Source: an uncultured Clostridia bacterium
GTDB taxonomy: Bacteria; Bacillota; Clostridia; Oscillospirales; Oscillospiraceae
DNA: 64,000 nucleotides
Assembly (NCBI GenBank): GCA_945877365.1
Contig: CAMCRV010000007.1
Coordinates: 1 to 64,000 of the forward strand
Reading direction: 5' to 3'
Shown: one piece after another, positions 1 to 64,000 of the stretch
Layout of the letters: each line of letters begins with the position of its first letter
Numbering within the stretch: position 1 is the first letter of the stretch
Made by a program: the position numbers and the translations under genes
Notes under the pieces: generated by a model
Databases searched by the model: none
Seen by the model: only the letters and a program-made list of their open reading frames with translations
What the model was told of the DNA's origin: nothing

Positions 1-638
1 TTGCCGTTATAATCGATCTGATACCAGCCGGTGTCCCTGCCGTTTTCCTGAACGGTGGATTTCACCTCCACCCGGTTTCCCCGGGGCAGGGTGCCCAGCA
101 GCCGGGAGGTCGCCCGGGCTTCTTCCCGGACATTCAGATCTCCTGCGCTGACCACATAGCCGGTGAAGGCGTTGGCCGTGCCGGTCTGGGCGGCGTTGGG
201 ATCCTCCTTGCCCACATACATGGCGGCCACATAGGCGGTCTTGCCGTTATAATCGATCTGATACCACCCGGTGCTCTTGCCGTTTTCCAGCACCGTGGCC
301 TTTACTTCCACCTTGCTGCCTCTGGGCAGGGTGCCCACGAGGGCAGAGGTTGCCCGGGCTTCTTCCCGGATATTCAGATCCTTCCTGCTGGTGACGAAGC
401 CCGTAAAGGCGTTCTCCTTCAGCTCCTGCCCGGCGGGGGGCTGGAGCTGGGACAGCTTCACCAGCGTATAGCCGGGAGCTTCCGAGGCGGGGCGGGGATG
501 GGAGTCTCGGGTTGGAAGGGCGGTGGGGGTGCGGGTGAACTCAGGCATTTCGGCCTTCGCCGCTCCGGAGCAGCCGGTGAGCAGGACGGCCGTCATCAGC
601 ACCGCCAGAACGGCGGCTGTTGCGTTTGTGTTTTTCAT
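1..638 (-). CDS. SH3b-repeat lipoprotein, C-terminus beyond window edge
   Basis: Reverse-strand reading from ATG at 638: MKNTNATAAVLAVLMTAVLLTGCSGAAKAE (lipobox LTGC), then at least two near-identical SH3b-like repeats (GYVVS..LNVREEARATS.LLGTLPRG..VEVK.TV.ENG..TGWYQIDYNGKTAYVAAMYVG); ORF open at position 1. Confidence 0.8.
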   Translation of the reverse strand, partial: MKNTNATAAVLAVLMTAVLLTGCSGAAKAEMPEFTRTPTALPTRDSHPRPASEAPGYTLVKLSQLQPPAGQELKENAFTGFVTSRKDLNIREEARATSALVGTLPRGSKVEVKATVLENGKSTGWYQIDYNGKTAYVAAMYVGKEDPNAAQTGTANAFTGYVVSAGDLNVREEARATSRLLGTLPRGNRVEVKSTVQENGRDTGWYQIDYNG

Positions 639-778
639 GTTTTCGTCTCACTCCTGTTGTATGCGATGGAACCCTTCTTCTGCCAAACTTCTTTCAGCTT
701 CAGTATAGCTTCCCGCCCTCTGAAAAGCAAGCAGAATCTTCCAGAATCTGCCGCCCTCCCCATGGACTTTGGAAAATT

Positions 779-990
779 GTTATTTGTGGGGATGCCCCCA
801 CGGGCAATGCGAGCCTTCACCCGGGTAGTAGTCCTTCCATCCTTTGGGTACGCCCGGTTCGTTTTTGCGGTGGTGGTCTGTTCTATATAACCTACGCAGT
901 TCCGGTCGAGGGGCCCAAAGGATGTGGATTGTCCACCCGCAGTCCGTAACGCATTGTCAGCGGCGACTCGCCGCCAAATTCCAATTTTGC
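779..990. repeat. Repeat family B, copy 1
   Basis: Near-identical to 26350-26565. Confidence 0.9.
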
Positions 991-1026
991 ATTCTGCTCA
1001 CGATAGTCGATAACCACAATTGTCAA

Positions 1027-1064
1027 TTAAAAAAGCGCCTTCCCGCAGGAAAGCGCTTTCGTTC
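1027..1064 (-). terminator. intrinsic terminator of the 84-aa ORF
   Basis: Minus strand gaaagcgctttcctgcgggaaggcgctttttt: GC stem followed by T-run. Confidence 0.65.
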
Positions 1065-1071
1065 TCTTGTG

Positions 1072-1326
1072 TTATTTCCCATAGCCCCGGTAGCCCTTGA
1101 GGTCCTTGGCAAGGTGCATCACGATCCAGTCCAGATCCGCCACATACTGTGCTACCTTCCGATCCACCTCATCTTCCCGGATGCCCTTATCCACCACGGT
1201 TTTGAAGTAGCCCTCATACAGCAGGCAGGCCAGGCGGTTCAGCAGCTCCACGCGGCACACATCCCGGTACTTCTCATAGACCCGGTCGTTGTTGGTCACC
1301 AGAGTGGTCAGTTCCTTTTTCCACAT
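1072..1326 (-). CDS. hypothetical 84-aa protein
   Basis: Complete ORF followed on the minus strand by a terminator-like hairpin (about 1029-1062). Confidence 0.6.
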   Translation of the reverse strand: MWKKELTTLVTNNDRVYEKYRDVCRVELLNRLACLLYEGYFKTVVDKGIREDEVDRKVAQYVADLDWIVMHLAKDLKGYRGYGK

Positions 1327-1448
1327 AAGAAATCCTCCTGCTTCCGAAGAAGCATATCACATCCGTAATAGACGATATTGCTGCAAATGTCAACCCATTT
1401 CCCCAGGGAAAACAGGCGGTTCCTGCAAAGAACCGGAAGAATCGGGGG

Positions 1449-1634
1449 CTATTCCGGATCGTCCTTCAGGTGCTTGACGAAGGCGGACAGCCACCGGATG
1501 ATGGAAAAGCACAGCGCCAGAATGTACAAAACGGCGGCGCTGGCATCGATGGCGCCGATGACCCAGTTGTACACGGTATAGCAGATGGCGGCCAACAGCA
1601 GGGCAAACAGCAGCATTCTGAGAGAAATTTTCAT
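1449..1634 (-). CDS. small membrane protein (about 61 aa)
   Basis: MKISLRMLLFALLLAAICYTVYNWVIGAIDASAAVLYILALCFSIIRWLSAFVKHLKDDPE; two hydrophobic segments. Confidence 0.5.
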   Translation of the reverse strand: MKISLRMLLFALLLAAICYTVYNWVIGAIDASAAVLYILALCFSIIRWLSAFVKHLKDDPE

Positions 1635-1854
1635 AGAAACTACATACTTATCGTGATAACATTTATTATACAGCAGAATAAATGGGGTGTCAGCAGCGGA
1701 AAACACAGCCTGCGCAAGAGGAAACCTGTTATCTCGCTGACTGCTAACTTGCAAAATCCCAATCTGCCCCGGTTTCTTCCGGTGCGCATCCCCGGGAGGG
1801 ATTTCAGCTTTTTCCGTTGACATTTCCCGGTGAATGCGTAAAATGAAAGTGTGC

Positions 1855-2090
1855 TTATGGGCTTTACACAGCCGGTTGATAAATTATTATTGATCAAATT
1901 GACAATTGAAAATTGAAAATTGACAATCGACAATTATGGTGTCCCTTTGGGACGAATTAAAAAATTTTCTGTGGAGATCAGCACATTTTCTTTCATTCAT
2001 CCCGAAGGGATTCCTCAATTGTCCATTGTCAACTGTCAACTGTCAATTGTCAATTGTCAATTCGGCGAAGCCGATAAATTCCAATATCCT
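1855..2090. repeat. Family C: (TTGACAA-type heptads) long inverted repeat with GGTGTCCCTTTGGGAC and ATCCCGAAGGGAT modules
   Basis: caaattgacaattgaaaattgaaaattgacaatcgacaattatggtgtccctttgggac...catcccgaagggattcctcaattgtccattgtcaactgtcaactgtcaattgtcaattgtcaattcggcgaagccgataaattcc. Confidence 0.85.
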
Positions 2091-2119
2091 ATCGGTCACT
2101 GTCGAAGGGGGGCAAAAAA

Positions 2120-2491
2120 GTGGATCTGCGGTTTCGCAAAGGCGACATTCTGGCCATCGCGGCGGTTCTGGCGCTGGCGGCTGCGGTGTTCGCCCTGTTC
2201 CTGCCCTCCCGGAGTACCGACGGGGCAGTGGTGGAAATCTACCGAAACGGAGAACGGCTCCATGCCTTCTCCCTGAATGTGGATCGGCAGTTCACCATCG
2301 ACGGGGACTACACCAATGTGGTCACCATTTCCGGCGGCAAAGTTGCCATCACCGAATCCACCTGCCCCGGGGGCGACTGCGTGGGCTGCGGCTGGGCGTC
2401 CTCCGCCGGCAGGAGCATCGTTTGCCTGCCCAACGGAGTGGAAATCCGGATTGTGGGGGCAGAGGGCGAAGTGGACTTCATAGTGGGGTGA
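2120..2491 (+). CDS. NusG domain II-containing protein (EetA-like)
   Basis: One TM helix followed by NusG-II-like core (VVEIYRNGERLHAFSLNVDRQFTIDGDYTNVVTISGGKVAITESTCPGGDCVGCGW...IVCLPNGVEIRI). GTG start. Confidence 0.8.
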   Translation: MDLRFRKGDILAIAAVLALAAAVFALFLPSRSTDGAVVEIYRNGERLHAFSLNVDRQFTIDGDYTNVVTISGGKVAITESTCPGGDCVGCGWASSAGRSIVCLPNGVEIRIVGAEGEVDFIVG

Positions 2492-2495
2492 CGGG

Positions 2496-3020
2496 ATGAA
2501 GGCAAAGGAAATCACCCTCTGCGCCGTGCTGACGGCGCTGGCGCTGGCTCTGTCCTATACCGAGCAGTTTATCCCCTTGCAGCTGGCGATTCCCCTGCCG
2601 GGAATCAAGCTGGGACTTGCCAATATTGTCACGCTGGCGGCGCTGTACCTGCTGCGGACGAAATACGCCTTCTGGATTCTGCTTGCCAGATGCTTCTTTG
2701 GATCGGTATTCGGCGGCGGCATCACCGCGCTGTGCTTCTCCCTGCTGGGGGGATGCCTTGCCCTGGGGGTCATGGCGCTGGCAAAGAAGCTGCCCTTTCT
2801 TTCCATCTACGGGGTCAGTATCCTTGGCGCCGCCGCCCACAATGTGGGGCAGATCCTTGCAGCCATGGGGCTGATGCACAGCATCTACATCGGGGCGTAT
2901 CTGCCCTACCTTCTGATTGTGGCGGTGTTCACCGGTCTGCTCACCGGAGCCGCCTGCGCCGGAGTTCTCCGGGTGCTTCCTGACGCTTACATTTCCCTCC
3001 CGGCGGAGATGAGAAGATAA
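2496..3020 (+). CDS. Gx transporter / heptaprenyl diphosphate synthase component I family membrane protein (EetB-like)
   Basis: MKAKEITLCAVLTALALALSYTEQFIPLQLAIPLPGIKLGLANIVTLAALYLL...; hallmark PGIKLGLANIVTL motif; adjacent to the NusG-II gene. Confidence 0.85.
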   Translation: MKAKEITLCAVLTALALALSYTEQFIPLQLAIPLPGIKLGLANIVTLAALYLLRTKYAFWILLARCFFGSVFGGGITALCFSLLGGCLALGVMALAKKLPFLSIYGVSILGAAAHNVGQILAAMGLMHSIYIGAYLPYLLIVAVFTGLLTGAACAGVLRVLPDAYISLPAEMRR

Positions 3021-3029
3021 ACACATTTT

Positions 3030-3280
3030 TCGTGCATATCGGCGTGCGCCGGCAAAGCGACAAATTGTTGTTTAATTGACAATTGAAAATTGATAATTGA
3101 TAATTGTGGTATCCCTTCGGGATGAATTTAAAAAGAAAAACCGAGAGGAACCACAAAAAATGATTTCAAAATCGTCCCGAAGGGACACAATCATTTTCAA
3201 TTATCCATTATAAATTATCAATTCGACGAAGTCGATAAATTCCAATTTATCAACCGGCTGTATACAGCCAAAAGCAGATA
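3030..3280. repeat. Family C copy framed by family A-type arms
   Basis: cgtgcatatcggcgtgcgccggcaaagcgacaaattg...gataaattccaatttatcaaccggctgtatacagcc around the heptad arms. Confidence 0.8.
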
Positions 3281-3303
3281 TTTTTGCAGGAGGAAAAAGA
3301 TAT

Positions 3304-3366
3304 ATGAACAGAACAATTTCCCTTGTGGCGGTCTGCCTGCCGGCCATTGCCAGGGGTGTCAGGTAG
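3304..3366 (+). CDS. 20-aa short ORF upstream of apbE
   Basis: AGGAGG ribosome-binding site then ATG...TAG (MNRTISLVAVCLPAIARGVR); stop lies 1 nt before the apbE ATG. Confidence 0.3.
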   Translation: MNRTISLVAVCLPAIARGVR

Positions 3367-3367
3367 G

Positions 3368-4396
3368 ATGCTCCGCAGAATCCTCACCGCAGCGGCGGCT
3401 GTGCTGCTGCTTTCCGGCTGCGCTGTCCCAGCTGCGCAGAGCCGGGACAGGGTGTATGAGGCCACCTTTCTCACCCTCTTTGACACCGTAACCACCATCA
3501 AGGGTACCGCCGAAAGTCAGGAAGCCTTTGAGGAAACCGCCGGACAGATCCGCGACAAATTGGAATACTACCATCAGCTTTTCGACATCTACCACGACTA
3601 CCCCGGGATGAACAACCTGAAAACCGTCAACGATCAGGCGGGGATTGCCCCGGTGGCGGTGGATGAGGCGCTCATTGCCCTGCTGCTGGACTGTAAGGAC
3701 TACTACGACCTCACCGGCGGTATGGTGAATGTGGCCATGGGCGGCGTGCTGCAGCTGTGGCACGAGGCCAGAAATGATGCTCTGGGCGACCCCGCCAACG
3801 CAAGGCTCCCGGATGGGGACAAGCTGGAAACGGCGGCGCGGCACATGGATATCCGCCGGGTGGAAATTGACGAAGAAGCCGGGACGGTGTATCTTTCCGA
3901 CCCGGAAATGCGGCTGGATGTGGGGGCGGTGGCAAAGGGCTGGTCTGTCCAGCGGGTGGCGCAGACGCTCCCGGAGGGAATCCTCCTCAGCGTGGGGGGC
4001 AACATCTGCGCCACAGGCCCCAAATACCCCGACACCCCCTGGGTGGTTGGCGTCCGCGACCCCGCCGGTACCGCGCAGGACTATCTGCACACCCTGTATG
4101 TCAGCGGCGGCAGCGTGGTCACCAGCGGCGACTATCAGCGCGCCTACACTGTGGACGGAAGGCTGTATCACCATATCATCGACCCGGAAACCCGGATGCC
4201 CTCCCAATATTGGCGTTCCGTCAGCGTGATCTGTGACGATTCCGCTCTGGCGGATGTGTTGTCCACCGCGCTGTTTCTGCTCCCGCTGGAGCAGGGGCAG
4301 GCTCTGGCGGAGAAATGCGGCGTGGGCGTCCTCTGGGTCAACGCGGCAGGAGAGGAATTTATGACCGACCTCTTTCAGGAGCGCATCAAAGGATAA
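3368..4396 (+). CDS. apbE: FAD:protein FMN transferase (ApbE), lipoprotein
   Basis: Lipobox LLLSGC; ApbE signatures (FDTVTTI, DVGAVAKGWSVQRVAQ, LLSVGGNICATG, HHIIDPETRMPSQYWRSVSVI). Confidence 0.92.
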   Translation: MLRRILTAAAAVLLLSGCAVPAAQSRDRVYEATFLTLFDTVTTIKGTAESQEAFEETAGQIRDKLEYYHQLFDIYHDYPGMNNLKTVNDQAGIAPVAVDEALIALLLDCKDYYDLTGGMVNVAMGGVLQLWHEARNDALGDPANARLPDGDKLETAARHMDIRRVEIDEEAGTVYLSDPEMRLDVGAVAKGWSVQRVAQTLPEGILLSVGGNICATGPKYPDTPWVVGVRDPAGTAQDYLHTLYVSGGSVVTSGDYQRAYTVDGRLYHHIIDPETRMPSQYWRSVSVICDDSALADVLSTALFLLPLEQGQALAEKCGVGVLWVNAAGEEFMTDLFQERIKG

Positions 4397-4402
4397 CGAT
4401 CC

Positions 4403-4489
4403 ATGAACAAGCTGGTTTTCGCCGCCCCGGTGCTCACCGCTCTGGGGCTGTACCTGATGACGCAGTGCTTTGCCGGCAGAATTCTGTAA
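4403..4489 (+). CDS. 28-aa hydrophobic short ORF after apbE
   Basis: MNKLVFAAPVLTALGLYLMTQCFAGRIL, 6 nt after the apbE stop; its stop codon sits in the direct repeat bordering the adjacent repeat element. Confidence 0.35.
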   Translation: MNKLVFAAPVLTALGLYLMTQCFAGRIL

Positions 4490-4490
4490 T

Positions 4491-4718
4491 GTGCTTATCG
4501 GTTTTACTCAGCCGCTTGATAAATCGGAATTTGGCGATCTAAAGGCCCCCTTGTGTAAAGGGGGCTGTCAGCGCAGCTGACTGGGGGATTGACATTTGTC
4601 AGGACAACCCCTCCGGCAAAAATCAATAGATTTTTGCCACCTCCCCTTACACAGGGGAGGCTTTGGGCATCCCCACAAATTCCAATTTGTCGCTTTGTTG
4701 GCTTAAGCCGATATGCAC
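4491..4718 (+). repeat. Repeat family A, copy 1: multi-hairpin core with terminal inverted repeats GTGCTTATCGG / CCGATATGCAC
   Basis: Terminal inverted repeats; core hairpins GCCCCCTTGTGTAAAGGGGGC, GTCAGCGCAGCTGAC, GGCAAAAATCAATAGATTTTTGCC, CCTCCCCTTACACAGGGGAGG; flanked by perfect 10-bp direct repeat ATTCTGTAAT (4481-4490 and 4719-4728). Confidence 0.85.
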
Positions 4719-4734
4719 ATTCTGTAATATATGA

Positions 4735-4768
4735 CAAAAGCCTTCCCTGCATAAGGGGAGGCTTTTTT
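4735..4768 (+). terminator. intrinsic terminator (probably of the apbE operon)
   Basis: aaaagccttccctgcataaggggaggctttttt. Confidence 0.75.
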
Positions 4769-4838
4769 GCGGCTGCGGTGCATGATTTCCTCCCCGGTGC
4801 GTTACAATAGCTCCATAACGACACAGGAGGAACTGACC

Positions 4839-5690
4839 ATGGCAAACATAAACCGCACCCTCACCGATGCCCGGATTGAGAGATATCTTTCCCACCTCCG
4901 GGAGCAGGAGAGAAGTCCCGCCACCATTCAAAAATATGCCCACGATTTGAAGGCACTGTCCCGGTGGCTGATGGGTGAGCCTGCCACCAAAGCCGCTCTG
5001 CTGGAATGGAAGCAGCGTCTTTCGGAATCCCATGCCCCGGCCACGGTGAACGCCATGCTGACGGCAGTCAACGGCTGCTTTCGCTTTCTGGGGTGGAAGG
5101 AGCTGCCGGTGAAGCTGCTGCGGCTGCAAAAAAATCTCTTTCTGGAGGAGAGCCGGGAGCTGACCCGGCAGGAGTATGTCCGGCTGGTGAGCACCGCCCA
5201 ATGCCGGGGGGAGCAGCAGCTGTCGCTGGTGATTCAGACCCTCTGCGCCACGGGCATCCGGGTGTCGGAGCTGCGGTTCATCACCATGGAGGCACTGCAC
5301 CGGGGCAGGGCGGAGGTCAGCAACAAGGGCAAGCGCCGCATCGTCTTTCTGCCGGAGAAGCTGAGAAGGCTGCTGCGCAGCTTCGCCAAGGCACAAAAAA
5401 TCACCGCCGGAGCGGTGTTTGTCACCCGGACGGGGCAGCCCCTGAACCGGTCGAATATCTGGCGCAGCATGAAGGCGCTGTGCGGCGCTGCCGGGGTAGC
5501 GGCGCAGAAGGTGTTCCCCCACAATCTGCGGCATCTGTTTGCCCGGATTTTTTACAGCATGGAGAAGGATCTGTCCCGGCTGGCGGATATTCTGGGGCAT
5601 TCCAGCGTCAATACCACAAGGATTTACACCGCCGAGAGCGGCGCGGTCCACGCCCGGCAGATGGAGCGAATGGGTCTGATTGTCACATAA
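4839..5690 (+). CDS. tyrosine recombinase / site-specific integrase (XerC/D-like)
   Basis: N-terminal SAM-like core-binding domain; catalytic set readable: TGIRVSELR, KGKRR, HNLRH, LGHSSVNTTRIYT. RBS aggagg before ATG 4839. Confidence 0.93.
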   Translation: MANINRTLTDARIERYLSHLREQERSPATIQKYAHDLKALSRWLMGEPATKAALLEWKQRLSESHAPATVNAMLTAVNGCFRFLGWKELPVKLLRLQKNLFLEESRELTRQEYVRLVSTAQCRGEQQLSLVIQTLCATGIRVSELRFITMEALHRGRAEVSNKGKRRIVFLPEKLRRLLRSFAKAQKITAGAVFVTRTGQPLNRSNIWRSMKALCGAAGVAAQKVFPHNLRHLFARIFYSMEKDLSRLADILGHSSVNTTRIYTAESGAVHARQMERMGLIVT

Positions 5691-5704
5691 TTTCCGTTCT
5701 GTTG
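5689..5704. repeat. left 16-bp inverted repeat of putative invertible segment
   Basis: AATTTCCGTTCTGTTG, exact reverse complement of 5922-5937. Confidence 0.85.
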
Positions 5705-5859
5705 TATTGCATCTGAAACGATTTGCCTTCTCTGGTTATCATACGACATATTTTGCAAAAAAGGAAGAACTTTTTTCAATTTGGGCAGCAGAAATCAGGC
5801 GAGGGAAGAAACAGAAACCCCACTCGCCTTCTTGTGCTGCTGATTTGCAGTATTTCTCC

Positions 5860-5888
5860 TTGCAAAAGCGCAGAAATTATGTAATAAT
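5860..5888 (+). promoter_or_regulatory. putative promoter inside the IR-bounded segment, directed at the Hpt gene
   Basis: TTGCAA (5860-5865), then TAATAAT (5882-5888) with about 16-17 nt spacing. Confidence 0.55.
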
Positions 5889-5921
5889 GAGTTTATAAGA
5901 ATAAGATTTTGCCTTTGACTG

Positions 5922-5937
5922 CAACAGAACGGAAATT
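5922..5937. repeat. right 16-bp inverted repeat of putative invertible segment
   Basis: CAACAGAACGGAAATT, exact reverse complement of 5689-5704. Confidence 0.85.
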
Positions 5938-5969
5938 CTGTTGCCCGGGCGGTTTGGGAGGTAGGAAGC

Positions 5970-6329
5970 ATGACCATTGAGCAGTGCTATCAGGCCATGG
6001 GGGGCGATTATGCGCAGATGCTCCGGCGGACACAGGGAGCCCACCGGGTGCGCAAATATCTGGAGATGTTCCTGAAGGATGACAGCTTCGCCCAGCTGTG
6101 CCGCATCCTGGAGCAGGGCGACCGGGAGGAGGCCTTTCAGGCCGCCATCACCCTGAAGGGGGTCAGCGGCAACCTGAGCTTTACCCGGCTGTGCGATGCT
6201 GCCTCCGCGCTGGCCGAGGCGCTGCATCAGGGGCAGACCGACCCCACGCCCCAGCTGGAGCAGGTGCGGCAGGCGTACCAGGATACCGTGGATGCCATCC
6301 GGCTCTGTCTGGAGCTTCCCGAAAGTTAA
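5970..6329 (+). CDS. stand-alone Hpt-like domain protein, apparently lacking the phospho-acceptor His
   Basis: Helical Hpt-type sequence ...EEAFQAAITLKGVSGNLSFTRLCDAASALAEAL...; canonical motif AHxLKG is AITLKG here (Ile60, codon ATC at 6147-6149). RBS gggagg. Confidence 0.75.
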   Translation: MTIEQCYQAMGGDYAQMLRRTQGAHRVRKYLEMFLKDDSFAQLCRILEQGDREEAFQAAITLKGVSGNLSFTRLCDAASALAEALHQGQTDPTPQLEQVRQAYQDTVDAIRLCLELPES

Positions 6330-6392
6330 TAAAATACGGGAAATTGTGGAATCTGCACAATTTCACGGGCTGGATTTTTCGAGATGTGACGA

Positions 6393-6422
6393 TTGACAAA
6401 TTTCGCCCCCGTCTGGTATACT
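6393..6422 (+). promoter_or_regulatory. sigma70-type promoter of the licT/PTS operon
   Basis: TTGACA (6393-6398), 18-nt spacer, TATACT (6417-6422). Confidence 0.75.
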
Positions 6423-6443
6423 AGCGTTACAAGTGAAGCAAGT

Positions 6444-6510
6444 TCGTGTTACTGTTGAATCAGGCATGAGTTCTTAGATGTTTTCATCCGGGAATTCATG
6501 TCTTTTTTTG
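6444..6510 (+). promoter_or_regulatory. ribonucleic antiterminator (RAT)-like element overlapping an intrinsic terminator
   Basis: RAT-like tcGTGTTACTGttgaatCAGGCATGA (compare LicT/SacY RAT ...GTTACTG...CAGGCA...), followed by terminator stem CATGAGTTC...GAATTCATG and TCTTTTTTT; cognate LicT-like gene lies downstream. Confidence 0.75.
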
Positions 6511-6514
6511 TTTT

Positions 6515-6900
6515 CTGCTTATCAGCTTAAGCCAGCGAAGCGATAAATTGGAATTTGGTGCGTCCAAGGCCCCCTTGTGTAAAAGGGGCTGTCAGCGAAG
6601 CTGACTGGGGGATTGACAACCCCTCCGGCAAAAATCAATAGATTTTTGCCACCTGATACATTTTGGTATGATTGCCACTGGCAATCATGGAGATTTTGAT
6701 TCGCTGCGCGGAGCACAACCCCTTACACAGGGGAGGCTTTGGGCATCCCCACAAATATAGAATAGACCACCACCGCAAAAACGAACCGGGCGTGCCCAAA
6801 GGATGGAAAGATCATCACCCGGGTGAAGGCTCGCATTGCCCGTGGGGGCATCCCCACAAATGACAATTTGCCGTTTTGCTGGCCTGAGCCGACAGGTACA
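6515..6900. repeat. composite repeat: family A copy 2 with inserted palindromic module plus family B module
   Basis: Family A core (gcccccttgtgtaaaaggggctgtcagcgaagctgac...) interrupted by tgatacattttggtATGATTGCCACTGGCAATCATggag...gagcacaac, then the family B segment (agaccaccaccgcaaaaacgaaccgggcgtgcccaaaggatgg...gggggcatccccacaaat). Confidence 0.8.
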
Positions 6901-7003
6901 GTTTGTTTTTCCCATTCCGCGAAGACCATCCACCGCACGGGTTCCACAGAGAGTTTGAAACCATCCGGCAGGGAGCCGGTTACAGTCATACGGGGGTGCT
7001 GCC

Positions 7004-7828
7004 GTGAAGGCAATCAAGGTATTCAACAATAACGCGATTTCCGCGATGATGCCCGATGGGCGTGAGGCTATGGTGCTGGGCAAGGGCATCGGCTTCGGCA
7101 AGCGCCCCGGCCAGACGGTGGATGAGAAAATGATCGAAAAGGTCTACTATGTCCAGACGGAGATGCAGACCCGGTTCCTGCAGATGCTCCAGAATGTCCA
7201 GCCCTGCGTCATCCGGGCTGCCGAACGGATTCTGGCCGCGGCGGAAGGGGAGGGGCTGCACATGAGCAGCCAGGCCACCATCTCCCTGATTGACCACATC
7301 AGCTTCGCCATAGAGCGTCTGGAAAAGGGCATGAGCCTGCCCAACCTGCTGCTGGGGGAGACCCGGATGCTCTATGAGAAGGAGTATGAGCTGGGCTGCC
7401 GGGCGCTGGACATCATCCACGACTGCTGCGGCGTCACCATGCCGGAGGACGAGGCCGGCTACATCGCCATGCATCTGGTGTCCATCTCCGTAGGGCGAAA
7501 CACCGCCTACGGCGTCCTGAAATTCATCAAGGGCGCACTGGACATCGTCAAGGAAACCTACGGCATCACCCTGAACCGGGACAGCATGGATGTCGTCCGC
7601 TTTTCCAGCCATCTGAAATTTCTGGCGCAGCGAATCGCTCAGCAGGAGGCCGGGTCGGAGGAACAGGATCCCCTGTACCCCTACCTGTTGGCTCGGGATT
7701 CCCGGCATCCGGTGTGCCTGTCCCGGCTGGAAAGCTACATCCGGGAAGCCACCGGCTGCGCCATCGGGGCACAGGAAAAATTCTATCTGCTGATTCATCT
7801 GAACCGGCTGTCCACCCATGGGGAATAA
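7004..7828 (+). CDS. licT: BglG/LicT family transcriptional antiterminator (CAT RNA-binding domain + PRDs)
   Basis: N-terminus MKAIKVFNNNAISAMMPDGREAMVLGKGIGFGKRPGQTVD is a classic CAT domain; PRD motifs (HISFAIERLEKGM, YEKEYELGCRALDII, PEDEAGYIAMHLV). Confidence 0.93.
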   Translation: MKAIKVFNNNAISAMMPDGREAMVLGKGIGFGKRPGQTVDEKMIEKVYYVQTEMQTRFLQMLQNVQPCVIRAAERILAAAEGEGLHMSSQATISLIDHISFAIERLEKGMSLPNLLLGETRMLYEKEYELGCRALDIIHDCCGVTMPEDEAGYIAMHLVSISVGRNTAYGVLKFIKGALDIVKETYGITLNRDSMDVVRFSSHLKFLAQRIAQQEAGSEEQDPLYPYLLARDSRHPVCLSRLESYIREATGCAIGAQEKFYLLIHLNRLSTHGE

Positions 7829-7918
7829 CGGAAACGGCCAAGTGCGCGCGTGGCCCTTTCCGGGAAATAGATAACCATTCCACAAAACCAAAGAAAAGAG
7901 ATTGAAGGAGCGAGACAC

Positions 7919-9514
7919 ATGAAGAAAAAAATCATGGGCGCCATGGAGAGCTTTGCCAAGGCCATGGTGCAGCCGCTGATGTTCCTGTCTGCGGCCGGTA
8001 TTCTCATCGTGGTCGGCGTGCTGCTGACCAACAGCACCATCACAAGATTCCTGCCCTTCCTGCAGTGGGGCCCCATCCAGATGCTGGGCAAGCTGATCTA
8101 CAACGCCGCCATGGCGATGGTCAACAACCTGGGCGTCCTGTTCGTCATCGGCCTGCCTGCCGCCTTTGCCAAGACCGACAAGCATAAGGCTGCCCTGCTG
8201 GGTCTCATCACCTATCTGATGTATCTGGTCAGCTCCAACACCCTGCTGACCCTCACCGATACTCTGGCTGCTGAGCAGCCCATGATCGGCCTGTACGGCA
8301 CCGGCCAGGCCAAGATTCTGGGCATCCAGTGCGTGGATATGAGCGTTTTCGGCGGCATCATTCTGGGCTGCATCGTGGGCTGGGTGTATAACCGCACCTG
8401 CCAGAAGCGCTTCAAGGGCGCTATGCAGATCTTCGCCGGCGCAAACTACTCCTATGTCTGGCTGCTGTTCACCGCCATCGTCTTTGCCCTGGTGACCAAC
8501 ACCGTGTGGCCTGTGGTTCAGGGCTGGATCTCCGCTCTGGGCGGCCTGATCAAGAGCACCGGCACCTTCGGCATCTTCCTGTACGGCTTCCTGGAGCGGC
8601 TGCTGCTGCCCACCGGCCTGCATCACCTGGTCTACACCCCCTTCCAGTTCTCTGATCTGGGCGGCGTTCTGCAGCTGGGCGAGACCACCATTGCCGGCGC
8701 TTACCCCATTGTCGTGACGGAAATGCAGATGCCCGTGGAGAAGTTCTCCGACAGCATCTACTATACCTCCATCGGCTTCACCAAGATGTTCGGCTACTTC
8801 GGCATCGGCGCTGCCTTTGTCTACACCGCCTACCCCGAGAACCGGAAGAAGACCTTTACCATGATCCTGCCTCTGGTGATCAGTGCCTGCCTGTCCAGCA
8901 TCACCGAGCCCATCGACTTTATGTTCATCTTCGCAGCTCCCCTGCTGTACCTGCTGCACTCTGTCATCGCCGGCCTGTTCATGGCTATGCTGAAGGCCTT
9001 CGGCGTCATCGCCCTGTGGAACGGTAACCTGCTGGGCAGCATCCTCACCAACATCGCCAACGCCAGCAAGACCGAGAAGATGTGGCTGATGTGGGTGCTG
9101 GGTCTGCTGGAGATCGTTGTCTACTTCGTGGTGTTCACCTTCTTCATCAAGAAGTTCAACTACCACACCCCCGGCCGGGAGGGCGAGCCTCTGGCCGCCG
9201 GCGCCGCTGTACCCGCTGCTGCACCTGCTGAGGCTGCCGCCGAGGCACCCAAGGCTGCTGCCTCCGCCTCCGACGATGAGATGGCTATGAATGTCATCAA
9301 CGGTCTGGGCGGCAAGGCCAACATCCAGGCTATGGAGAACTGCATCACCCGTCTGCGTGTCACCCTGGCTGACCCCAGCCTGCTGAACGAGGCGCTCATC
9401 AACAAGACGGGCAGCCGCGGCATCGTCAAGAAGGACAACGACATCCAGATTGTCTACGGTATGCAGGTCGCCGAGGTGCGTCAGGCCGTGGAGGCTCAGC
9501 TGGCAAAGCTGTAA
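7919..9514 (+). CDS. PTS transporter subunit IICB, alpha-glucoside/maltose type
   Basis: EIIC membrane domain followed by Ala/Pro linker and EIIB domain with active Cys (AMENCITRLRVTL); next to a GH4 enzyme. Confidence 0.92.
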   Translation: MKKKIMGAMESFAKAMVQPLMFLSAAGILIVVGVLLTNSTITRFLPFLQWGPIQMLGKLIYNAAMAMVNNLGVLFVIGLPAAFAKTDKHKAALLGLITYLMYLVSSNTLLTLTDTLAAEQPMIGLYGTGQAKILGIQCVDMSVFGGIILGCIVGWVYNRTCQKRFKGAMQIFAGANYSYVWLLFTAIVFALVTNTVWPVVQGWISALGGLIKSTGTFGIFLYGFLERLLLPTGLHHLVYTPFQFSDLGGVLQLGETTIAGAYPIVVTEMQMPVEKFSDSIYYTSIGFTKMFGYFGIGAAFVYTAYPENRKKTFTMILPLVISACLSSITEPIDFMFIFAAPLLYLLHSVIAGLFMAMLKAFGVIALWNGNLLGSILTNIANASKTEKMWLMWVLGLLEIVVYFVVFTFFIKKFNYHTPGREGEPLAAGAAVPAAAPAEAAAEAPKAAASASDDEMAMNVINGLGGKANIQAMENCITRLRVTLADPSLLNEALINKTGSRGIVKKDNDIQIVYGMQVAEVRQAVEAQLAKL

Positions 9515-9532
9515 ATACCGATATCCCTCCTT

Positions 9533-9570
9533 TGGGAGCGGCTTTCGGACGCTCACCGGAGCCGCTCCCC
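9533..9570 (+). terminator. stem-loop between IICB and the GH4 gene (possible partial terminator or mRNA stabiliser)
   Basis: GGGAGCGGCT...AGCCGCTCCC; no long T-run. Confidence 0.45.
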
Positions 9571-9576
9571 ATTTCC

Positions 9577-9677
9577 CAAAACAATTGACAATTGACAATG
9601 GAAAATGGACAATTTTAAAATTGTCCCGAAGGGACACCACAATTGTCAACTGTCAATTCTCAATTGTCAATTTGTAA
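9577..9677. repeat. Family C (TTGACAN)n arms around GTCCCGAAGGGAC
   Basis: acaattgacaattgacaatgg...gtcccgaagggacaccacaattgtcaactgtcaattctcaattgtcaattt. Confidence 0.8.
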
Positions 9678-9727
9678 ATCCCCAATTGTGTGGGAACCAA
9701 ACTTTCATGAAAGGACGAAAAGCCGAT

Positions 9728-11092
9728 ATGATTATTACCATTGTTGGCGGCGGCAGCACCTTTACCGCCGGTATTGTCAAGTCCATCGCACTGCGCCGGG
9801 AAGAGCTGGAGGTGGATGAAATCCGCCTGTTCGACCTGGACAAGGAGCGCCAGGACAAGGTGGCTGTGGTGGTGGACTGGATCCTGCATGAGGATCTGAA
9901 GTGCGACATCAAGCTCACCGTCACCACCGATGTGGAGACCGCCTACACCGATGCCTCCTTCATCTTCGCCCAGATGCGTGTGGGCAAGTACGCCATGCGG
10001 GAGCAGGACGAGAAGATCCCCCTGCGCCATGGCTGCGTGGGTCAGGAGACCTGCGGCACCGGCGGCATGGCCTACGGTATGCGCACCATCTTCCCCATGA
10101 TGAAGGTCATCGACGATGCCGAGAAGTACGCCAAGAAGGACTACTGGATTCTGAACTACTCCAACCCCGCTGCCATCGTCTCCGAGGCCTGCCGCGTTCT
10201 GCGGCCCAAGGCTCGGATCATCAACATCTGCGATATGCCCATCGCCATCATCGATGTTGTGGCCGCAGCCATGGAGATCAAGGACAAGGAGAACATCGTC
10301 TACGATTACTTCGGCCTGAACCACTTCGGCTGGTTCACCTCCATCGAGTACAAGGGCGAGGATCTGATGCCCCGCCTGCGCGCTTACATCAAGGAGCATG
10401 AGATTCTGATGCCCGCCGCCTACCTGAAGGACAAGGCCGCTCTGGGCGTCTCCTCCGGCACCGAGGGCAACCGCCACACCAAGGGCAGCTGGTACTATGT
10501 CTGGAAGGGCGTCTATGAGATCATGGAGAACTTCCCCGAGTACCTGCCCAACACCTACCTGAACTACTATCTGCAGCAGAAGGAATTCGTGGAGCACTCC
10601 AACCCCGAGCACACCCGTGCCAATGAGGTCATGGAGACCCGGGAGAAGAACCTCTTCGACGGCGTGGACGCATATCTGGCCACCGGCAAGATCGACGAGA
10701 AGGTCTTCTACGCCGGCAGCCACGGCGACTGGATTGCCGACCTGGCCATCGCCCTGAAGAACGACACCAAGGCTCGTTTCCTTGTCATCACCGAGAACCG
10801 GGGCGCCATCCCCAATATGCCCTATGACGCCATGGTGGAGCTGCCTGCCTACATCGGCAAGAACGGCCCCGAGGTCATTGCCCGGGATCCCATCCCCCTG
10901 TTCCAGCAGGGTCTGATGATGCAGCAGGTGAACTCCGAGAAGCTGCTGGTGGAAGGCTGCATCGAGGGCAGCTACGAGAAGGTGCTGCAGGCCTTCACCC
11001 TGAACAAGACCGTGCCCAGCATGAATGTGGCCAAGGAGATTCTGGACGAGATGATCGAGGCCAACAAGGGCTACTGGCCTGAGCTGAAGTAA
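9728..11092 (+). CDS. 6-phospho-alpha-glucosidase, GH4 family
   Basis: MIITIVGGGSTFTAGIVKSIALRREELEVDEIRLFDLD (NAD-binding GH4 N-terminus), CDMPIAIID, NHFGWF; located in an alpha-glucoside PTS operon. Confidence 0.93.
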   Translation: MIITIVGGGSTFTAGIVKSIALRREELEVDEIRLFDLDKERQDKVAVVVDWILHEDLKCDIKLTVTTDVETAYTDASFIFAQMRVGKYAMREQDEKIPLRHGCVGQETCGTGGMAYGMRTIFPMMKVIDDAEKYAKKDYWILNYSNPAAIVSEACRVLRPKARIINICDMPIAIIDVVAAAMEIKDKENIVYDYFGLNHFGWFTSIEYKGEDLMPRLRAYIKEHEILMPAAYLKDKAALGVSSGTEGNRHTKGSWYYVWKGVYEIMENFPEYLPNTYLNYYLQQKEFVEHSNPEHTRANEVMETREKNLFDGVDAYLATGKIDEKVFYAGSHGDWIADLAIALKNDTKARFLVITENRGAIPNMPYDAMVELPAYIGKNGPEVIARDPIPLFQQGLMMQQVNSEKLLVEGCIEGSYEKVLQAFTLNKTVPSMNVAKEILDEMIEANKGYWPELK

Positions 11093-11109
11093 GACAGGGG
11101 GGAAAGCAG

Positions 11110-11601
11110 ATGGGACTTCTGTTTGACTTCCTGAAGGGTAAGAAAAATACCGAGCCTACCCTGTCCGCCTACGCACAGGGCACCGTGGTTCCCATGGAAG
11201 AGATTCCGGATCAGGTGTTTTCTCAGGGCATCATGGGCTTCTGCTGCGGCATTGAGCCGACAGACGGCAAGGTCTACGCCCCGGCTGACGGCACAATCAG
11301 CCAGACTACCGATACCCTCCACGCCGTGGGTCTGGCGGTGGACGGCATGGAGCTGCTGATTCACGCCGGTGTGGACACCGTGGAGATGAACGGCGCAGGC
11401 TTTACCAACGCCGTGCAGGAGGGTCAGGCCGTGAAGAAGGGCGACCTGCTGCTGACCATGGATTTAGAGCAGGTGCGCGCCGCAGGCCACGGCACCGTGG
11501 TGATTCTGGCGGTGACCAATTCCGATGACTTCGCCGCGGTGGAGCTGATGGCCTCCGGCAAGGTTTCCGTGGGCGATGGCCTGATGAATGTCCGCAAATA
11601 A
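11110..11601 (+). CDS. crr: PTS glucose-family subunit IIA
   Basis: GIEPTDGKVYAPADGTI...HAVGLAVDGMELLIHAGVDTVEMNG: EIIA(Glc) active-site signature. Confidence 0.92.
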   Translation: MGLLFDFLKGKKNTEPTLSAYAQGTVVPMEEIPDQVFSQGIMGFCCGIEPTDGKVYAPADGTISQTTDTLHAVGLAVDGMELLIHAGVDTVEMNGAGFTNAVQEGQAVKKGDLLLTMDLEQVRAAGHGTVVILAVTNSDDFAAVELMASGKVSVGDGLMNVRK

Positions 11602-11623
11602 ACCGAGGAAAGAGAGACAAAAC

Positions 11624-11884
11624 ATGAAACAGTTTCAGTATGTGATTACCGACCCCGTGGGCATCCATGCCCGTCCTGCCGGTCTGCTGGTGAAGGCCGC
11701 CAAGGCTCTGGACAGCACCGTCACTGTGGAAAAGGTGGGAGGCAAGTCCTCCGCTGCCACCAAGCTCATGGCCGTGATGGGTCTGGGCGTCAAGGGCGGC
11801 GATACCGTCACTGTCACCGTGGAGGGCGGCAACGAGGAGGCCAGCCTGCAGGCCATGGAGCAGTTCTTCCGGGAGAATCTGTAA
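11624..11884 (+). CDS. ptsH: phosphocarrier protein HPr
   Basis: GIHARPAG active-site His; whole-length HPr pattern. Regulatory Ser46 region reads AATKLMAVMGLG. Confidence 0.92.
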   Translation: MKQFQYVITDPVGIHARPAGLLVKAAKALDSTVTVEKVGGKSSAATKLMAVMGLGVKGGDTVTVTVEGGNEEASLQAMEQFFRENL

Positions 11885-11903
11885 CTTAGGAAGGAGCCAT
11901 CCA

Positions 11904-13538
11904 ATGGAGGTAGCAACCGGAAAATCCATTCTTAACGGAATCGCCATCGGAAAGCTGCGGATCTACCGAAAGGCCGCCGCCGCTTCCGAGACTGCGGCAG
12001 CCCTCTCCCCTGAGGCCGAGTGGGAGCGGTTTGAGACTGCCCGGGTGCAGGCTCAGGAGCAGCTGGCCGCCCTGTATGAAAAGGCTCTGGAGGAGGTTGG
12101 CGAGGAAAACGCCGCCATCTTCGAGATCCACCAGATGATGCTGGAGGACGAGGACTATCTGGATGCGGTGAAGGGAATTCTGGAAACCCAGAACGCCACG
12201 GCGGAGTACGCCGTCATCGCCACCGGAGAGAATTTTTCCGCCATGTTCGCCGCCATGGACGATGCCTATATGCAGGCTCGGGCTGTGGATGTGAAGGATA
12301 TCTCCCAGCGTGTGGGGAATATCCTCAGCGGCAGAGCAGAGGACAGCCTTCTGGGCGACGACCCGGTGATTCTGGTGGCCGACGACCTGACCCCCAGCGA
12401 AACGGTGCAGCTGGACAAGAGCAAGCTGCTGGGCTTCATCACCCGGCACGGCTCCTCCAACAGCCACACCGCCATTCTGGCTCGTACCATGAACATCCCC
12501 GCCCTGATTGGCGTGGATTTTGACGACAGCTGGGACGGCCGGTTTGCAGTGGTGGACGGCTATAACCACTGCGTCTATATCGATCCCGCCGCCGATTTGC
12601 TGGCCACCATGGAGGAAAAGCAGAAGAACGACTTCAAGCGGGAGGCTCTGCTGCAGACCCTGAAAAAGAAGCCCAATGTGACCCTGGACGGCCGGGAGAT
12701 CAAGGTGTACGCCAACATCGGCAACGCCGGGGACATCGGTCTGGTGCTCCAGAACGACGCCGGTGGCATCGGCCTGTTCCGCAGTGAATTCCTGTATCTG
12801 GAATCCCAGGATTTCCCCACGGAGGACGAGCAGTTCGCCGTGTATAAGCGGGTGGTGGAGACTATGGCCGGGAAGAAGGTCATCATCCGCACCCTGGACA
12901 TCGGCGCGGACAAGCAGGCAGCCTATTTCCGGCTGGACCCCGAGGAAAATCCGGCTCTGGGCTATCGGGCCATCCGCATCTGCCTGACCCGGAAGGAAGT
13001 ATTCAAGCAGCAGCTTCGTGCCATCCTCCGCGCCAGTGTCTACGGCACCGTGTCCGTGATGTTCCCCATGATCATCTCCGTCCGGGAGGTTCGGGATGCC
13101 AAGGAGCTGCTGGAGGAGTGCCGCCGGGAGCTTGTGGAGCAGGGCTATGCAGTGGGACAGGTGGAGGTGGGCATCATGATCGAGACCCCCGCCGCCGTGA
13201 TGATTGCCGACGAGCTGGCCGAGGAAGTGGAGTTCTTCTCTCTGGGCACCAACGACCTGACCCAGTACACCCTGGCCATCGACCGTCAGAACCCCAAGCT
13301 GGACAACTTCTACGACCCCCATCACCCCGCTATTCTGCGGATGATCCGCCAGACCGTGGAGGCCGGACACCGCCACGGCTGCTGGGTGGGCATCTGCGGC
13401 GAGCTGGGCGCTGACCAGACCCTGACGGAGACCTTCCTGCGGATGGGGCTGGATGAGCTGTCCGTATCCCCCTCCGCCGTGCTGCCCCTGCGGAAGAAGA
13501 TCCGCAGTCTGGATCTGAGCAAGGAGCCGGAGGCGTAA
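11904..13538 (+). CDS. ptsI: phosphoenolpyruvate-protein phosphotransferase (PTS enzyme I)
   Basis: GFITRHGSSNSHTAILART (active His), FLGTND-type motif SLGTNDLTQYTLAIDRQN, GICGELG. Confidence 0.96.
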   Translation: MEVATGKSILNGIAIGKLRIYRKAAAASETAAALSPEAEWERFETARVQAQEQLAALYEKALEEVGEENAAIFEIHQMMLEDEDYLDAVKGILETQNATAEYAVIATGENFSAMFAAMDDAYMQARAVDVKDISQRVGNILSGRAEDSLLGDDPVILVADDLTPSETVQLDKSKLLGFITRHGSSNSHTAILARTMNIPALIGVDFDDSWDGRFAVVDGYNHCVYIDPAADLLATMEEKQKNDFKREALLQTLKKKPNVTLDGREIKVYANIGNAGDIGLVLQNDAGGIGLFRSEFLYLESQDFPTEDEQFAVYKRVVETMAGKKVIIRTLDIGADKQAAYFRLDPEENPALGYRAIRICLTRKEVFKQQLRAILRASVYGTVSVMFPMIISVREVRDAKELLEECRRELVEQGYAVGQVEVGIMIETPAAVMIADELAEEVEFFSLGTNDLTQYTLAIDRQNPKLDNFYDPHHPAILRMIRQTVEAGHRHGCWVGICGELGADQTLTETFLRMGLDELSVSPSAVLPLRKKIRSLDLSKEPEA

Positions 13539-13545
13539 ACAAAGA

Positions 13546-13581
13546 AAAAGGGCTTTCCCTTCGGGGGAAGCCCTTTTTTAT
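13546..13581 (+). terminator. intrinsic terminator after ptsI
   Basis: aaaaagggctttcccttcgggggaagccctttttta. Confidence 0.9.
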
Positions 13582-13592
13582 ACTGATATTCA

Positions 13593-13741
13593 ATTAAAAA
13601 CTTTAATTCGTCAGAATTGAAGTTTTTAATATGAAGATCATAATGAGACGGGATTCTATGATTTTCCATTTCGAAAATCATAGAATCGACAACGCCGTCA
13701 GGCGGTGTCTTCTCAATAAAATTAAATAATTTTATTGAGAA
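13593..13741. repeat. array of four consecutive hairpins
   Basis: Hairpins at 13593-13630 (17-bp stem, one G.U), 13652-13687 (15-bp perfect), 13688-13709 (9-bp, one mismatch), 13710-13741 (15-bp perfect, 2-nt loop); the last three abut with no gap. Confidence 0.8.
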
Positions 13742-13898
13742 ACAGTATTAGTTGACAGTTGACAATTGACAGTTGATGTGTCCCCTCGGGACGGAGTGGA
13801 AAAAAGACTGTCATTGCGAGCCAATGCGAAGCATTGGCGTGGCAATCCGTTTTCCTCTGTTATCCGTCAACCTGTCTCACTCGCTCAGGATGACAGGA

Positions 13899-16859
13899 TT
13901 ATTGCTCATCCAAAAACTTTTGCAAAGTCTGCACCACTTCTTCGATGTTGATGGGCTTGGACAGGAAGCCGTCCATGCCGCACTGGGCGGCGGCTTTGCG
14001 ATCCTCGTCGAAGGCGTTGGCAGTCATGGCAAGAATGTGAATGCCGGCCTTCCGGGGGTCGGGCAGGGCGCGGATTTGCCGGGTGGCGGTGAAGCCGTCC
14101 ATAATGGGCATCTGAATATCCATCAGCACCAGATCGTAGGTGCCGGCGGGGGCGGAGGCCACCTTCTCCACAGCGACTTTACCGTTCTCTGCCACATCGA
14201 TGATGAAGCCGTATTCCCCCAGAATTTCCATGGCGATTTCCTGATTCAGCGCGTTGTCCTCCACCAGCAGCAGCCGCCTGCCGGCAAAGCAGGTCATGTG
14301 ACCCAGCTGAGGCGCGGAGCCTTCGGACGGCTCATCCTTCTGCCCCAGCGCGGACAGCAGGGAAGCGCGGAGGTCGGACAGGAACATGGGCTTGGAGCAG
14401 AAGGCGGTGACGCCGGCGGCCCGGGCCTCCACCTCGATATCCGCCCAGTCGTAGGCGGTGAGGATGATGATGGGGGTCTGATCTCCCAGGGAGCGGATAC
14501 GCCGGGTGACCTCGATACCGTTCATATCCGGCAGCCGCCAGTCGATGATATAGGCGTGGAAGGGATCGTTGATCTCGATGGACTGCTTTGCCCGGAGGAC
14601 GGCCTCCTTGCCGGACAGGGTCCATTCGGAACGCATACCCACCTGAAGCAGCATCTTGGTGACGCTGTCGCAGGTGTTGAAGTCGTCGTCCACCACCAGA
14701 GCCTTCAGTCCCTCCAGCTGGGCGATTTTCTCAACGCTCCGGCGTTCCGATTGCAGCCGCAGTGTCAGCCGGACGACAAATTCCGTGCCCTTGTCCAGCT
14801 GGGTGAAGACCTGAATGGTGCCGCCCATCATGTCGATGATGTTTTTGGAGATGGCCATGCCCAGACCGGTGCCCTGAATCCGGCTGACGGTGGAGGTGCG
14901 CTCCCGCTCGAAGGGCTCAAAGATCCGCTGGGCAAACTCCTGGGACATACCGATGCCGGAGTCCTTCACCCGGATCTCATACAGCCCCTTGCCCTCCGGA
15001 GCTCCCAGCAGCTGCGCCACCCGGACGGAAACGGTGCCCCCGGGAGGCGTGAATTTGATGGCGTTGGACAGCAGGTTCAGAAGCACCTGATTCAGACGGG
15101 TCTTGTCGCAGAACACATCCTCGTCGGTGACATCCAGAATGTCCATGTAAAGATCCAGCTGCTTGGCGTGGATCTGACCGCTGATGATGGTCTTGATATC
15201 GTGGAACACATCCGACAGGTTGACCTCCTGCTCCTCCAGCTGAATTTTGCCGCTTTCAATGCGGCTCATGTCCAGCACATCGTTGATGAGGCTCAGCAGG
15301 TGGTTGCCGGAGGAGAGAATTTTTGCCAGATAGTCCTTCACCTTCTCGGTGCTGCCCACATTGGCGATGGCCAGGGTGGTGAAGCCGATGATGGCGTTCA
15401 TGGGGGTGCGGATGTCGTGGGACATATTGCTCAGGAAGGTGGACTTGGCCTGATTGGCGCTGCGGGCGGCGGCCACGGCATCCTCCAGATCCCGGGCGGT
15501 GCGCTTCTCCGCGGTTCGGTCGGAGAACACCAGAATGTACTTCTTGTGCCCCTGAAGCTCCCGGCACAGGGCGGTGCAGTGGAACCACCGGGCTTCGCTG
15601 CCGGCCTGATGGAGGTATTCCCGCTCCCATTCGCGCTGCTGGCCGGGTTCCATGGAGGGCAGCAGATTCAGGATCGGCACCTCCCCGGGGTCCCGGCGCA
15701 GATGGTTCAGAATCCGGATATCGGCCCGGGCGTCCTTCTCCGGGATGCCCAGCAGCCGCTCAATGTTGGGGCTGATGTAGTCGGTGCGCAGGTGGGCGGC
15801 ATCCAGCATCAGGAAGACATCGTCCACATTGCTGGAAAGGGTGGCAAACAGCGCCTCCCGGTACAGAAGCTCCGTGTCCTTCTGGCGCATGGCCAAACGG
15901 CTTCTGCGCAGCAGAACAAAGACGAGAATTCCCGTAAGGAAAATGGCAATGGCGGCAACCAGCGTCATGGTGGAGGCCTGAAGCCGGTTCATGCTGGCGT
16001 TGACCACATCGGTGGGGGCGATGCCCAGCAGCACCCAGTCCTGAAAGCCTGCCGGCTCATAGACCAGATAGTAGTCCTGATTGTCGATGGCGAGGGCGGC
16101 GGCGCCGGAATCCTGAAGGAGGAAGCTCTGCTGAAGGGCGTTGATTTCCTCCTGGGTGCAGGTGGAGCGCTGCTGCAGCATGGCAAGGAAGTTGTGGGTA
16201 TTGGAGAACAGCGCCTCGGCATTGTTCAGCACCACCCGTCCGTCGGGGCGGATAATATAGGAGCCGGACTGACCGTCGAAGGCGGAAACCTCCAGAGTGC
16301 GCACCAGATCGGAGTTGTTGAAGCTGACGGCAATGGCCTCATAGGTAAAGTCCCGATAGGTTCCCGGCTGGGTGGGGATGGCGAAGACGATGATCTCCGG
16401 CTGACCGGGCACCACGGAGGCCACCGCCACATTCTGCCGCCTCAGAATCAGATCCGGCAGGCTGTCCTTCAGATCCAGATAGCCGGTCTGGCCGCTGAGG
16501 GTGCGGTAGCTGCCCTGCCGGGAGATGAAGTAGAAATCGGTGAAGCCGTTTTCCTCCTGCGCCGTGGTCAGGTACAGGTCGATCCTGTCATCACTTTCCG
16601 TCTCGCAGAGGTAAGGCTCCCACATCCGCAGGGCGCCCCAGTTCCGCCCCACCAGATTATACAGCGCCACATTGGCCTGATGGTAGATCTCCGACAGGTG
16701 GGCGGTGGACTCGGTGTAGATGGTTTCGGATACGAAGGAATAATAGCGGACACCGGCGATTACCAGACAGAGGCAGAGACACAGTACAGCCAGAGCCGCC
16801 GGAAGGGCGACAAGGGGATGCTTTGTTCCGGGACGGCGCTTTTTCTTTTGTCGATTCAT
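13899..16859 (-). CDS. hybrid sensor histidine kinase with two C-terminal receiver domains
   Basis: Two TM helices around an extracytoplasmic sensor, HisKA (STFLSNMSHDIRTPMNAIIGFT), HATPase (GTGLGMAISKNIIDMMGG), two REC domains (IDWRLPDMNGIEVTRRIRS; LMDIQMPIMDGFTATRQIR). No Hpt domain at C-terminus. Confidence 0.93.
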   Translation of the reverse strand: MNRQKKKRRPGTKHPLVALPAALAVLCLCLCLVIAGVRYYSFVSETIYTESTAHLSEIYHQANVALYNLVGRNWGALRMWEPYLCETESDDRIDLYLTTAQEENGFTDFYFISRQGSYRTLSGQTGYLDLKDSLPDLILRRQNVAVASVVPGQPEIIVFAIPTQPGTYRDFTYEAIAVSFNNSDLVRTLEVSAFDGQSGSYIIRPDGRVVLNNAEALFSNTHNFLAMLQQRSTCTQEEINALQQSFLLQDSGAAALAIDNQDYYLVYEPAGFQDWVLLGIAPTDVVNASMNRLQASTMTLVAAIAIFLTGILVFVLLRRSRLAMRQKDTELLYREALFATLSSNVDDVFLMLDAAHLRTDYISPNIERLLGIPEKDARADIRILNHLRRDPGEVPILNLLPSMEPGQQREWEREYLHQAGSEARWFHCTALCRELQGHKKYILVFSDRTAEKRTARDLEDAVAAARSANQAKSTFLSNMSHDIRTPMNAIIGFTTLAIANVGSTEKVKDYLAKILSSGNHLLSLINDVLDMSRIESGKIQLEEQEVNLSDVFHDIKTIISGQIHAKQLDLYMDILDVTDEDVFCDKTRLNQVLLNLLSNAIKFTPPGGTVSVRVAQLLGAPEGKGLYEIRVKDSGIGMSQEFAQRIFEPFERERTSTVSRIQGTGLGMAISKNIIDMMGGTIQVFTQLDKGTEFVVRLTLRLQSERRSVEKIAQLEGLKALVVDDDFNTCDSVTKMLLQVGMRSEWTLSGKEAVLRAKQSIEINDPFHAYIIDWRLPDMNGIEVTRRIRSLGDQTPIIILTAYDWADIEVEARAAGVTAFCSKPMFLSDLRASLLSALGQKDEPSEGSAPQLGHMTCFAGRRLLLVEDNALNQEIAMEILGEYGFIIDVAENGKVAVEKVASAPAGTYDLVLMDIQMPIMDGFTATRQIRALPDPRKAGIHILAMTANAFDEDRKAAAQCGMDGFLSKPINIEEVVQTLQKFLDEQ

Positions 16860-17143
16860 AGCATTTTCCTATCCTTATATTAGAAACGCTTTTCAGGCGG
16901 TTTGAATGCGTATACATTAATTTTTATATCATAACATCTTATCCCTGTCATTACAAGCATTATTGGAAAATTATATGGGGTTTTTCGCCTGCGCTGATGT
17001 CGAAAAACGGGGCTTTTTGAAAAACCCGGCACAGATGATACGCTGCCGCAGGAGAGAAGAAAATTGGAAATTTATGGGAATTATGAAAAACAACGGACAG
17101 AGACTGTGCGTTTTGTGCAATGTGCAAAATTCCCTGCAAATTA

Positions 17144-17172
17144 TTGACAATGACGATAAATTGTGGTATATA
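17144..17172 (+). promoter_or_regulatory. sigma70-type promoter of the ABC/oxidoreductase operon
   Basis: TTGACA, 17-nt spacer, TATATA. Confidence 0.6.
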
Positions 17173-17276
17173 ACTCTTGCACAGTTGTGCGATTTGAATA
17201 ATGAATTTGCGTATTTGAATGGTGTATTCAACAGCCCGCCGGGCTGTGAATAAAACAAAACTGGAGGAATTTAAAA

Positions 17277-18305
17277 ATGAAAAAGCTCACTGCTATGCTT
17301 CTGGCTCTGGCAATGGTGCTGTCTCTGGCTGCCTGCGGCGGTTCTTCTGCCCCCGCTCCCACCGAGGCTCCCGCTGCTCAGGCTCCTGCCGCTACCGAGG
17401 CTCCCGCTGCAACTGAGGCTCCCGCCCCCGCTGCCAAGGAGGTCAAGGTCGGTATCGCTGCTCCCGATGTCACCCACGGCTGGGTCGCCGGTGTTGCTTA
17501 CTATGCTGAGAAGTACTGCAAGGACAACGGCATCGAGTACATGATTACCACTTCCAAGGACGCCGCTTCCATGACCACCGCTCTGGATGATCTGGTAGCA
17601 TGGGGCGCCACCGTTATCGTCTCCTGGCCCCAGTGGACCGGCATGGAGACCGCTCTGCAGGGCATCATCGACATGGGCATCCCCGTGGTCAACTTCGATG
17701 TGGATGTGGACTGCCAGGGCATCTACAAGGTCACCGGCGATAACTACGACATGGGCTATCAGTCCGCAAAGTACATCATCGAGAAGGTTGGCGAGGCTGC
17801 CAACATCGTCGTGATGGATGTTCCCTCCTCCGGCTCCGTCTGCGAGCTGCGTAAGCAGGGCTTCTATGACTACCTGAAGGAAGTCAACTACGATCAGTCC
17901 AACATCTTCGAGGTTCAGCTGGAGTCCTTCGCCCGCGACAAGGGTCTGGCAGGCATGGCTGATGTTCTGGAGGCTCATCCCCAGATCGATGCCGTCTTCT
18001 CCATGGACGACGAGACCTCTATGGGCTGCATCCAGGCCATCACCGAGGCTGGCCGTACCGACATCAAGGCCATGACCGGTGGCGGCGGCTGCCAGGAGTA
18101 CTTCCGTATGATCGCTGACGAGACCTATGCTGATCTGGGTCTGGCCTCCGCTCTGTACTCCCCCGCCATGTCTCAGGATACCATCCGCACCGCCATCGAG
18201 CTGCTGCAGGGTGGCCATCCCGATCCCGTGGTTGTGATCCCCACCACCATCGTCAGTGCCGCCAATGTGGCTGACTACCTGGATCCCGAGAACACCGTTT
18301 ACTAA
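17277..18305 (+). CDS. sugar ABC transporter substrate-binding lipoprotein (periplasmic-binding type 1)
   Basis: Lipobox SLAACGG, Ala/Pro-rich linker, type-1 binding-protein fold pattern (IDMGIPVVNFDVDVDCQGIYKVTGDNYDMGYQSAKYI). Confidence 0.9.
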   Translation: MKKLTAMLLALAMVLSLAACGGSSAPAPTEAPAAQAPAATEAPAATEAPAPAAKEVKVGIAAPDVTHGWVAGVAYYAEKYCKDNGIEYMITTSKDAASMTTALDDLVAWGATVIVSWPQWTGMETALQGIIDMGIPVVNFDVDVDCQGIYKVTGDNYDMGYQSAKYIIEKVGEAANIVVMDVPSSGSVCELRKQGFYDYLKEVNYDQSNIFEVQLESFARDKGLAGMADVLEAHPQIDAVFSMDDETSMGCIQAITEAGRTDIKAMTGGGGCQEYFRMIADETYADLGLASALYSPAMSQDTIRTAIELLQGGHPDPVVVIPTTIVSAANVADYLDPENTVY

Positions 18306-18450
18306 TTTCATCGCAAGATAACCTGTGGGGCTATGGCTCAATAGCCATAGCCCCCTTCCTTTTCGTGAAAAAGTGCCGAAACCGCCGTTGCGGCGCATTT
18401 CGGCAGTTTTTTGCGAAAACATATATGAGCAAAAGAATGGAAGTGATCGC

Positions 18451-19956
18451 TTGAATCTTTCGATGCAGAAAATCAACAAGTCCTTCGGTGCCAACCGGGT
18501 GCTTCGGGAAGTGGATTTCTCCCTGGCAACGGGGGAAATCTGTGCGCTGCTGGGAGAAAACGGCGCCGGAAAGTCTACCCTGATGAACATTCTGGGCGGC
18601 GTCCTTCCTGCTGACGGCGGCACCATTTCTCTGGACGGAAAACCGGTGAACTTTGCCACTCCGGTGGACTCTCTGGATGCGGGCATCGGCTTCATCCATC
18701 AGGAGCTGAACCTCATCAACGACCTGACCATCTATGAGAATATGTTCATCACCCACCTGCCCCAAAAGGGGATTCTGCTGGACAAGGCTCTGATGCAGAG
18801 CAAAACCCGGCAGCTGTTTGAGAAAATGAATCTGGATCTGGACCCCAACACCATGGTCCGGGATCTGGATGCCAGCTACAAGCAGATTGTGGAGATTTCC
18901 CGGGCTCTGATGCAGGATGCCTCCATCATCATCATGGACGAGCCCACCACCTCCCTGACAGATCCGGAGATTCAGCGGGTCTTTGCCATGATGCGCACTC
19001 TGAAAGAGCAGGGGGTGGGCATCATCTTCATCAGCCACAAGCTGGGTGAGGTCATGGAGATCTGCGACCGCTACACCGTCCTCCGGGACGGCAACATGGT
19101 GGCCCAGGGACTGGTGAAGGACACCAACCCCAAGGCACTGGCCGAGTACATGGTGGGTCACGAGATCCACACGGAATCCCTGAAGCGGGAGCAGGAGTAC
19201 GGCGAGGAGAAGCTCCGGCTGGAGAATCTCAGCGACGGAAAGCATTTCCATGACATCTCCCTGTCCGTCCGGGCAGGTGAGGTGCTGGGTGTCACCGGCC
19301 TGCTGGGAGACGGCAGAAGCGAGCTGTTCCAGACGGTGTTCGGAGCCATGGGTCGCCACTACACCGGTCAAGTGTATCTGGACGGAAAGAAAATCCACTT
19401 CTCAAATACCCATCAGGCACTGGATGCCGGTCTTGCCTACCTGCCCAGAAACCGGAAGGAAAACGCCATTCTGAAGGATATGTCCATTCTGGACAACGGC
19501 TCCATCGTCTACCTGCCCAAGCTGGTTCGGGGGCTGTTTATCGATGAAAAGAAGCAGCAGGAGGCCTTCCGGGTGCAGCAGGAGGAGCTGCGGATCAAGA
19601 TGGGAGACCAGTATGATCTCATCACCAGCCTCTCCGGCGGCAACCAGCAGAAGGTGGTTCTGGCCAAATGGGTGATGTCCAGCCCCAAGGTGCTGATTCT
19701 GGACAACCCCAGTCAGGGCGTGGATGTGGGTGCCAAGGAGGAGATTTACGGCATCATCCACCGACTGGCCGAGAGCGGCGTGGCTGTGGTGGTGCTCAGC
19801 TCCGAGGCACAGGAGGTGATCCGGGTCTGCGACAGCAGCCTTGTGATGTACCATGGCCGCATCGTGGGCCGGGTCTGTGGAGAGGACATGAACGAAAAGC
19901 ACATTATGTATCTTGCCACCGGCGGCAATCAGACTGAGAAAGAGGGGGTAAAGTAA
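18451..19956 (+). CDS. sugar ABC transporter ATP-binding protein (RbsA/MglA-like, two ATPase domains)
   Basis: GENGAGKSTLMNILGG, IHQELNL, second-domain LSGGNQQKVVLAKW. TTG start with ggaag RBS inferred. Confidence 0.93.
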   Translation: MNLSMQKINKSFGANRVLREVDFSLATGEICALLGENGAGKSTLMNILGGVLPADGGTISLDGKPVNFATPVDSLDAGIGFIHQELNLINDLTIYENMFITHLPQKGILLDKALMQSKTRQLFEKMNLDLDPNTMVRDLDASYKQIVEISRALMQDASIIIMDEPTTSLTDPEIQRVFAMMRTLKEQGVGIIFISHKLGEVMEICDRYTVLRDGNMVAQGLVKDTNPKALAEYMVGHEIHTESLKREQEYGEEKLRLENLSDGKHFHDISLSVRAGEVLGVTGLLGDGRSELFQTVFGAMGRHYTGQVYLDGKKIHFSNTHQALDAGLAYLPRNRKENAILKDMSILDNGSIVYLPKLVRGLFIDEKKQQEAFRVQQEELRIKMGDQYDLITSLSGGNQQKVVLAKWVMSSPKVLILDNPSQGVDVGAKEEIYGIIHRLAESGVAVVVLSSEAQEVIRVCDSSLVMYHGRIVGRVCGEDMNEKHIMYLATGGNQTEKEGVK

Positions 19957-19959
19957 CCC

Positions 19960-21000
19960 ATGAATAAAAACGCTACTTTGAATAAGCAGGAGACTCTCAG
20001 CAGGTTCCGGGAGTCCTGGTCCAAAAACAGCATTCTGTCCACCCTGTTTGCGCTGGTGGTGATGGTGCTGATTCAGGCAGTGGTGCAGGGCATCAATGCA
20101 GGCTCCTTCACCGGTATGTTCGGAAAAATGTGGATGGCATGGCTGAACATCCTGCGCAACAACGCCTATGCCGGCGTGATTGCACTGGGTATGTGCTTCG
20201 CCATCATCTCCGGCGGCATTGACCTGTCCGTGGGCTCCACCCTGTGCGCCATCGGCGCGGCCCTGCTGTATATGCTGGACGAGGTCAACGGCCCCTTGGC
20301 AGCCATGGGCATCACCGGCCCTCTGACCTACATCATCGCCATTGTGGCAGCCCTTGCGATGGGTGCCCTCATGGGCGGCCTCAACGGTGCGCTGGTTGCC
20401 TACGGCAAGCTGCCTCCCTTCATCGCTACTCTGGGCACCATGAAGATTTTCCGCTCCGTGACCCAGCAGCTGACCCAGACCTTCAATCCCGCCGTGCCCG
20501 CAGGCTTCAAGGCCATCGCCTCCACCCGGATTGGCAGGCAGATCATTCTGCCCATCATCTACTGGGTGATTATGGTGATCATCATGCACATCATCTTCAA
20601 AAAGACCGCCTTTGGCCGCCAGACCATCGCCGTTGGCTCCAACGAGAAGGCTGCCAAGCTCTCCGGCATCAATGTGGCCAAGGTGAAGATGAAGATTTAC
20701 GCGTTGGGCGGCATGATGTGCGCCATCGGTGCCATCATTTACATCGCCAGAATCGGCTCTATGGACTTTGCCAACGCAGGCTCCGGCTATGAGATGGATG
20801 CCATCGCCGCCGTTGTGGTGGGCGGCACCTCCATGGCAGGCGGCAAGGGCAGCCTGGTGGGCGCCTTCATCGGTATGCTGATTATCGGTGTGATGAACAA
20901 CATCCTCAACACCGTGGGCGTGCCCACCTTCCTGTGCGAGGCAGTGAAGGGTCTGATTATCATCTTCGCGGTGCTGCTGCAGAAGAAGGACAACAACTGA
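19960..21000 (+). CDS. sugar ABC transporter permease (RbsC-like)
   Basis: GGIDLSVGS motif; polytopic. Confidence 0.93.
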   Translation: MNKNATLNKQETLSRFRESWSKNSILSTLFALVVMVLIQAVVQGINAGSFTGMFGKMWMAWLNILRNNAYAGVIALGMCFAIISGGIDLSVGSTLCAIGAALLYMLDEVNGPLAAMGITGPLTYIIAIVAALAMGALMGGLNGALVAYGKLPPFIATLGTMKIFRSVTQQLTQTFNPAVPAGFKAIASTRIGRQIILPIIYWVIMVIIMHIIFKKTAFGRQTIAVGSNEKAAKLSGINVAKVKMKIYALGGMMCAIGAIIYIARIGSMDFANAGSGYEMDAIAAVVVGGTSMAGGKGSLVGAFIGMLIIGVMNNILNTVGVPTFLCEAVKGLIIIFAVLLQKKDNN

Positions 21001-21019
21001 TATACGGGAGGAAATCACC

Positions 21020-22063
21020 ATGTTTGGAATCGGTATCATCGGCTGCGGCAAGATTGCCCAGGTTCGCCATATCCCTGAGTACGCAGACCACCCCGAAGCA
21101 AAGCTGCTGGGCTTTTACGACATCAACCAGCAGCGTGCTGCCGCGCTGGCTGAGCAGTACGGCGGCACCGCCTACGCTACGGTAGAGGAGCTGCTGAAAA
21201 ATCCTGAGATTCAGGCAGTATCCATCTGCGCTGCCAACTTCGCCCATGCGGAGCTGACCATCGCCGCCCTCAACGCAGGCAAGGATGTCCTGTGCGAAAA
21301 GCCTATGGCCATCACCCTGCCGGAGTGCGAGGCCATGGTGGAGGCAGCGGACAAAAACGGCAAATTCCTGATGATCGGCCACAACCAGCGGCTGGCCAAG
21401 GCTCACAGCATGGCAAGAAAGCTGATTGTAGACGGCCTTATCGGCGACATCATCACCTTCCGCACCACCTTCGGTCACGGTGGCCCCGAGACCTGGTCCG
21501 TGGACCCCGGCCTGAATACCTGGTTCTTCGACAAAAACCGGGCTGCCATGGGTGCTATGGCGGATCTGGGCATCCACAAGACCGACCTGATTCAGTATCT
21601 CACCGGCCAGCAGGTTGTGCGCACCACCGCCCGGGTGACGACGCTGGATAAGCGGGATGCTCAGGGCAATCTCATCAGCGTGGACGACAATGCCGTGTGT
21701 ATCTACGAGATGTCCGGCGGAGCCATGGGCACCATGACCGCCAGCTGGACCTACTACGGCGCGGAGGACAACTCCACCATCCTCTATGGCACCAAGGGCA
21801 TTATGCGGATCTATGACGATCCCGCCGCCGCCATCAAGGTGATTCTGCCCGACGGCAGCAAGATCAGCTACGATGTGGAGGCCATTCAGACCAACGACAA
21901 CCAGACCAAGTCCGGTGTCATCGACCTGTGGATGGATTGTCTGGTGAACCGCAAGGCTCCGGAGATCTCCGGCCGCAGTGCGCTGGCTGCCATGCGCGCC
22001 GTATTCGCATCCATCCAGTCTTCCGAGACCGGCAAGGCTGTGGACATCCCCGAAAACAGATAA
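21020..22063 (+). CDS. Gfo/Idh/MocA family oxidoreductase
   Basis: GIGIIGCGKIAQVRHIPEY, GKDVLCEKPMAITLPE. Confidence 0.92.
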   Translation: MFGIGIIGCGKIAQVRHIPEYADHPEAKLLGFYDINQQRAAALAEQYGGTAYATVEELLKNPEIQAVSICAANFAHAELTIAALNAGKDVLCEKPMAITLPECEAMVEAADKNGKFLMIGHNQRLAKAHSMARKLIVDGLIGDIITFRTTFGHGGPETWSVDPGLNTWFFDKNRAAMGAMADLGIHKTDLIQYLTGQQVVRTTARVTTLDKRDAQGNLISVDDNAVCIYEMSGGAMGTMTASWTYYGAEDNSTILYGTKGIMRIYDDPAAAIKVILPDGSKISYDVEAIQTNDNQTKSGVIDLWMDCLVNRKAPEISGRSALAAMRAVFASIQSSETGKAVDIPENR

Positions 22064-22076
22064 GGAGGAAACCGGT

Positions 22077-23000
22077 ATGATGAAATTTGGTCTGCTGACA
22101 GCCATTCTGGATGGCTGGAGCTTTGAAGAAGTGGTGGACATTGCCTCCGGAATGGGCTTCAAGTGCCTGGAGGTGGCCTGCTGGCCTGCCGGTAAGGCCG
22201 AGCGGCGTTATGCCGGTGTCAGCCACATCGACTGCGAGCGGGTCTGTGAGGACGACGCCTATGCCGCCTATGTCAAGGAGCTGGTGGCATCCAAGGGACT
22301 GGAAATCTCCTCTCTGGCCTTCTACCCCAACACCATGGATCCCAATCCCGAAAAGCGGGAGGCTGCCATCACCCACCTGAAGGCCGTGATTCGTGCCTCC
22401 GCCAAGCTGGGGGTGAACATGGTCACCACCTTCGTGGGCAAGGATCAGTACAAGACCTTTGAGGAAAATATTGAGCTGTTCAAGCAGATCTGGCCGGACA
22501 TCATCGCTCTGGCTGAGGAGCAGGGCGTGAAGATTGCCATCGAGAACTGCCCCATGCTCTTCGGTGCCGACCAGTGGCCCGGCGGCCAGAACCTGATGTG
22601 CACCCCCAAGATCTACCGCCAGTTGTTTGAGATCATTCCCTCTGCCAATTTTGGCCTGAACTTCGACCCCAGCCACTATGTCTGGCAGGGACTGGACTAT
22701 CTGAAGACCGTCTACGAATTTTCTGACCGGATTTTCCACATCCACTTCAAGGATATCAAGCTGTATCCGGAGAAGCTGGCCCAGTGCGGTGTGCTGGCCT
22801 ATCCTCTGGACTATATGTCCCCCAAGATTCCCGGTCTGGGAGATGTGAACTGGGGTGCCTTCGTCTCTGCCCTCAACGACATCCGCTTCAACGGCTGCGC
22901 TGTCATCGAGGTGGAGGACAAGGCCTTTGAGGGCAGCCGGGAGGACATCCTCAACTCCATCCGCCTGAGCAAGCGGTATCTGGACAATTACCTGATCTAG
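22077..23000 (+). CDS. sugar phosphate isomerase/epimerase (AP endonuclease 2-like TIM barrel)
   Basis: MMKFGLLTAILDGWSFEEVVDIASGMGFKCLEVACW...; FNFDPSH-type motif NFGLNFDPSHYVWQG; HIHFKDIK. Confidence 0.9.
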   Translation: MMKFGLLTAILDGWSFEEVVDIASGMGFKCLEVACWPAGKAERRYAGVSHIDCERVCEDDAYAAYVKELVASKGLEISSLAFYPNTMDPNPEKREAAITHLKAVIRASAKLGVNMVTTFVGKDQYKTFEENIELFKQIWPDIIALAEEQGVKIAIENCPMLFGADQWPGGQNLMCTPKIYRQLFEIIPSANFGLNFDPSHYVWQGLDYLKTVYEFSDRIFHIHFKDIKLYPEKLAQCGVLAYPLDYMSPKIPGLGDVNWGAFVSALNDIRFNGCAVIEVEDKAFEGSREDILNSIRLSKRYLDNYLI

Positions 23001-23012
23001 GAGGAGAGTACC

Positions 23013-23828
23013 ATGATGGATCGGATTATTGCCGTCAATTCCAACTGCTACCACGGCTACTCCATTGAGGAGGCCATTGCCGGTATCAAGGCCGCAGGCT
23101 TTCACTACATCGAGCTCACTGCCACCAAGGGCTGGACGGAGCATGTTTTCCCCGACCAGAGCTTTGAGCGGCTGCTGGAGGTGAAGGATCTTCTGGATGA
23201 GGCCGGGCTGATTCCCTTTGCCATGAGCGGCCACACCAACCTGATGGACAAGGAGCGGATTGGCGACTTCGTGAAGAACATCCGCCTTGCCCACTTCTTC
23301 GGGGCAAAGTACATCGTCTCCTCCATCGGCGAGGCTCACCTGAAGGACAACGCCGTGGCCTCCAATGAGGTGGTGGCGGAGCATATCCGGGGCTTCCTGC
23401 CGTATCTGGAAAAATACGACATGATTCTGGTGCTGGAGGTTCACGGCGACCATGGCACCGGCGTGATTCTGAAGCAGATTGCACAGCTGGTGGGTTCCGA
23501 CCGGGTTCGGGTGAACTACGACACCGCCAACGCCATCTTCTACGGCGATGTGGATGTGGTGGAGGATCTGGGTCAGTGCATGGACAAGGTGGGCTACATC
23601 CACCTGAAGGAAAAGGCCGGCGGCCGTCAGGAGTGGGACTTCCCGGCACTGGGCAAGGGCTATGTGCCCTTCCCGGAGCTGTTTGCCATGCTGGAAAAAG
23701 CCGGAAATTCCAGCCCCTTCTCCATTGAGATTGAGTTCACCGCCGCAGGAGCCAGGGATCTGGCCGAGGTGAATCAGGCCGTTCTGGACTCCGCCCAATA
23801 CCTGAAGGCACAGGGCTTCGTCCTTTAA
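23013..23828 (+). CDS. sugar phosphate isomerase/epimerase, second paralog
   Basis: YSIEEAIAGIKAAGFHYIELTATKGW, VNYDTANAIFYGDVDVVEDL, YIHLKEKAGG. Confidence 0.9.
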   Translation: MMDRIIAVNSNCYHGYSIEEAIAGIKAAGFHYIELTATKGWTEHVFPDQSFERLLEVKDLLDEAGLIPFAMSGHTNLMDKERIGDFVKNIRLAHFFGAKYIVSSIGEAHLKDNAVASNEVVAEHIRGFLPYLEKYDMILVLEVHGDHGTGVILKQIAQLVGSDRVRVNYDTANAIFYGDVDVVEDLGQCMDKVGYIHLKEKAGGRQEWDFPALGKGYVPFPELFAMLEKAGNSSPFSIEIEFTAAGARDLAEVNQAVLDSAQYLKAQGFVL

Positions 23829-23865
23829 CTTTGCAGGCTTGTCGGGTTAACGCAGCAGGGACGCA

Positions 23866-24050
23866 AATTGTTATTTATCAAATTGACAATTGAAAATTGA
23901 TAATTGACAATGATGGTGTCCCTGCGGGACAATTGAAAAAATCCGTTCATTTCCGTGCGTTTCTTTTTCATTCATCCCGAAGGGATTCCGCAATTGTCCA
24001 TTGTCAATTGTTAATTGTCAATTCGGCGAAGCCGATTAATTCCAATTTTC
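23866..24050. repeat. Family C long inverted repeat inside the operon
   Basis: attgacaattgaaaattgataattgacaatgatggtgtccctgcgggac ... atcccgaagggattccgcaattgtccattgtcaattgttaattgtcaattcggcgaagccgattaattcc. Confidence 0.8.
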
Positions 24051-24134
24051 CCGTCTGCTGAGTCAGGACGAAATGCAGGAAACTTTTTTCAGGGGCGGGC
24101 CAATGGTTCGCCCCAACGCTTTTTGGAGGTAACT

Positions 24135-25115
24135 ATGAAAACACTGAAAATCGGCATCGTTGGCGGCGGCGGCATGGGTCGGGTGCACTTCGCCAACTGG
24201 AAGGCCATCGAGGATGCTCAGGTGGTGGCTCTGTGCGACAACGCCCCCAACGCCCCGGACACTGCCGCCCAGTGGGGCGTGCCCCTGTACGCTTCCATCA
24301 CGGAGATGGTAAACGCCTGCGCTCTGGATGTGGTGGATATCTGCACTCCCACCTTCCTGCATCACGACATGGTGCTGGAAAGCCTGAATCTGGGAATGGA
24401 CACCATCTGCGAAAAGCCCATTGCCCTGAATTACGCCGACGCGAAGGAAATGCTGGACACGGCAGATGCAAAGGGCTGCCACCTGTACATCGCTCAGGTC
24501 TTGCAATTCACCAAGGAAATTCAGGCACTGCACACTCTGGTGGAAACGGAGGAATACGGCAAGGTGCTGGATGCCAGCTTCGAGCGGCTGTCCGCGGCTC
24601 CCCGGTGGGCCGTGGGGGGATGGCTGTTCGACAAGACCAAGTCCGGCCTGCTGCCCTTTGACCTGCACATCCACGATCTGGATGTCATCGTCTCTCTGTT
24701 CGGCAAGCCCCAGAGCTTTACCGTGAACAGCTGCCGGGGCCGGGACAAGGGCTACGCCGAGCATCTTCGCATCGACTACAACTACGGCGACAAGCATGTC
24801 AACGGTGAGGCTGCCTGGTTCAACGCCGACAGCCCCTGGACGGCTCGCTGGAGGGTCTATTTTGAAAACGCCGTGGTGATTAACGACGGCAGCACTATGA
24901 CCGCCTACAGCTTTGACGCGCCGCCCAGAGTATTTGACACCAAGGATGAGGTGGAGATCTCCACCGGCATCAATGTGCCCCCCTGCGGCTGGTATTACAA
25001 CGAGCTGAAGCATTTTGCCCAGTGCATCCGGGAGGGCAAGCCCACTGCCTATGTCACCCGGGAGCAGCTGCTTACGGTTATGGAAATTCTGGAGGAGGTC
25101 AGCAAATGGACATAA
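24135..25115 (+). CDS. Gfo/Idh/MocA family oxidoreductase, second paralog
   Basis: MKTLKIGIVGGGGMGRVHFANWKAIEDAQVVALCD, MDTICEKPIALNYADA. Confidence 0.92.
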   Translation: MKTLKIGIVGGGGMGRVHFANWKAIEDAQVVALCDNAPNAPDTAAQWGVPLYASITEMVNACALDVVDICTPTFLHHDMVLESLNLGMDTICEKPIALNYADAKEMLDTADAKGCHLYIAQVLQFTKEIQALHTLVETEEYGKVLDASFERLSAAPRWAVGGWLFDKTKSGLLPFDLHIHDLDVIVSLFGKPQSFTVNSCRGRDKGYAEHLRIDYNYGDKHVNGEAAWFNADSPWTARWRVYFENAVVINDGSTMTAYSFDAPPRVFDTKDEVEISTGINVPPCGWYYNELKHFAQCIREGKPTAYVTREQLLTVMEILEEVSKWT

Positions 25116-25858
25116 AGGCATATTTTCACCGCATCGGATTGGAGCTGCCGGAGGATCTGACTCCCAACTCCGCACTGCTGCGCCAGCTGCATCTGGCGCA
25201 CTGCACCACGGTGCCCTATGAAAATCTGGACATGATACGGGGAATTCCCACCTCTTTGGAGGAAGATGCCCTGTTTCACAAAATCGTGGAGGAGGGCAGG
25301 GGAGGCCTGTGCTTCGAGCTCAACGGCAGCTTCGGCAATCTTCTGCGGGCACTGGGATATCAGGTGACGGACTACGCCGCCCGGTATCTGAGAGGGGAGA
25401 GCACCTTGCCCATGCGCCGCCATCGGGTGCTGAAGGTGGAAGCCACCGATGGCATCTGGCTGTGCGATGTGGGCATCGGCGAGGTGTGCCAGCGGGAGCC
25501 TGTCAAACTGGAGGAAGGTCTGGTACAGGAGCAGTTCGGAGAGAGCTACAAGCTGGAAAAGGAGGATTTTCTGGGCTGGGTGCTCTGGGATCTGTACAAG
25601 GGCAGCTGGCGGAAATTCTATTCCTTCACGGAGGAGCCCCAGCTGGAGGTGGACTACATCGCTCCCAACTTCTATTGCGAACAGCACCCGGAATCTCCCT
25701 TCAATAAGAAGGAGATGTTCGCCGTGAAGACACTGGAGGGACGGAAGACGCTGGACGGGAATCTGTACAAGGAGTTTCGTAGCGGCGCGGTCACGGCAAA
25801 GGAGCTGACCGAGGCCGAAATGCCGGAGGCCTACGCAGTCTTTGGGCTGAAATATTGA
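25106..25858 (+). CDS. arylamine N-acetyltransferase
   Basis: NAT Cys-His-Asp pattern: EEGRGGLCFELNGSFGNLL, MRRHRVLKVE, WLCDVGIGE; N-terminal TTVPYENLDM. Confidence 0.9.
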   Translation: MDIKAYFHRIGLELPEDLTPNSALLRQLHLAHCTTVPYENLDMIRGIPTSLEEDALFHKIVEEGRGGLCFELNGSFGNLLRALGYQVTDYAARYLRGESTLPMRRHRVLKVEATDGIWLCDVGIGEVCQREPVKLEEGLVQEQFGESYKLEKEDFLGWVLWDLYKGSWRKFYSFTEEPQLEVDYIAPNFYCEQHPESPFNKKEMFAVKTLEGRKTLDGNLYKEFRSGAVTAKELTEAEMPEAYAVFGLKY

Positions 25859-25861
25859 GAA

Positions 25862-25906
25862 AAAACATGGGCAGTACAGCGTTAAAACTGTACTGCCCAT
25901 GTTCAT
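25862..25906. terminator. bidirectional terminator between NAT and RidA-family genes
   Basis: AACATGGGCAGTACAG cgttaaaa CTGTACTGCCCATGTT, 16-bp perfect stem. Confidence 0.85.
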
Positions 25907-25918
25907 TTTCGGAATGGA

Positions 25919-26287
25919 TTATTCTGCGGCGATGGCTTCAATCTCACACAGCACGCCCTTGGGCAGAGCCTTGACGGCGACGCAGCTCCGGGCCGGCTTG
26001 GAGACAAAATACTTTGCATAAACCTCATTGAAGGCGGCAAAGTCGCCCATATCTGCCAGGAAGCAGGTGGTCTTGATTACCTTGCCGAAGCCAGAGCCTG
26101 CGGCCTCCAGAATGGCACCCACATTGCGGCAGCTCTGGTCAGCCTGGGCTGCGATGCCCTCGGGAATCTGGCCGCTGACGGGGTCCACGGGAATCTGACC
26201 GGAGGTGAAGACGAAGCCGTTTACGGCATAGCCCTGGGAATAGGGGCCGATGGCGCCGGGAGCCTTGGTGGTTTCCAATACAGTCAT
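25919..26287 (-). CDS. RidA family protein (reactive intermediate/imine deaminase)
   Basis: GAIGPYSQGYAVNGFVFTSGQIPVDPVSGQIPEG..., RSCVAVKALPKGVLCEIEAIA. Confidence 0.95.
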   Translation of the reverse strand: MTVLETTKAPGAIGPYSQGYAVNGFVFTSGQIPVDPVSGQIPEGIAAQADQSCRNVGAILEAAGSGFGKVIKTTCFLADMGDFAAFNEVYAKYFVSKPARSCVAVKALPKGVLCEIEAIAAE

Positions 26288-26349
26288 AGAAATTCTCCTT
26301 TTCATTTGATAGATTTCTTGCGCCCCTGGGGCGGGGATGACAGATAGAT

Positions 26350-26565
26350 AAATTGTTATTTGTGGGGATGCCCCCACGGGCAATGCGAGCCTTCGCCCGG
26401 GTGATAATCTTTCCATCCTTTGGGCACGCCCGGTTCGTTTTTGCGGTGGTGGTCTGTTCTATATAACCTACGCAGTTCCGGTCGAGGGGCCCAAAGGATG
26501 TGGATTGTCTACCCGCAGTCCGTAACGCATTGTCAGCGGCGACTCGCCGCCAAATTCCAATTTGC
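26350..26565. repeat. Repeat family B (also at about 779-990 and partial at about 6749-6870)
   Basis: ttgttatttgtggggatgcccccacgggcaatgcgagccttc.cccgggt...cctttggg.acgcccggttcgtttttgcggtggtggtctgttctatataacctacgcagttccggtcgaggggcccaaaggatgtgg...gactcgccgccaaattccaatttgc, near-identical in both full copies. Confidence 0.9.
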
Positions 26566-26586
26566 AGGACAGGTTCAGGGTTTCGG

Positions 26587-27816
26587 CTACACCACCTGAA
26601 ACAGGTAGAATTTCAGATAGTCCGTCTCCGGGACATTCCACAGGACGGGGTGATCCGGCGCCTGCTGGCGGGCTTCGATCTGCCGCAGCTCCACCCCGGC
26701 GTCCAAGGCGGCGGAGCGGAGCATCCGCACGAACTGCTCCGAGGGCATGAAGTGGCTGCAGGAGGCCGTAGCGAAGTAGCCGCCCCGGGGAAGCAGCTTC
26801 AAAGCCCGGAGGTTGATCTCCTTGTAGCCCCGCTGGGCGCTGTCCACGGTTTTCCGGGACTTGGTGAAGGCCGGAGGATCCAGAATGATGAAGTCATAGG
26901 GCTTGCCCCCCTGCTCTGCCAGTTTGGGCAGCAGATCAAAGACATCGGCGGTGACGAAATCCATCCGATCCTCCAGACCGTTGCGGATGGCGTTGGCTCT
27001 TGCCATTTCGATGGCGGAGGCGGAGATGTCCACCGCCGTCACATGGGCTGCGCCTCCCATGGCGGCGTTCAGGGCGAAGGAGCCGGTGTGGGTGAAGCAG
27101 TCCAGCACCCGCCTGCCCCGTGCCAGTCGCGCCACTGCCAGACGGTTGTATTTCTGATCCAGAAAGAAGCCGGTTTTCTGGCCGTTTTCCACATCCACCC
27201 GGTAGAAAATTCCGTTTTCGCAGATTTCCGTCACGGGGCTTTCCGGCACCGGCTCTCCATCCAGAGGGAACCAGCCCTTGTTCTGTTCCAGCCCCTCCAG
27301 TGCCCGGATGGCAACATCGTTGCGCTCAAAAATGCCCCGGATTTCCTGCCCGTCCTGCCGCAGCACCTTCACCAGCAGGGGAAAGAGCATGGGCTTGAGC
27401 CGCTCCATGCCGGCGGACAGGGTCTGGGTCACCAGCAGGTCGGAAAACCTGTCCACCGTCAGTCCCGGGAAGCCGTCGGCCTCCCCGAAAATCACGCGGC
27501 AGCAGGAGAGGTCTGAACCCATGACCGTCTTGCGGTAGTCCCAGGCGTACTGGATTCTGCGCTGCCAGAAGGCTTCGTCGAACCGGTCGTTGGCGTTCCG
27601 GGAGACGAGGCGAACCCGGATTTTGCTCTGGCGGCTGAGAAAGCCGGTGCCCAGATATTTGCCCTTCTCGCTGACGGCGTCCACCAGCGCGCCGTTTTCA
27701 CAGCTGCCCTCCTCCCGGATTACCTCGTCGGCGTAGATCCAGGGATGCCCCTGCTCCACCCAGCGTGTCCCCTTGGGAGTGATGAGAAACCGGGGATAGC
27801 TTCGCTCTGCTTTCAT
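26587..27816 (-). CDS. class I SAM-dependent rRNA methyltransferase (RlmI-like, PUA domain)
   Basis: N-terminal PUA-type region, VLDCFTHTGSFALNAAMGGAAHVTAVDIS, FIILDPPAFTKSR, ATASCSHFM. Confidence 0.92.
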   Translation of the reverse strand: MKAERSYPRFLITPKGTRWVEQGHPWIYADEVIREEGSCENGALVDAVSEKGKYLGTGFLSRQSKIRVRLVSRNANDRFDEAFWQRRIQYAWDYRKTVMGSDLSCCRVIFGEADGFPGLTVDRFSDLLVTQTLSAGMERLKPMLFPLLVKVLRQDGQEIRGIFERNDVAIRALEGLEQNKGWFPLDGEPVPESPVTEICENGIFYRVDVENGQKTGFFLDQKYNRLAVARLARGRRVLDCFTHTGSFALNAAMGGAAHVTAVDISASAIEMARANAIRNGLEDRMDFVTADVFDLLPKLAEQGGKPYDFIILDPPAFTKSRKTVDSAQRGYKEINLRALKLLPRGGYFATASCSHFMPSEQFVRMLRSAALDAGVELRQIEARQQAPDHPVLWNVPETDYLKFYLFQVV

Positions 27817-27915
27817 AAAAGAATCGTCCTTTTCCCATTTTTGGTCAGTATACCACACCGCGCCCCAAAAGAAAAGCCCCCGCCGTTCAAAAAAAGACGG
27901 CGGGGGAATGGAAAG

Positions 27916-29862
27916 TTATTTGGAGGTCAGGAGCTGGGGAGCCTCGGCCTGGGCATTTACCTCGTCCGGGGAGCGGTAGGTGGGAACCACCTGCTTCAGC
28001 GCCTGACGGACTGCCTCGTCGCTGCCGGATGCACAGGCGGAGCGCAGCACCTCCAGCCGGGTGTTCAGCGCATCTGCGGTCAGGGGGGTGTCCTTCTCGA
28101 TGAAGATCAGCCGGTTTTCCGTCCGGGTCATGCTCTCGGTTTTCACCAGCAGCTCCTCGTACAGCTTCTCACCGGGACGCAGGCCGGTTTCCACGATCTC
28201 GATGCCCTTGACCCCGGACAGCCGGATCATGCTCTCCGCCAGATCCAGAATTTTCACGGGCTGACCCATGTCCAGCACAAACAGCTCGCCGTTTTTCGCC
28301 ATGGCGCCGGATTCCAGCACCAGCTGGCTGGCCTCGGGGATGGTCATGAAGTAGCGGATGATCCGTCTGTCCGTCAGGGTGATGGGGCCGCCCCCGGCGA
28401 TCTGCTTCTTGAACAGGGGGATGACGGAGCCGGCAGAGCCCAGCACATTGCCGAACCGGGTGGCGCTGTATTTCACCTGCCCCCAGGTGCCGGCGCTCTG
28501 GACGATCATCTCACACATCCGCTTGGTGGCGCCCATGACATTGGTGGGATTCACCGCCTTGTCGGTGGAGACCATCATAAACCGCTCTACGGAAAACGCC
28601 TCGCACAGCTCCACCAGCAGCTGGGTGCCGAAGACATTGTTCTCCACGGCCTCGATGCAGTTGTGCTCCATCAGGGGCACATGCTTGTGGGCGGCGGCGT
28701 TGATGACGATCTGGGGGCGGTAGGTTGCAAACACCCGGGTCATGGAGCTGCGGCTGGTGATGGAGCAGATCTCCACCTGAAGATCCAGCCTGCCGCCGCA
28801 GGCGATGCGCAGCTCCTGCTGGATGTCGTAGGCGCCGTTTTCATAGATGTCCAGCACGATAATCTGCTTCGGCTCCATCTTTGCCAGCTGGCGGCACAGC
28901 TCTGAGCCGATGGAACCGCCGCCGCCGGTGATGAGAATCACCTTGCCCCGGTAGTAGGCGTTGGTTTTTTCGTTGGATATCACCACGGGCTTGCGGAACA
29001 GCAGCTCCTCCACATCGAATTCCCGGAGGCGGCGCTTGCCCCCGGCGGACTGCATCATGGGGTAGTCGTAGACCTTGATCTTGTAGCCTGCCTGGGAATA
29101 GGTGGCGTAGAGCTTCTTCTGCTCCTCGTCCGTCAGGTGGGGGATGGCGAAGACCACCTCCTGCACCTCAAAGGCCTTCAGCCGGGAGATGCTGGCCTCG
29201 CTTTCCAGCAGCACGGGGATGCCGTGGATCTCCCGCCCGGCCTTCTCCCTGCTCACATCGATGAAGCACCGGGGGATATAGGAGGCAGAGGGATTGGCCA
29301 TCAGCTCCTCTGCCAGGGTCACACCCACCCGGCCGGCGCCGATGATGGCAATTTTGATTTTGTGGACATCGTTGCCCTCCGGCAGCTCGATCTTTGCGCC
29401 GCCGAAGATCCGCAGCAGCAGATTCAGGAAACGGCCGTAGGAGGTCTGGGTGTTGCCGCACTTGTAGGCATAGCGGTAGATCATCCGGATGGCCAGGGCG
29501 CCCAGCAGATTCATGCAGGCGATGGACAGCAGCCGGGCAAAGGTGATCAGCTCAATCCGCACGAACATGGGCAGGGTCAGCTCAATCAGCAGATTCAGGG
29601 CGAAGGCGCAGCCATCCACAAACAGCAGCCGGATATAGCACTGGATGCCGCCGTAGCGCCAGATCTGCTGGTAGATCCCCCCCACAAGCCGGGCGGAGAA
29701 CACGCAGAAAAAGGAGATGGCACTGTGGGTCAGGATGCCCCTCAGGGAGAGGTTGTCCATGCTTCGATACAGCACCAGCAGCAGCAGATCCACGAACAGC
29801 AGCACCAGCGCGTCGTAGACCATCAGCTGCCATTTTATCTTGAAATCAGGATGTTTCATCAA
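27916..29862 (-). CDS. membrane-bound nucleoside-diphosphate sugar epimerase/dehydratase (CapD/PglF-like)
   Basis: Four N-terminal TM helices, two Rossmann motifs (IAIIGAGRVGVTLAEEL; KVILITGGGGSIGSELCRQL), SDR active-site region MVSTDKAVNPTNVMGATKR. Confidence 0.93.
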   Translation of the reverse strand: MMKHPDFKIKWQLMVYDALVLLFVDLLLLVLYRSMDNLSLRGILTHSAISFFCVFSARLVGGIYQQIWRYGGIQCYIRLLFVDGCAFALNLLIELTLPMFVRIELITFARLLSIACMNLLGALAIRMIYRYAYKCGNTQTSYGRFLNLLLRIFGGAKIELPEGNDVHKIKIAIIGAGRVGVTLAEELMANPSASYIPRCFIDVSREKAGREIHGIPVLLESEASISRLKAFEVQEVVFAIPHLTDEEQKKLYATYSQAGYKIKVYDYPMMQSAGGKRRLREFDVEELLFRKPVVISNEKTNAYYRGKVILITGGGGSIGSELCRQLAKMEPKQIIVLDIYENGAYDIQQELRIACGGRLDLQVEICSITSRSSMTRVFATYRPQIVINAAAHKHVPLMEHNCIEAVENNVFGTQLLVELCEAFSVERFMMVSTDKAVNPTNVMGATKRMCEMIVQSAGTWGQVKYSATRFGNVLGSAGSVIPLFKKQIAGGGPITLTDRRIIRYFMTIPEASQLVLESGAMAKNGELFVLDMGQPVKILDLAESMIRLSGVKGIEIVETGLRPGEKLYEELLVKTESMTRTENRLIFIEKDTPLTADALNTRLEVLRSACASGSDEAVRQALKQVVPTYRSPDEVNAQAEAPQLLTSK

Positions 29863-30036
29863 AAGTTACTTCCTCGTTGGATTTCCCGGGCTCAGAACTG
29901 CCGGGCTAACAGCATTCTCGCCCATTATAGAGCATATGCGAAATAAAATCAACCGCAAACAACTGCAAAAGAGAAAAGGAGCCGACAAAAGAGAGCCTGA
30001 ACAGGACTGGAAAAGAAGCAAAATCCCGGAAATGGG

Positions 30037-30166
30037 AAATCCTGTCATCCTGAGCATAGCGACCAAAGGGAGCGAAGCCGAAGGATCTTCCCACGAATCC
30101 GCTGCTTAGCAGTATCGAAATCCGAAGATCCTTCGACTCGCTGCGCTCGCTCAGGATGACAGATCT
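30037..30166. repeat. Repeat family D, inverted pair (GTCATCCTGAGC...GAAGGATCTT)
   Basis: cctgtcatcctgagcatagcgaccaaagggagcgaagccgaaggatcttcc...gaagatccttcgactcgctgcgctcgctcaggatgacag; related copies at 13808-13900 and 32826-32945. Confidence 0.8.
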
Positions 30167-30181
30167 CTATCCTTGCGCAAA

Positions 30182-30214
30182 AATGGGCGTGCTGCATTTT
30201 GCAACACGCCCGCA
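30182..30214 (-). terminator. stem-loop downstream of kdpE
   Basis: GGGCGTG ctgcattttgcaa CACGCCC. Confidence 0.6.
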
Positions 30215-30226
30215 AATCCTATGGCA

Positions 30227-30919
30227 TTATTCCACCTTCAGCATCCGGTAGCCGATGCCGATGTGGGTCTGGATGTACTGGGTATCCGGGTCTTTTTCCA
30301 GCTTTTTCCGCAGAGTGGCCATGTGTACCCGGAGAGAGGCCATGTCGCTTTCCCAGCTGCTGCCCCAGATTTTGCCCGTCAGGTAGGTGTGGGTCAGAAC
30401 CTTTCCGGCGTCCCGGGCCAGCAGGCACAGCAGCTTGTATTCCGTGGGGGTCAGCTTCAGCTCCTGCCCGTCCAGATAGGCGCAGCCCGCGCCAAAGTCG
30501 ATGGTGAGCTTTCCGTTGCGGAACACCGCCTCGGCGGCAGAGCCCTGCAGGGCAGAAAGACGCCGCTGCGTTGCCCGGAGCCGCGCCAGCAGCTCGGCAA
30601 CGGAGAAGGGCTTGGTGAGATAGTCGTCGGCTCCGGCATCCAGCGCGGCGATTTTATCCGCATCCTCACTCCGGGCGCTGATGACGATAATGGGCATCAA
30701 AGACCAGGAGCGGATCCGGCGGATCACCTCCACTCCGTCCAGATCCGGCAGCCCCAGATCCAGCAGAATGATGTCCGGCTGGCTGGCGGCGGCGTGGCTC
30801 AGGGCGGTCTCCCCATTGGGGGCGGTGAGGTAGCGGTAATCGTTGGCCTTCAGGGCGGTGCAGATCAGGTTGCGGACGGTGGCGTCGTCCTCCACCACCA
30901 GAAGCAGGGGCTTATTCAT
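30227..30919 (-). CDS. kdpE: response regulator, OmpR/KdpE family
   Basis: MNKPLLLVVEDDATVRNLICTALKANDYRYLTAPNGE, winged-helix C-terminus (LTPTEYKLLCLLARDAGKVLTHTYLTGKIWG). Confidence 0.92.
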   Translation of the reverse strand: MNKPLLLVVEDDATVRNLICTALKANDYRYLTAPNGETALSHAAASQPDIILLDLGLPDLDGVEVIRRIRSWSLMPIIVISARSEDADKIAALDAGADDYLTKPFSVAELLARLRATQRRLSALQGSAAEAVFRNGKLTIDFGAGCAYLDGQELKLTPTEYKLLCLLARDAGKVLTHTYLTGKIWGSSWESDMASLRVHMATLRKKLEKDPDTQYIQTHIGIGYRMLKVE

Positions 30920-32729
30920 GGAGCATAACCTCCTGAGCGGGAAGTGTAAAGGTAAAGACGGTGCCCCGGGGGGAATTGTCGTCCACCTCCATCCGGCCGC
31001 CGTGGGCAACGACGATGGAGCGGCACAGGCTCAGCCCCAGACCGAGACTCCGGCGGCTGTCGGCGATGGGATTGCTGCCGGTGTAGAACATCTGAAATAT
31101 CCGGCTTTTTTCGGCATCCGGAATGCCGGGGCCGTCGTCCGCCACGGAAAAAACCGCAGTCTCCCCCTGACGGCAGGTGGAAACGGCGATGGCGGAGCCG
31201 GCGGGGGTGTATTTGATGGCGTTGTCCAGCAGATTGATGAGCACCTGCACAATGAGCCGGGCGTCGCACCTGGCCAGCAGCAGCTCGTCCTGATGGATAA
31301 CCGTGATGGTATGTTCGGATTTTTTGCGGCTGATGTGCTGCATGGCCTCGGCCACCAGCTCCTGCGCCAGCTGGGGCTGGGTGCGCAGCTTCATCCGTCC
31401 CTCCTCGATCCGGGTGACAGCCAGCAGATTTTCCACCAGATTGTACAGCCACTGGGCATCGTCGTAGATGTCGCTGTACATCTGGTGCCGGGTGTCCGGG
31501 GGCAGGCTGTCCGAGCCGGACAGCAGGATGCCGGCGTTGCCGGAGATGGCGGTGAGGGGGGTGCGCAGGTCGTGGGAGATGGAGCGCAGCAGGTTTGCCC
31601 GGAGCTGTTCATTCTGAGCCAGCAGCTTGGCCTCCTCCTTCTCCCGGGTGTTGCGGCTGTTTTCCAGCACCAGGGCACATTCACCCAGTATGGACAGCAG
31701 AATGCTGCTTTCAAAGGCCTCCAGCGGCTCGGCACCTGCGATGCGGACGCTGCCGTAGAGCCGGTCATTGACCCGGATGGGATAGCGCAGGGAATCGCCC
31801 TCCGCCGGGATATCCTCCCCGGGGCAGACGGTGATCTGCCGGTTCAGCAGCTTGTACAGCTGGGAGCGGGCCACCTGAAAGATGGCGTCCTCGGACTGCG
31901 CCTTTTGCAGCATCTGGCTGGTTTCCAGCAGCAGATTGGTGCGGTAGGCCGCCCGGGTGGACTGGGTCACCTGACTTTTCAGCTTGTCCGTCAGGGTGCC
32001 CATCATCAGGGCGGCCACAATCAGAATCAGGAAGGTCATGGGCGCACCGTGCTCATAGACCCGCAGGGACAGCCGGGGGGTGGTGAAGCAGTAGTTGAAC
32101 ACCAGCACGCTGCCCAGCGCCGACAGGATATAGCTGATCCGGGTGGAGGTGGCTACGGAAGTCAGCAGCACCGCCAGCAGATAGATGGCCATGATATTGG
32201 CCTCCGTAAAGCCCACCTGAGAGAATACATAGCTCAAAACCGTGGCCAGCGCCAGCAGGGCGGCAGTGATTCCCAGATCCCGAAGGAGAAACCGGGGCTT
32301 TGGCGGAAGGGGGCGGTAGGTGGGGGTGGTGCTGGCATCGGGAATGATATGGATGTCCATCCCCGGGGCGATGGTGATGAGCTTCTCCGTCAGGGTGGGC
32401 TTGCTCCAGGGGTGCTTGCGCCGGGCGGCGCTGCGTCCGATGACGATTTTGGTGACCCCGGACAGCCGGGCGTACTCTGCAATCTGATAGGACACATCAT
32501 CGCCGAACACCGTTTCCACCGTGGCACCCAGCCCCTGCGCCAGCAGGGTGTGCTGCCGCAGTCGGGTCTTATCCTCCTGAGCGAGGTTTACATAACCGGG
32601 AGTCCGGACGAACAGGGCGGTGAACCGGCAGCCGAAGGCCTGAGCCATGGTGGCGGCGGTACGGATGATCCGGGCGTTGGAGGGCGCGGGGGACAGACAG
32701 GCGAGAATATGTTCTGCAGACTGTTCCAT
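30912..32729 (-). CDS. kdpD: KdpD-like sensor kinase lacking the N-terminal KdpD (Walker) domain
   Basis: Starts directly with the USP-like domain, then DUF4118 TM region, GAF, HisKA (RSISHDLRTPLTAISGN), HATPase; 8-nt overlap with kdpE. Confidence 0.9.
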   Translation of the reverse strand: MEQSAEHILACLSPAPSNARIIRTAATMAQAFGCRFTALFVRTPGYVNLAQEDKTRLRQHTLLAQGLGATVETVFGDDVSYQIAEYARLSGVTKIVIGRSAARRKHPWSKPTLTEKLITIAPGMDIHIIPDASTTPTYRPLPPKPRFLLRDLGITAALLALATVLSYVFSQVGFTEANIMAIYLLAVLLTSVATSTRISYILSALGSVLVFNYCFTTPRLSLRVYEHGAPMTFLILIVAALMMGTLTDKLKSQVTQSTRAAYRTNLLLETSQMLQKAQSEDAIFQVARSQLYKLLNRQITVCPGEDIPAEGDSLRYPIRVNDRLYGSVRIAGAEPLEAFESSILLSILGECALVLENSRNTREKEEAKLLAQNEQLRANLLRSISHDLRTPLTAISGNAGILLSGSDSLPPDTRHQMYSDIYDDAQWLYNLVENLLAVTRIEEGRMKLRTQPQLAQELVAEAMQHISRKKSEHTITVIHQDELLLARCDARLIVQVLINLLDNAIKYTPAGSAIAVSTCRQGETAVFSVADDGPGIPDAEKSRIFQMFYTGSNPIADSRRSLGLGLSLCRSIVVAHGGRMEVDDNSPRGTVFTFTLPAQEVMLHE

Positions 32730-32744
32730 AAAAACACCCCCTTG

Positions 32745-33012
32745 AAGGAATTGACAATTGACAGTTGACAGTTGACAATGTGAATGAATTGCTGAAAAAG
32801 GACCAATGCAGGAAACGGATCGATCCTGTCATCCTGAGCGAGTGAAACGAGTCGAAGGATCTTTGCATTTGCCTGCTGTACGCACTGCACACAAGGCATC
32901 CATGCCGAGGCTTTCTCCATTTCCCTTGGCTCCAGTCGGAATGACACACACTTTTTGACACGCCGGATTGACAGCTGATCATTGTCAATTTTCCATTGTC
33001 AATTGTCAATTA
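32745..33012. repeat. Family C heptads flanking a family D module
   Basis: ttgacaattgacagttgacagttgacaatg ... gtcatcctgagcgagtgaaacgagtcgaaggatcttt ... tcattgtcaattttccattgtcaattgtcaattaa. Confidence 0.8.
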
Positions 33013-33015
33013 AAA

Positions 33016-33150
33016 CTATTCTACCACATCTTCCCCGGAATTTCCATCCTGCATGGGGTGATCTTCCAGAAATTTGTCCAATTTTTGCAGGCTTCGGAAC
33101 AGGACGGCCAGTCCGGCAAAAAGGGCGAGGGCTGTAATCAGAATTTGCAT
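33016..33150 (-). CDS. 44-aa single-TM small protein between trkA and kdpD
   Basis: MQILITALALFAGLAVLFRSLQKLDKFLEDHPMQDGNSGEDVVE; RBS-like ggaggagc upstream; 20 nt downstream of the trkA stop. Confidence 0.55.
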   Translation of the reverse strand: MQILITALALFAGLAVLFRSLQKLDKFLEDHPMQDGNSGEDVVE

Positions 33151-33170
33151 CTGCGCTCCTCCTTCCGGCG

Positions 33171-33818
33171 CTAGATTTTAAAGCACTTTTGCAGGTCTTT
33201 ATATTTGCCCATGACCATCAGGGTGTTGTCCTCCCCCAGCAGGGTGTCGGGGGTGATGAAGGCATCCATGGCGCTGCCGGTTTTCACCGCCAGAATGTTG
33301 ATGCTGAATTTCTTTCGGATGTCCAGCTGGCCGATGGTCTTGCCCAGCCATGCCTTGGGGATGGAGACCTCAAAAATGGCATGGTCGCCCCCTATGTCGA
33401 TGTAGTCCAGAATGTGATTTGCGCTGCACCGGATGGCCGTCCATCGAGCCAGCTGCTTTTCGGGATAGACCACCTCGTCGGCACCGTTGCGCAGCAGCAG
33501 CTTTTCCTGCAGGTCGGTGGCTGCCCGGGAGATCACCCGGCGGGCGCCCATGTCCTTCAGCAGGCAGGTGGTTTCCAGAGAGCTTTGGAAATCGTCGCCG
33601 ATGGCCACGATGCACACATCATAGTTGTCTACCCCCAGGGAGTGGAGAAAGGCTTCGTTGGTGCTGTCGCCAATCTGGGCGTTGGTGACGAAGGGCAGAA
33701 CCGCCTGCACCAGCTCCTCGTTCTGATCCACCGCCATCACCTGATGGTTCAGCTGATACAGCTTCTGGGCGATGTGCCTGCCGAAGCGCCCCAGACCAAT
33801 GAGCAAAATGGATTTCAT
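33171..33818 (-). CDS. trkA: TrkA/KtrA family potassium channel NAD-binding protein
   Basis: MKSILLIGLGRFGRHIAQKLYQLNHQVMAVDQNEELV (RCK-N) and a TrkA-C domain. Confidence 0.94.
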   Translation of the reverse strand: MKSILLIGLGRFGRHIAQKLYQLNHQVMAVDQNEELVQAVLPFVTNAQIGDSTNEAFLHSLGVDNYDVCIVAIGDDFQSSLETTCLLKDMGARRVISRAATDLQEKLLLRNGADEVVYPEKQLARWTAIRCSANHILDYIDIGGDHAIFEVSIPKAWLGKTIGQLDIRKKFSINILAVKTGSAMDAFITPDTLLGEDNTLMVMGKYKDLQKCFKI

Positions 33819-33928
33819 GGGGAGATAACCTCCTGAAATTATATTTTTTCCATGATAGTGGAGGGAATATAAAAAGGGTGTTAAGGCCGCCTGAAAGATA
33901 TAAAGATTGCGTTAAGATTTGTAGGAAT

Positions 33929-34145
33929 GTGCTTATCGGTTTTACCCAGCCGCTTGATAAATTGTCATTTGTGGGGATGCCCAAAGCCTCCCCTGTGTAA
34001 GGGGAGGTGGCAAAAATCTATTGATTTTTGCCGGAGGGGTTGTCAATCCCCCAGTCAGCTTCGCTGACAGCCCCCTTTACACAAGGGGGCCTTTGGGTGC
34101 GCCAAATAACAATTTGCCGATTTGCTGACTTATGCCGATATGCAC
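33929..34145. repeat. Repeat family A copy 3, core inverted relative to copy 1
   Basis: Same terminal repeats GTGCTTATCGG...CCGATATGCAC; core reads agcctcccctgtgtaaggggaggtggcaaaaatctattgatttttgccggaggggttgtcaatcccccagtcagcttcgctgacagccccctttacacaaggggg. Confidence 0.85.
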
Positions 34146-34166
34146 ATTTAGAAAAGCCAAAAGGAC

Positions 34167-34222
34167 TTGACAGGAGAGGTTTAATGTGTTAAACTTCAGC
34201 CATGAGATTTAACGCGTTAAAC
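34167..34222 (+). promoter_or_regulatory. promoter with two overlapping/adjacent BlaI-type operator palindromes
   Basis: TTGACA 34167-34172, N17, TAAACT 34190-34195; palindromes GTTTAAtgtgTTAAAC (34179-34194) and TTTAACGCGTTAAA (34208-34221). Confidence 0.7.
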
Positions 34223-34241
34223 CTGACAGGAGGAAATGACT

Positions 34242-34592
34242 ATGCAAACACCGAAAATTTTTGAAAGTGAATACCGCTTCTGCCTGATTCTGTGGGAGCA
34301 GGAGCCGGTGAACTCCACCCGGCTGGTGGAGCTGTGCAGGGACAGGCTGGGCTGGAGCAAAGCCACCACCTACACCGTCATTCGCCGCCTTGCCGAGCGT
34401 GGGGTGCTGAAAAATGAAAATGCCACCGTCACCAGCCTGATTTCCAAGGAGGAAGCCCAGCTCAGCGAGCTGGAGGAGCTGATGGACAAGAAATTTGAAG
34501 GCTCCCTGCCGGCTTTTATCGCCGCCTTCGGCCACAGGCAGCAGCTCAGCGATGCCGATATTGCGGAAATCCGCCGGATTATTGAAGGATAG
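34242..34592 (+). CDS. blaI: BlaI/MecI/CopY family transcriptional repressor
   Basis: WSKATTYTVIRRLAERGVLKNENATVTSLISKEE: winged-helix BlaI signature; followed by an M56 peptidase gene. Confidence 0.9.
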   Translation: MQTPKIFESEYRFCLILWEQEPVNSTRLVELCRDRLGWSKATTYTVIRRLAERGVLKNENATVTSLISKEEAQLSELEELMDKKFEGSLPAFIAAFGHRQQLSDADIAEIRRIIEG

Positions 34593-34603
34593 GGGGGCGG
34601 ATC

Positions 34604-37339
34604 GTGGAAGCCTTATTTGTAAAGCTGTTGAATATGAGCATCACCGCCGGCTGGCTGGTTCTGGCGGTAATCGCTGTGCGGCTGGTGTTTCGCAGGGCGC
34701 CCAAATGGATGCTGTGCCTGCTGTGGGGAATGGTGGCGCTGAGATTGCTCTGTCCCTTCTCCATGGAAAGCGGCCTGAGCCTGATTCCCAGCACTCAGCC
34801 GCTGAAGCAGGAGATTGTGTTCACGGCTCCACCGGAACGGCAAGCCAGTGGGGAGATTCTGAATTCCATGGGAAGCGTGGTTCTGGAAAAAAGCCCCACC
34901 GCCCCGGCCAGAGGGGAGATTCTGGATGCCGGTGGAAATGTGGTTCTGGAAAAGGACTTGAACCCCTACAGCGCAGACCCAGAGCAGGTCTGGCTGTTTG
35001 TGCTGTCCCGGCTCTGGGCGGTGGGCGTGGGGCTGATGGTGCTGTATGCGTTCATCAGCTATCTGCTGCTGCGCCGCCGGGTGGCCACCGCCATCCCCAT
35101 GGGAAAGAATATCAAGCGCAGTGAGTTTGTGGATACCCCCTTTGTGCTGGGGCTGTTCCGCCCGGTCATTTACATTCCAGCCTGCATGGAGCCGGGGGAC
35201 ATCCCCTATGTGGTTGCCCATGAGCAGGCGCACATCCGCAGGCGCGACCACTGGTGGAAGCCGCTGGGCTTTCTGCTTCTCAGCATTTACTGGTTCAACC
35301 CGTTGCTGTGGGTGGCCTATATTTTGTTGTGCCGGGATATTGAGGCGGCCTGTGATGAAAAGGTCATCCGGGATATGCCCATGGAGAAACGCCGTGCCTA
35401 TTCCACAGCTCTGCTGCATTGCAGCATCCACCGCCGCCGGATTGCCGCCTGTCCTCTGGCCTTTGGCGAGGTGGGGGTGAAGGAACGGGTAAAAAGCGTG
35501 ATGAACTACAAAAAGCCTGCCTTCTGGGTGCTGCTGATTGCTGTGGCAATTTCCGTGGTGGTTGCCGTGTGCTTCCTCACCAACCCGATTTCTCCGGAAC
35601 TCCCGATTACGGAGGAACCGAGGGTTTTCACATGGTTTGACCGGTATTCTGCCAACCCGGAGGAGCAATATCCCAAGGAAACCGTGATGGAGCTGCCGGG
35701 AATGGCAGGAGCTTCGGTAGCCTATGACCAATCCGAGGATGAAATCCGCCTGACCACCGCCGAGGGAACACAGCCGGTGATTTCCTCGCCCTTTATGATG
35801 GAAAACATCTTCCTGACAGACCTCACTGAGGACGGCATCTGGGAAATCTGCGCCACCATCCGCACGGAGGAAACCATGCAGGTGCAGGTCTACGATGCCG
35901 CCGAAAAGCGGCTGTACACCCTGCCCAGCCCGGAAAACGGGATTTATGTGCTGACGGCCAAAGCAGACCGGTTGTGTGTGCTGGAAAAGGATGAAAACTG
36001 GAGTCAGGTGGGCTACGGTCAGCTGAGGCTTTTGGGCGGCGCCTTGCAGGTAGGGGAGATTGACCCGGAGGTTCGCGCCCTGACGGAGCAGGTGGTCTGC
36101 GTGGATATCAAGACCAATAAACACATCTGCCTGTCCTCCGGCGAAAAACGGCAGGAGATTCTTGACCTGCTCCATGGTTTGCAGGATGGGGTGGAGCCTG
36201 CCTCCCGGCAGGAGGTGGATGCCGCCCGGAAGGACACCTTCCACATTTCCCAGATCACAGTCCAGTATGCGCTGGGGCAGAGAAACCTGATTTTCTCCCG
36301 GGATTGTTCCATTCTGTGGGAGGAAAATGCCGACCTTGGCTATCGGGTTGTCAACCCGCAGCCCATCCGGGACTTTGTAACATCCGTCACCGACGGCGTT
36401 CGGGGAAAGACGGCGGTGGGAGAGCCCTTTGCAACCATGGATGCCCCATGGGACTGGTGCGCCGGAATCCACAGCAAGGCGGTGGAATCGGCACAGGCTC
36501 ATGTGTGTTTGTACGCCTACAGCAACGGCAGCAGCAGCGGCAGCAGCTCCACCGGCGGCACAATTTCCTATGATACCTTGGAGGAACTCCTTGCCATTCT
36601 CAACCGCCTGCCCAAGGATGCCTTTACCTCGGAGAAGGTGGTGAAGGGGAGAACCTACCGGGACATTCTCAACAATCAGAGGGAGAAGAATACCTCCATA
36701 GGCATTGTGGATGGGGTGAACAATCTGGGGGTGATTCTGAACTACCAGGACGGCAAAGTGACCCTGCTTCTCACCGACGAGATGGAAAAGGTGAGAGGAA
36801 AGGACGAGAGCTATCTGAATCCCACCCAGCAGTGGCTGGTGCAGGACTCGGCGCTGACGGCATTTATGGAGGAAATCACCGAGGAGCCCCCTGTGATTAC
36901 CTATTCCGTTGGCTCGGAATACGAATGGCAGGAGCCGCAGGAAATTTCCATGGGGGCGTATACCGTGAGCCTGCGCCTGATTGAAGGCTGGGAGGTTGAG
37001 AGAGTGGAAAACCCCACGGACTTCGGCATCCGCTGCCGCCCGGCTGATGTCACGGAAGGCTGGCTCTATTTCAGCTTCTGGCCGGAGGGCTATCACCCAC
37101 AGGAGGAAAACCGCCTGATTCTGGAAGGGGGCTTCTGGGAGTGGACAACGGTCACCAGCTATTCCGACGAGGCAGGAACGCCCAACAACTTCGATGTCAC
37201 CGATGCAGTTTGGTCCTATAAAAGGATTCTGCTGGACAGCGGCGAGTATGTGGTGATCAACGACGGGGCGGACAGCTGGTTCCGGGAGTATCGGGATCAG
37301 ATTGACGACACCATGCTGCTGGTGACGATTTCCGGATAA
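34604..37339 (+). CDS. BlaR1-like M56 family metallopeptidase with long extracytoplasmic C-terminal region
   Basis: TM N-terminus, YVVAHEQAHIRRRDHWWKPLGFLLLSIYWFNPLLW (HExxH, M56). The C-terminal about 570 aa do not show a penicillin-binding SxxK/SxN/KTG pattern that I can recognise. Confidence 0.88.
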   Translation: MEALFVKLLNMSITAGWLVLAVIAVRLVFRRAPKWMLCLLWGMVALRLLCPFSMESGLSLIPSTQPLKQEIVFTAPPERQASGEILNSMGSVVLEKSPTAPARGEILDAGGNVVLEKDLNPYSADPEQVWLFVLSRLWAVGVGLMVLYAFISYLLLRRRVATAIPMGKNIKRSEFVDTPFVLGLFRPVIYIPACMEPGDIPYVVAHEQAHIRRRDHWWKPLGFLLLSIYWFNPLLWVAYILLCRDIEAACDEKVIRDMPMEKRRAYSTALLHCSIHRRRIAACPLAFGEVGVKERVKSVMNYKKPAFWVLLIAVAISVVVAVCFLTNPISPELPITEEPRVFTWFDRYSANPEEQYPKETVMELPGMAGASVAYDQSEDEIRLTTAEGTQPVISSPFMMENIFLTDLTEDGIWEICATIRTEETMQVQVYDAAEKRLYTLPSPENGIYVLTAKADRLCVLEKDENWSQVGYGQLRLLGGALQVGEIDPEVRALTEQVVCVDIKTNKHICLSSGEKRQEILDLLHGLQDGVEPASRQEVDAARKDTFHISQITVQYALGQRNLIFSRDCSILWEENADLGYRVVNPQPIRDFVTSVTDGVRGKTAVGEPFATMDAPWDWCAGIHSKAVESAQAHVCLYAYSNGSSSGSSSTGGTISYDTLEELLAILNRLPKDAFTSEKVVKGRTYRDILNNQREKNTSIGIVDGVNNLGVILNYQDGKVTLLLTDEMEKVRGKDESYLNPTQQWLVQDSALTAFMEEITEEPPVITYSVGSEYEWQEPQEISMGAYTVSLRLIEGWEVERVENPTDFGIRCRPADVTEGWLYFSFWPEGYHPQEENRLILEGGFWEWTTVTSYSDEAGTPNNFDVTDAVWSYKRILLDSGEYVVINDGADSWFREYRDQIDDTMLLVTISG

Positions 37340-37392
37340 CCGCCAAAAAGTCCACAGATTCGGGAAGAATCTGTGGACTTTTCATCTGCTGG

Positions 37393-39339
37393 CTATCTGC
37401 CGGAGGGCACAATGCGGTACACCGTATAATCTCCGAATTGACCAAACAGTTCAAAGCCGGAGGGGACGGAACTCCTCTGGGCAAAGCCGGAGGAGCTATC
37501 CACGCAGACAAAATCGACACCGGAAAGAGTCAGTTGGTGAGCAGCCCACTGGGGCTCGTCAAAATCGGCCTTGTTGCAGAGGTCGAACTGCTGGGCGATT
37601 TCCAGAGGAGAAACGGTGCAATCCCCCACAGGCTGGTCAAAGTATTGCCGCTGGGTGTCCCGGCAGGCACCTAATATTTCAATCCGGTGGGAATACTGCC
37701 GCAGGAAGCAGTCTTTTTCAGACAGCCAGATTATCCTGACAGATCCGTCCGGCTCTGCCTGATCCAGCATGGCCTGCCCCATGGAGCACCAGAAGCTGCG
37801 CAATCCATATGGGTTGGTCTTTGCCTCTGCATTTGTTACGATACCCAAGCGATAGTTTACAGCCATACAGAAATCGGCAGGGGAGGATCTCAGAACCCCA
37901 ACCCCGGCCACAAAAAGAACAGCTGCTGTTGTGAGACCGACAACCAACTGCCTGCATTTGACAGAACATCCGCTGAATGCTTCTGCAACGGAATAAGCAA
38001 TGGAAAAGTAGATGGGAATCATCCAAAACAGGCGGAAATAAACATTTCCGGTGGAGAGATATTTGGATACGAAGGGGGTAAACAGCGGATTCAAAATTCC
38101 GGCAAACAGAGCGATGGTTCCGCCGAGAAGGATGAGCTTTGCCTTCCGGGAGCTGGACAGAAAAATATAGGCAAGGCAGAAGAGAAACAGATCCAGTATA
38201 TGGATGTTTACAGCACCTGTGAAGCTGCCTGACCAGCTGGGTTTTTCCATGGCAAGATATCGGGTTTGCTCGGTTACAACAGAAAAGTAGGCCAAGCCGG
38301 CGTAAATGATAACAGGCAGACAGGTGAGAACCAGGGGGAGGATAAGCTTTGGGATTTCCTTTCTCCGGTCAATGATCAGATAGGGAAGCCCCATGGACAG
38401 GCAGCACAGAAACGGCCAGAAAACGCCGATGATGGAGGAAGCAATGCCGGCGGTAAAAACAATCGATAAAATGCCCCAGCGTGTCCACGGGATGGGCTTC
38501 CGACCCAATTCAACAATTCCGGCACAGCCGTAGATGATGGCAGGATAAATGATAGACAGAAGAATGGACTTACCTTGGGAAGGAAATCGGATGATCCAGA
38601 AAGGGACATCACTGTGCTGATTATCCAAAAGCAGGAGCATCAGATAAACGAAGAGAAACACTAAGCCGGAGATAAGGGTGTCTGAATGTCGACTCACACT
38701 GCGGAAGGCCTGATACAGGGAACACCAGGAGACAAAATGGATAACAACAGTCAGGGTATTCCGGCTGAAAATGGTGGGGTGCATACCAAACAGGTGCGAC
38801 CAGTAGGCTTTCCAGAGTTCCAGCGTGGAGGCATCCACATTTTCAGGCATAGAGGTGTTGGAAATGCCGGACCAGATAAAGCCCTGAGGGAAATCCAGCC
38901 GGTTTTGGGAGAGGATCTCCATGACACGGGGCAGATAATAGCTGTCATCAGAGGTATCAAAGGAGAAACAGCAGGAGAGTAGAAGAGCGGCTGCCGCCAT
39001 GCCCAAAGCCAGCAGAACCATGGGCAGCTCCCTGTGGATGTTGCTCCAGACTGCCCGGATGTGGCTGCGAATCCGAAAAAACTGCGGTCTGGTCACAGAG
39101 GCAGAAAGGCCAGACAGGATAAAAAGCAGGAGAACTCCGCTATACACCCAGAACAGCAGGGTAAAGGATGTGTTGAGCCGCATCATGGGATAGGCGATTA
39201 CCTGAAATACAGCCAGAAGTGTCAAAAAACCCACCATCACGGCGTTGGTGAAGCTGAAGGGAAGCTTCAGAAGCTTCTGGACCGTAACACCGGAAAGCAA
39301 TACTGCCACCAGCAGGATGATTGCGGAAAAACAGATCAT
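37393..39339 (-). CDS. large polytopic membrane protein, paralog 1 (possibly DUF6077-like)
   Basis: About 12 hydrophobic segments; ends near-identical to the neighbouring ORF 39499-41448. Family name is a tentative recollection. Confidence 0.8.
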   Translation of the reverse strand: MICFSAIILLVAVLLSGVTVQKLLKLPFSFTNAVMVGFLTLLAVFQVIAYPMMRLNTSFTLLFWVYSGVLLLFILSGLSASVTRPQFFRIRSHIRAVWSNIHRELPMVLLALGMAAAALLLSCCFSFDTSDDSYYLPRVMEILSQNRLDFPQGFIWSGISNTSMPENVDASTLELWKAYWSHLFGMHPTIFSRNTLTVVIHFVSWCSLYQAFRSVSRHSDTLISGLVFLFVYLMLLLLDNQHSDVPFWIIRFPSQGKSILLSIIYPAIIYGCAGIVELGRKPIPWTRWGILSIVFTAGIASSIIGVFWPFLCCLSMGLPYLIIDRRKEIPKLILPLVLTCLPVIIYAGLAYFSVVTEQTRYLAMEKPSWSGSFTGAVNIHILDLFLFCLAYIFLSSSRKAKLILLGGTIALFAGILNPLFTPFVSKYLSTGNVYFRLFWMIPIYFSIAYSVAEAFSGCSVKCRQLVVGLTTAAVLFVAGVGVLRSSPADFCMAVNYRLGIVTNAEAKTNPYGLRSFWCSMGQAMLDQAEPDGSVRIIWLSEKDCFLRQYSHRIEILGACRDTQRQYFDQPVGDCTVSPLEIAQQFDLCNKADFDEPQWAAHQLTLSGVDFVCVDSSSGFAQRSSVPSGFELFGQFGDYTVYRIVPSGR

Positions 39340-39498
39340 AAAATCCTCCAAAACGATAAATATGAAATATTATATCAGCGGTAAAAACAGGTGTCAAGTA
39401 AACAGGGAAAAGCGGTGACCTTTCGCAGCAGTGATTTCCGGATAACCGCCAAAAAGTCCACAGATTCGGGAAGAATCTGTGGACTTTTCATCTGCTGG

Positions 39499-41448
39499 CT
39501 ATCTGCCGGAGGGCACAATGCGGTACACCGTATAATCTCCGAATTGACCAAACAGTTCAAAGCCGGAGGGGACGGAACTCCTCTGGGCAAAGCCGGAGGA
39601 GCTATCCACGCAGACAAAATCGACACCGGAAAGAGTCAGTTGGTGAGCAGCCCACTGGGGCTCGTCAAAATCGGCCTTGTTGCAGAGGTCGAACTGCTGG
39701 GCGATTTCCAGAGGAGAAACGGTGCAATCCCCCACAGGCTGGTCAAAGTATTGCCGCTGGGTGTCCCGGCAGGCACCTAATATTTCAATCCGGTGGGAAT
39801 ACTGCCGCAGGAAGCAGTCTTTTTCAGACAGCCAGATTATCCTGACAGATCCGTCCGGCTCTGCCTGATCCAGCATGGCCTGTCCCATGGAGCACCAGTA
39901 TTGCGACATCCCGTAGGGGTTTGTGCGAATCTCGGAATATCTCAACATCCTCAGGTTTTCACCCAGAAGAGCAGGCAGTTGGGACACAGGCACGATTGTC
40001 ATCAAAGCACCGGAGCCCAGAATGACAACAGCTGCTGCTGAACCTGCCAGAAGTTGCCTGCACCGGACAGACCGGGCGCCGAATACCTCGGCAATGGTAA
40101 ACGCCACGACGAAATGGATGGGAATCATCCAAAACAGGCGGAAATAAACATTTCCGGTGGAGAGATATTTGGATACGAAGGGGGTAAACAGCGGATTCAA
40201 AATTCCGGCGAACAGCGCGACGGTTCCGCCCACGAGGATGAGCTTGCTGCGCCTGGAACCGCACAGGCAGACAAACACAAGGGAAAACAGAAAAATATCC
40301 AGAAGGTTTTCACTTAGCACATATCTGAGGGTTTCCAGCCAGTTGGGACATGGAAAATCAAAATACCGGGTCTGGCGGGTGGCAATGGAAAAGTAGGACA
40401 GGCCGGCATAAACTACCACGGGCATACATGCCAGCACCAGCGGCCCAAGGAGCTTATGCAGATCCTTTCTGCGGTCAATCAGCAGATAGGAAACGCCGAA
40501 GGAGAAGCAGCACAAAAATGGCCAGAAAACGCCAATGATGGACACGGAAATTCCGGCAGTCAGCACCAGAGACATCACGCACCACCGATTCCATGGGATG
40601 GGCTCCTGCTTCAGCTCCACGACTTTGGCGCAGCTGTAAAGAATGGCAGGGTAGATGACAGACAGAATCAGGGACTTTCCATGAGAGGGATGGCGCATGA
40701 TCCAGAAGGGGAAGGAATCGTGCATCCAGGCGTCCATAAGCAGAAGAACCAGGTACACAGCCAAAAAGATGCATCCGGCTCCGGGGGAACCAGTGTGGTG
40801 GGAAAGACTCCGGTATGCCTGATAAGCAGAACACCAGCTGACGAAATAAATTACAAGAGACAGAGGAACTTTGCAGAAAATGGTGGGGTGCATACCAAAC
40901 AGGTGCGACCAATAGGCCTTCCAGAGTTCCAGCGTGGAGGCATCCACATTTTCAGGCATAGAGGTGTTGGGAATGCCGGACCAGATAAAGCCCTGAGGGA
41001 GGTCCAGCCGGTTTTGGGAGAGGATCTCCATGACGCGGGGTAGATAGTAGCTGTCATCCGAGTCACAGAAAGAATAGACCCCAAAAACCGTCAGAGCGGC
41101 TGCTATGGCCAGTACAGCCAGAATCAGCGCAGGGTAATCGCTGCGGAGGCTGTGCAGAACCGATCCTGTGTGATGGGATAGGGCGGATCGACCGTCAGGC
41201 CGCAGAAGCACCGCCGCACCGGCAGCCACCAAAAGCAGCAGGACGAGGCTGTATGTCCAGAACAGCAGGGTAAAGGATGTGTTGAGCCGCATCATGGGAT
41301 AGGCGATTACCTGAAATACAGCCAGAAGTGTCAAAAAACCCACCATCACGGCGTTGGTGAAGCTGAAGGGAAGCTTCAGAAGCTTCTGGACCGTAACGCC
41401 GGAAAGCAATACTGCCACCAGCAGGATGATTGCGGAAAAGCAGATCAT
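39499..41448 (-). CDS. large polytopic membrane protein, paralog 2
   Basis: Tandem copy offset by 2106 bp at the C-terminal end; N-terminal about 69 aa and C-terminal about 140 aa near-identical to paralog 1, interior divergent. Confidence 0.8.
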   Translation of the reverse strand: MICFSAIILLVAVLLSGVTVQKLLKLPFSFTNAVMVGFLTLLAVFQVIAYPMMRLNTSFTLLFWTYSLVLLLLVAAGAAVLLRPDGRSALSHHTGSVLHSLRSDYPALILAVLAIAAALTVFGVYSFCDSDDSYYLPRVMEILSQNRLDLPQGFIWSGIPNTSMPENVDASTLELWKAYWSHLFGMHPTIFCKVPLSLVIYFVSWCSAYQAYRSLSHHTGSPGAGCIFLAVYLVLLLMDAWMHDSFPFWIMRHPSHGKSLILSVIYPAILYSCAKVVELKQEPIPWNRWCVMSLVLTAGISVSIIGVFWPFLCCFSFGVSYLLIDRRKDLHKLLGPLVLACMPVVVYAGLSYFSIATRQTRYFDFPCPNWLETLRYVLSENLLDIFLFSLVFVCLCGSRRSKLILVGGTVALFAGILNPLFTPFVSKYLSTGNVYFRLFWMIPIHFVVAFTIAEVFGARSVRCRQLLAGSAAAVVILGSGALMTIVPVSQLPALLGENLRMLRYSEIRTNPYGMSQYWCSMGQAMLDQAEPDGSVRIIWLSEKDCFLRQYSHRIEILGACRDTQRQYFDQPVGDCTVSPLEIAQQFDLCNKADFDEPQWAAHQLTLSGVDFVCVDSSSGFAQRSSVPSGFELFGQFGDYTVYRIVPSGR

Positions 41449-41533
41449 AAAATCCTCCAAAAAGATAAATATAAAATATTATATCAGCGGTAAAAACAGG
41501 TGTCAAGTAAACTGACAGAAAGGAGAATAATTG

Positions 41534-41561
41534 TTGACAATCGAAGGGTTTATGGTATAAT
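41534..41561 (+). promoter_or_regulatory. sigma70-type promoter of the glycan cluster
   Basis: TTGACA, 16-nt spacer, TATAAT. Confidence 0.8.
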
Positions 41562-41571
41562 TAACTCGAAA

Positions 41572-41618
41572 AAAGCGGCAGCGCTGCCGCTTTCATGTTT
41601 TTTGTTCCAAAAAACATG
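41572..41618 (+). promoter_or_regulatory. two abutting hairpins in the 5' leader of the glycan operon
   Basis: AAAGCGGCAGCGCTGCCGCTTT (41572-41593) directly followed by CATGTTTTTTgttccAAAAAACATG (41594-41618). Confidence 0.7.
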
Positions 41619-41666
41619 ATGATACTCTGGATGAAGAATTTGTTTTGATAAGGACGGTGGCCATCT

Positions 41667-42374
41667 GTGAATGGACTTTTGCTGGTTGTGCCAGCTTTCA
41701 ACGAGGAGGAGAGCATCGCTGCCACTATCGAAATACTGCGTTCGCAGCCATATGATTTTGTCATTATCAATGACGGTTCTGCAGATCGAACCGCTGAGAT
41801 TGCAAAGGAAAAAGCAGCGCTGGTGATTGATCTGCCCTTTAATCAGGGGCTTGCCGGCGCATTTCTGGCAGGAATGCAGTATGCCAAAGCAAAAGGCTAC
41901 CGGTATGTTATGCAATTTGATGCGGACGGCCAGCATCTTCCTCAGTACATAGAGCCGATGCTGAACACAATGATGAAAACGAATGTGGATATCCTGATTG
42001 GCTCCCGTTTTCTGGAGGATACCATGCCTGTTTCGCTGCGTACATTTGGCAGCATCCTGATTCGTACTATGGTTAAGCTGACCACGGGGCAGTTGCTGAC
42101 TGACCCCACAAGTGGTATGCGCCTGTACAATAAGCAAATGATCGATGTGTTTGCCAATCGGACGGATCTGACCCCGGAACCGGACACCATTGCTTACCTG
42201 ATGAGAAACGGGGTGCAGGTCGGTGAATGTCCCATAACCATGCAGGACAGGTTGGCTGGAACCAGCTATCTCAGTTCCTGGTCGGCAGCGAAATATATGA
42301 TCCGTATGGCGTTTTCCATCCTGATGATCCAGTTTGTGCGTACCCGAATTGAAAGAAAGGAGGCTGTGCTATGA
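41667..42374 (+). CDS. glycosyltransferase family 2 (polyprenyl-phosphate glycosyltransferase-like)
   Basis: LLVVPAFNEEESIAATIEILRSQPYDFVIINDGSADRT, MQFDADGQH. Confidence 0.93.
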   Translation: MNGLLLVVPAFNEEESIAATIEILRSQPYDFVIINDGSADRTAEIAKEKAALVIDLPFNQGLAGAFLAGMQYAKAKGYRYVMQFDADGQHLPQYIEPMLNTMMKTNVDILIGSRFLEDTMPVSLRTFGSILIRTMVKLTTGQLLTDPTSGMRLYNKQMIDVFANRTDLTPEPDTIAYLMRNGVQVGECPITMQDRLAGTSYLSSWSAAKYMIRMAFSILMIQFVRTRIERKEAVL

Positions 42375-42730
42375 TACAGGAGGGCTTGTCTGTTCTCTTT
42401 CGGATTCTGCTGCTGGCTGGTTCCATTGGCACAGCATCGTTCTTCCTGAGAAAAATCCGAAAAGCCAAAATACAGATTTATGACGCAATATTCTGGCTGA
42501 TATTTTCAGCGATTCTCATTGTTCTGAGCGTATTTCCCGAGGTTCTCAGCTTTTTCAGCGGATGGTTGGGAATCCGATCCCCCGCAAATTTCCTGTTTCT
42601 GGTAATCATTTTCCTGCTGCTGATTCATCAGTTCTCCCTGACGATTCGTATTTCCATGCTTGAAAACAAGCTGAATCTGCTGGGACGCAAATATGCCCTG
42701 GATAATGTGCCAACGGATGAACCCGAGTAA
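42371..42730 (+). CDS. DUF2304 family membrane protein
   Basis: Small 3-TM protein translationally overlapping a GT2 gene, a common GT2-DUF2304 pairing. Confidence 0.75.
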   Translation: MIQEGLSVLFRILLLAGSIGTASFFLRKIRKAKIQIYDAIFWLIFSAILIVLSVFPEVLSFFSGWLGIRSPANFLFLVIIFLLLIHQFSLTIRISMLENKLNLLGRKYALDNVPTDEPE

Positions 42731-42742
42731 AGGAGTAGCTTT

Positions 42743-44182
42743 ATGAAAATTCTGTTTTTAAACCTTCCGTACCTCTTTGATATCAGCCGTGCCAGCCGGT
42801 GGCCCGAGAAAACCAAGAGCGGCACCCTGTATTATCCCTACTGGCTGTGTTACGCAGCCGGCGTCTGCATGGAGCAGGGGTATGAGGTGGAACTGGTTGA
42901 CTGCATTACAAAGAAAATGACCAGAGAAGAGACGGTAGAGCTGGTGAAAAACAGCGCGCCGGATTATGTGATGTGTGAGATTACCACCTCCACCTGCGGC
43001 TATGACTATGATACCATCCGCGCCATCAAGGCCGGCTGCGCCGGGGTGAAAATCCTTGTGGGTGGAACCCATGCCACTGTCCTTTCTGAGCAGGTGCTTG
43101 CCCAGTGCCCCGAGATCGACGCGGTGGTGCGTCAGGAGTATGACTTTACTCTGGGGGAGGTCATGGCAGCAGGGGATGCGCTGGAGAATGTGGCCGGCAT
43201 TACATACAGGGTCGGAGACCGGATTGTCAAGAATCCGGATCGCCCCTGGCTGGAGAATATTGACAGTCTTCCCTTTGTATCGAAGGTGTATGAAAAGTTC
43301 CTGGATGTAAATGACTACTATTATGCTTTTGCCAGAAAGCCCATGATCCAGATTTTCAGTGCCAGAGGCTGCCCCTTCCACTGTAACTTCTGCTCCTATC
43401 CGGAAAGTATGAGCGGCCGCTGTTTCCGCAAACGCAGCACAGAAAACTTTGTGGATGAGCTGGAATACATCGCCAAAAATATGCCCTACATCCGGGAAAT
43501 CTTCATTGAGGACGATACCTTCACAGTGGATCGCAAGCGCGTTATGGAGATCTGTGAGGAGATTCTTGCCCGGGGACTGAAGCTGGTCTGGTCCTGCAAT
43601 ACCCGTGCGGATTTGCCCTACGAGGTGATGGCAAAGATGAAACAGGCAGGCTGCCGCCTGCTGGTGGTGGGCTATGAGTCCGGCAACCAGAGCGTTCTGG
43701 ACGAGACCAGAAAGGGCATCAAGCTGGAACAGTCTCTGGAATTTGCGAAGAATACCAAGAAGCTGAAGATCAAGGTGTTCGGCTGCTTTATGATCGGCCT
43801 GAAGGGGGACAACCGGGAAACCATTGAGGAAACCTTCCGGTTTGCCAAGAAGGTGTATCCCGATATGTGCTTCTTCCAGCAGGCGGTTCCCTTCCCGGGT
43901 ACAGCCTTCTACAGCTGGGCGAAGGAAAACGGTTATCTGCGGACGGAGGACTATTCCAAATGGCTCAACCCCGATGGCTATCTGGACTGCCTGGTGGACT
44001 ATCCCTATGCCGACCACAGGGAAATTGAGCGGATCCGGGACAATCTCATGAGCCGCTACTATTTCTCCTTTACTTATATCTTCAAGACCTTCCTGGCCAA
44101 CCTGAGCTGGGTGGAGTTCAAACGGGTCACCAAGAGCGGATTTAACTATATTCTGTTCCGGATTAAGAAGATTGGGAAGTAA
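42743..44182 (+). CDS. B12-binding domain radical SAM protein
   Basis: Radical SAM CxxxCxxC in ARGCPFHCNFCSYP; N-terminal cobalamin-binding-like domain. Confidence 0.92.
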   Translation: MKILFLNLPYLFDISRASRWPEKTKSGTLYYPYWLCYAAGVCMEQGYEVELVDCITKKMTREETVELVKNSAPDYVMCEITTSTCGYDYDTIRAIKAGCAGVKILVGGTHATVLSEQVLAQCPEIDAVVRQEYDFTLGEVMAAGDALENVAGITYRVGDRIVKNPDRPWLENIDSLPFVSKVYEKFLDVNDYYYAFARKPMIQIFSARGCPFHCNFCSYPESMSGRCFRKRSTENFVDELEYIAKNMPYIREIFIEDDTFTVDRKRVMEICEEILARGLKLVWSCNTRADLPYEVMAKMKQAGCRLLVVGYESGNQSVLDETRKGIKLEQSLEFAKNTKKLKIKVFGCFMIGLKGDNRETIEETFRFAKKVYPDMCFFQQAVPFPGTAFYSWAKENGYLRTEDYSKWLNPDGYLDCLVDYPYADHREIERIRDNLMSRYYFSFTYIFKTFLANLSWVEFKRVTKSGFNYILFRIKKIGK

Positions 44183-44303
44183 GAGATGCAGACTTTGAGC
44201 ATGAGATTTTAGATTCTTTTTGCATAAACTTGTTGGGTAAAGCCACATGCTGTATGCTGTTTAATCCGTATCATTTCGCTGCGCAAAGATATACAAATAT
44301 GTA

Positions 44304-45473
44304 ATGAAAATGGAAAAGAGTATGAAAAAGCTGTTTGTAATGGGGGCATATGGCTGTGGCAATCGCGGAGATGATGCAATCCTTCAAAGTATCTGTGAAC
44401 TGTTCCCGGATTGGGAAATCTGGGCTTCCAACGGCAGGTACTGTGATGTCTCTGATTTTCTTCCGGTAAAAACAGTCAGTTGCAGGCTGAACGAAGGATT
44501 CTCTGCATCTGTTTTGCTGAGCATGATAAAGGATGCTTTTATCATCATGGGGAGGATCGCCAAATCAGATGCGCTGATGTTCGGCGGAGGCAGTCTCATC
44601 CATGATTTAACCCCATATAATTTGCCATTCATGTATTTTTGGCACATATTTGCGAAGATACTTCACAAAAAGGTCTTTTATTTTTCCATAGGAATTGGCC
44701 CATTAAATACAAACTTTGGGCAGTGGATCAGTAAGAAGGTTCTTTGCAGTGCTGATGGATTATTTGTGCGGGACAACCGCGGGCTGGAGTTATGTCAACA
44801 ACTGGGAATTCAAAATGTCGAATTAACTTCTGATGCGGCTTTTGCCGTTACGAAGAAGAACCAATGCCGGAAAGAAACCATCAAGCAGCTGGGTCTGACG
44901 GAAAAGGAATACTTCTGCGTTACAGCGTCCCAATGGTTTCAATCCGCCAACTTCTGGAAAAAGGACTCCATGGATTTCTCAAAAGAAACGGAAAACTTTG
45001 CAAAGTGTATCGTCGCGGTGGCAGAACAGCTAAAACAACCGCTTGTTTTTGTCCCAACCGTTATGCATGATTATTCTTTGGGCGAGGAGCTGAAGCGGCT
45101 TATGCCGGAGCAAAATTTTCGGATCGCTCCGGGAGATTTGAATTGCAAGGCCATGGCAGAGATTATCGAGAATTCTTCTTTTTTATTGGGCGTGAGAATG
45201 CACTCCATCATCTGTGCTGCCCGGCAAGGTGTCCCGTTTCTGACTTTAATTTACGATGAGAAAGTATCCCAGCTGCTGAAGCGACTGGATATGGAACAGT
45301 ATTCGCTGCCCCTTGAGACTGTTACGCCGGAGGCGGTGCGTGGTTGTGTTGACGAAGTGCTGAATGATCAGGAAGAAATTATCACATTGCTCCGAGCAAG
45401 AAGCGCGGTTTTGGGGAAGAAAGTTTTCCGTTCCAGGGACATCGTTTTGTCTCTGGTCTCAGAAACTGTTTGA
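44304..45473 (+). CDS. polysaccharide pyruvyl transferase family protein
   Basis: MKKLFVMGAYGCGNRGDDAILQSI; FLLGVRMHSIICAARQGVPFLTLIYDEKV. Confidence 0.92.
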   Translation: MKMEKSMKKLFVMGAYGCGNRGDDAILQSICELFPDWEIWASNGRYCDVSDFLPVKTVSCRLNEGFSASVLLSMIKDAFIIMGRIAKSDALMFGGGSLIHDLTPYNLPFMYFWHIFAKILHKKVFYFSIGIGPLNTNFGQWISKKVLCSADGLFVRDNRGLELCQQLGIQNVELTSDAAFAVTKKNQCRKETIKQLGLTEKEYFCVTASQWFQSANFWKKDSMDFSKETENFAKCIVAVAEQLKQPLVFVPTVMHDYSLGEELKRLMPEQNFRIAPGDLNCKAMAEIIENSSFLLGVRMHSIICAARQGVPFLTLIYDEKVSQLLKRLDMEQYSLPLETVTPEAVRGCVDEVLNDQEEIITLLRARSAVLGKKVFRSRDIVLSLVSETV

Positions 45474-45483
45474 TGGAGAAAGC

Positions 45484-46692
45484 ATGGAGAGGATAAAAGG
45501 AAGTATCTGGAACACCCTTGGCAGCACCATGTACGGTCTCAACAGCTTCCTCATGCTGGCGCTGGTCAGCCGGGTGGGGACTGTGGAGGAGGCGGGGTAT
45601 TTTGGCATCGCCTTCACGACGGCCCAGCTGCTGTATATTGTTGGACTGTTTGGGGTTCCCCATTACCAGATGACCGACTACACCGAACGGTTTCGTTTTT
45701 CAACCTATGCGAAAGCTCGTGTTTTGTCCTGTATCCTGATGCTGGTCTGCTGTGGAGCATCCATTGCCCTGCTGGGTTTTTCCGGCATCAAACGGATTTA
45801 CACGGTTGCACTGACCATTCTGATGCTTCTGAATGTGGTGGGGGAGCTGTACCAATCCCTGTTCTTTCAGAAAAACAGGCTGGATCTGTCCGGCTCCGCG
45901 CTGTTTTACCGTACGCTGTGGCCACTGCTTCTGTTCTGTGCCGTGGGGCTTCTGACAAAAAACATCCTGTTGGCAGTGACGGTGCAGATTGCAGCCAATC
46001 TGATCATCACGGCGTACTATGCTGTCCGCGTTGCGCCGCAGTTTGCTGCAAACCCTTCTGCCGACAGGCAGGCGGAGGATACCGTGACCGCACTGGTGAA
46101 GGAATGCTTCCCGCTGGCTGTCAGCCTGTTTCTGATGAATATTGTTATAAATATGTCGAAGTATGGCATTGAGCTTGTAGGAGACGATACTGTGCAGGGA
46201 TACTATGGTATGATTTTCATGCCGGCGCAGGTAATCAATCTGTGCAGCCAGTTCCTGTTCAAGCCCTTTCTGAACCAGTATTCCATGCTTCTGACACAGA
46301 GAAAAACAGCAGACTTTTTCAGCCTGCTGAAAAAACAGATCCTGCTGGTGGGGGGACTTACGCTGGTGTGCTGTACTGCTGCGTATTTCCTCGGTACACC
46401 GGTGCTGGGGTTCCTGTATGGAAAAGACCTGTCCCAATTCGCCATTGCGCTGACACTGGTTGTATTCGGTGGCGGAATCTTCGCTGTCTGCGAGCTGTTC
46501 TACTATATTCTGGTTATTCTGCGGCAGCAGCGGCTCATTTTCTGGATTTATGCAGGCGCGGCTGTTCTGTCTGTGCCCCTGTCCCTGACGCTGATTGGAC
46601 TTTGGGGAATCCTCGGCGCGGTGCTGGCATTTGCAGGGACGCATCTGGTTATCCTGCTCACCTACATGGTTGCCATAAAACATTCTCTGTAA
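45484..46692 (+). CDS. oligosaccharide flippase / Wzx-like
   Basis: About 12 TM helices, WNTLGSTMYGLNSFLMLALVSRVGTVEEAGYFGIAFTTAQLLY. Confidence 0.88.
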   Translation: MERIKGSIWNTLGSTMYGLNSFLMLALVSRVGTVEEAGYFGIAFTTAQLLYIVGLFGVPHYQMTDYTERFRFSTYAKARVLSCILMLVCCGASIALLGFSGIKRIYTVALTILMLLNVVGELYQSLFFQKNRLDLSGSALFYRTLWPLLLFCAVGLLTKNILLAVTVQIAANLIITAYYAVRVAPQFAANPSADRQAEDTVTALVKECFPLAVSLFLMNIVINMSKYGIELVGDDTVQGYYGMIFMPAQVINLCSQFLFKPFLNQYSMLLTQRKTADFFSLLKKQILLVGGLTLVCCTAAYFLGTPVLGFLYGKDLSQFAIALTLVVFGGGIFAVCELFYYILVILRQQRLIFWIYAGAAVLSVPLSLTLIGLWGILGAVLAFAGTHLVILLTYMVAIKHSL

Positions 46693-46734
46693 GGCGCCCA
46701 GACTCGGGGTTCTGGAAGGTAAAAGGAGACAATT

Positions 46735-47766
46735 ATGCCTGCTATCACGGTCGCAATTACAACCCACAATCTGGAAATGTACCTGCAAAGCTGTTTTGCG
46801 GAGTTGGAAGCCCAGACTTTTCAGGATTTTTCTGTTCTGCTTTATGACGACCGCTCCACCGACGGAACCAGAGAGGTGCTGGAGCAGCTTCAACTTCGCT
46901 GGGGCGACCGGCTGGAAGTGATCTTGGGAGAAGTCCCGCAGAAGATGCCTGCCAGATCCAGAAACAGGATCCTGAGTTCCGGGAAAGTGACCGGAAAGTA
47001 CATCGTTTTTCTGGATGGTGATGACAGCCTCGAACCGGATTTTCTGATGCAGCTTTATTTGGCGGCGGAGGAAGCGGAGGCGGATGTTGCCATTTGCGCA
47101 TACGATCGGGTGGAGGAGGAAAGCGGTCATGTCCTCTGCCGGGAGATGCAGGGCTTTCCGCAGGTCTGCGATCTGGGTGAGGAGAATTCCGTCAATCTGG
47201 CGTTTCTGAATACAGCTCTGTGGAACAAGCTGATCCGCAGGGATAGAATTGGCAATCTGCGGATGCCGGATTTTCCTGTTGGAGAGGATGCTGCATTTTT
47301 GCTGGCGATCTACAGCGGATGCAAAACCCTGGCGTTTGTGGATCAGATATTGATTCATTATCGGGTTCGAGCCACATCCGTGATTTCCAACACCCCGGAA
47401 GAAAGCATTTATGCCTTCGCCGCAGAGCTGCACCGGCTGTGGAGCATGACCGGGGATTCGTGGATGAAGGACAATGTAGGATTGGCCGCATTTATTCATA
47501 TTGGAATCTCCATGCCCATCCGGGGATACCACAACCCCAATGTGGACATTGGAAGGCTGCTTTCCTGGATTGAGAATTACCTCGGGGAAGCCTTCAACTG
47601 GCTTCGGGGAAACCGCTATATGCGGGTCTGCTATCTGGCCAGACAGGGCGTAAAGGGGCTGGGAATTCTGACAGCCTACTGGTTCCACAGGCTTCACTGC
47701 TTCCGGCTGTTTCTGGCAGCCTATGAAGCCATGACCCGGATTCTGCATATGGAAGTCAAGTTTTAA
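46735..47766 (+). CDS. glycosyltransferase family 2
   Basis: ITVAITTHNLEMYLQSCFAELEAQTFQDFSVLLYDDRSTDGT; YIVFLDGDDSLEPDFL. Confidence 0.92.
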   Translation: MPAITVAITTHNLEMYLQSCFAELEAQTFQDFSVLLYDDRSTDGTREVLEQLQLRWGDRLEVILGEVPQKMPARSRNRILSSGKVTGKYIVFLDGDDSLEPDFLMQLYLAAEEAEADVAICAYDRVEEESGHVLCREMQGFPQVCDLGEENSVNLAFLNTALWNKLIRRDRIGNLRMPDFPVGEDAAFLLAIYSGCKTLAFVDQILIHYRVRATSVISNTPEESIYAFAAELHRLWSMTGDSWMKDNVGLAAFIHIGISMPIRGYHNPNVDIGRLLSWIENYLGEAFNWLRGNRYMRVCYLARQGVKGLGILTAYWFHRLHCFRLFLAAYEAMTRILHMEVKF

Positions 47767-47855
47767 GATTGCATATGGTATTTGCTCAGAAAGTGGACAA
47801 ACGCCCATTTTTCAGTGCAGCGTTCAGACAATTGATGTGTTTTCCGCTCCCATGC

Positions 47856-47883
47856 AGCCTGCCGAATTCGGCAGGCTTTTTTT
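47856..47883 (+). terminator. intrinsic terminator after the glycan cluster
   Basis: AGCCTGCCGAATTCGGCAGGCTTTTTTT. Confidence 0.92.
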
Positions 47884-47995
47884 GCACAATCTGGGAAATC
47901 CGCTGCATCTTTTTTCAGAAAAAGAGCAACATTTTCCTCTCTTTATCGTTATACTAAGTGAAAGGCCTTTCAAAGCTACAAAAGGAGGTGCTGGA

Positions 47996-48553
47996 TTGGA
48001 CGATCAAAGCATTGTAGAGCTTTTCTGGAACCGGTCGGAGGATGCCATTTCGGAAGCCAACGGGAAATACGGCAGATTCTGCTACCGGATTGCCTACAAC
48101 ATTCTTTCCAGTCCGGAGGACGCAGAGGAGAGCGTCAGCGATGCCCTGCTGTCGGCGTGGAACGCCATTCCGCCCCGGCGGCCGAAGCTGCTGGCTCCCT
48201 TTCTGGGGAGAATCACCCGGAATCTGGCCATCGACAGGCTGCGCACCCGGAACCGGGATAAGCGCGGCGGCGGAGAGGCTGCTCTGGCGCTGGAGGAGTT
48301 GGAAGAGGTGGTGGGTGGTTCTGAAAGCCCGGAGTCCGCAGCCCTGCAAAAAGAGCTGGCAGACAGCATCAACCGGTTTCTGGATCAGCTTCCCCGGACG
48401 GAGCGCAGGGTGTTTCTCCTGCGGTACTGGTATGTGGAGCCCATCGCAGACATTGCGGATAAAACGGGCTTTTCCCCCAGCAAGGTGACTTCCATGCTGC
48501 ATCGCATCCGGGGGAATCTGAAAAAGCAGCTGATAAAGGAGGAATTACTGTGA
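47996..48553 (+). CDS. ECF-type RNA polymerase sigma factor
   Basis: sigma-2 (SPEDAEESVSDALLSAWNAIPPRRPK) and sigma-4 (LPRTERRVFLLRYWYVEPIADIADKTGFSPSKVTSMLHRIRGNLKK); TTG start after aaaggaggtg. Confidence 0.9.
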   Translation: MDDQSIVELFWNRSEDAISEANGKYGRFCYRIAYNILSSPEDAEESVSDALLSAWNAIPPRRPKLLAPFLGRITRNLAIDRLRTRNRDKRGGGEAALALEELEEVVGGSESPESAALQKELADSINRFLDQLPRTERRVFLLRYWYVEPIADIADKTGFSPSKVTSMLHRIRGNLKKQLIKEELL

Positions 48554-49284
48554 GAAAGGAATTTTTGATGGATACCATTGGACAGGCAAAGGATACATAT
48601 GTGATGGAGGCAGGTATGGAAGTAAAGACAAAACGGACGGGTAAGCGGTTCTGGAAGGTGCTGGCGGCGGCAGCCCTGATCCCGGTGCTGGTGCTCACCG
48701 CCTACGCCACGGACTTTTTGAACATCAAGGCTCTGCTCAGCGGCCCGGAGCGCTTCCGCAGCGAAAGCTACAGCCAGATGGGAAGAGCCATGGATAAGGC
48801 AGGCTTCCAGATCGATGCCAAGGAGCGGTTTGAAAACGGCTACGCCTTCAGCGAGGTTCGGGTCAGCGACACCATGGGCCTGGACGAGAACGACCGGACG
48901 GTGCTGACCTACCGGGAGATCAGCATGATCTACCGCAACGGCGCCGGAAACCGCCTGATGTTCCACGCCATCGAGTATCGGGAGGAGATCGGCGGTATCG
49001 CCGAAAACGCGGTGCAGGTAGCCCAGGTGGGGGAGATTCCGCTGTACTACCAGAAGGATCACTACAAGTTCGTGCCTGCGGACTATGAGCTGACGGAGGC
49101 CGATGAGCGCTGGCAGGAGCAGCCGGGGAACTACATTTCCTACGGCTCTGATCAGGTGGAGGAAGAGGATGTGGCCTTCCTGGTCTGGGAGAAGGACGGC
49201 ATCCACTATTCCATTATGGACAACGGCGCCGACGAAACACCGCAGGCTCTGGCAGCCATGGCGACAGAACTGATTGCCGGATAA
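48550..49284 (+). CDS. putative membrane-anchored anti-sigma / sensor partner of the ECF sigma factor
   Basis: Overlaps the sigma gene by 4 nt; single TM (FWKVLAAAALIPVLVLTAYATDF) and an extracytoplasmic domain. Confidence 0.6.
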   Translation: MRKEFLMDTIGQAKDTYVMEAGMEVKTKRTGKRFWKVLAAAALIPVLVLTAYATDFLNIKALLSGPERFRSESYSQMGRAMDKAGFQIDAKERFENGYAFSEVRVSDTMGLDENDRTVLTYREISMIYRNGAGNRLMFHAIEYREEIGGIAENAVQVAQVGEIPLYYQKDHYKFVPADYELTEADERWQEQPGNYISYGSDQVEEEDVAFLVWEKDGIHYSIMDNGADETPQALAAMATELIAG

Positions 49285-49345
49285 TTTATGCGAAAGCCCA
49301 TGGGTCAGATTGGCTCATGGGGCTTTTGCGTACAGACAGAAAAGG

Positions 49346-49966
49346 ATGAGAGAAATGTACGAGATTTTTGCCTTTGGATACGAATTTTTATCGGAGTTTC
49401 TGCCGTTTCTCCTGGCGTTGGTGCTGCTGCGGCGGCATGGGAGCAGGGGCGGCTACCTGTGGGCGGTTTTCTTCGGCCTGTACATCATGGCGGTTTTCCA
49501 TGTCACCGACCCGGGCACCCTTTACGGCCTGCTGTCCCTGAAGCCCCGGCATCTGGCATATCTGGCAGAGCACATCAACCTGATTCCCTTTTCCCGGGAC
49601 ATTCAGCCGGTGGGCTACGGGCTGAATGTGGTGATGTTCCTGCCCCTGGGGTTTCTGATCCCTACGATCTGGGAAGAGTTGGGAAAGCTCCGGTACATCC
49701 TTGCCGCAGGCTGCGGCCTTTCCGCACTGATTGAGGTGTCTCAGCTGCTGAGCCTCCGGGGCACGGATGTGGACGATGTGATTATGAACACGCTGGGAGC
49801 TGTGCTGGGCTTTGGGCTTTATACGCTGTGGGACAGGCTTACAGGCTCCCGGTTCCGGCAGCAGGAGGCGGCCAGAGAGCTGCCGCTGCTGATTCTGGCG
49901 ATTTTTCTGGGCAGATTCCTGCTGTTTCACCGGATGGGGCTGATTGCGGTTTTCTACGGCGTTTGA
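49346..49966 (+). CDS. VanZ-like family protein
   Basis: NLIPFSRDI...NVVMFLPLGFLIPTIW...GLSALIEVSQLLSLRGTDVDDVIMNTLGAVLGFGLY: VanZ signature. Confidence 0.93.
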   Translation: MREMYEIFAFGYEFLSEFLPFLLALVLLRRHGSRGGYLWAVFFGLYIMAVFHVTDPGTLYGLLSLKPRHLAYLAEHINLIPFSRDIQPVGYGLNVVMFLPLGFLIPTIWEELGKLRYILAAGCGLSALIEVSQLLSLRGTDVDDVIMNTLGAVLGFGLYTLWDRLTGSRFRQQEAARELPLLILAIFLGRFLLFHRMGLIAVFYGV

Positions 49967-50074
49967 CGGGGAAATTGTGTACAAATTGTAATTTTTTTGA
50001 AAAATCGCTCCCGGGGCTGGATTTTTCCTTTTTTTCTTTTATAATAAGGTAATGAGGAAAGAGGAGGGCGTATT

Positions 50075-51598
50075 ATGAACAATCGGACGCATAAGGTGCG
50101 AAACTCCATCCCCCGGATTATTTTTGTGGCGCTGGCCGTGCTGCTTCAGGTGGCATGGCTGCTGATGCTGGTGCTGCGGTTCAATACCTACTCCAACTGG
50201 ATTGCGGCGGCCAGTACCATCATCGCCCTTGTGGTGGTGGTGCGGCTGTACAGCAAGCACACCAGCCCGGCCTTTAAGCTGCCGTGGATCATGCTGATTA
50301 TGGCGCTACCGGTGATGGGTCTGGCATTGTATCTGATGGTGGAGGTGTTCAGCGATCTGGGCAGCTTCCGCAAGCGGATGGCCGCTCTGGTTCAGCAGCG
50401 GCAGCAGCGGATTCCCCAGAATCCGGAGATTCCCGGCAAGCTGGATCCGGACTGCGCTGGCTACAGCCGGTATTTGCAGCAGATCGGCGGCGCGCCGGTG
50501 TATGAGAACACTGCGGTTACTTATTACCCCGAGGCGGTGCAGGCCTTTGAGGCCATGAAGCAGGAGCTGGAAAAGGCGGAGTCCTTCATCTTCATGGAGT
50601 ATTTCATCGTGGAGGACGGCAGTTCCTTCCGGGAGATTCTGGAGATTCTGGAGCGGAAGGTAAAGGCCGGGGTGGAAGTTCGGCTGATGTATGACGATCT
50701 GGGCAGCGTGGGCTATGTGAATCTGCGCTTTGCCAAATCGCTGGTAGACAGGGGCATCCGCTGTCAGGTGTTCAACCCTGCCCTGCCGGTGGTGAATCTA
50801 TTTATGAACCACCGGGATCACCGGAAAATCACCGTCATCGACGGCAAGGTGGGCTTCTCCGGCGGCTACAATCTGGCGGACGAGTATTTTGACCGCCGCC
50901 GTCCCTACGGCAAGTGGAAGGATACCGGCGTCCGGCTGGAGGGCGAGGCAGTGCGCAGCCTGACGGCCTTCTTTCTGGAGATGTGGGCTGCCAGCAGCGG
51001 CAGGCCGGAAAATTTCGATACCTATCTGAACATTTCCCACAGCGTTCCCGGCACCGGTTTTGTCCAGCCCTTTGCCGACGACCCCCAGAGCAGGGAGCGT
51101 CTGGCGGAGAATACCTATCTGCATCTCATCTACAACGCCCGGGATTCTCTGTACATCATAACCCCCTATCTCATCATCACCGACGAGATGGTGAACGCTC
51201 TGGGGCTTGCCGCCAGACGGGGCGTGGATGTGCGGATTATCACCCCGGGAATTCCGGACAAGAAGACGGTGTATCAGGTGACACGCTCCTATTATGGCGG
51301 CCTTGCGGAGCAGGGGGTTCGGATTTTCGAGTATAGTCCGGGCTTCTGCCACGCCAAGCAGTGCGTCTGCGACGGACGGTATGCCACCATCGGCACCTCC
51401 AATCTGGACTACCGCAGCTTCTACCACCACTTTGAGAACGACATTCTGCTGATGGACTGCGACGCAGTGAAGCAGATAGAGGCGGATTTTGCACAGCTGT
51501 TCCCCCAGTGCCGGGAGGTTACCCGGGAGTACTGCTCCGGAAAGAAGCATATGCTGCTGTTCCAGTGCCTGCTGCGGCTGATTGCGCCGCTGATGTAA
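50075..51598 (+). CDS. cls: cardiolipin synthase
   Basis: Two HKD motifs: HRDHRKITVIDGKVGFSGGYNLADEY and HAKQCVCDGRYATIGTSNLDYRS. Confidence 0.94.
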   Translation: MNNRTHKVRNSIPRIIFVALAVLLQVAWLLMLVLRFNTYSNWIAAASTIIALVVVVRLYSKHTSPAFKLPWIMLIMALPVMGLALYLMVEVFSDLGSFRKRMAALVQQRQQRIPQNPEIPGKLDPDCAGYSRYLQQIGGAPVYENTAVTYYPEAVQAFEAMKQELEKAESFIFMEYFIVEDGSSFREILEILERKVKAGVEVRLMYDDLGSVGYVNLRFAKSLVDRGIRCQVFNPALPVVNLFMNHRDHRKITVIDGKVGFSGGYNLADEYFDRRRPYGKWKDTGVRLEGEAVRSLTAFFLEMWAASSGRPENFDTYLNISHSVPGTGFVQPFADDPQSRERLAENTYLHLIYNARDSLYIITPYLIITDEMVNALGLAARRGVDVRIITPGIPDKKTVYQVTRSYYGGLAEQGVRIFEYSPGFCHAKQCVCDGRYATIGTSNLDYRSFYHHFENDILLMDCDAVKQIEADFAQLFPQCREVTREYCSGKKHMLLFQCLLRLIAPLM

Positions 51599-51664
51599 CT
51601 TGGGGAAGCTCTGAATACATGGGGCTGTCAGAGAGCCGCAGGCTGTTTGGCAGCCCGGTTTTCA

Positions 51665-51960
51665 TTTCGTTGACAGTTGATAGTTGACAGTTGACAGTTA
51701 AGGTGGTCCCTGTAGGACAAATTGGAAATTGGAATTTGTGGGGATGCCCAAAGCCTCCCCTGTGTAAGGGGTTGTGCTCCGCGCAGCGAATCAAAATCTC
51801 CATGATTGCCAGTGGCAATCATACCAAAATGTATCAGGTGGCAAAAATCTATTGATTTTTGCCGGAGGGGTTGTCAATCCCCCAGTCAGCTTCGCTGACA
51901 GCCCCCTTTACACAAGGGGGCCTTTGACCTCGCCAAATTCCAACTTGCCGTACTGCTGCA
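51665..51960. repeat. Family C fragment plus family A copy 4 with inserted palindromic module
   Basis: gttgacagttgatagttgacagttgacagtt..., then agcctcccctgtgtaaggggttgtgctccgcgcagcgaatcaaaatctccATGATTGCCAGTGGCAATCATaccaaaatgtatcaggtggcaaaaatc...; the inserted module matches the one in copy 2. Confidence 0.85.
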
Positions 51961-52088
51961 TAAATCCCATCTATTTTATTCTTTTTTCAGATTTCCGGAA
52001 GAATCCCTTGCAAAAGGGAGGGGAATCGGTATAATGATACCGTGAGAAGCTGCCCCTGCCGACAAAGGGCGCGAAAGGACGAAAACCC

Positions 52089-52838
52089 ATGGAAGAAAGA
52101 ATCACCTCCCGGAAAAATCCCCTGCTGCAGCAGGTGAAAAAGCTGCTGACCTCCCGGAAGGCCCGGGAGGAGGCTGGATTGTTCGTATCCGACGGTACCA
52201 AGCTGCTGCAGGAGGCAGCCGCCCATTATCCGGGGCTGGAAACGGTCATCCTGTCCGACGGCGTGGAAGCCCGGGTGCCTGACCATGTTCGCCTGATCCG
52301 GGTGCCGGAGGATGTGATGCAGAGCATCTCCCCCATGGCGGCGCCCCAGGGTGCCCTGTTCCTGTGCCGCCTGCCGGAGAAGCAGGGCTTTGTCCCCCAC
52401 AGGGGGATGCTGCTTCTGGACGGCATTCAGGACCCCGGCAATCTGGGTACTATCCTGCGGACGGCGGATGCTCTGGATGTTCCCGTGGTGCTGCTGGAAG
52501 GCTGCGCCGACCCCTACAGCCACAAGGTGGTGCGTGCCTCCATGGGGGCGGTGTTCCGCCGGAGCGTGATTCAGGCGGACTGGGAAACGGTGCGCGCCGG
52601 CTGCGCTGCAGCGGGAATCCCCATCGGCGTTACCGCCCTGTGCGATGGGGCGAAGGATCTGCGGCAGTGGGAGCTGCGGGATATGGCGGTGGTTATCGGC
52701 AGCGAGGGGCAGGGGGTTCGCCCCTGTATTCTGGAGCAGGCCGAAGCCAAATTGATTATCCCCATGAACCCCCAATGCGAATCTCTCAACGCGGCCATCG
52801 CCGCTGCCATCGTCATGTGGCAGATGACAAAACTGTAG
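52089..52838 (+). CDS. SpoU/TrmH family RNA methyltransferase (RlmB-like)
   Basis: LLLDGIQDPGNLGTILRTADAL, VVIGSEGQGVRPCILEQAEAKLIIPMNPQCESLNAAIAAAIVMWQM. Confidence 0.95.
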   Translation: MEERITSRKNPLLQQVKKLLTSRKAREEAGLFVSDGTKLLQEAAAHYPGLETVILSDGVEARVPDHVRLIRVPEDVMQSISPMAAPQGALFLCRLPEKQGFVPHRGMLLLDGIQDPGNLGTILRTADALDVPVVLLEGCADPYSHKVVRASMGAVFRRSVIQADWETVRAGCAAAGIPIGVTALCDGAKDLRQWELRDMAVVIGSEGQGVRPCILEQAEAKLIIPMNPQCESLNAAIAAAIVMWQMTKL

Positions 52839-52858
52839 AAAAAAGCGGGTGAAGGAAA

Positions 52859-54070
52859 ATGCACAGATACTGGATCTGGCTGGCAGGCCGCCCCGGGCTG
52901 GGAAGCCGGGGAAGGCAGGCACTGCTGCGGCATTTTCCCGACCCCGAAGCCATTTATCGCGCCGCCCCGGAGGCCTTGCAGACCATTCCGGAGCTGACCC
53001 CGGAGGGGCTGAAGGCGCTGGCGGACAAATCTCTGGACAGAGCCGAGGCCATCTGCCGGGACTGCTCACAGAAACAAATCCGGATTCTGACCCTTTCGGA
53101 CGGGGCTTATCCCAAAAGACTGAAGCAGATTTCCGATCCTCCCCTGGTGCTGTACGCCAAGGGGGAGCTGCCGGAGCTGGACAGCCTTCCGGCCATCGGC
53201 GTGGTGGGTACCCGGCAGTGCTCTGCCTACGGTCTTTCCGCCGCCTGCGCCATGGGCTATCAGATCGGCCGCTGCGGCGGCATCGTGGTCTCCGGCCTTG
53301 CCGCCGGCATCGACCGGGCGGCTATGGAGGGCTGCCTGAAGGCACGGCAGCCGGTGGTGGGGGTGCCGGGCTGCGGCGTGGATGTGGTCTACCCCACCGG
53401 CAACCGGGAGCTGTATGCGGCTGTGGAAAGCTACGGCTGCATCCTCAGCCAGTACCCCCCGGGGACGCCGCCCCGGAAGGGGCATTTTCCCCAGCGCAAC
53501 CGGATTATCAGCGGCCTGAGCTGCGGCGTGCTGGTGGTGGAGGCGCCGGAAATCAGCGGCGCGCTGATCACCGCCCGGAATGCGCTGGAGCAGGGACGGG
53601 ATGTTTTCGCGGTTCCGGGGAATATTGATAATCCCTGCTGCGCCGGCAGCAACGGGCTGCTTCGGCAGGGAGCGATACCCGCCGCCTGCGGCTGGGATAT
53701 TCTGGGGGAGTATGAGAGCCGGTTTCCGGGGCGGGTGCGCCGGGACGATTCCCGGCCGGAAATCCCGGAAAAGACGGGGAAAATTCCCGCAATTCCGGGG
53801 AATATCCGGGTTCCGGCGGAAAAACCCAGGAAAAAAGGCATTGACAAGGGCGGCGTCCCGCCGTATAGTGGGCTGGGTGCCGCTGCTTCCCTCAGCCCGG
53901 AGCAGAGGGCGGTGCTGGAGGCACTGAAGGACGGCCCCCGGCTGGTTGACGATATCATCGCCGGAAGCGGAAAGCCCGCCGGCGCGGTTCTGGCAATGCT
54001 TACCATGCTGGAGGTGAAAGGGCTGATCCGCACCCTTCCCGGCAGACGCATCTGCCTGCGCGGAGACTGA
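52859..54070 (+). CDS. dprA: DNA-processing protein DprA
   Basis: AIGVVGTRQCSAYGLSAACAMGYQI, VSGLAAGIDRAAMEGCLKA, VEAPEISGALITARNALEQGRDVFAVPGNIDNPCCAGSNGLLRQGA. Confidence 0.95.
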   Translation: MHRYWIWLAGRPGLGSRGRQALLRHFPDPEAIYRAAPEALQTIPELTPEGLKALADKSLDRAEAICRDCSQKQIRILTLSDGAYPKRLKQISDPPLVLYAKGELPELDSLPAIGVVGTRQCSAYGLSAACAMGYQIGRCGGIVVSGLAAGIDRAAMEGCLKARQPVVGVPGCGVDVVYPTGNRELYAAVESYGCILSQYPPGTPPRKGHFPQRNRIISGLSCGVLVVEAPEISGALITARNALEQGRDVFAVPGNIDNPCCAGSNGLLRQGAIPAACGWDILGEYESRFPGRVRRDDSRPEIPEKTGKIPAIPGNIRVPAEKPRKKGIDKGGVPPYSGLGAAASLSPEQRAVLEALKDGPRLVDDIIAGSGKPAGAVLAMLTMLEVKGLIRTLPGRRICLRGD

Positions 54071-54105
54071 AAAGCCTCCGCAAAAAAATGAAATGGAGAA
54101 TGGAA

Positions 54106-56424
54106 ATGGCGAAAGCAAGCAATCTGGTCATTGTGGAGTCTCCCTCCAAGGCCAAGACCATTGGAAAATATCTGGGCACGGACTACACCGTGAAGGCCAG
54201 CATGGGTCATCTGCGGGATCTGCCCAAGAGCACCATGGGCGTGGATTTGGAGGGTAACTTCCAGCCCCATTATATCCCCGTCCGGGGAAAGGAAGCTCTG
54301 ATCAAGGAACTGAAGGCGGAGTCCGCCAAGGCCCAAACCGTCTATCTGGCAACGGACCCTGACCGGGAGGGGGAGGCCATCTCCTGGCACCTGAAGGAGC
54401 TTCTGGAGCTGCCTGACGACAAGGCCAAGCGGGTCACCTTCAACGAAATCACCCAGAAGGTGGTGAAGGAGTCCATCGCCCATCCCCGGGATATCGACTA
54501 CAATCTGGTGGACGCCCAGCAGGCGCGCCGGGTGCTGGATCGGATCGTGGGCTATGAGCTGTCCCCTCTGCTGTGGAAGAAGGTGCGCCGGGGCTTAAGC
54601 GCCGGTCGGGTGCAGAGCGTTGCCACCCGTCTGGTGGTGGATCGGGAGAATGAGATCCGGGCTTTTCAGCCTAAGGAATACTGGTCTCTGGATGTAAATC
54701 TCACCCGTCAGGGCAAGCCCGGCAGCTTCGTTGCCCACTATTATGGCAGCCCCAAGAAGCAGGAGCTTTCCAGCCAGGAGCAGACCGCTCAGGTGGTTGC
54801 GGACATCACCGGAAAAGATTTTACCGTTACCAATGTGAAAAAGGCGGAGAAGAAGCGTTCCTCCGCACCCCCCTTCACCACCTCCACCCTGCAGCAGGAG
54901 GCATCCCGGAAGCTGGGCTTTACTCCCAAGAAGACCATGATGGTGGCCCAGCAGCTGTACGAAGGCGTGGATGTGGCCGGCGAGGGCACGCTGGGTCTTA
55001 TCACCTATATGCGTACCGACTCCCTGCGGCTTTCCCAGGAGGCCATGGCCGCTGCTGCCCAGTTTATCCGCCATCGCTATGGCGACAGCTATTATTATGG
55101 AACTTTCCACACCTTCAAGACCAAGGGTAACGCCCAGGATGCCCACGAGGCCATCCGCCCCACCCATGTGGAGCTGGACCCCGACGAGATCCGCAGCAGC
55201 CTGACACCGGATCAGTACAAGCTGTACAAGCTGATCTGGAGCCGGTTTCTGGCCACCCAGATGGCAAACGCCGTGTTTGACACCGTGGCCATCGACACGG
55301 AGTGCGCCGGTCATGTGTTCCGCTCCACCCACCAGAGTATGCGCTTTCCCGGCTTCATCGCCGTGTATGAGGAGGGACGGGACGACGAGGCGGAGGCCGT
55401 TGGCGCGGCACTGCCGGATCTGCAGATGGGGGAGAAGTGCACCGGCTCCGGCTATAAGCCCGAGCAGCACTTTACCCAGCCCCCCGCCCGCTACACCGAG
55501 GCAACTCTGGTGAAGGCCATGGAGGAAAAGGGCGTCGGCCGTCCCTCCACCTATGCCGCCACCGTCTCCACCATTCAGGATCGGGAGTATGTGGTGAAGG
55601 AGGACAAGCGGCTGCTGCCCACAGCTCTGGGGGAAATTGTCACCGGGCTGATGCTGGAGCGGTTTCAGGATATCATCGATGTGGAATTCACCGCCAACAT
55701 GGAAAACAAGCTGGATGCGGTGGAGGAGGGCAAGCAGGCCTGGAAGGATCTGATTGCAGACTTTTATCAGGGCTTCCACAGGGAGCTGGAGGACGCGGAG
55801 AAGGCTCTGGAGGGCGTCCGGCTGAAGGTGCCCGAGGAGGAGACCGATGAAGTCTGCGAGCTGTGCGGCCGGAAAATGGTGATCAAGATGGGCAGGTTCG
55901 GCAAGTTCCTGGCCTGCCCCGGCTTCCCGGAGTGCCGCAACACCAAGCCTCTGGTGGAGCGGATGCCCGGCCGCTGCCCCAAGTGCGGCAACGGCCTGCT
56001 GAAGCGCAAGTCCAAGCGGGGCTTTGCCTACTACGCCTGCGAAATGGGGGCGGAGTGCGGCTTTATGACCTGGGATGTGCCCACCGCCGAGGACTGCCCG
56101 GAGTGCGGACAGACCCTGTTCAAGAAGTCCGGCCGGGGCAGAATGAAGCCCTTCTGCGTCAACGAGAAGTGCCCCAGATTCCTGCCGGAGGATCAGCGGG
56201 GCTACTATAAGAAGAAAACCGCGGCGGAGGGCACCGAGGGTGAGCCTGCCGGGGAGCCTGCTGCCGCTGAGCCTGCGAAAAAGACGGCGAAGAAGTCCGC
56301 CGCAAAAAAACCGGCAGCCAAAAAGACTGCGGCAAAGAAAACCACTGCCGGAAAGACGACAACCAAAAAGACGGCAGCAAAGAAGCCTGCCGCCAAAAAG
56401 ACGGCAAGCAAAAAGGAGGCCTGA
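54106..56424 (+). CDS. topA: type I DNA topoisomerase with Lys/Ala-rich C-terminal tail
   Basis: NLVIVESPSKAKTIGKYLG, TDPDREGEAISWHL, LITYMRTDSLRLS active site, C4 zinc ribbons, tail AKKTAKKSAAKKPAAKKTAAKKTT.... Confidence 0.97.
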   Translation: MAKASNLVIVESPSKAKTIGKYLGTDYTVKASMGHLRDLPKSTMGVDLEGNFQPHYIPVRGKEALIKELKAESAKAQTVYLATDPDREGEAISWHLKELLELPDDKAKRVTFNEITQKVVKESIAHPRDIDYNLVDAQQARRVLDRIVGYELSPLLWKKVRRGLSAGRVQSVATRLVVDRENEIRAFQPKEYWSLDVNLTRQGKPGSFVAHYYGSPKKQELSSQEQTAQVVADITGKDFTVTNVKKAEKKRSSAPPFTTSTLQQEASRKLGFTPKKTMMVAQQLYEGVDVAGEGTLGLITYMRTDSLRLSQEAMAAAAQFIRHRYGDSYYYGTFHTFKTKGNAQDAHEAIRPTHVELDPDEIRSSLTPDQYKLYKLIWSRFLATQMANAVFDTVAIDTECAGHVFRSTHQSMRFPGFIAVYEEGRDDEAEAVGAALPDLQMGEKCTGSGYKPEQHFTQPPARYTEATLVKAMEEKGVGRPSTYAATVSTIQDREYVVKEDKRLLPTALGEIVTGLMLERFQDIIDVEFTANMENKLDAVEEGKQAWKDLIADFYQGFHRELEDAEKALEGVRLKVPEEETDEVCELCGRKMVIKMGRFGKFLACPGFPECRNTKPLVERMPGRCPKCGNGLLKRKSKRGFAYYACEMGAECGFMTWDVPTAEDCPECGQTLFKKSGRGRMKPFCVNEKCPRFLPEDQRGYYKKKTAAEGTEGEPAGEPAAAEPAKKTAKKSAAKKPAAKKTAAKKTTAGKTTTKKTAAKKPAAKKTASKKEA

Positions 56425-56426
56425 GG

Positions 56427-57731
56427 ATGACCGTAAAAGTGATCGGCGCAGGCCTTGCCGGCTGCGAGGCGGCGTGGCAGCTGGCGCAGCGGGGCATTTG
56501 CGTGGAATTATACGAAATGAAGCCCCAAAAGATGACCCCCGCCCACCACAGCCCGGACTTTGCGGAGCTGGTGTGCTCCAACTCCCTTCGGGGCGACCGG
56601 CTGGAAAACGCCGTTGGTCTTCTGAAGGAGGAGCTGCGCCGCTGCGGCAGCCTGATTCTTGCCTGCGCGGAGCAGACCCGGGTGGAGGCCGGAGGGTGTC
56701 TGGCGGTGGATCGTCAGGGCTTTTCCCGGCTGGTGACGGAGAAAATCCGCAGCCACCCGGGCATCACCGTCATCGAGGAGGAAGTGACCTCCATCCCGGA
56801 GGGACCCGTGATTGTGGCCTCCGGCCCCCTGACCTCCGACGCTCTGTCCGGGGCCATCGGGGAATACTTCGGGCAGACGGATTATCTCCACTTTTTCGAC
56901 GCGGCGGCACCTCTGGTGACTGCCGAGTCCATCGATATGACCAAGGCCTGGTGGCAGTCCCGGTACGACCGGGGCACCCCGGACTACATCAACTGCGCCA
57001 TGGACAAGGAGCAGTACGAGGCCTTTGTCCGGGAGCTTACTTCCGCTCAGGAGGCGGAGGTTCACGGCTTTGAGGATAAAAATGTCTTTGAGGGCTGTAT
57101 GCCCGTGGAGGTCATGGCACGCCGGGGCTTCGACACCCTGCGCTTCGGCCCCCTGAAGCCCGTGGGTCTTATTGACCCGGCCACCGGGAGGGAGCCCTAC
57201 GCCGTGGTGCAGCTGCGGCAGGACAACGCGGAAAAGACGGTGTTCAATCTGGTGGGCTTCCAGACCCATCTGAAATTCGGGGAGCAGAAACGGGTATTCT
57301 CCATGATTCCTGCCCTGGCCAACGCGGAGTTCGTCCGCTACGGCGTGATGCACCGCAACACCTTCCTGCAAAGCCCGAGGCTTCTGGATCGGTACTACGC
57401 TGACCGCCGGAACCCCATGGTGGCCTTTGCCGGGCAGATGACCGGGGTGGAGGGGTATGTGGAATCCACCGCCTCCGGCTTTCTGGCGGCGGTAGCCATG
57501 GCGGCGAAGGTACAGGGAAGACCTCTGCCGGACTTCCCCAGAACCACTGCCATCGGCGCGCTGGGATATTATGTCAGCGATGCCACGGTGGAGAATTTCC
57601 AACCCATGAACATCAATTTCAGCATCATCGCTCCGCTGGAACAGCGGATTCGGAAAAAAGCGGAAAAAAATCTGGCAATCGCAAACCGATCCCTGCAGGT
57701 GATCGACGCCATGGTTGCCGACGGAATCTAG
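56427..57731 (+). CDS. trmFO: methylenetetrahydrofolate--tRNA-(uracil-5-)-methyltransferase
   Basis: VIGAGLAGCEAAWQLAQRGICVELYEMKPQKMTPAHHSPDFAELVCSNSLRGD. Confidence 0.97.
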   Translation: MTVKVIGAGLAGCEAAWQLAQRGICVELYEMKPQKMTPAHHSPDFAELVCSNSLRGDRLENAVGLLKEELRRCGSLILACAEQTRVEAGGCLAVDRQGFSRLVTEKIRSHPGITVIEEEVTSIPEGPVIVASGPLTSDALSGAIGEYFGQTDYLHFFDAAAPLVTAESIDMTKAWWQSRYDRGTPDYINCAMDKEQYEAFVRELTSAQEAEVHGFEDKNVFEGCMPVEVMARRGFDTLRFGPLKPVGLIDPATGREPYAVVQLRQDNAEKTVFNLVGFQTHLKFGEQKRVFSMIPALANAEFVRYGVMHRNTFLQSPRLLDRYYADRRNPMVAFAGQMTGVEGYVESTASGFLAAVAMAAKVQGRPLPDFPRTTAIGALGYYVSDATVENFQPMNINFSIIAPLEQRIRKKAEKNLAIANRSLQVIDAMVADGI

Positions 57732-57747
57732 AGAAAGAGGTGGCGCA

Positions 57748-58776
57748 ATGAAGATTATCCTTGACGCAATGGGCGGCGACAACGCCCCTGAGGCACCCGT
57801 ACTGGGCGCCATCGAAGCTGTGAAGGCCTACGGCGCACAGATCACGCTGGTGGGTCGGGGGGAGGCCATTCTGGCTGTTCTGGGCAAGCATGGCATTAAC
57901 GACCTGCCGGAGGGCGTGGAAATCGCCAACGCCGACGATGTGGTGGATATGCACGACGACCCGGCTTCCGTGATCCACAAGCGGAAGAATTCCTCCATGA
58001 TTGTGGGATTGAAGCTCCTGGCAGACGGGCAGGGGGACGCTTTCGTCTCCGCCGGCTCCACCGGGGCACTGCTCACCGGTGCGACCCTGCTTGTGAAGCG
58101 GGTGAAGGGCATCCGCCGGGCTGCCATGGCTCCCGCCATGCCCACCAAGACTGGGGGAAAGGTGATTATCTGCGACTGCGGCGCCAACGCCGAGTGCACC
58201 CCGGAATTTTTGCTGCAATTCGGCCTTGTGGGCTCCGCCTATGCCCAGAAGAGCCTGCATCTGGAAAATCCCAGAGTGGGGCTTCTGAACATCGGCACCG
58301 AGGACAGCAAGGGCACCCCCCTGCAGAAGGAGGCCTACGCCCTGCTGCAGCAGGCAGCGGAGCAGGGCCTGATCAACTTCGTGGGCAATGTGGAGGCTCG
58401 GGGAGTTCCGCTGGGGGAGGTGGATGTGGTGGTCTGCGACGGCTTCAGCGGCAATGTGCTGCTGAAATCCATTGAGGGCACTGCCATGTTCATGGGCAGC
58501 CAGCTGAAAAAGATCTTCAAGTCCAGCCTGATGACTAAAATTGGCTATCTGCTGTGCAAGCCCGGGGTGCAGGAGATGGTGAAGCTGATGGACTACCGGG
58601 AGATCGGCGGCACCCAGTTTCTGGGCATCAAAAAGCCCGTCATCAAGGCTCACGGTGCGTCCGATGCGCTGGCCTTCCGTAATGCCGTCCGGCAGGCCAT
58701 GGCTGCGGCGGAGGACGACTTCACAGCCCGGCTGGAGCAGGATCTGGCAAAAATGAAGGAGATCAGCCATGATTAA
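57748..58776 (+). CDS. plsX: phosphate acyltransferase
   Basis: MKIILDAMGGDNAPEAPVLGAIEA; VSAGSTGALLTGATLLVKRVKGIRRAA. Confidence 0.96.
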   Translation: MKIILDAMGGDNAPEAPVLGAIEAVKAYGAQITLVGRGEAILAVLGKHGINDLPEGVEIANADDVVDMHDDPASVIHKRKNSSMIVGLKLLADGQGDAFVSAGSTGALLTGATLLVKRVKGIRRAAMAPAMPTKTGGKVIICDCGANAECTPEFLLQFGLVGSAYAQKSLHLENPRVGLLNIGTEDSKGTPLQKEAYALLQQAAEQGLINFVGNVEARGVPLGEVDVVVCDGFSGNVLLKSIEGTAMFMGSQLKKIFKSSLMTKIGYLLCKPGVQEMVKLMDYREIGGTQFLGIKKPVIKAHGASDALAFRNAVRQAMAAAEDDFTARLEQDLAKMKEISHD

Positions 58777-59455
58777 GGATCTGGAAGCTGCCATTGGCTA
58801 TCGGTTTCACAACATCGCCCTGCTGCAGAACGCCCTGACCCACTCCTCCTACGCCAACGAGCGGTGGCACAACAGCCTGCTGAGCAACGAGCGGCTGGAA
58901 TTTCTGGGGGACAGTATTCTGGGTATGCTGGTGGCGGAGTATCTGTACCGCACCTTCCCCGGTCGACCGGAGGGGGAACTGACCCGGATGCGGGCGGACA
59001 TGGTCTGCGAAAAGACGCTGGCGGAGGTGGCCAACCGCATCGGCCTTGGCAACCACCTGCTGCTGGGGCACGGAGAGGATCGTCTGGGGGGACGCACCCG
59101 GGATTCCATTCTGGCCGATGCCATGGAGTCCGTCATCGCCGCCTGTTTTCTGGACGGCGGATTGGATGCCGCCCTGCAATTTGTCCGGAAATTCATTCTG
59201 GTGGAGGTGCCTGTCAGCCGCCTGAACAATATGGACTATAAGACCGCCCTGCAGGAGCTGGTGCAGCAGAAGAAAAATCAGGTACTGAGCTACTGCCTGG
59301 TGGGGCAGTCCGGCCCGGATCACGACAAGCAGTTTGATGTGGAGCTGAGCCTCAACGACACCGTGGTGGGCAGGGGCAGCGGCAGCAGCAAAAAGCGGGC
59401 AGAGCAGATGGCTGCCAGAGACGCCATGGAAAAGCTCTTCCCCGGGAAGGTATAA
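58769..59455 (+). CDS. rnc: ribonuclease III
   Basis: NERLEFLGDSILGMLVAEYL signature and C-terminal dsRBD (GSSKKRAEQMAARDAM). Confidence 0.97.
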   Translation: MIKDLEAAIGYRFHNIALLQNALTHSSYANERWHNSLLSNERLEFLGDSILGMLVAEYLYRTFPGRPEGELTRMRADMVCEKTLAEVANRIGLGNHLLLGHGEDRLGGRTRDSILADAMESVIAACFLDGGLDAALQFVRKFILVEVPVSRLNNMDYKTALQELVQQKKNQVLSYCLVGQSGPDHDKQFDVELSLNDTVVGRGSGSSKKRAEQMAARDAMEKLFPGKV

Positions 59456-59460
59456 TGCAT

Positions 59461-59493
59461 AAAGGCAGACCTGTTTTCATGGGTCTGCCTTTT
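59461..59493 (+). terminator. intrinsic terminator after rnc
   Basis: aaaggcagacctgttttcatgggtctgcctttt. Confidence 0.8.
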
Positions 59494-59524
59494 GACCTGC
59501 CGGGACTCGAAAGGGGCGGCAATG

Positions 59525-59567
59525 AAAAAGGGGCCTTCCCACCGCTTTGGTGGGAAAGCCCCTTTTC
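59525..59567. terminator. bidirectional terminator
   Basis: aaaaaggggccttcccaccgctttggtgggaaagccccttttc. Confidence 0.8.
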
Positions 59568-59599
59568 CGTTGGTATATTAAGGAAGAGAGAAGACTGTT

Positions 59600-60643
59600 T
59601 TATGCGAACTGGACATCGGGCGCCTTGGTCTCTGCCGCGAAGTCGGTGCCGTCCTCGCCGCGCTTGCGGAAGACCCAGCTGCCCAGCAGGCCAGCAGCGC
59701 AGCCGCCCAGAATGCCGAAGCCCATGGCCAGAACCACATTCACAGGGTTATTGAAGGCAAAGGGAGCCAGCAGGCCGGGGATGGGAGAGGCGGTGCCGGG
59801 GGCATTGTTGACGATGCCGAAGACGGCTGCGGAGATACCTGCCAGACCGCCCCCCAGGAAGTTGGAGCAGAAGATGGGGATGGGGTTGGCGGTGATGATA
59901 TTGGCCTGGGTCAGGGGCTCCAGCATGACGGCAATCACATTGCCCTTGTTGCCCAGCTTCAGACGGTGGAAGATAATGCCGTTGGTGAAGCTGCCGCCCA
60001 CGCAGGCCACAGCGGCAATGCCCATGGGCAGACCGGTGAGACCCAGCATGGCAGTCAGAGCCATGGAGCTCAGGGGAGAGGTGCAGATCATCTTCATAAT
60101 GCCCCCCAGCAGGAAGCCCATCACCATGGGAGACTGCTCGGCTGCGGCGCTGATGGCGCCGCCGATCTGCCCCAGAATCAGGTTCACGGCAGGGTCAACG
60201 GCGATGGCCAGGAACCGTGCCAGAGGAGCGGTGACCAGAGCACCCAGAATCACATTCAGACCCTCGGGCAGCTTCTTCTCCAGCACGGGGGCGACGAGAC
60301 CCACCAGATAGCCGGCGATGAAGCCGGGGAGGATTCCGTAGCCGCCCACAGCCAGACCGGCCACCACGGCAAAGACGGGGTTGACGCCCATGGCCAGAGG
60401 TACAGTGATGGCGGCTGCCACACCACCCAGGCTGCCGGAGGTGGCGCCCAGCACCTGGAAGAATTCCAGAGCCAGAGCATCGCCCAGAATGTACTTGTGA
60501 ACCGCCTCCACCAGGAAGGATGCAATGGCGGCATCTGCCATGCCGGACATGGCCTGGGAGCCCTTGGGAGCCTTCATGCTGAATACGGAGAAAACAGCCA
60601 GAGTGACCAGAAGCAGGCCTACGCCTTTGAGAATTGTGAACAT
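59600..60643 (-). CDS. PTS EIIC-like transporter without fused IIA/IIB (PTS_EIIC_2-type)
   Basis: About 10 TM Gly-rich helices; KMICTSPLSSMALTAMLGLTGLPMGIAAVACVGGSFTNGIIFHRLKLG, LTQANIITANPIPIFCSNFLGGG. Confidence 0.82.
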   Translation of the reverse strand: MFTILKGVGLLLVTLAVFSVFSMKAPKGSQAMSGMADAAIASFLVEAVHKYILGDALALEFFQVLGATSGSLGGVAAAITVPLAMGVNPVFAVVAGLAVGGYGILPGFIAGYLVGLVAPVLEKKLPEGLNVILGALVTAPLARFLAIAVDPAVNLILGQIGGAISAAAEQSPMVMGFLLGGIMKMICTSPLSSMALTAMLGLTGLPMGIAAVACVGGSFTNGIIFHRLKLGNKGNVIAVMLEPLTQANIITANPIPIFCSNFLGGGLAGISAAVFGIVNNAPGTASPIPGLLAPFAFNNPVNVVLAMGFGILGGCAAGLLGSWVFRKRGEDGTDFAAETKAPDVQFA

Positions 60644-60775
60644 ATCGGAAACCTCCATATCAAGTGTCGTTTGTTATGGCCTGATTATAGATACGGAGTT
60701 TCAAGAAGTTTCAAAGGGTTTCGATATTTTTTTCACAATTTTGAAATTTAGGCTATTTTACCAAAAACAGGAACT

Positions 60776-61627
60776 TTATTTGTAGCAATATGACATAAGA
60801 GCATTGAGAAAGTTGCGGATCTTCACATTTCCACCCTTCAAATTCCTGCCCCGGATGTGATCCATTTCCGCCCGGATCTGCTCAAAGTTGAACAGGGTGT
60901 TGGAGTATTCTATAAAGGTGTCGTTGGAGTAGTCCTCCAACCCCAGGTGCGCCAGATTCACCATGGCGGTGTTGGCGGTGCGGCGGATGCGCTGCTCCAC
61001 GGATTTGGGGGTGTCGCTGAACCGGGCGCAAAGCTCCGTCAGGGTCATGTCCGTGGCGGTGTCCCGGTGGGTGATCATGTAATCCACCACCTGAATGATG
61101 TCCTTGCTGCCAATTTCACCGATAACCCCCAGCCGCTGCAAAATATCCTTTGCTTTTTGGATGTGGGCAGGCTCTTGCCGGGGGGCAGGGGAGGCCTTGG
61201 GCATCATGTCCTGCATCTGGGTCATAAACAGGGTCTGCATACTGCTCAGGGTACGCTTCATGGCTATGCTCTGGCTGACTTTTGTGAGGACGCTCTCCAC
61301 TTCAATGGCGTTGATGGGCTTCTGGATGAAGAACTCCACGCCGCTTTCGTAGGCGGCGGAGATCATGTCCTTGTTGGAAACCTGAGACAGCATGATGTAG
61401 GCAATGCCCGGGTGCTGGACATTGGCCTGCTTCACGAAGGAAATGCCGTCCATGCCCGGCATCAGCAGGTCGATGATGACGATATCCGGCTTGCAGTATT
61501 TGAGATCCTCCATCGCATCCACAGGCGAGCCGCAAAGGCCGCAGATTTCCCCCAGATTCCTGGTCTGGATGATGATTTTCAGAATGTTGAGAATATTGGG
61601 ATCGTCGTCGATGAGATAGATTTTCAA
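60776..61627 (-). CDS. response regulator with YcbB/GlnL-type output domain
   Basis: MKIYLIDDDPNILNILKIII, IVIIDLLMPGMDGISFV; C-terminal VIGEIGSKDIIQVVDYMITHRDTATDMTLTELCARFSDTPKSVEQRIRRTAN. Confidence 0.88.
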   Translation of the reverse strand: MKIYLIDDDPNILNILKIIIQTRNLGEICGLCGSPVDAMEDLKYCKPDIVIIDLLMPGMDGISFVKQANVQHPGIAYIMLSQVSNKDMISAAYESGVEFFIQKPINAIEVESVLTKVSQSIAMKRTLSSMQTLFMTQMQDMMPKASPAPRQEPAHIQKAKDILQRLGVIGEIGSKDIIQVVDYMITHRDTATDMTLTELCARFSDTPKSVEQRIRRTANTAMVNLAHLGLEDYSNDTFIEYSNTLFNFEQIRAEMDHIRGRNLKGGNVKIRNFLNALMSYCYK

Positions 61628-62895
61628 ATTTCGGTCACCTCCAGCTGCCGTTTGGGAACGCGGATGGAAAAGGTGGTGCAGCCCGGGCGGGAATCTACGG
61701 AAATGCTGCCCTGAAGCTGGTTTTTTACCACATCCTCCACCTGATTCAGCCCCAGACCCCGGCTGATTTCCCCGGTGGTGAAGTTGATTTTGGTGGAGAA
61801 GCCGGGCTTGAAAATATGCGGAAGGTTCTCCGCCGGGATGCCGGGGCCATTGTCGGTGATGTCAAACTGCCGTTCCTCGCCGCACTCCGTTTCCGTGAAG
61901 GTCAGGACGATGGTGCCTGATTCGCTGGCCTCCACGGCGTTGGTGAAGAGGTTGCGGAACACCGACAGAAGGAAATAGTGCTTATCCGTTTTAAAGTTGT
62001 TTTCCAGCTGGATGTTCAGCTCCAGCTTTTTCCCCTTCTCCTCCGCCAGCATGGTCAGGGAGTTCTGCAGCACCGTGAGAATATCGGAAAGGGACATTTC
62101 CCCATCGTGGAGGTTCAGCTCCAGCGCCTCGGAGATGCCCCGGAGGATCATCAGATATTCCTTTTTGACCTCGTGGATGTCCTTGGCCACCGTCAGGGCG
62201 CTCTGGGACAGCTCCGAATCCACATGGTGCTCCTGCATCCGGGAGAAGAGCTGGTAGGATTTTGCCATGGCGTCCTCGATCAGGGCGGTGTTTTTGTGCA
62301 TCCAGATGATTTCGGAGTTCAGCTTGGAGATCAGCAGAATCAGCCGCTGATACCGGTTGGCGTGCTCGGTGCTGATGAGCAGGAACCGGTACTGGCTCAG
62401 GCCGGTGATCACCGCCCAGAGGATTACCGTCCGCAGCAGCGCCACCAGCAGGATGTTCACCTGCAAAGACACCGAAAGGGCTCCCAGCCCCAGACGGCAC
62501 AGCAGCTCCGACAGGTTTGCCAGATAGTCCATGAAAAACAGGGCAATGTAGCAGTGCTTATGGGGCAGCTTATACTCCCGGCTGCGGAAATAGAGAAACA
62601 GCAGACCGCCGTAGATGAGGTAGAAGATCAGCTCCGGGAAGAAATCCCCGAAAGACTGCACGGAAAAGCCGGTGCGCAGGGAGTTGATGAACACCCGGGA
62701 CAGGAAAACGCCGCAGCCTGCCAGCGCCGTGATGGGCAGCACCGGGATCTTCTGATACAGGAAGATCAGGATGGGCAGCAGCACAATTCCCAGAGACACC
62801 CGGAAATTGCTGGCGAAAATATCCACATTGAGCTGAGCCAGCAGGACAATGAAGATGCTGAAGGTGAAGATTTGCTTTTGCCATGTGGGCTTCAT
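61624..62895 (-). CDS. sensor histidine kinase, GHKL type (GlnK/YcbA-like)
   Basis: Polytopic sensor region, NLFTNAVEASESGTIVLTF, DNGPGIPAENLPHIFKPGFSTK, SRGLGLNQVEDVVKNQLQGSISV; 4-nt ATGA overlap with the regulator gene. Confidence 0.9.
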   Translation of the reverse strand: MKPTWQKQIFTFSIFIVLLAQLNVDIFASNFRVSLGIVLLPILIFLYQKIPVLPITALAGCGVFLSRVFINSLRTGFSVQSFGDFFPELIFYLIYGGLLFLYFRSREYKLPHKHCYIALFFMDYLANLSELLCRLGLGALSVSLQVNILLVALLRTVILWAVITGLSQYRFLLISTEHANRYQRLILLISKLNSEIIWMHKNTALIEDAMAKSYQLFSRMQEHHVDSELSQSALTVAKDIHEVKKEYLMILRGISEALELNLHDGEMSLSDILTVLQNSLTMLAEEKGKKLELNIQLENNFKTDKHYFLLSVFRNLFTNAVEASESGTIVLTFTETECGEERQFDITDNGPGIPAENLPHIFKPGFSTKINFTTGEISRGLGLNQVEDVVKNQLQGSISVDSRPGCTTFSIRVPKRQLEVTEI

Positions 62896-62935
62896 GGTGC
62901 TCCTCCTTTTGGGCGGATGTGGGATTTTGTCCTAT

Positions 62936-63151
62936 GTGCTTATGGGTTTTACACAGCGGGGTGATAATTGGAATTTGTGGGGGTGTCCAAAGCCTCCCCT
63001 GTGTAAGGGGAGGTGGCAAAAATCTATTGATTTTTGCCGGAGGGGTTGTCAATCCCCCAGTCAGCTTCGCTGACAGCCCCCTTTACACAAGGGGGCCTTT
63101 GAGCTCGCTAAATTCCAATTTGTCGCTTTACTGACTTACGCCGATACGCAC
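62936..63151. repeat. Repeat family A copy 5
   Basis: GTGCTTATGGG...CCGATACGCAC termini; core in same orientation as copy 3. Confidence 0.85.
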
Positions 63152-63260
63152 ATTGTCATGCTATGTTCAGTATATCATAGCGGAGCGGTGTTTTCAATCT
63201 TCCCGGAGGGAGAAAAGGGCAAAATGACAACAGAAAGGGGAAGAAACTGTAATCTGATAA

Positions 63261-63300
63261 ACAATACCGGCTCTCCCATCGGGAGAGCCGGTATTGTTTT
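63261..63300 (-). terminator. intrinsic terminator after hybrid kinase
   Basis: ACAATACCGGCTCTCCcatcGGGAGAGCCGGTATTGT, 16-bp stem. Confidence 0.8.
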
Positions 63301-63314
63301 CGGAAGCCTCCGGC

Positions 63315-64000
63315 TTACAGGAGCCAGCGGATCAGGGTTTTGGCCAGAATATTCAGGTCAAGGGGCTTTGCAATGTGCTCATTCATGCCCACGGTTTTGG
63401 CGGCGTGGACATCCTCAGCGAAGGCATTGGCGGTCATGGCGACAATGGGAACCTGCCTGCAGTAGCTGCGATCCATGGCGCGGATGGCTCGGGCGGCATC
63501 GTAGCCATTCATCCGGGGCATCTGGATATCCATAAAGATGATGTCGTAGTAGCCGTCCGGACAGTCGGTGACCAGATCCACCGCCTGAATTCCGTCCACG
63601 GCGCGCTCCACCAGAATGCCGGTCATGCCCAGAATCTCCGTGGCAATTTCGGCGTTCAGTTCGTTGTCCTCCACCAGCAGGGCGCGCTTTCCGGTGAGGT
63701 CAATGTCCCCCAGCTCCACCAGAGGCTCCGCCTGAGCGATCTCTTCCTCGCCCAGCAGAACGGAGAAGGTTTTGGCCAGCCGGGAACGGAACAGGGGTTT
63801 GCTGATGAAGGCGTTGGCGCCGGCGGCGCGCGCCTCCTGCTCGATATCCGACCAGTCGTAGGCGGAGATGATGATAATGGGAACATCCGCACCAACCGCC
63901 CCGCGAATGGCTCGGGTGGTGGCGATGCCGTCCATGTCCGGCATCTTCCAGTCGAGGATGCAGGCGAAGTAGTCCCGATTCTGCGCATGGTGCTCCACCA
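63315..64000 (-). CDS. tandem receiver-domain C-terminus of a hybrid histidine kinase (5' end outside window)
   Basis: CILDWKMPDMDGIATTRAIRG ... LLVEDNELNAEIATEILG ... FMDIQMPRMNGYDAARAIRAMD; no Hpt after the last REC. Confidence 0.88.
   Translation of the reverse strand, partial: VEHHAQNRDYFACILDWKMPDMDGIATTRAIRGAVGADVPIIIISAYDWSDIEQEARAAGANAFISKPLFRSRLAKTFSVLLGEEEIAQAEPLVELGDIDLTGKRALLVEDNELNAEIATEILGMTGILVERAVDGIQAVDLVTDCPDGYYDIIFMDIQMPRMNGYDAARAIRAMDRSYCRQVPIVAMTANAFAEDVHAAKTVGMNEHIAKPLDLNILAKTLIRWLL

Follow-up and report, generated by a model that had tools for sequence, protein, structure and literature searches.

A layered family of nested MITEs with interchangeable hairpin cores in intergenic DNA of an uncultured Clostridia bacterium

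The focal element and its relatives in the window

The DNA described here comes from a draft assembly (G000; 2.15 Mb in 61 contigs) of an uncultured gut-type Clostridia bacterium. The window, meaning the whole stretch of 64,000 nucleotides that was analysed, is the first 64 kb of the 76.7-kb contig C7. The focal element occupies positions 3031-3279, with a heptaprenyl diphosphate synthase component I family gene (2496-3020) on one side and a gene of the ApbE family (3368-4396) on the other. It is built of a left outer arm of R type (3031-3066, no strand assigned, HMM score 31; sequence CGTGCATATCGGCGTGCGCCGGCAAAGCGACAAATT), a 177-bp heptad hairpin on the plus strand designated core C (3067-3243), and a right outer arm of L type (3244-3279, no strand assigned, HMM score 20) that begins AATTTATCAACCGGCTGTATACAGCC and has a decayed outer half. 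The core is made of TTGACAA-type units, CCCTTCGGG hairpins and complementary heptads, and its box ends read GTTGTTT... and ...AAATTCC.

The elements of the window are intergenic, and several others carry the same arms around the same or other cores. A second core C element lies at 1850-2082 on the plus strand, identified by an arm pattern match at 1851-1885, repeat families and sequence; its left arm (1850-1885) and core are clear, as a preliminary description of this DNA had proposed for 1855-2090, but the right arm is decayed beyond 2083. The same arms enclose core A at each of the three places claimed for it, with coordinates right to within a few bases. At 4490-4719 (minus strand) a 158-bp core in reverse orientation stands between arms at 4490-4525 and 4684-4719, and the target-site duplication TTCTGTAA at 4482-4489 (no strand assigned) has an identical right copy at 4720-4727. 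At 33928-34146 (plus strand) the core is 147 bp long, the flanks TGTAGGAA and TTTAGAAA match at 6/8 positions, and the inner 112-bp hairpin of the core (33983-34094, plus strand) perfectly matches the most frequent genomic copy. At 62935-63152 (plus strand) the core is 146 bp long.

The remaining elements are less complete. The element at 6514-6900 (minus strand) is a composite, whose arms enclose core A in interrupted form and, after it, core B in truncated form. A core C element at 23834-24079 (plus strand) has strongly diverged arms. Core A with its box and decayed arms is found at 51726-51947 (plus strand), joined on its left side to a heptad remnant at 51668-51725. Core B occurs at 774-987 and 26350-26563, both on the plus strand. 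It had been said to share the inner boundary of core A, and the box is indeed there, although the arms are unrecognisable at both places; elsewhere in the genome core B does lie inside arms (L031, L051, L072, L075). Heptad repeats of core C type also occur free of box and arms, as a heptad hairpin at 9583-9672 (no strand assigned) and at 13743-13803 and 32749-33011, so that the core C module is also found independently of the frame. Rfam covariance models at gathering score gave 0 matches in the window.

Two neighbouring features deserve mention. A tyrosine recombinase gene (Phage_integrase, PF00589) at 4839-5690 directly follows the element at 4490-4719, with no sign of action on the box. Two DUF6077 genes stand in tandem at a distance of 2.1 kb (37393-39351 and 39499-41460) and have 100% identical stretches beside stretches of about 70% identity, a pattern that suggests gene conversion.

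The outer element and its target-site duplication

The arms are terminal inverted repeats of 36 bp, TGTGCTTATCGG...GATAAATT and AATTTGTCGC...CCGATATGCACA, arranged in inverted order; conservation drops after position 36, and the outer ends read 5'-TG...CA-3' (TGTGCWTATCGG...CAGC). Two arm consensus patterns gave 43 and 35 matches in the genome against 0 in controls. The pattern for the inner box, AAATNNCAATTTG, has 85 exact matches genome-wide against 0 for the reversed pattern, and with one mismatch it is found 27 times in the window where 1.2 are expected. A stricter arm-end pattern run on 13 genomes of the genus returned from 0 to 92 matches per genome, and none in controls. The same arms also occur in uncultured Clostridia/Oscillospiraceae MAGs.

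Arm pairs (n=48) were assembled from stretches of the same genome, and the flanks of the elements were compared. For 36 elements of this genome, left/right identity at 8 bp is 0.70 versus 0.40 for shuffled flanks (z 10.7); for 39 elements of relatives it is 0.72 versus 0.41 (z 12.1). The identity peaks solely at k = 8; lengths of 4-7 and 9-12 bp give nothing comparable. Perfect 8-bp duplications flank 9/36 elements in this genome and 15/39 in relatives. At least 7 of 8 flanking positions match for 19 of 46 elements, while 2000 shuffles gave a mean of 0.7 and a maximum of 4; the target sites of these 19 are 81% AT, and core classes A, B, C and D are all represented among them. Elements are non-coding and range in size from 74 bp (bare) to about 490 bp, with arm pairs spaced 120-490 bp apart; across the genus the distance between paired arms is mostly 100-500 bp.

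From the 8-bp duplications and the TG...CA ends it follows that the outer element is a transposable element. The flank comparison shows it to be a MITE with 36-bp terminal inverted repeats and an 8-bp, AT-rich target-site duplication. The arms are thus transposable-element ends, not merely a frame, which goes beyond the preliminary description. The arm-pair surveys of the genus yielded no transposase-bearing copy that has these ends, nor any longer arm pair marking an autonomous transposon; the one pair of about 3 kb that was checked, in G005, spans ordinary genes rather than a transposase.

Tandem outer elements in relatives share an 8-bp spacer, TAATACAA in L262 and TAATATAA in L263. In both, the 8 bp between at least two tandem elements recur exactly on the flanks of the array, as though an existing target duplication received each new copy. 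Contigs break inside elements at the ends of C8, C9, C24, C33, C49 and C56 of this assembly and of several MAG contigs. Elements are therefore under-counted in draft genomes of this group, where they account for some of the breaks between contigs.

Neither the strict nor the looser pattern detected a bare outer element in this genome; the sole match to the strict pattern proved unrelated. In relatives, the looser pattern finds bare 74-bp copies with one central box at the orthologous loci L273, L277 and L279 and also at L276, and partial bare copies at L280 and L282. The box in bare copies reads AAATT-SS-AATTT. Such copies could be ancestral targets, or else deletion products of recombination between two boxes, which are both direct and inverted repeats because they are palindromic. 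ApbE orthologues at the focal locus in the genus have 56-67% protein identity, and the intergenic DNA beside them is not alignable. The nearest relative compared, G084, has 76-81% DNA identity and lacks the core B element 26350-26563 at the matching place. At this distance no locus was seen that holds a core in one genome while in a close relative it is bare or holds another core.

Cores, the central box and the ages of the layers

Six or more core types (A-F) share one frame and one fixed point within it. The junction is always ...AAATT | G-NN-ATTT ... AAAT-NN-C | AATTT..., a palindromic box whose central dinucleotide, read on the outward strand, is nearly always TC, AA or GA. Core A is 147 bp long in most copies, core B 204 bp and core C, made of heptads, 169-178 bp; core D is made of heptads different in sequence from those of core C, and E and F are further cores. 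Core orientation is random, the arm order around core A being LR in 10 cases and RL in 9. Shared arms with interchangeable cores, as originally proposed, are thus borne out: one and the same box, within one set of arms, accommodates six core classes.

Core D (L025:921-1233, L055:888-1192) has the architecture of core C in the window (3067-3243), with heptads, a CCC-TTCG-GGG hairpin and complementary heptads. Its heptad TTAGGAG/CTCCTAA replaces the TTGACAA/TTGTCAA of core C on both arms at once.

An unbiased sample was picked by core sequence, taking the best 40 scored candidates each for cores A and B, so that the copy numbers of both cores are lower bounds. Among the matches listed, the box is present at 99/102 ends. 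Both ends were scored in 49 of the listed copies, among which two arms are recognisable in 27, one in 11 and none in 11. Box and arms are both missing from L235, a copy of core B. A direct target duplication was examined as a possible mark of core insertion, but no clean one is present, since the two boxes are inverted (GG on the left, CC on the right) and not direct copies; the mark may instead be a duplicated 4-bp AATT or a box duplicated in inverted orientation.

Arms and cores differ in apparent age. For 21 core A elements, mean pairwise identity is 94.6% for cores versus 77.3% for arms, and the two are uncorrelated (0.08). When cores A and B are pooled, elements with higher arm scores have better preserved 8-bp duplications (rho 0.51, p 0.006), which would be expected of two features that both decay from the time of insertion, whereas arm score and core identity are unrelated (rho -0.09, p 0.66); these comparisons are based on one draft genome, with arm types modelled from the same data. 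Core similarity follows neither arm decay nor loss of the target duplication. The age of the ends of a bacterial MITE is here separated numerically from that of its interior, and the lack of correlation between arm and core similarity upholds the earlier view of a non-coding family rather than one repeat. Some low-scoring arms may represent a third arm subtype instead of decayed copies, and several of them keep 7/8 duplicated bases. If so, cores would still be common to different outer frames, but the decay reading would be weaker.

Core A itself holds a separable part, absent from the preliminary description. Its inner 112-bp hairpin, AAAGCC...GGCCTTT, is identical in 31/39 listed copies (mean diversity 0.008), and diversity jumps abruptly at its edges to 0.13 in the left linker and 0.40 in the right. 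The inner A hairpin family also occurs in at least seven other genomes of the genus, where it has neither box nor arms (G013, G016, G018, G022, G029, G041, G082). Compensatory changes occur at 23/45 predicted pairs in a small, hand-picked set of ten sequences, for which no null was computed. The simplest reading is a nest of three layers, the inner pieces having arrived, or having been replaced, later than the outer ones.

Proposed mechanism and comparison with known systems

The family is a layered system of nested MITEs, neither one repeat nor a product of low-complexity matching. We think it probable that it represents a set of nested non-autonomous transposons whose interiors turn over after insertion of the outer element. 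The first layer, as the flank comparison shows, is a MITE that duplicates 8 bp of AT-rich intergenic target on insertion; a DDE-type transposase, with its gene at another place or lost in the meantime, presumably mobilises it in trans. The second consists of non-coding hairpin modules A-F, which as a pattern are seen in either orientation at the central palindromic box, bounded by inverted boxes. The third, again seen as a pattern, is the 112-bp structured hairpin in core A, which also exists on its own elsewhere in the genus and has recently spread or been homogenised. Most likely, an outer element lands and starts to decay, and a hairpin module then inserts at the central palindrome or is exchanged through it, so that the interior would turn over independently of the ends. 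The target of such core insertion is not seen in this genome, as no bare outer element was found there. The composite can also move as one piece, as copies that contain cores A and B have perfect 8-bp duplications on their flanks.

The main rival is gene conversion. Composites would transpose as units, and RecA-dependent conversion would homogenise cores of the same class but not 36-bp arms that lie beside unique DNA. The identity of 31/39 listed inner A copies fits this account, as do the intact 8-bp duplications around whole A and B composites, and recombination between arms could invert cores. Conversion tracts, however, should fade gradually towards their edges, yet diversity rises abruptly as soon as the 112-bp hairpin ends, and this sharp edge appears to argue against conversion. 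Nor can conversion put the unrelated cores A-F at one point, and inner A stands alone in other species. We regard this explanation as unlikely.

The layered reading must also be set against a site-specific recombinase that acts at the palindromic box and exchanges non-coding cassettes in the manner of an integron. The strictly fixed junction with cores in two orientations, the palindromic box of 13-14 bp with three common central dinucleotides (TC, AA, GA), the bare single-box copies in relatives and the recombinase gene at 4839-5690 beside one element would all suit it. No recombinase is linked to the repeat family, however, one adjacent gene in about 50 elements being no evidence; known sites of tyrosine recombinases look longer than the box; and insertion or conversion suffices. 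This mechanism is very unlikely, and it is equally improbable that the box is a dedicated recombination site by which hairpin cassettes are exchanged, inverted and deleted in fixed frames, to give swappable intergenic structures across the genome. Of the earlier term "cassette-style", then, the swappable-core pattern stands, but for the mechanism nested insertion and gene conversion fit at least as well.

Single-strand transposition of the hairpin cores, of REP/RAYT type, would agree with hairpins that show compensatory changes and with cores that lack an obvious target duplication of their own. A Y1 transposase (PF01797) was not found in G000, however, while it scores above cut-off in 31/61 genomes of the genus, and the cores, at 112-204 bp, exceed REP units in length; we consider this highly improbable. 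Chance low-complexity similarity of the arms, which the simple, AT-rich inner AAATT...AATTT might invite and which the preliminary description had named as what would refute its view, can be dismissed given 35-85 real matches against 0 in controls and the target-duplication statistics.

As to function, the analysis found neither a coding role nor a match in Rfam nor a linked recombinase. The most economical account is that nested hairpin elements proliferate selfishly, with possible side effects on transcript ends. The layered reading suggests that MITE interiors are renewable after insertion, and that small non-coding mobile elements can gain or swap an interior after landing. If confirmed in strains, this would change the dating and classification of MITE families, whether by their ends or by their core. 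The family also offers a concrete system, in a large uncultured group of Clostridia, for asking whether small repeats exchange their contents by insertion, recombination or conversion.

Cyanobacterial STRRs are intergenic arrays of heptamer repeats. TAACTGA repeats form intergenic heptamer arrays as well (PMC4679880). Cores C and D resemble these in having heptad units in intergenic DNA, but here the heptads form two complementary hairpin arms inside a transposable frame. The overall geometry is very similar to that of a typical prokaryotic MITE, QMITE2 of Coxiella, with terminal inverted repeats of 23-29 bp, direct repeats of 7-9 bp, a core of 113-145 bp and a foldable transcript (PMC10969869). 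QMITE2 is, however, one family with one core, and the accessible part of that account does not describe decoupled core and terminal-repeat ages (PMC10969869). Correia elements of Neisseria are intergenic and MITE-like, with 26-bp inverted repeats that delimit an internal sequence of up to 156 bp (PMC3049150). By description, the present family is set apart from them by its 36-bp arms, its 8-bp duplications and an interior that is swapped for unrelated modules.

BOX elements of streptococci are composite intergenic repeats built of modules, and in S. suis boxB modules are flanked by A/C or E/F arm pairs (PMC3049150). The likeness lies in shared cores within different frames. In BOX, however, it is mainly the number of tandem boxB units that varies; here, in place of boxA/boxC arms around a varying number of one tandem unit (boxB), the interior is one of six unrelated hairpin modules, joined in both orientations at one palindromic junction. 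A literature search, with most subscription journals outside it, gave no direct match for this repeat family, for decoupled arm and core ages, or for nested MITEs in Clostridia. Modular repeats as such are already known from BOX and Correia; what appears to be new here is the repeat family itself, together with the decoupled ages of its arms and cores.
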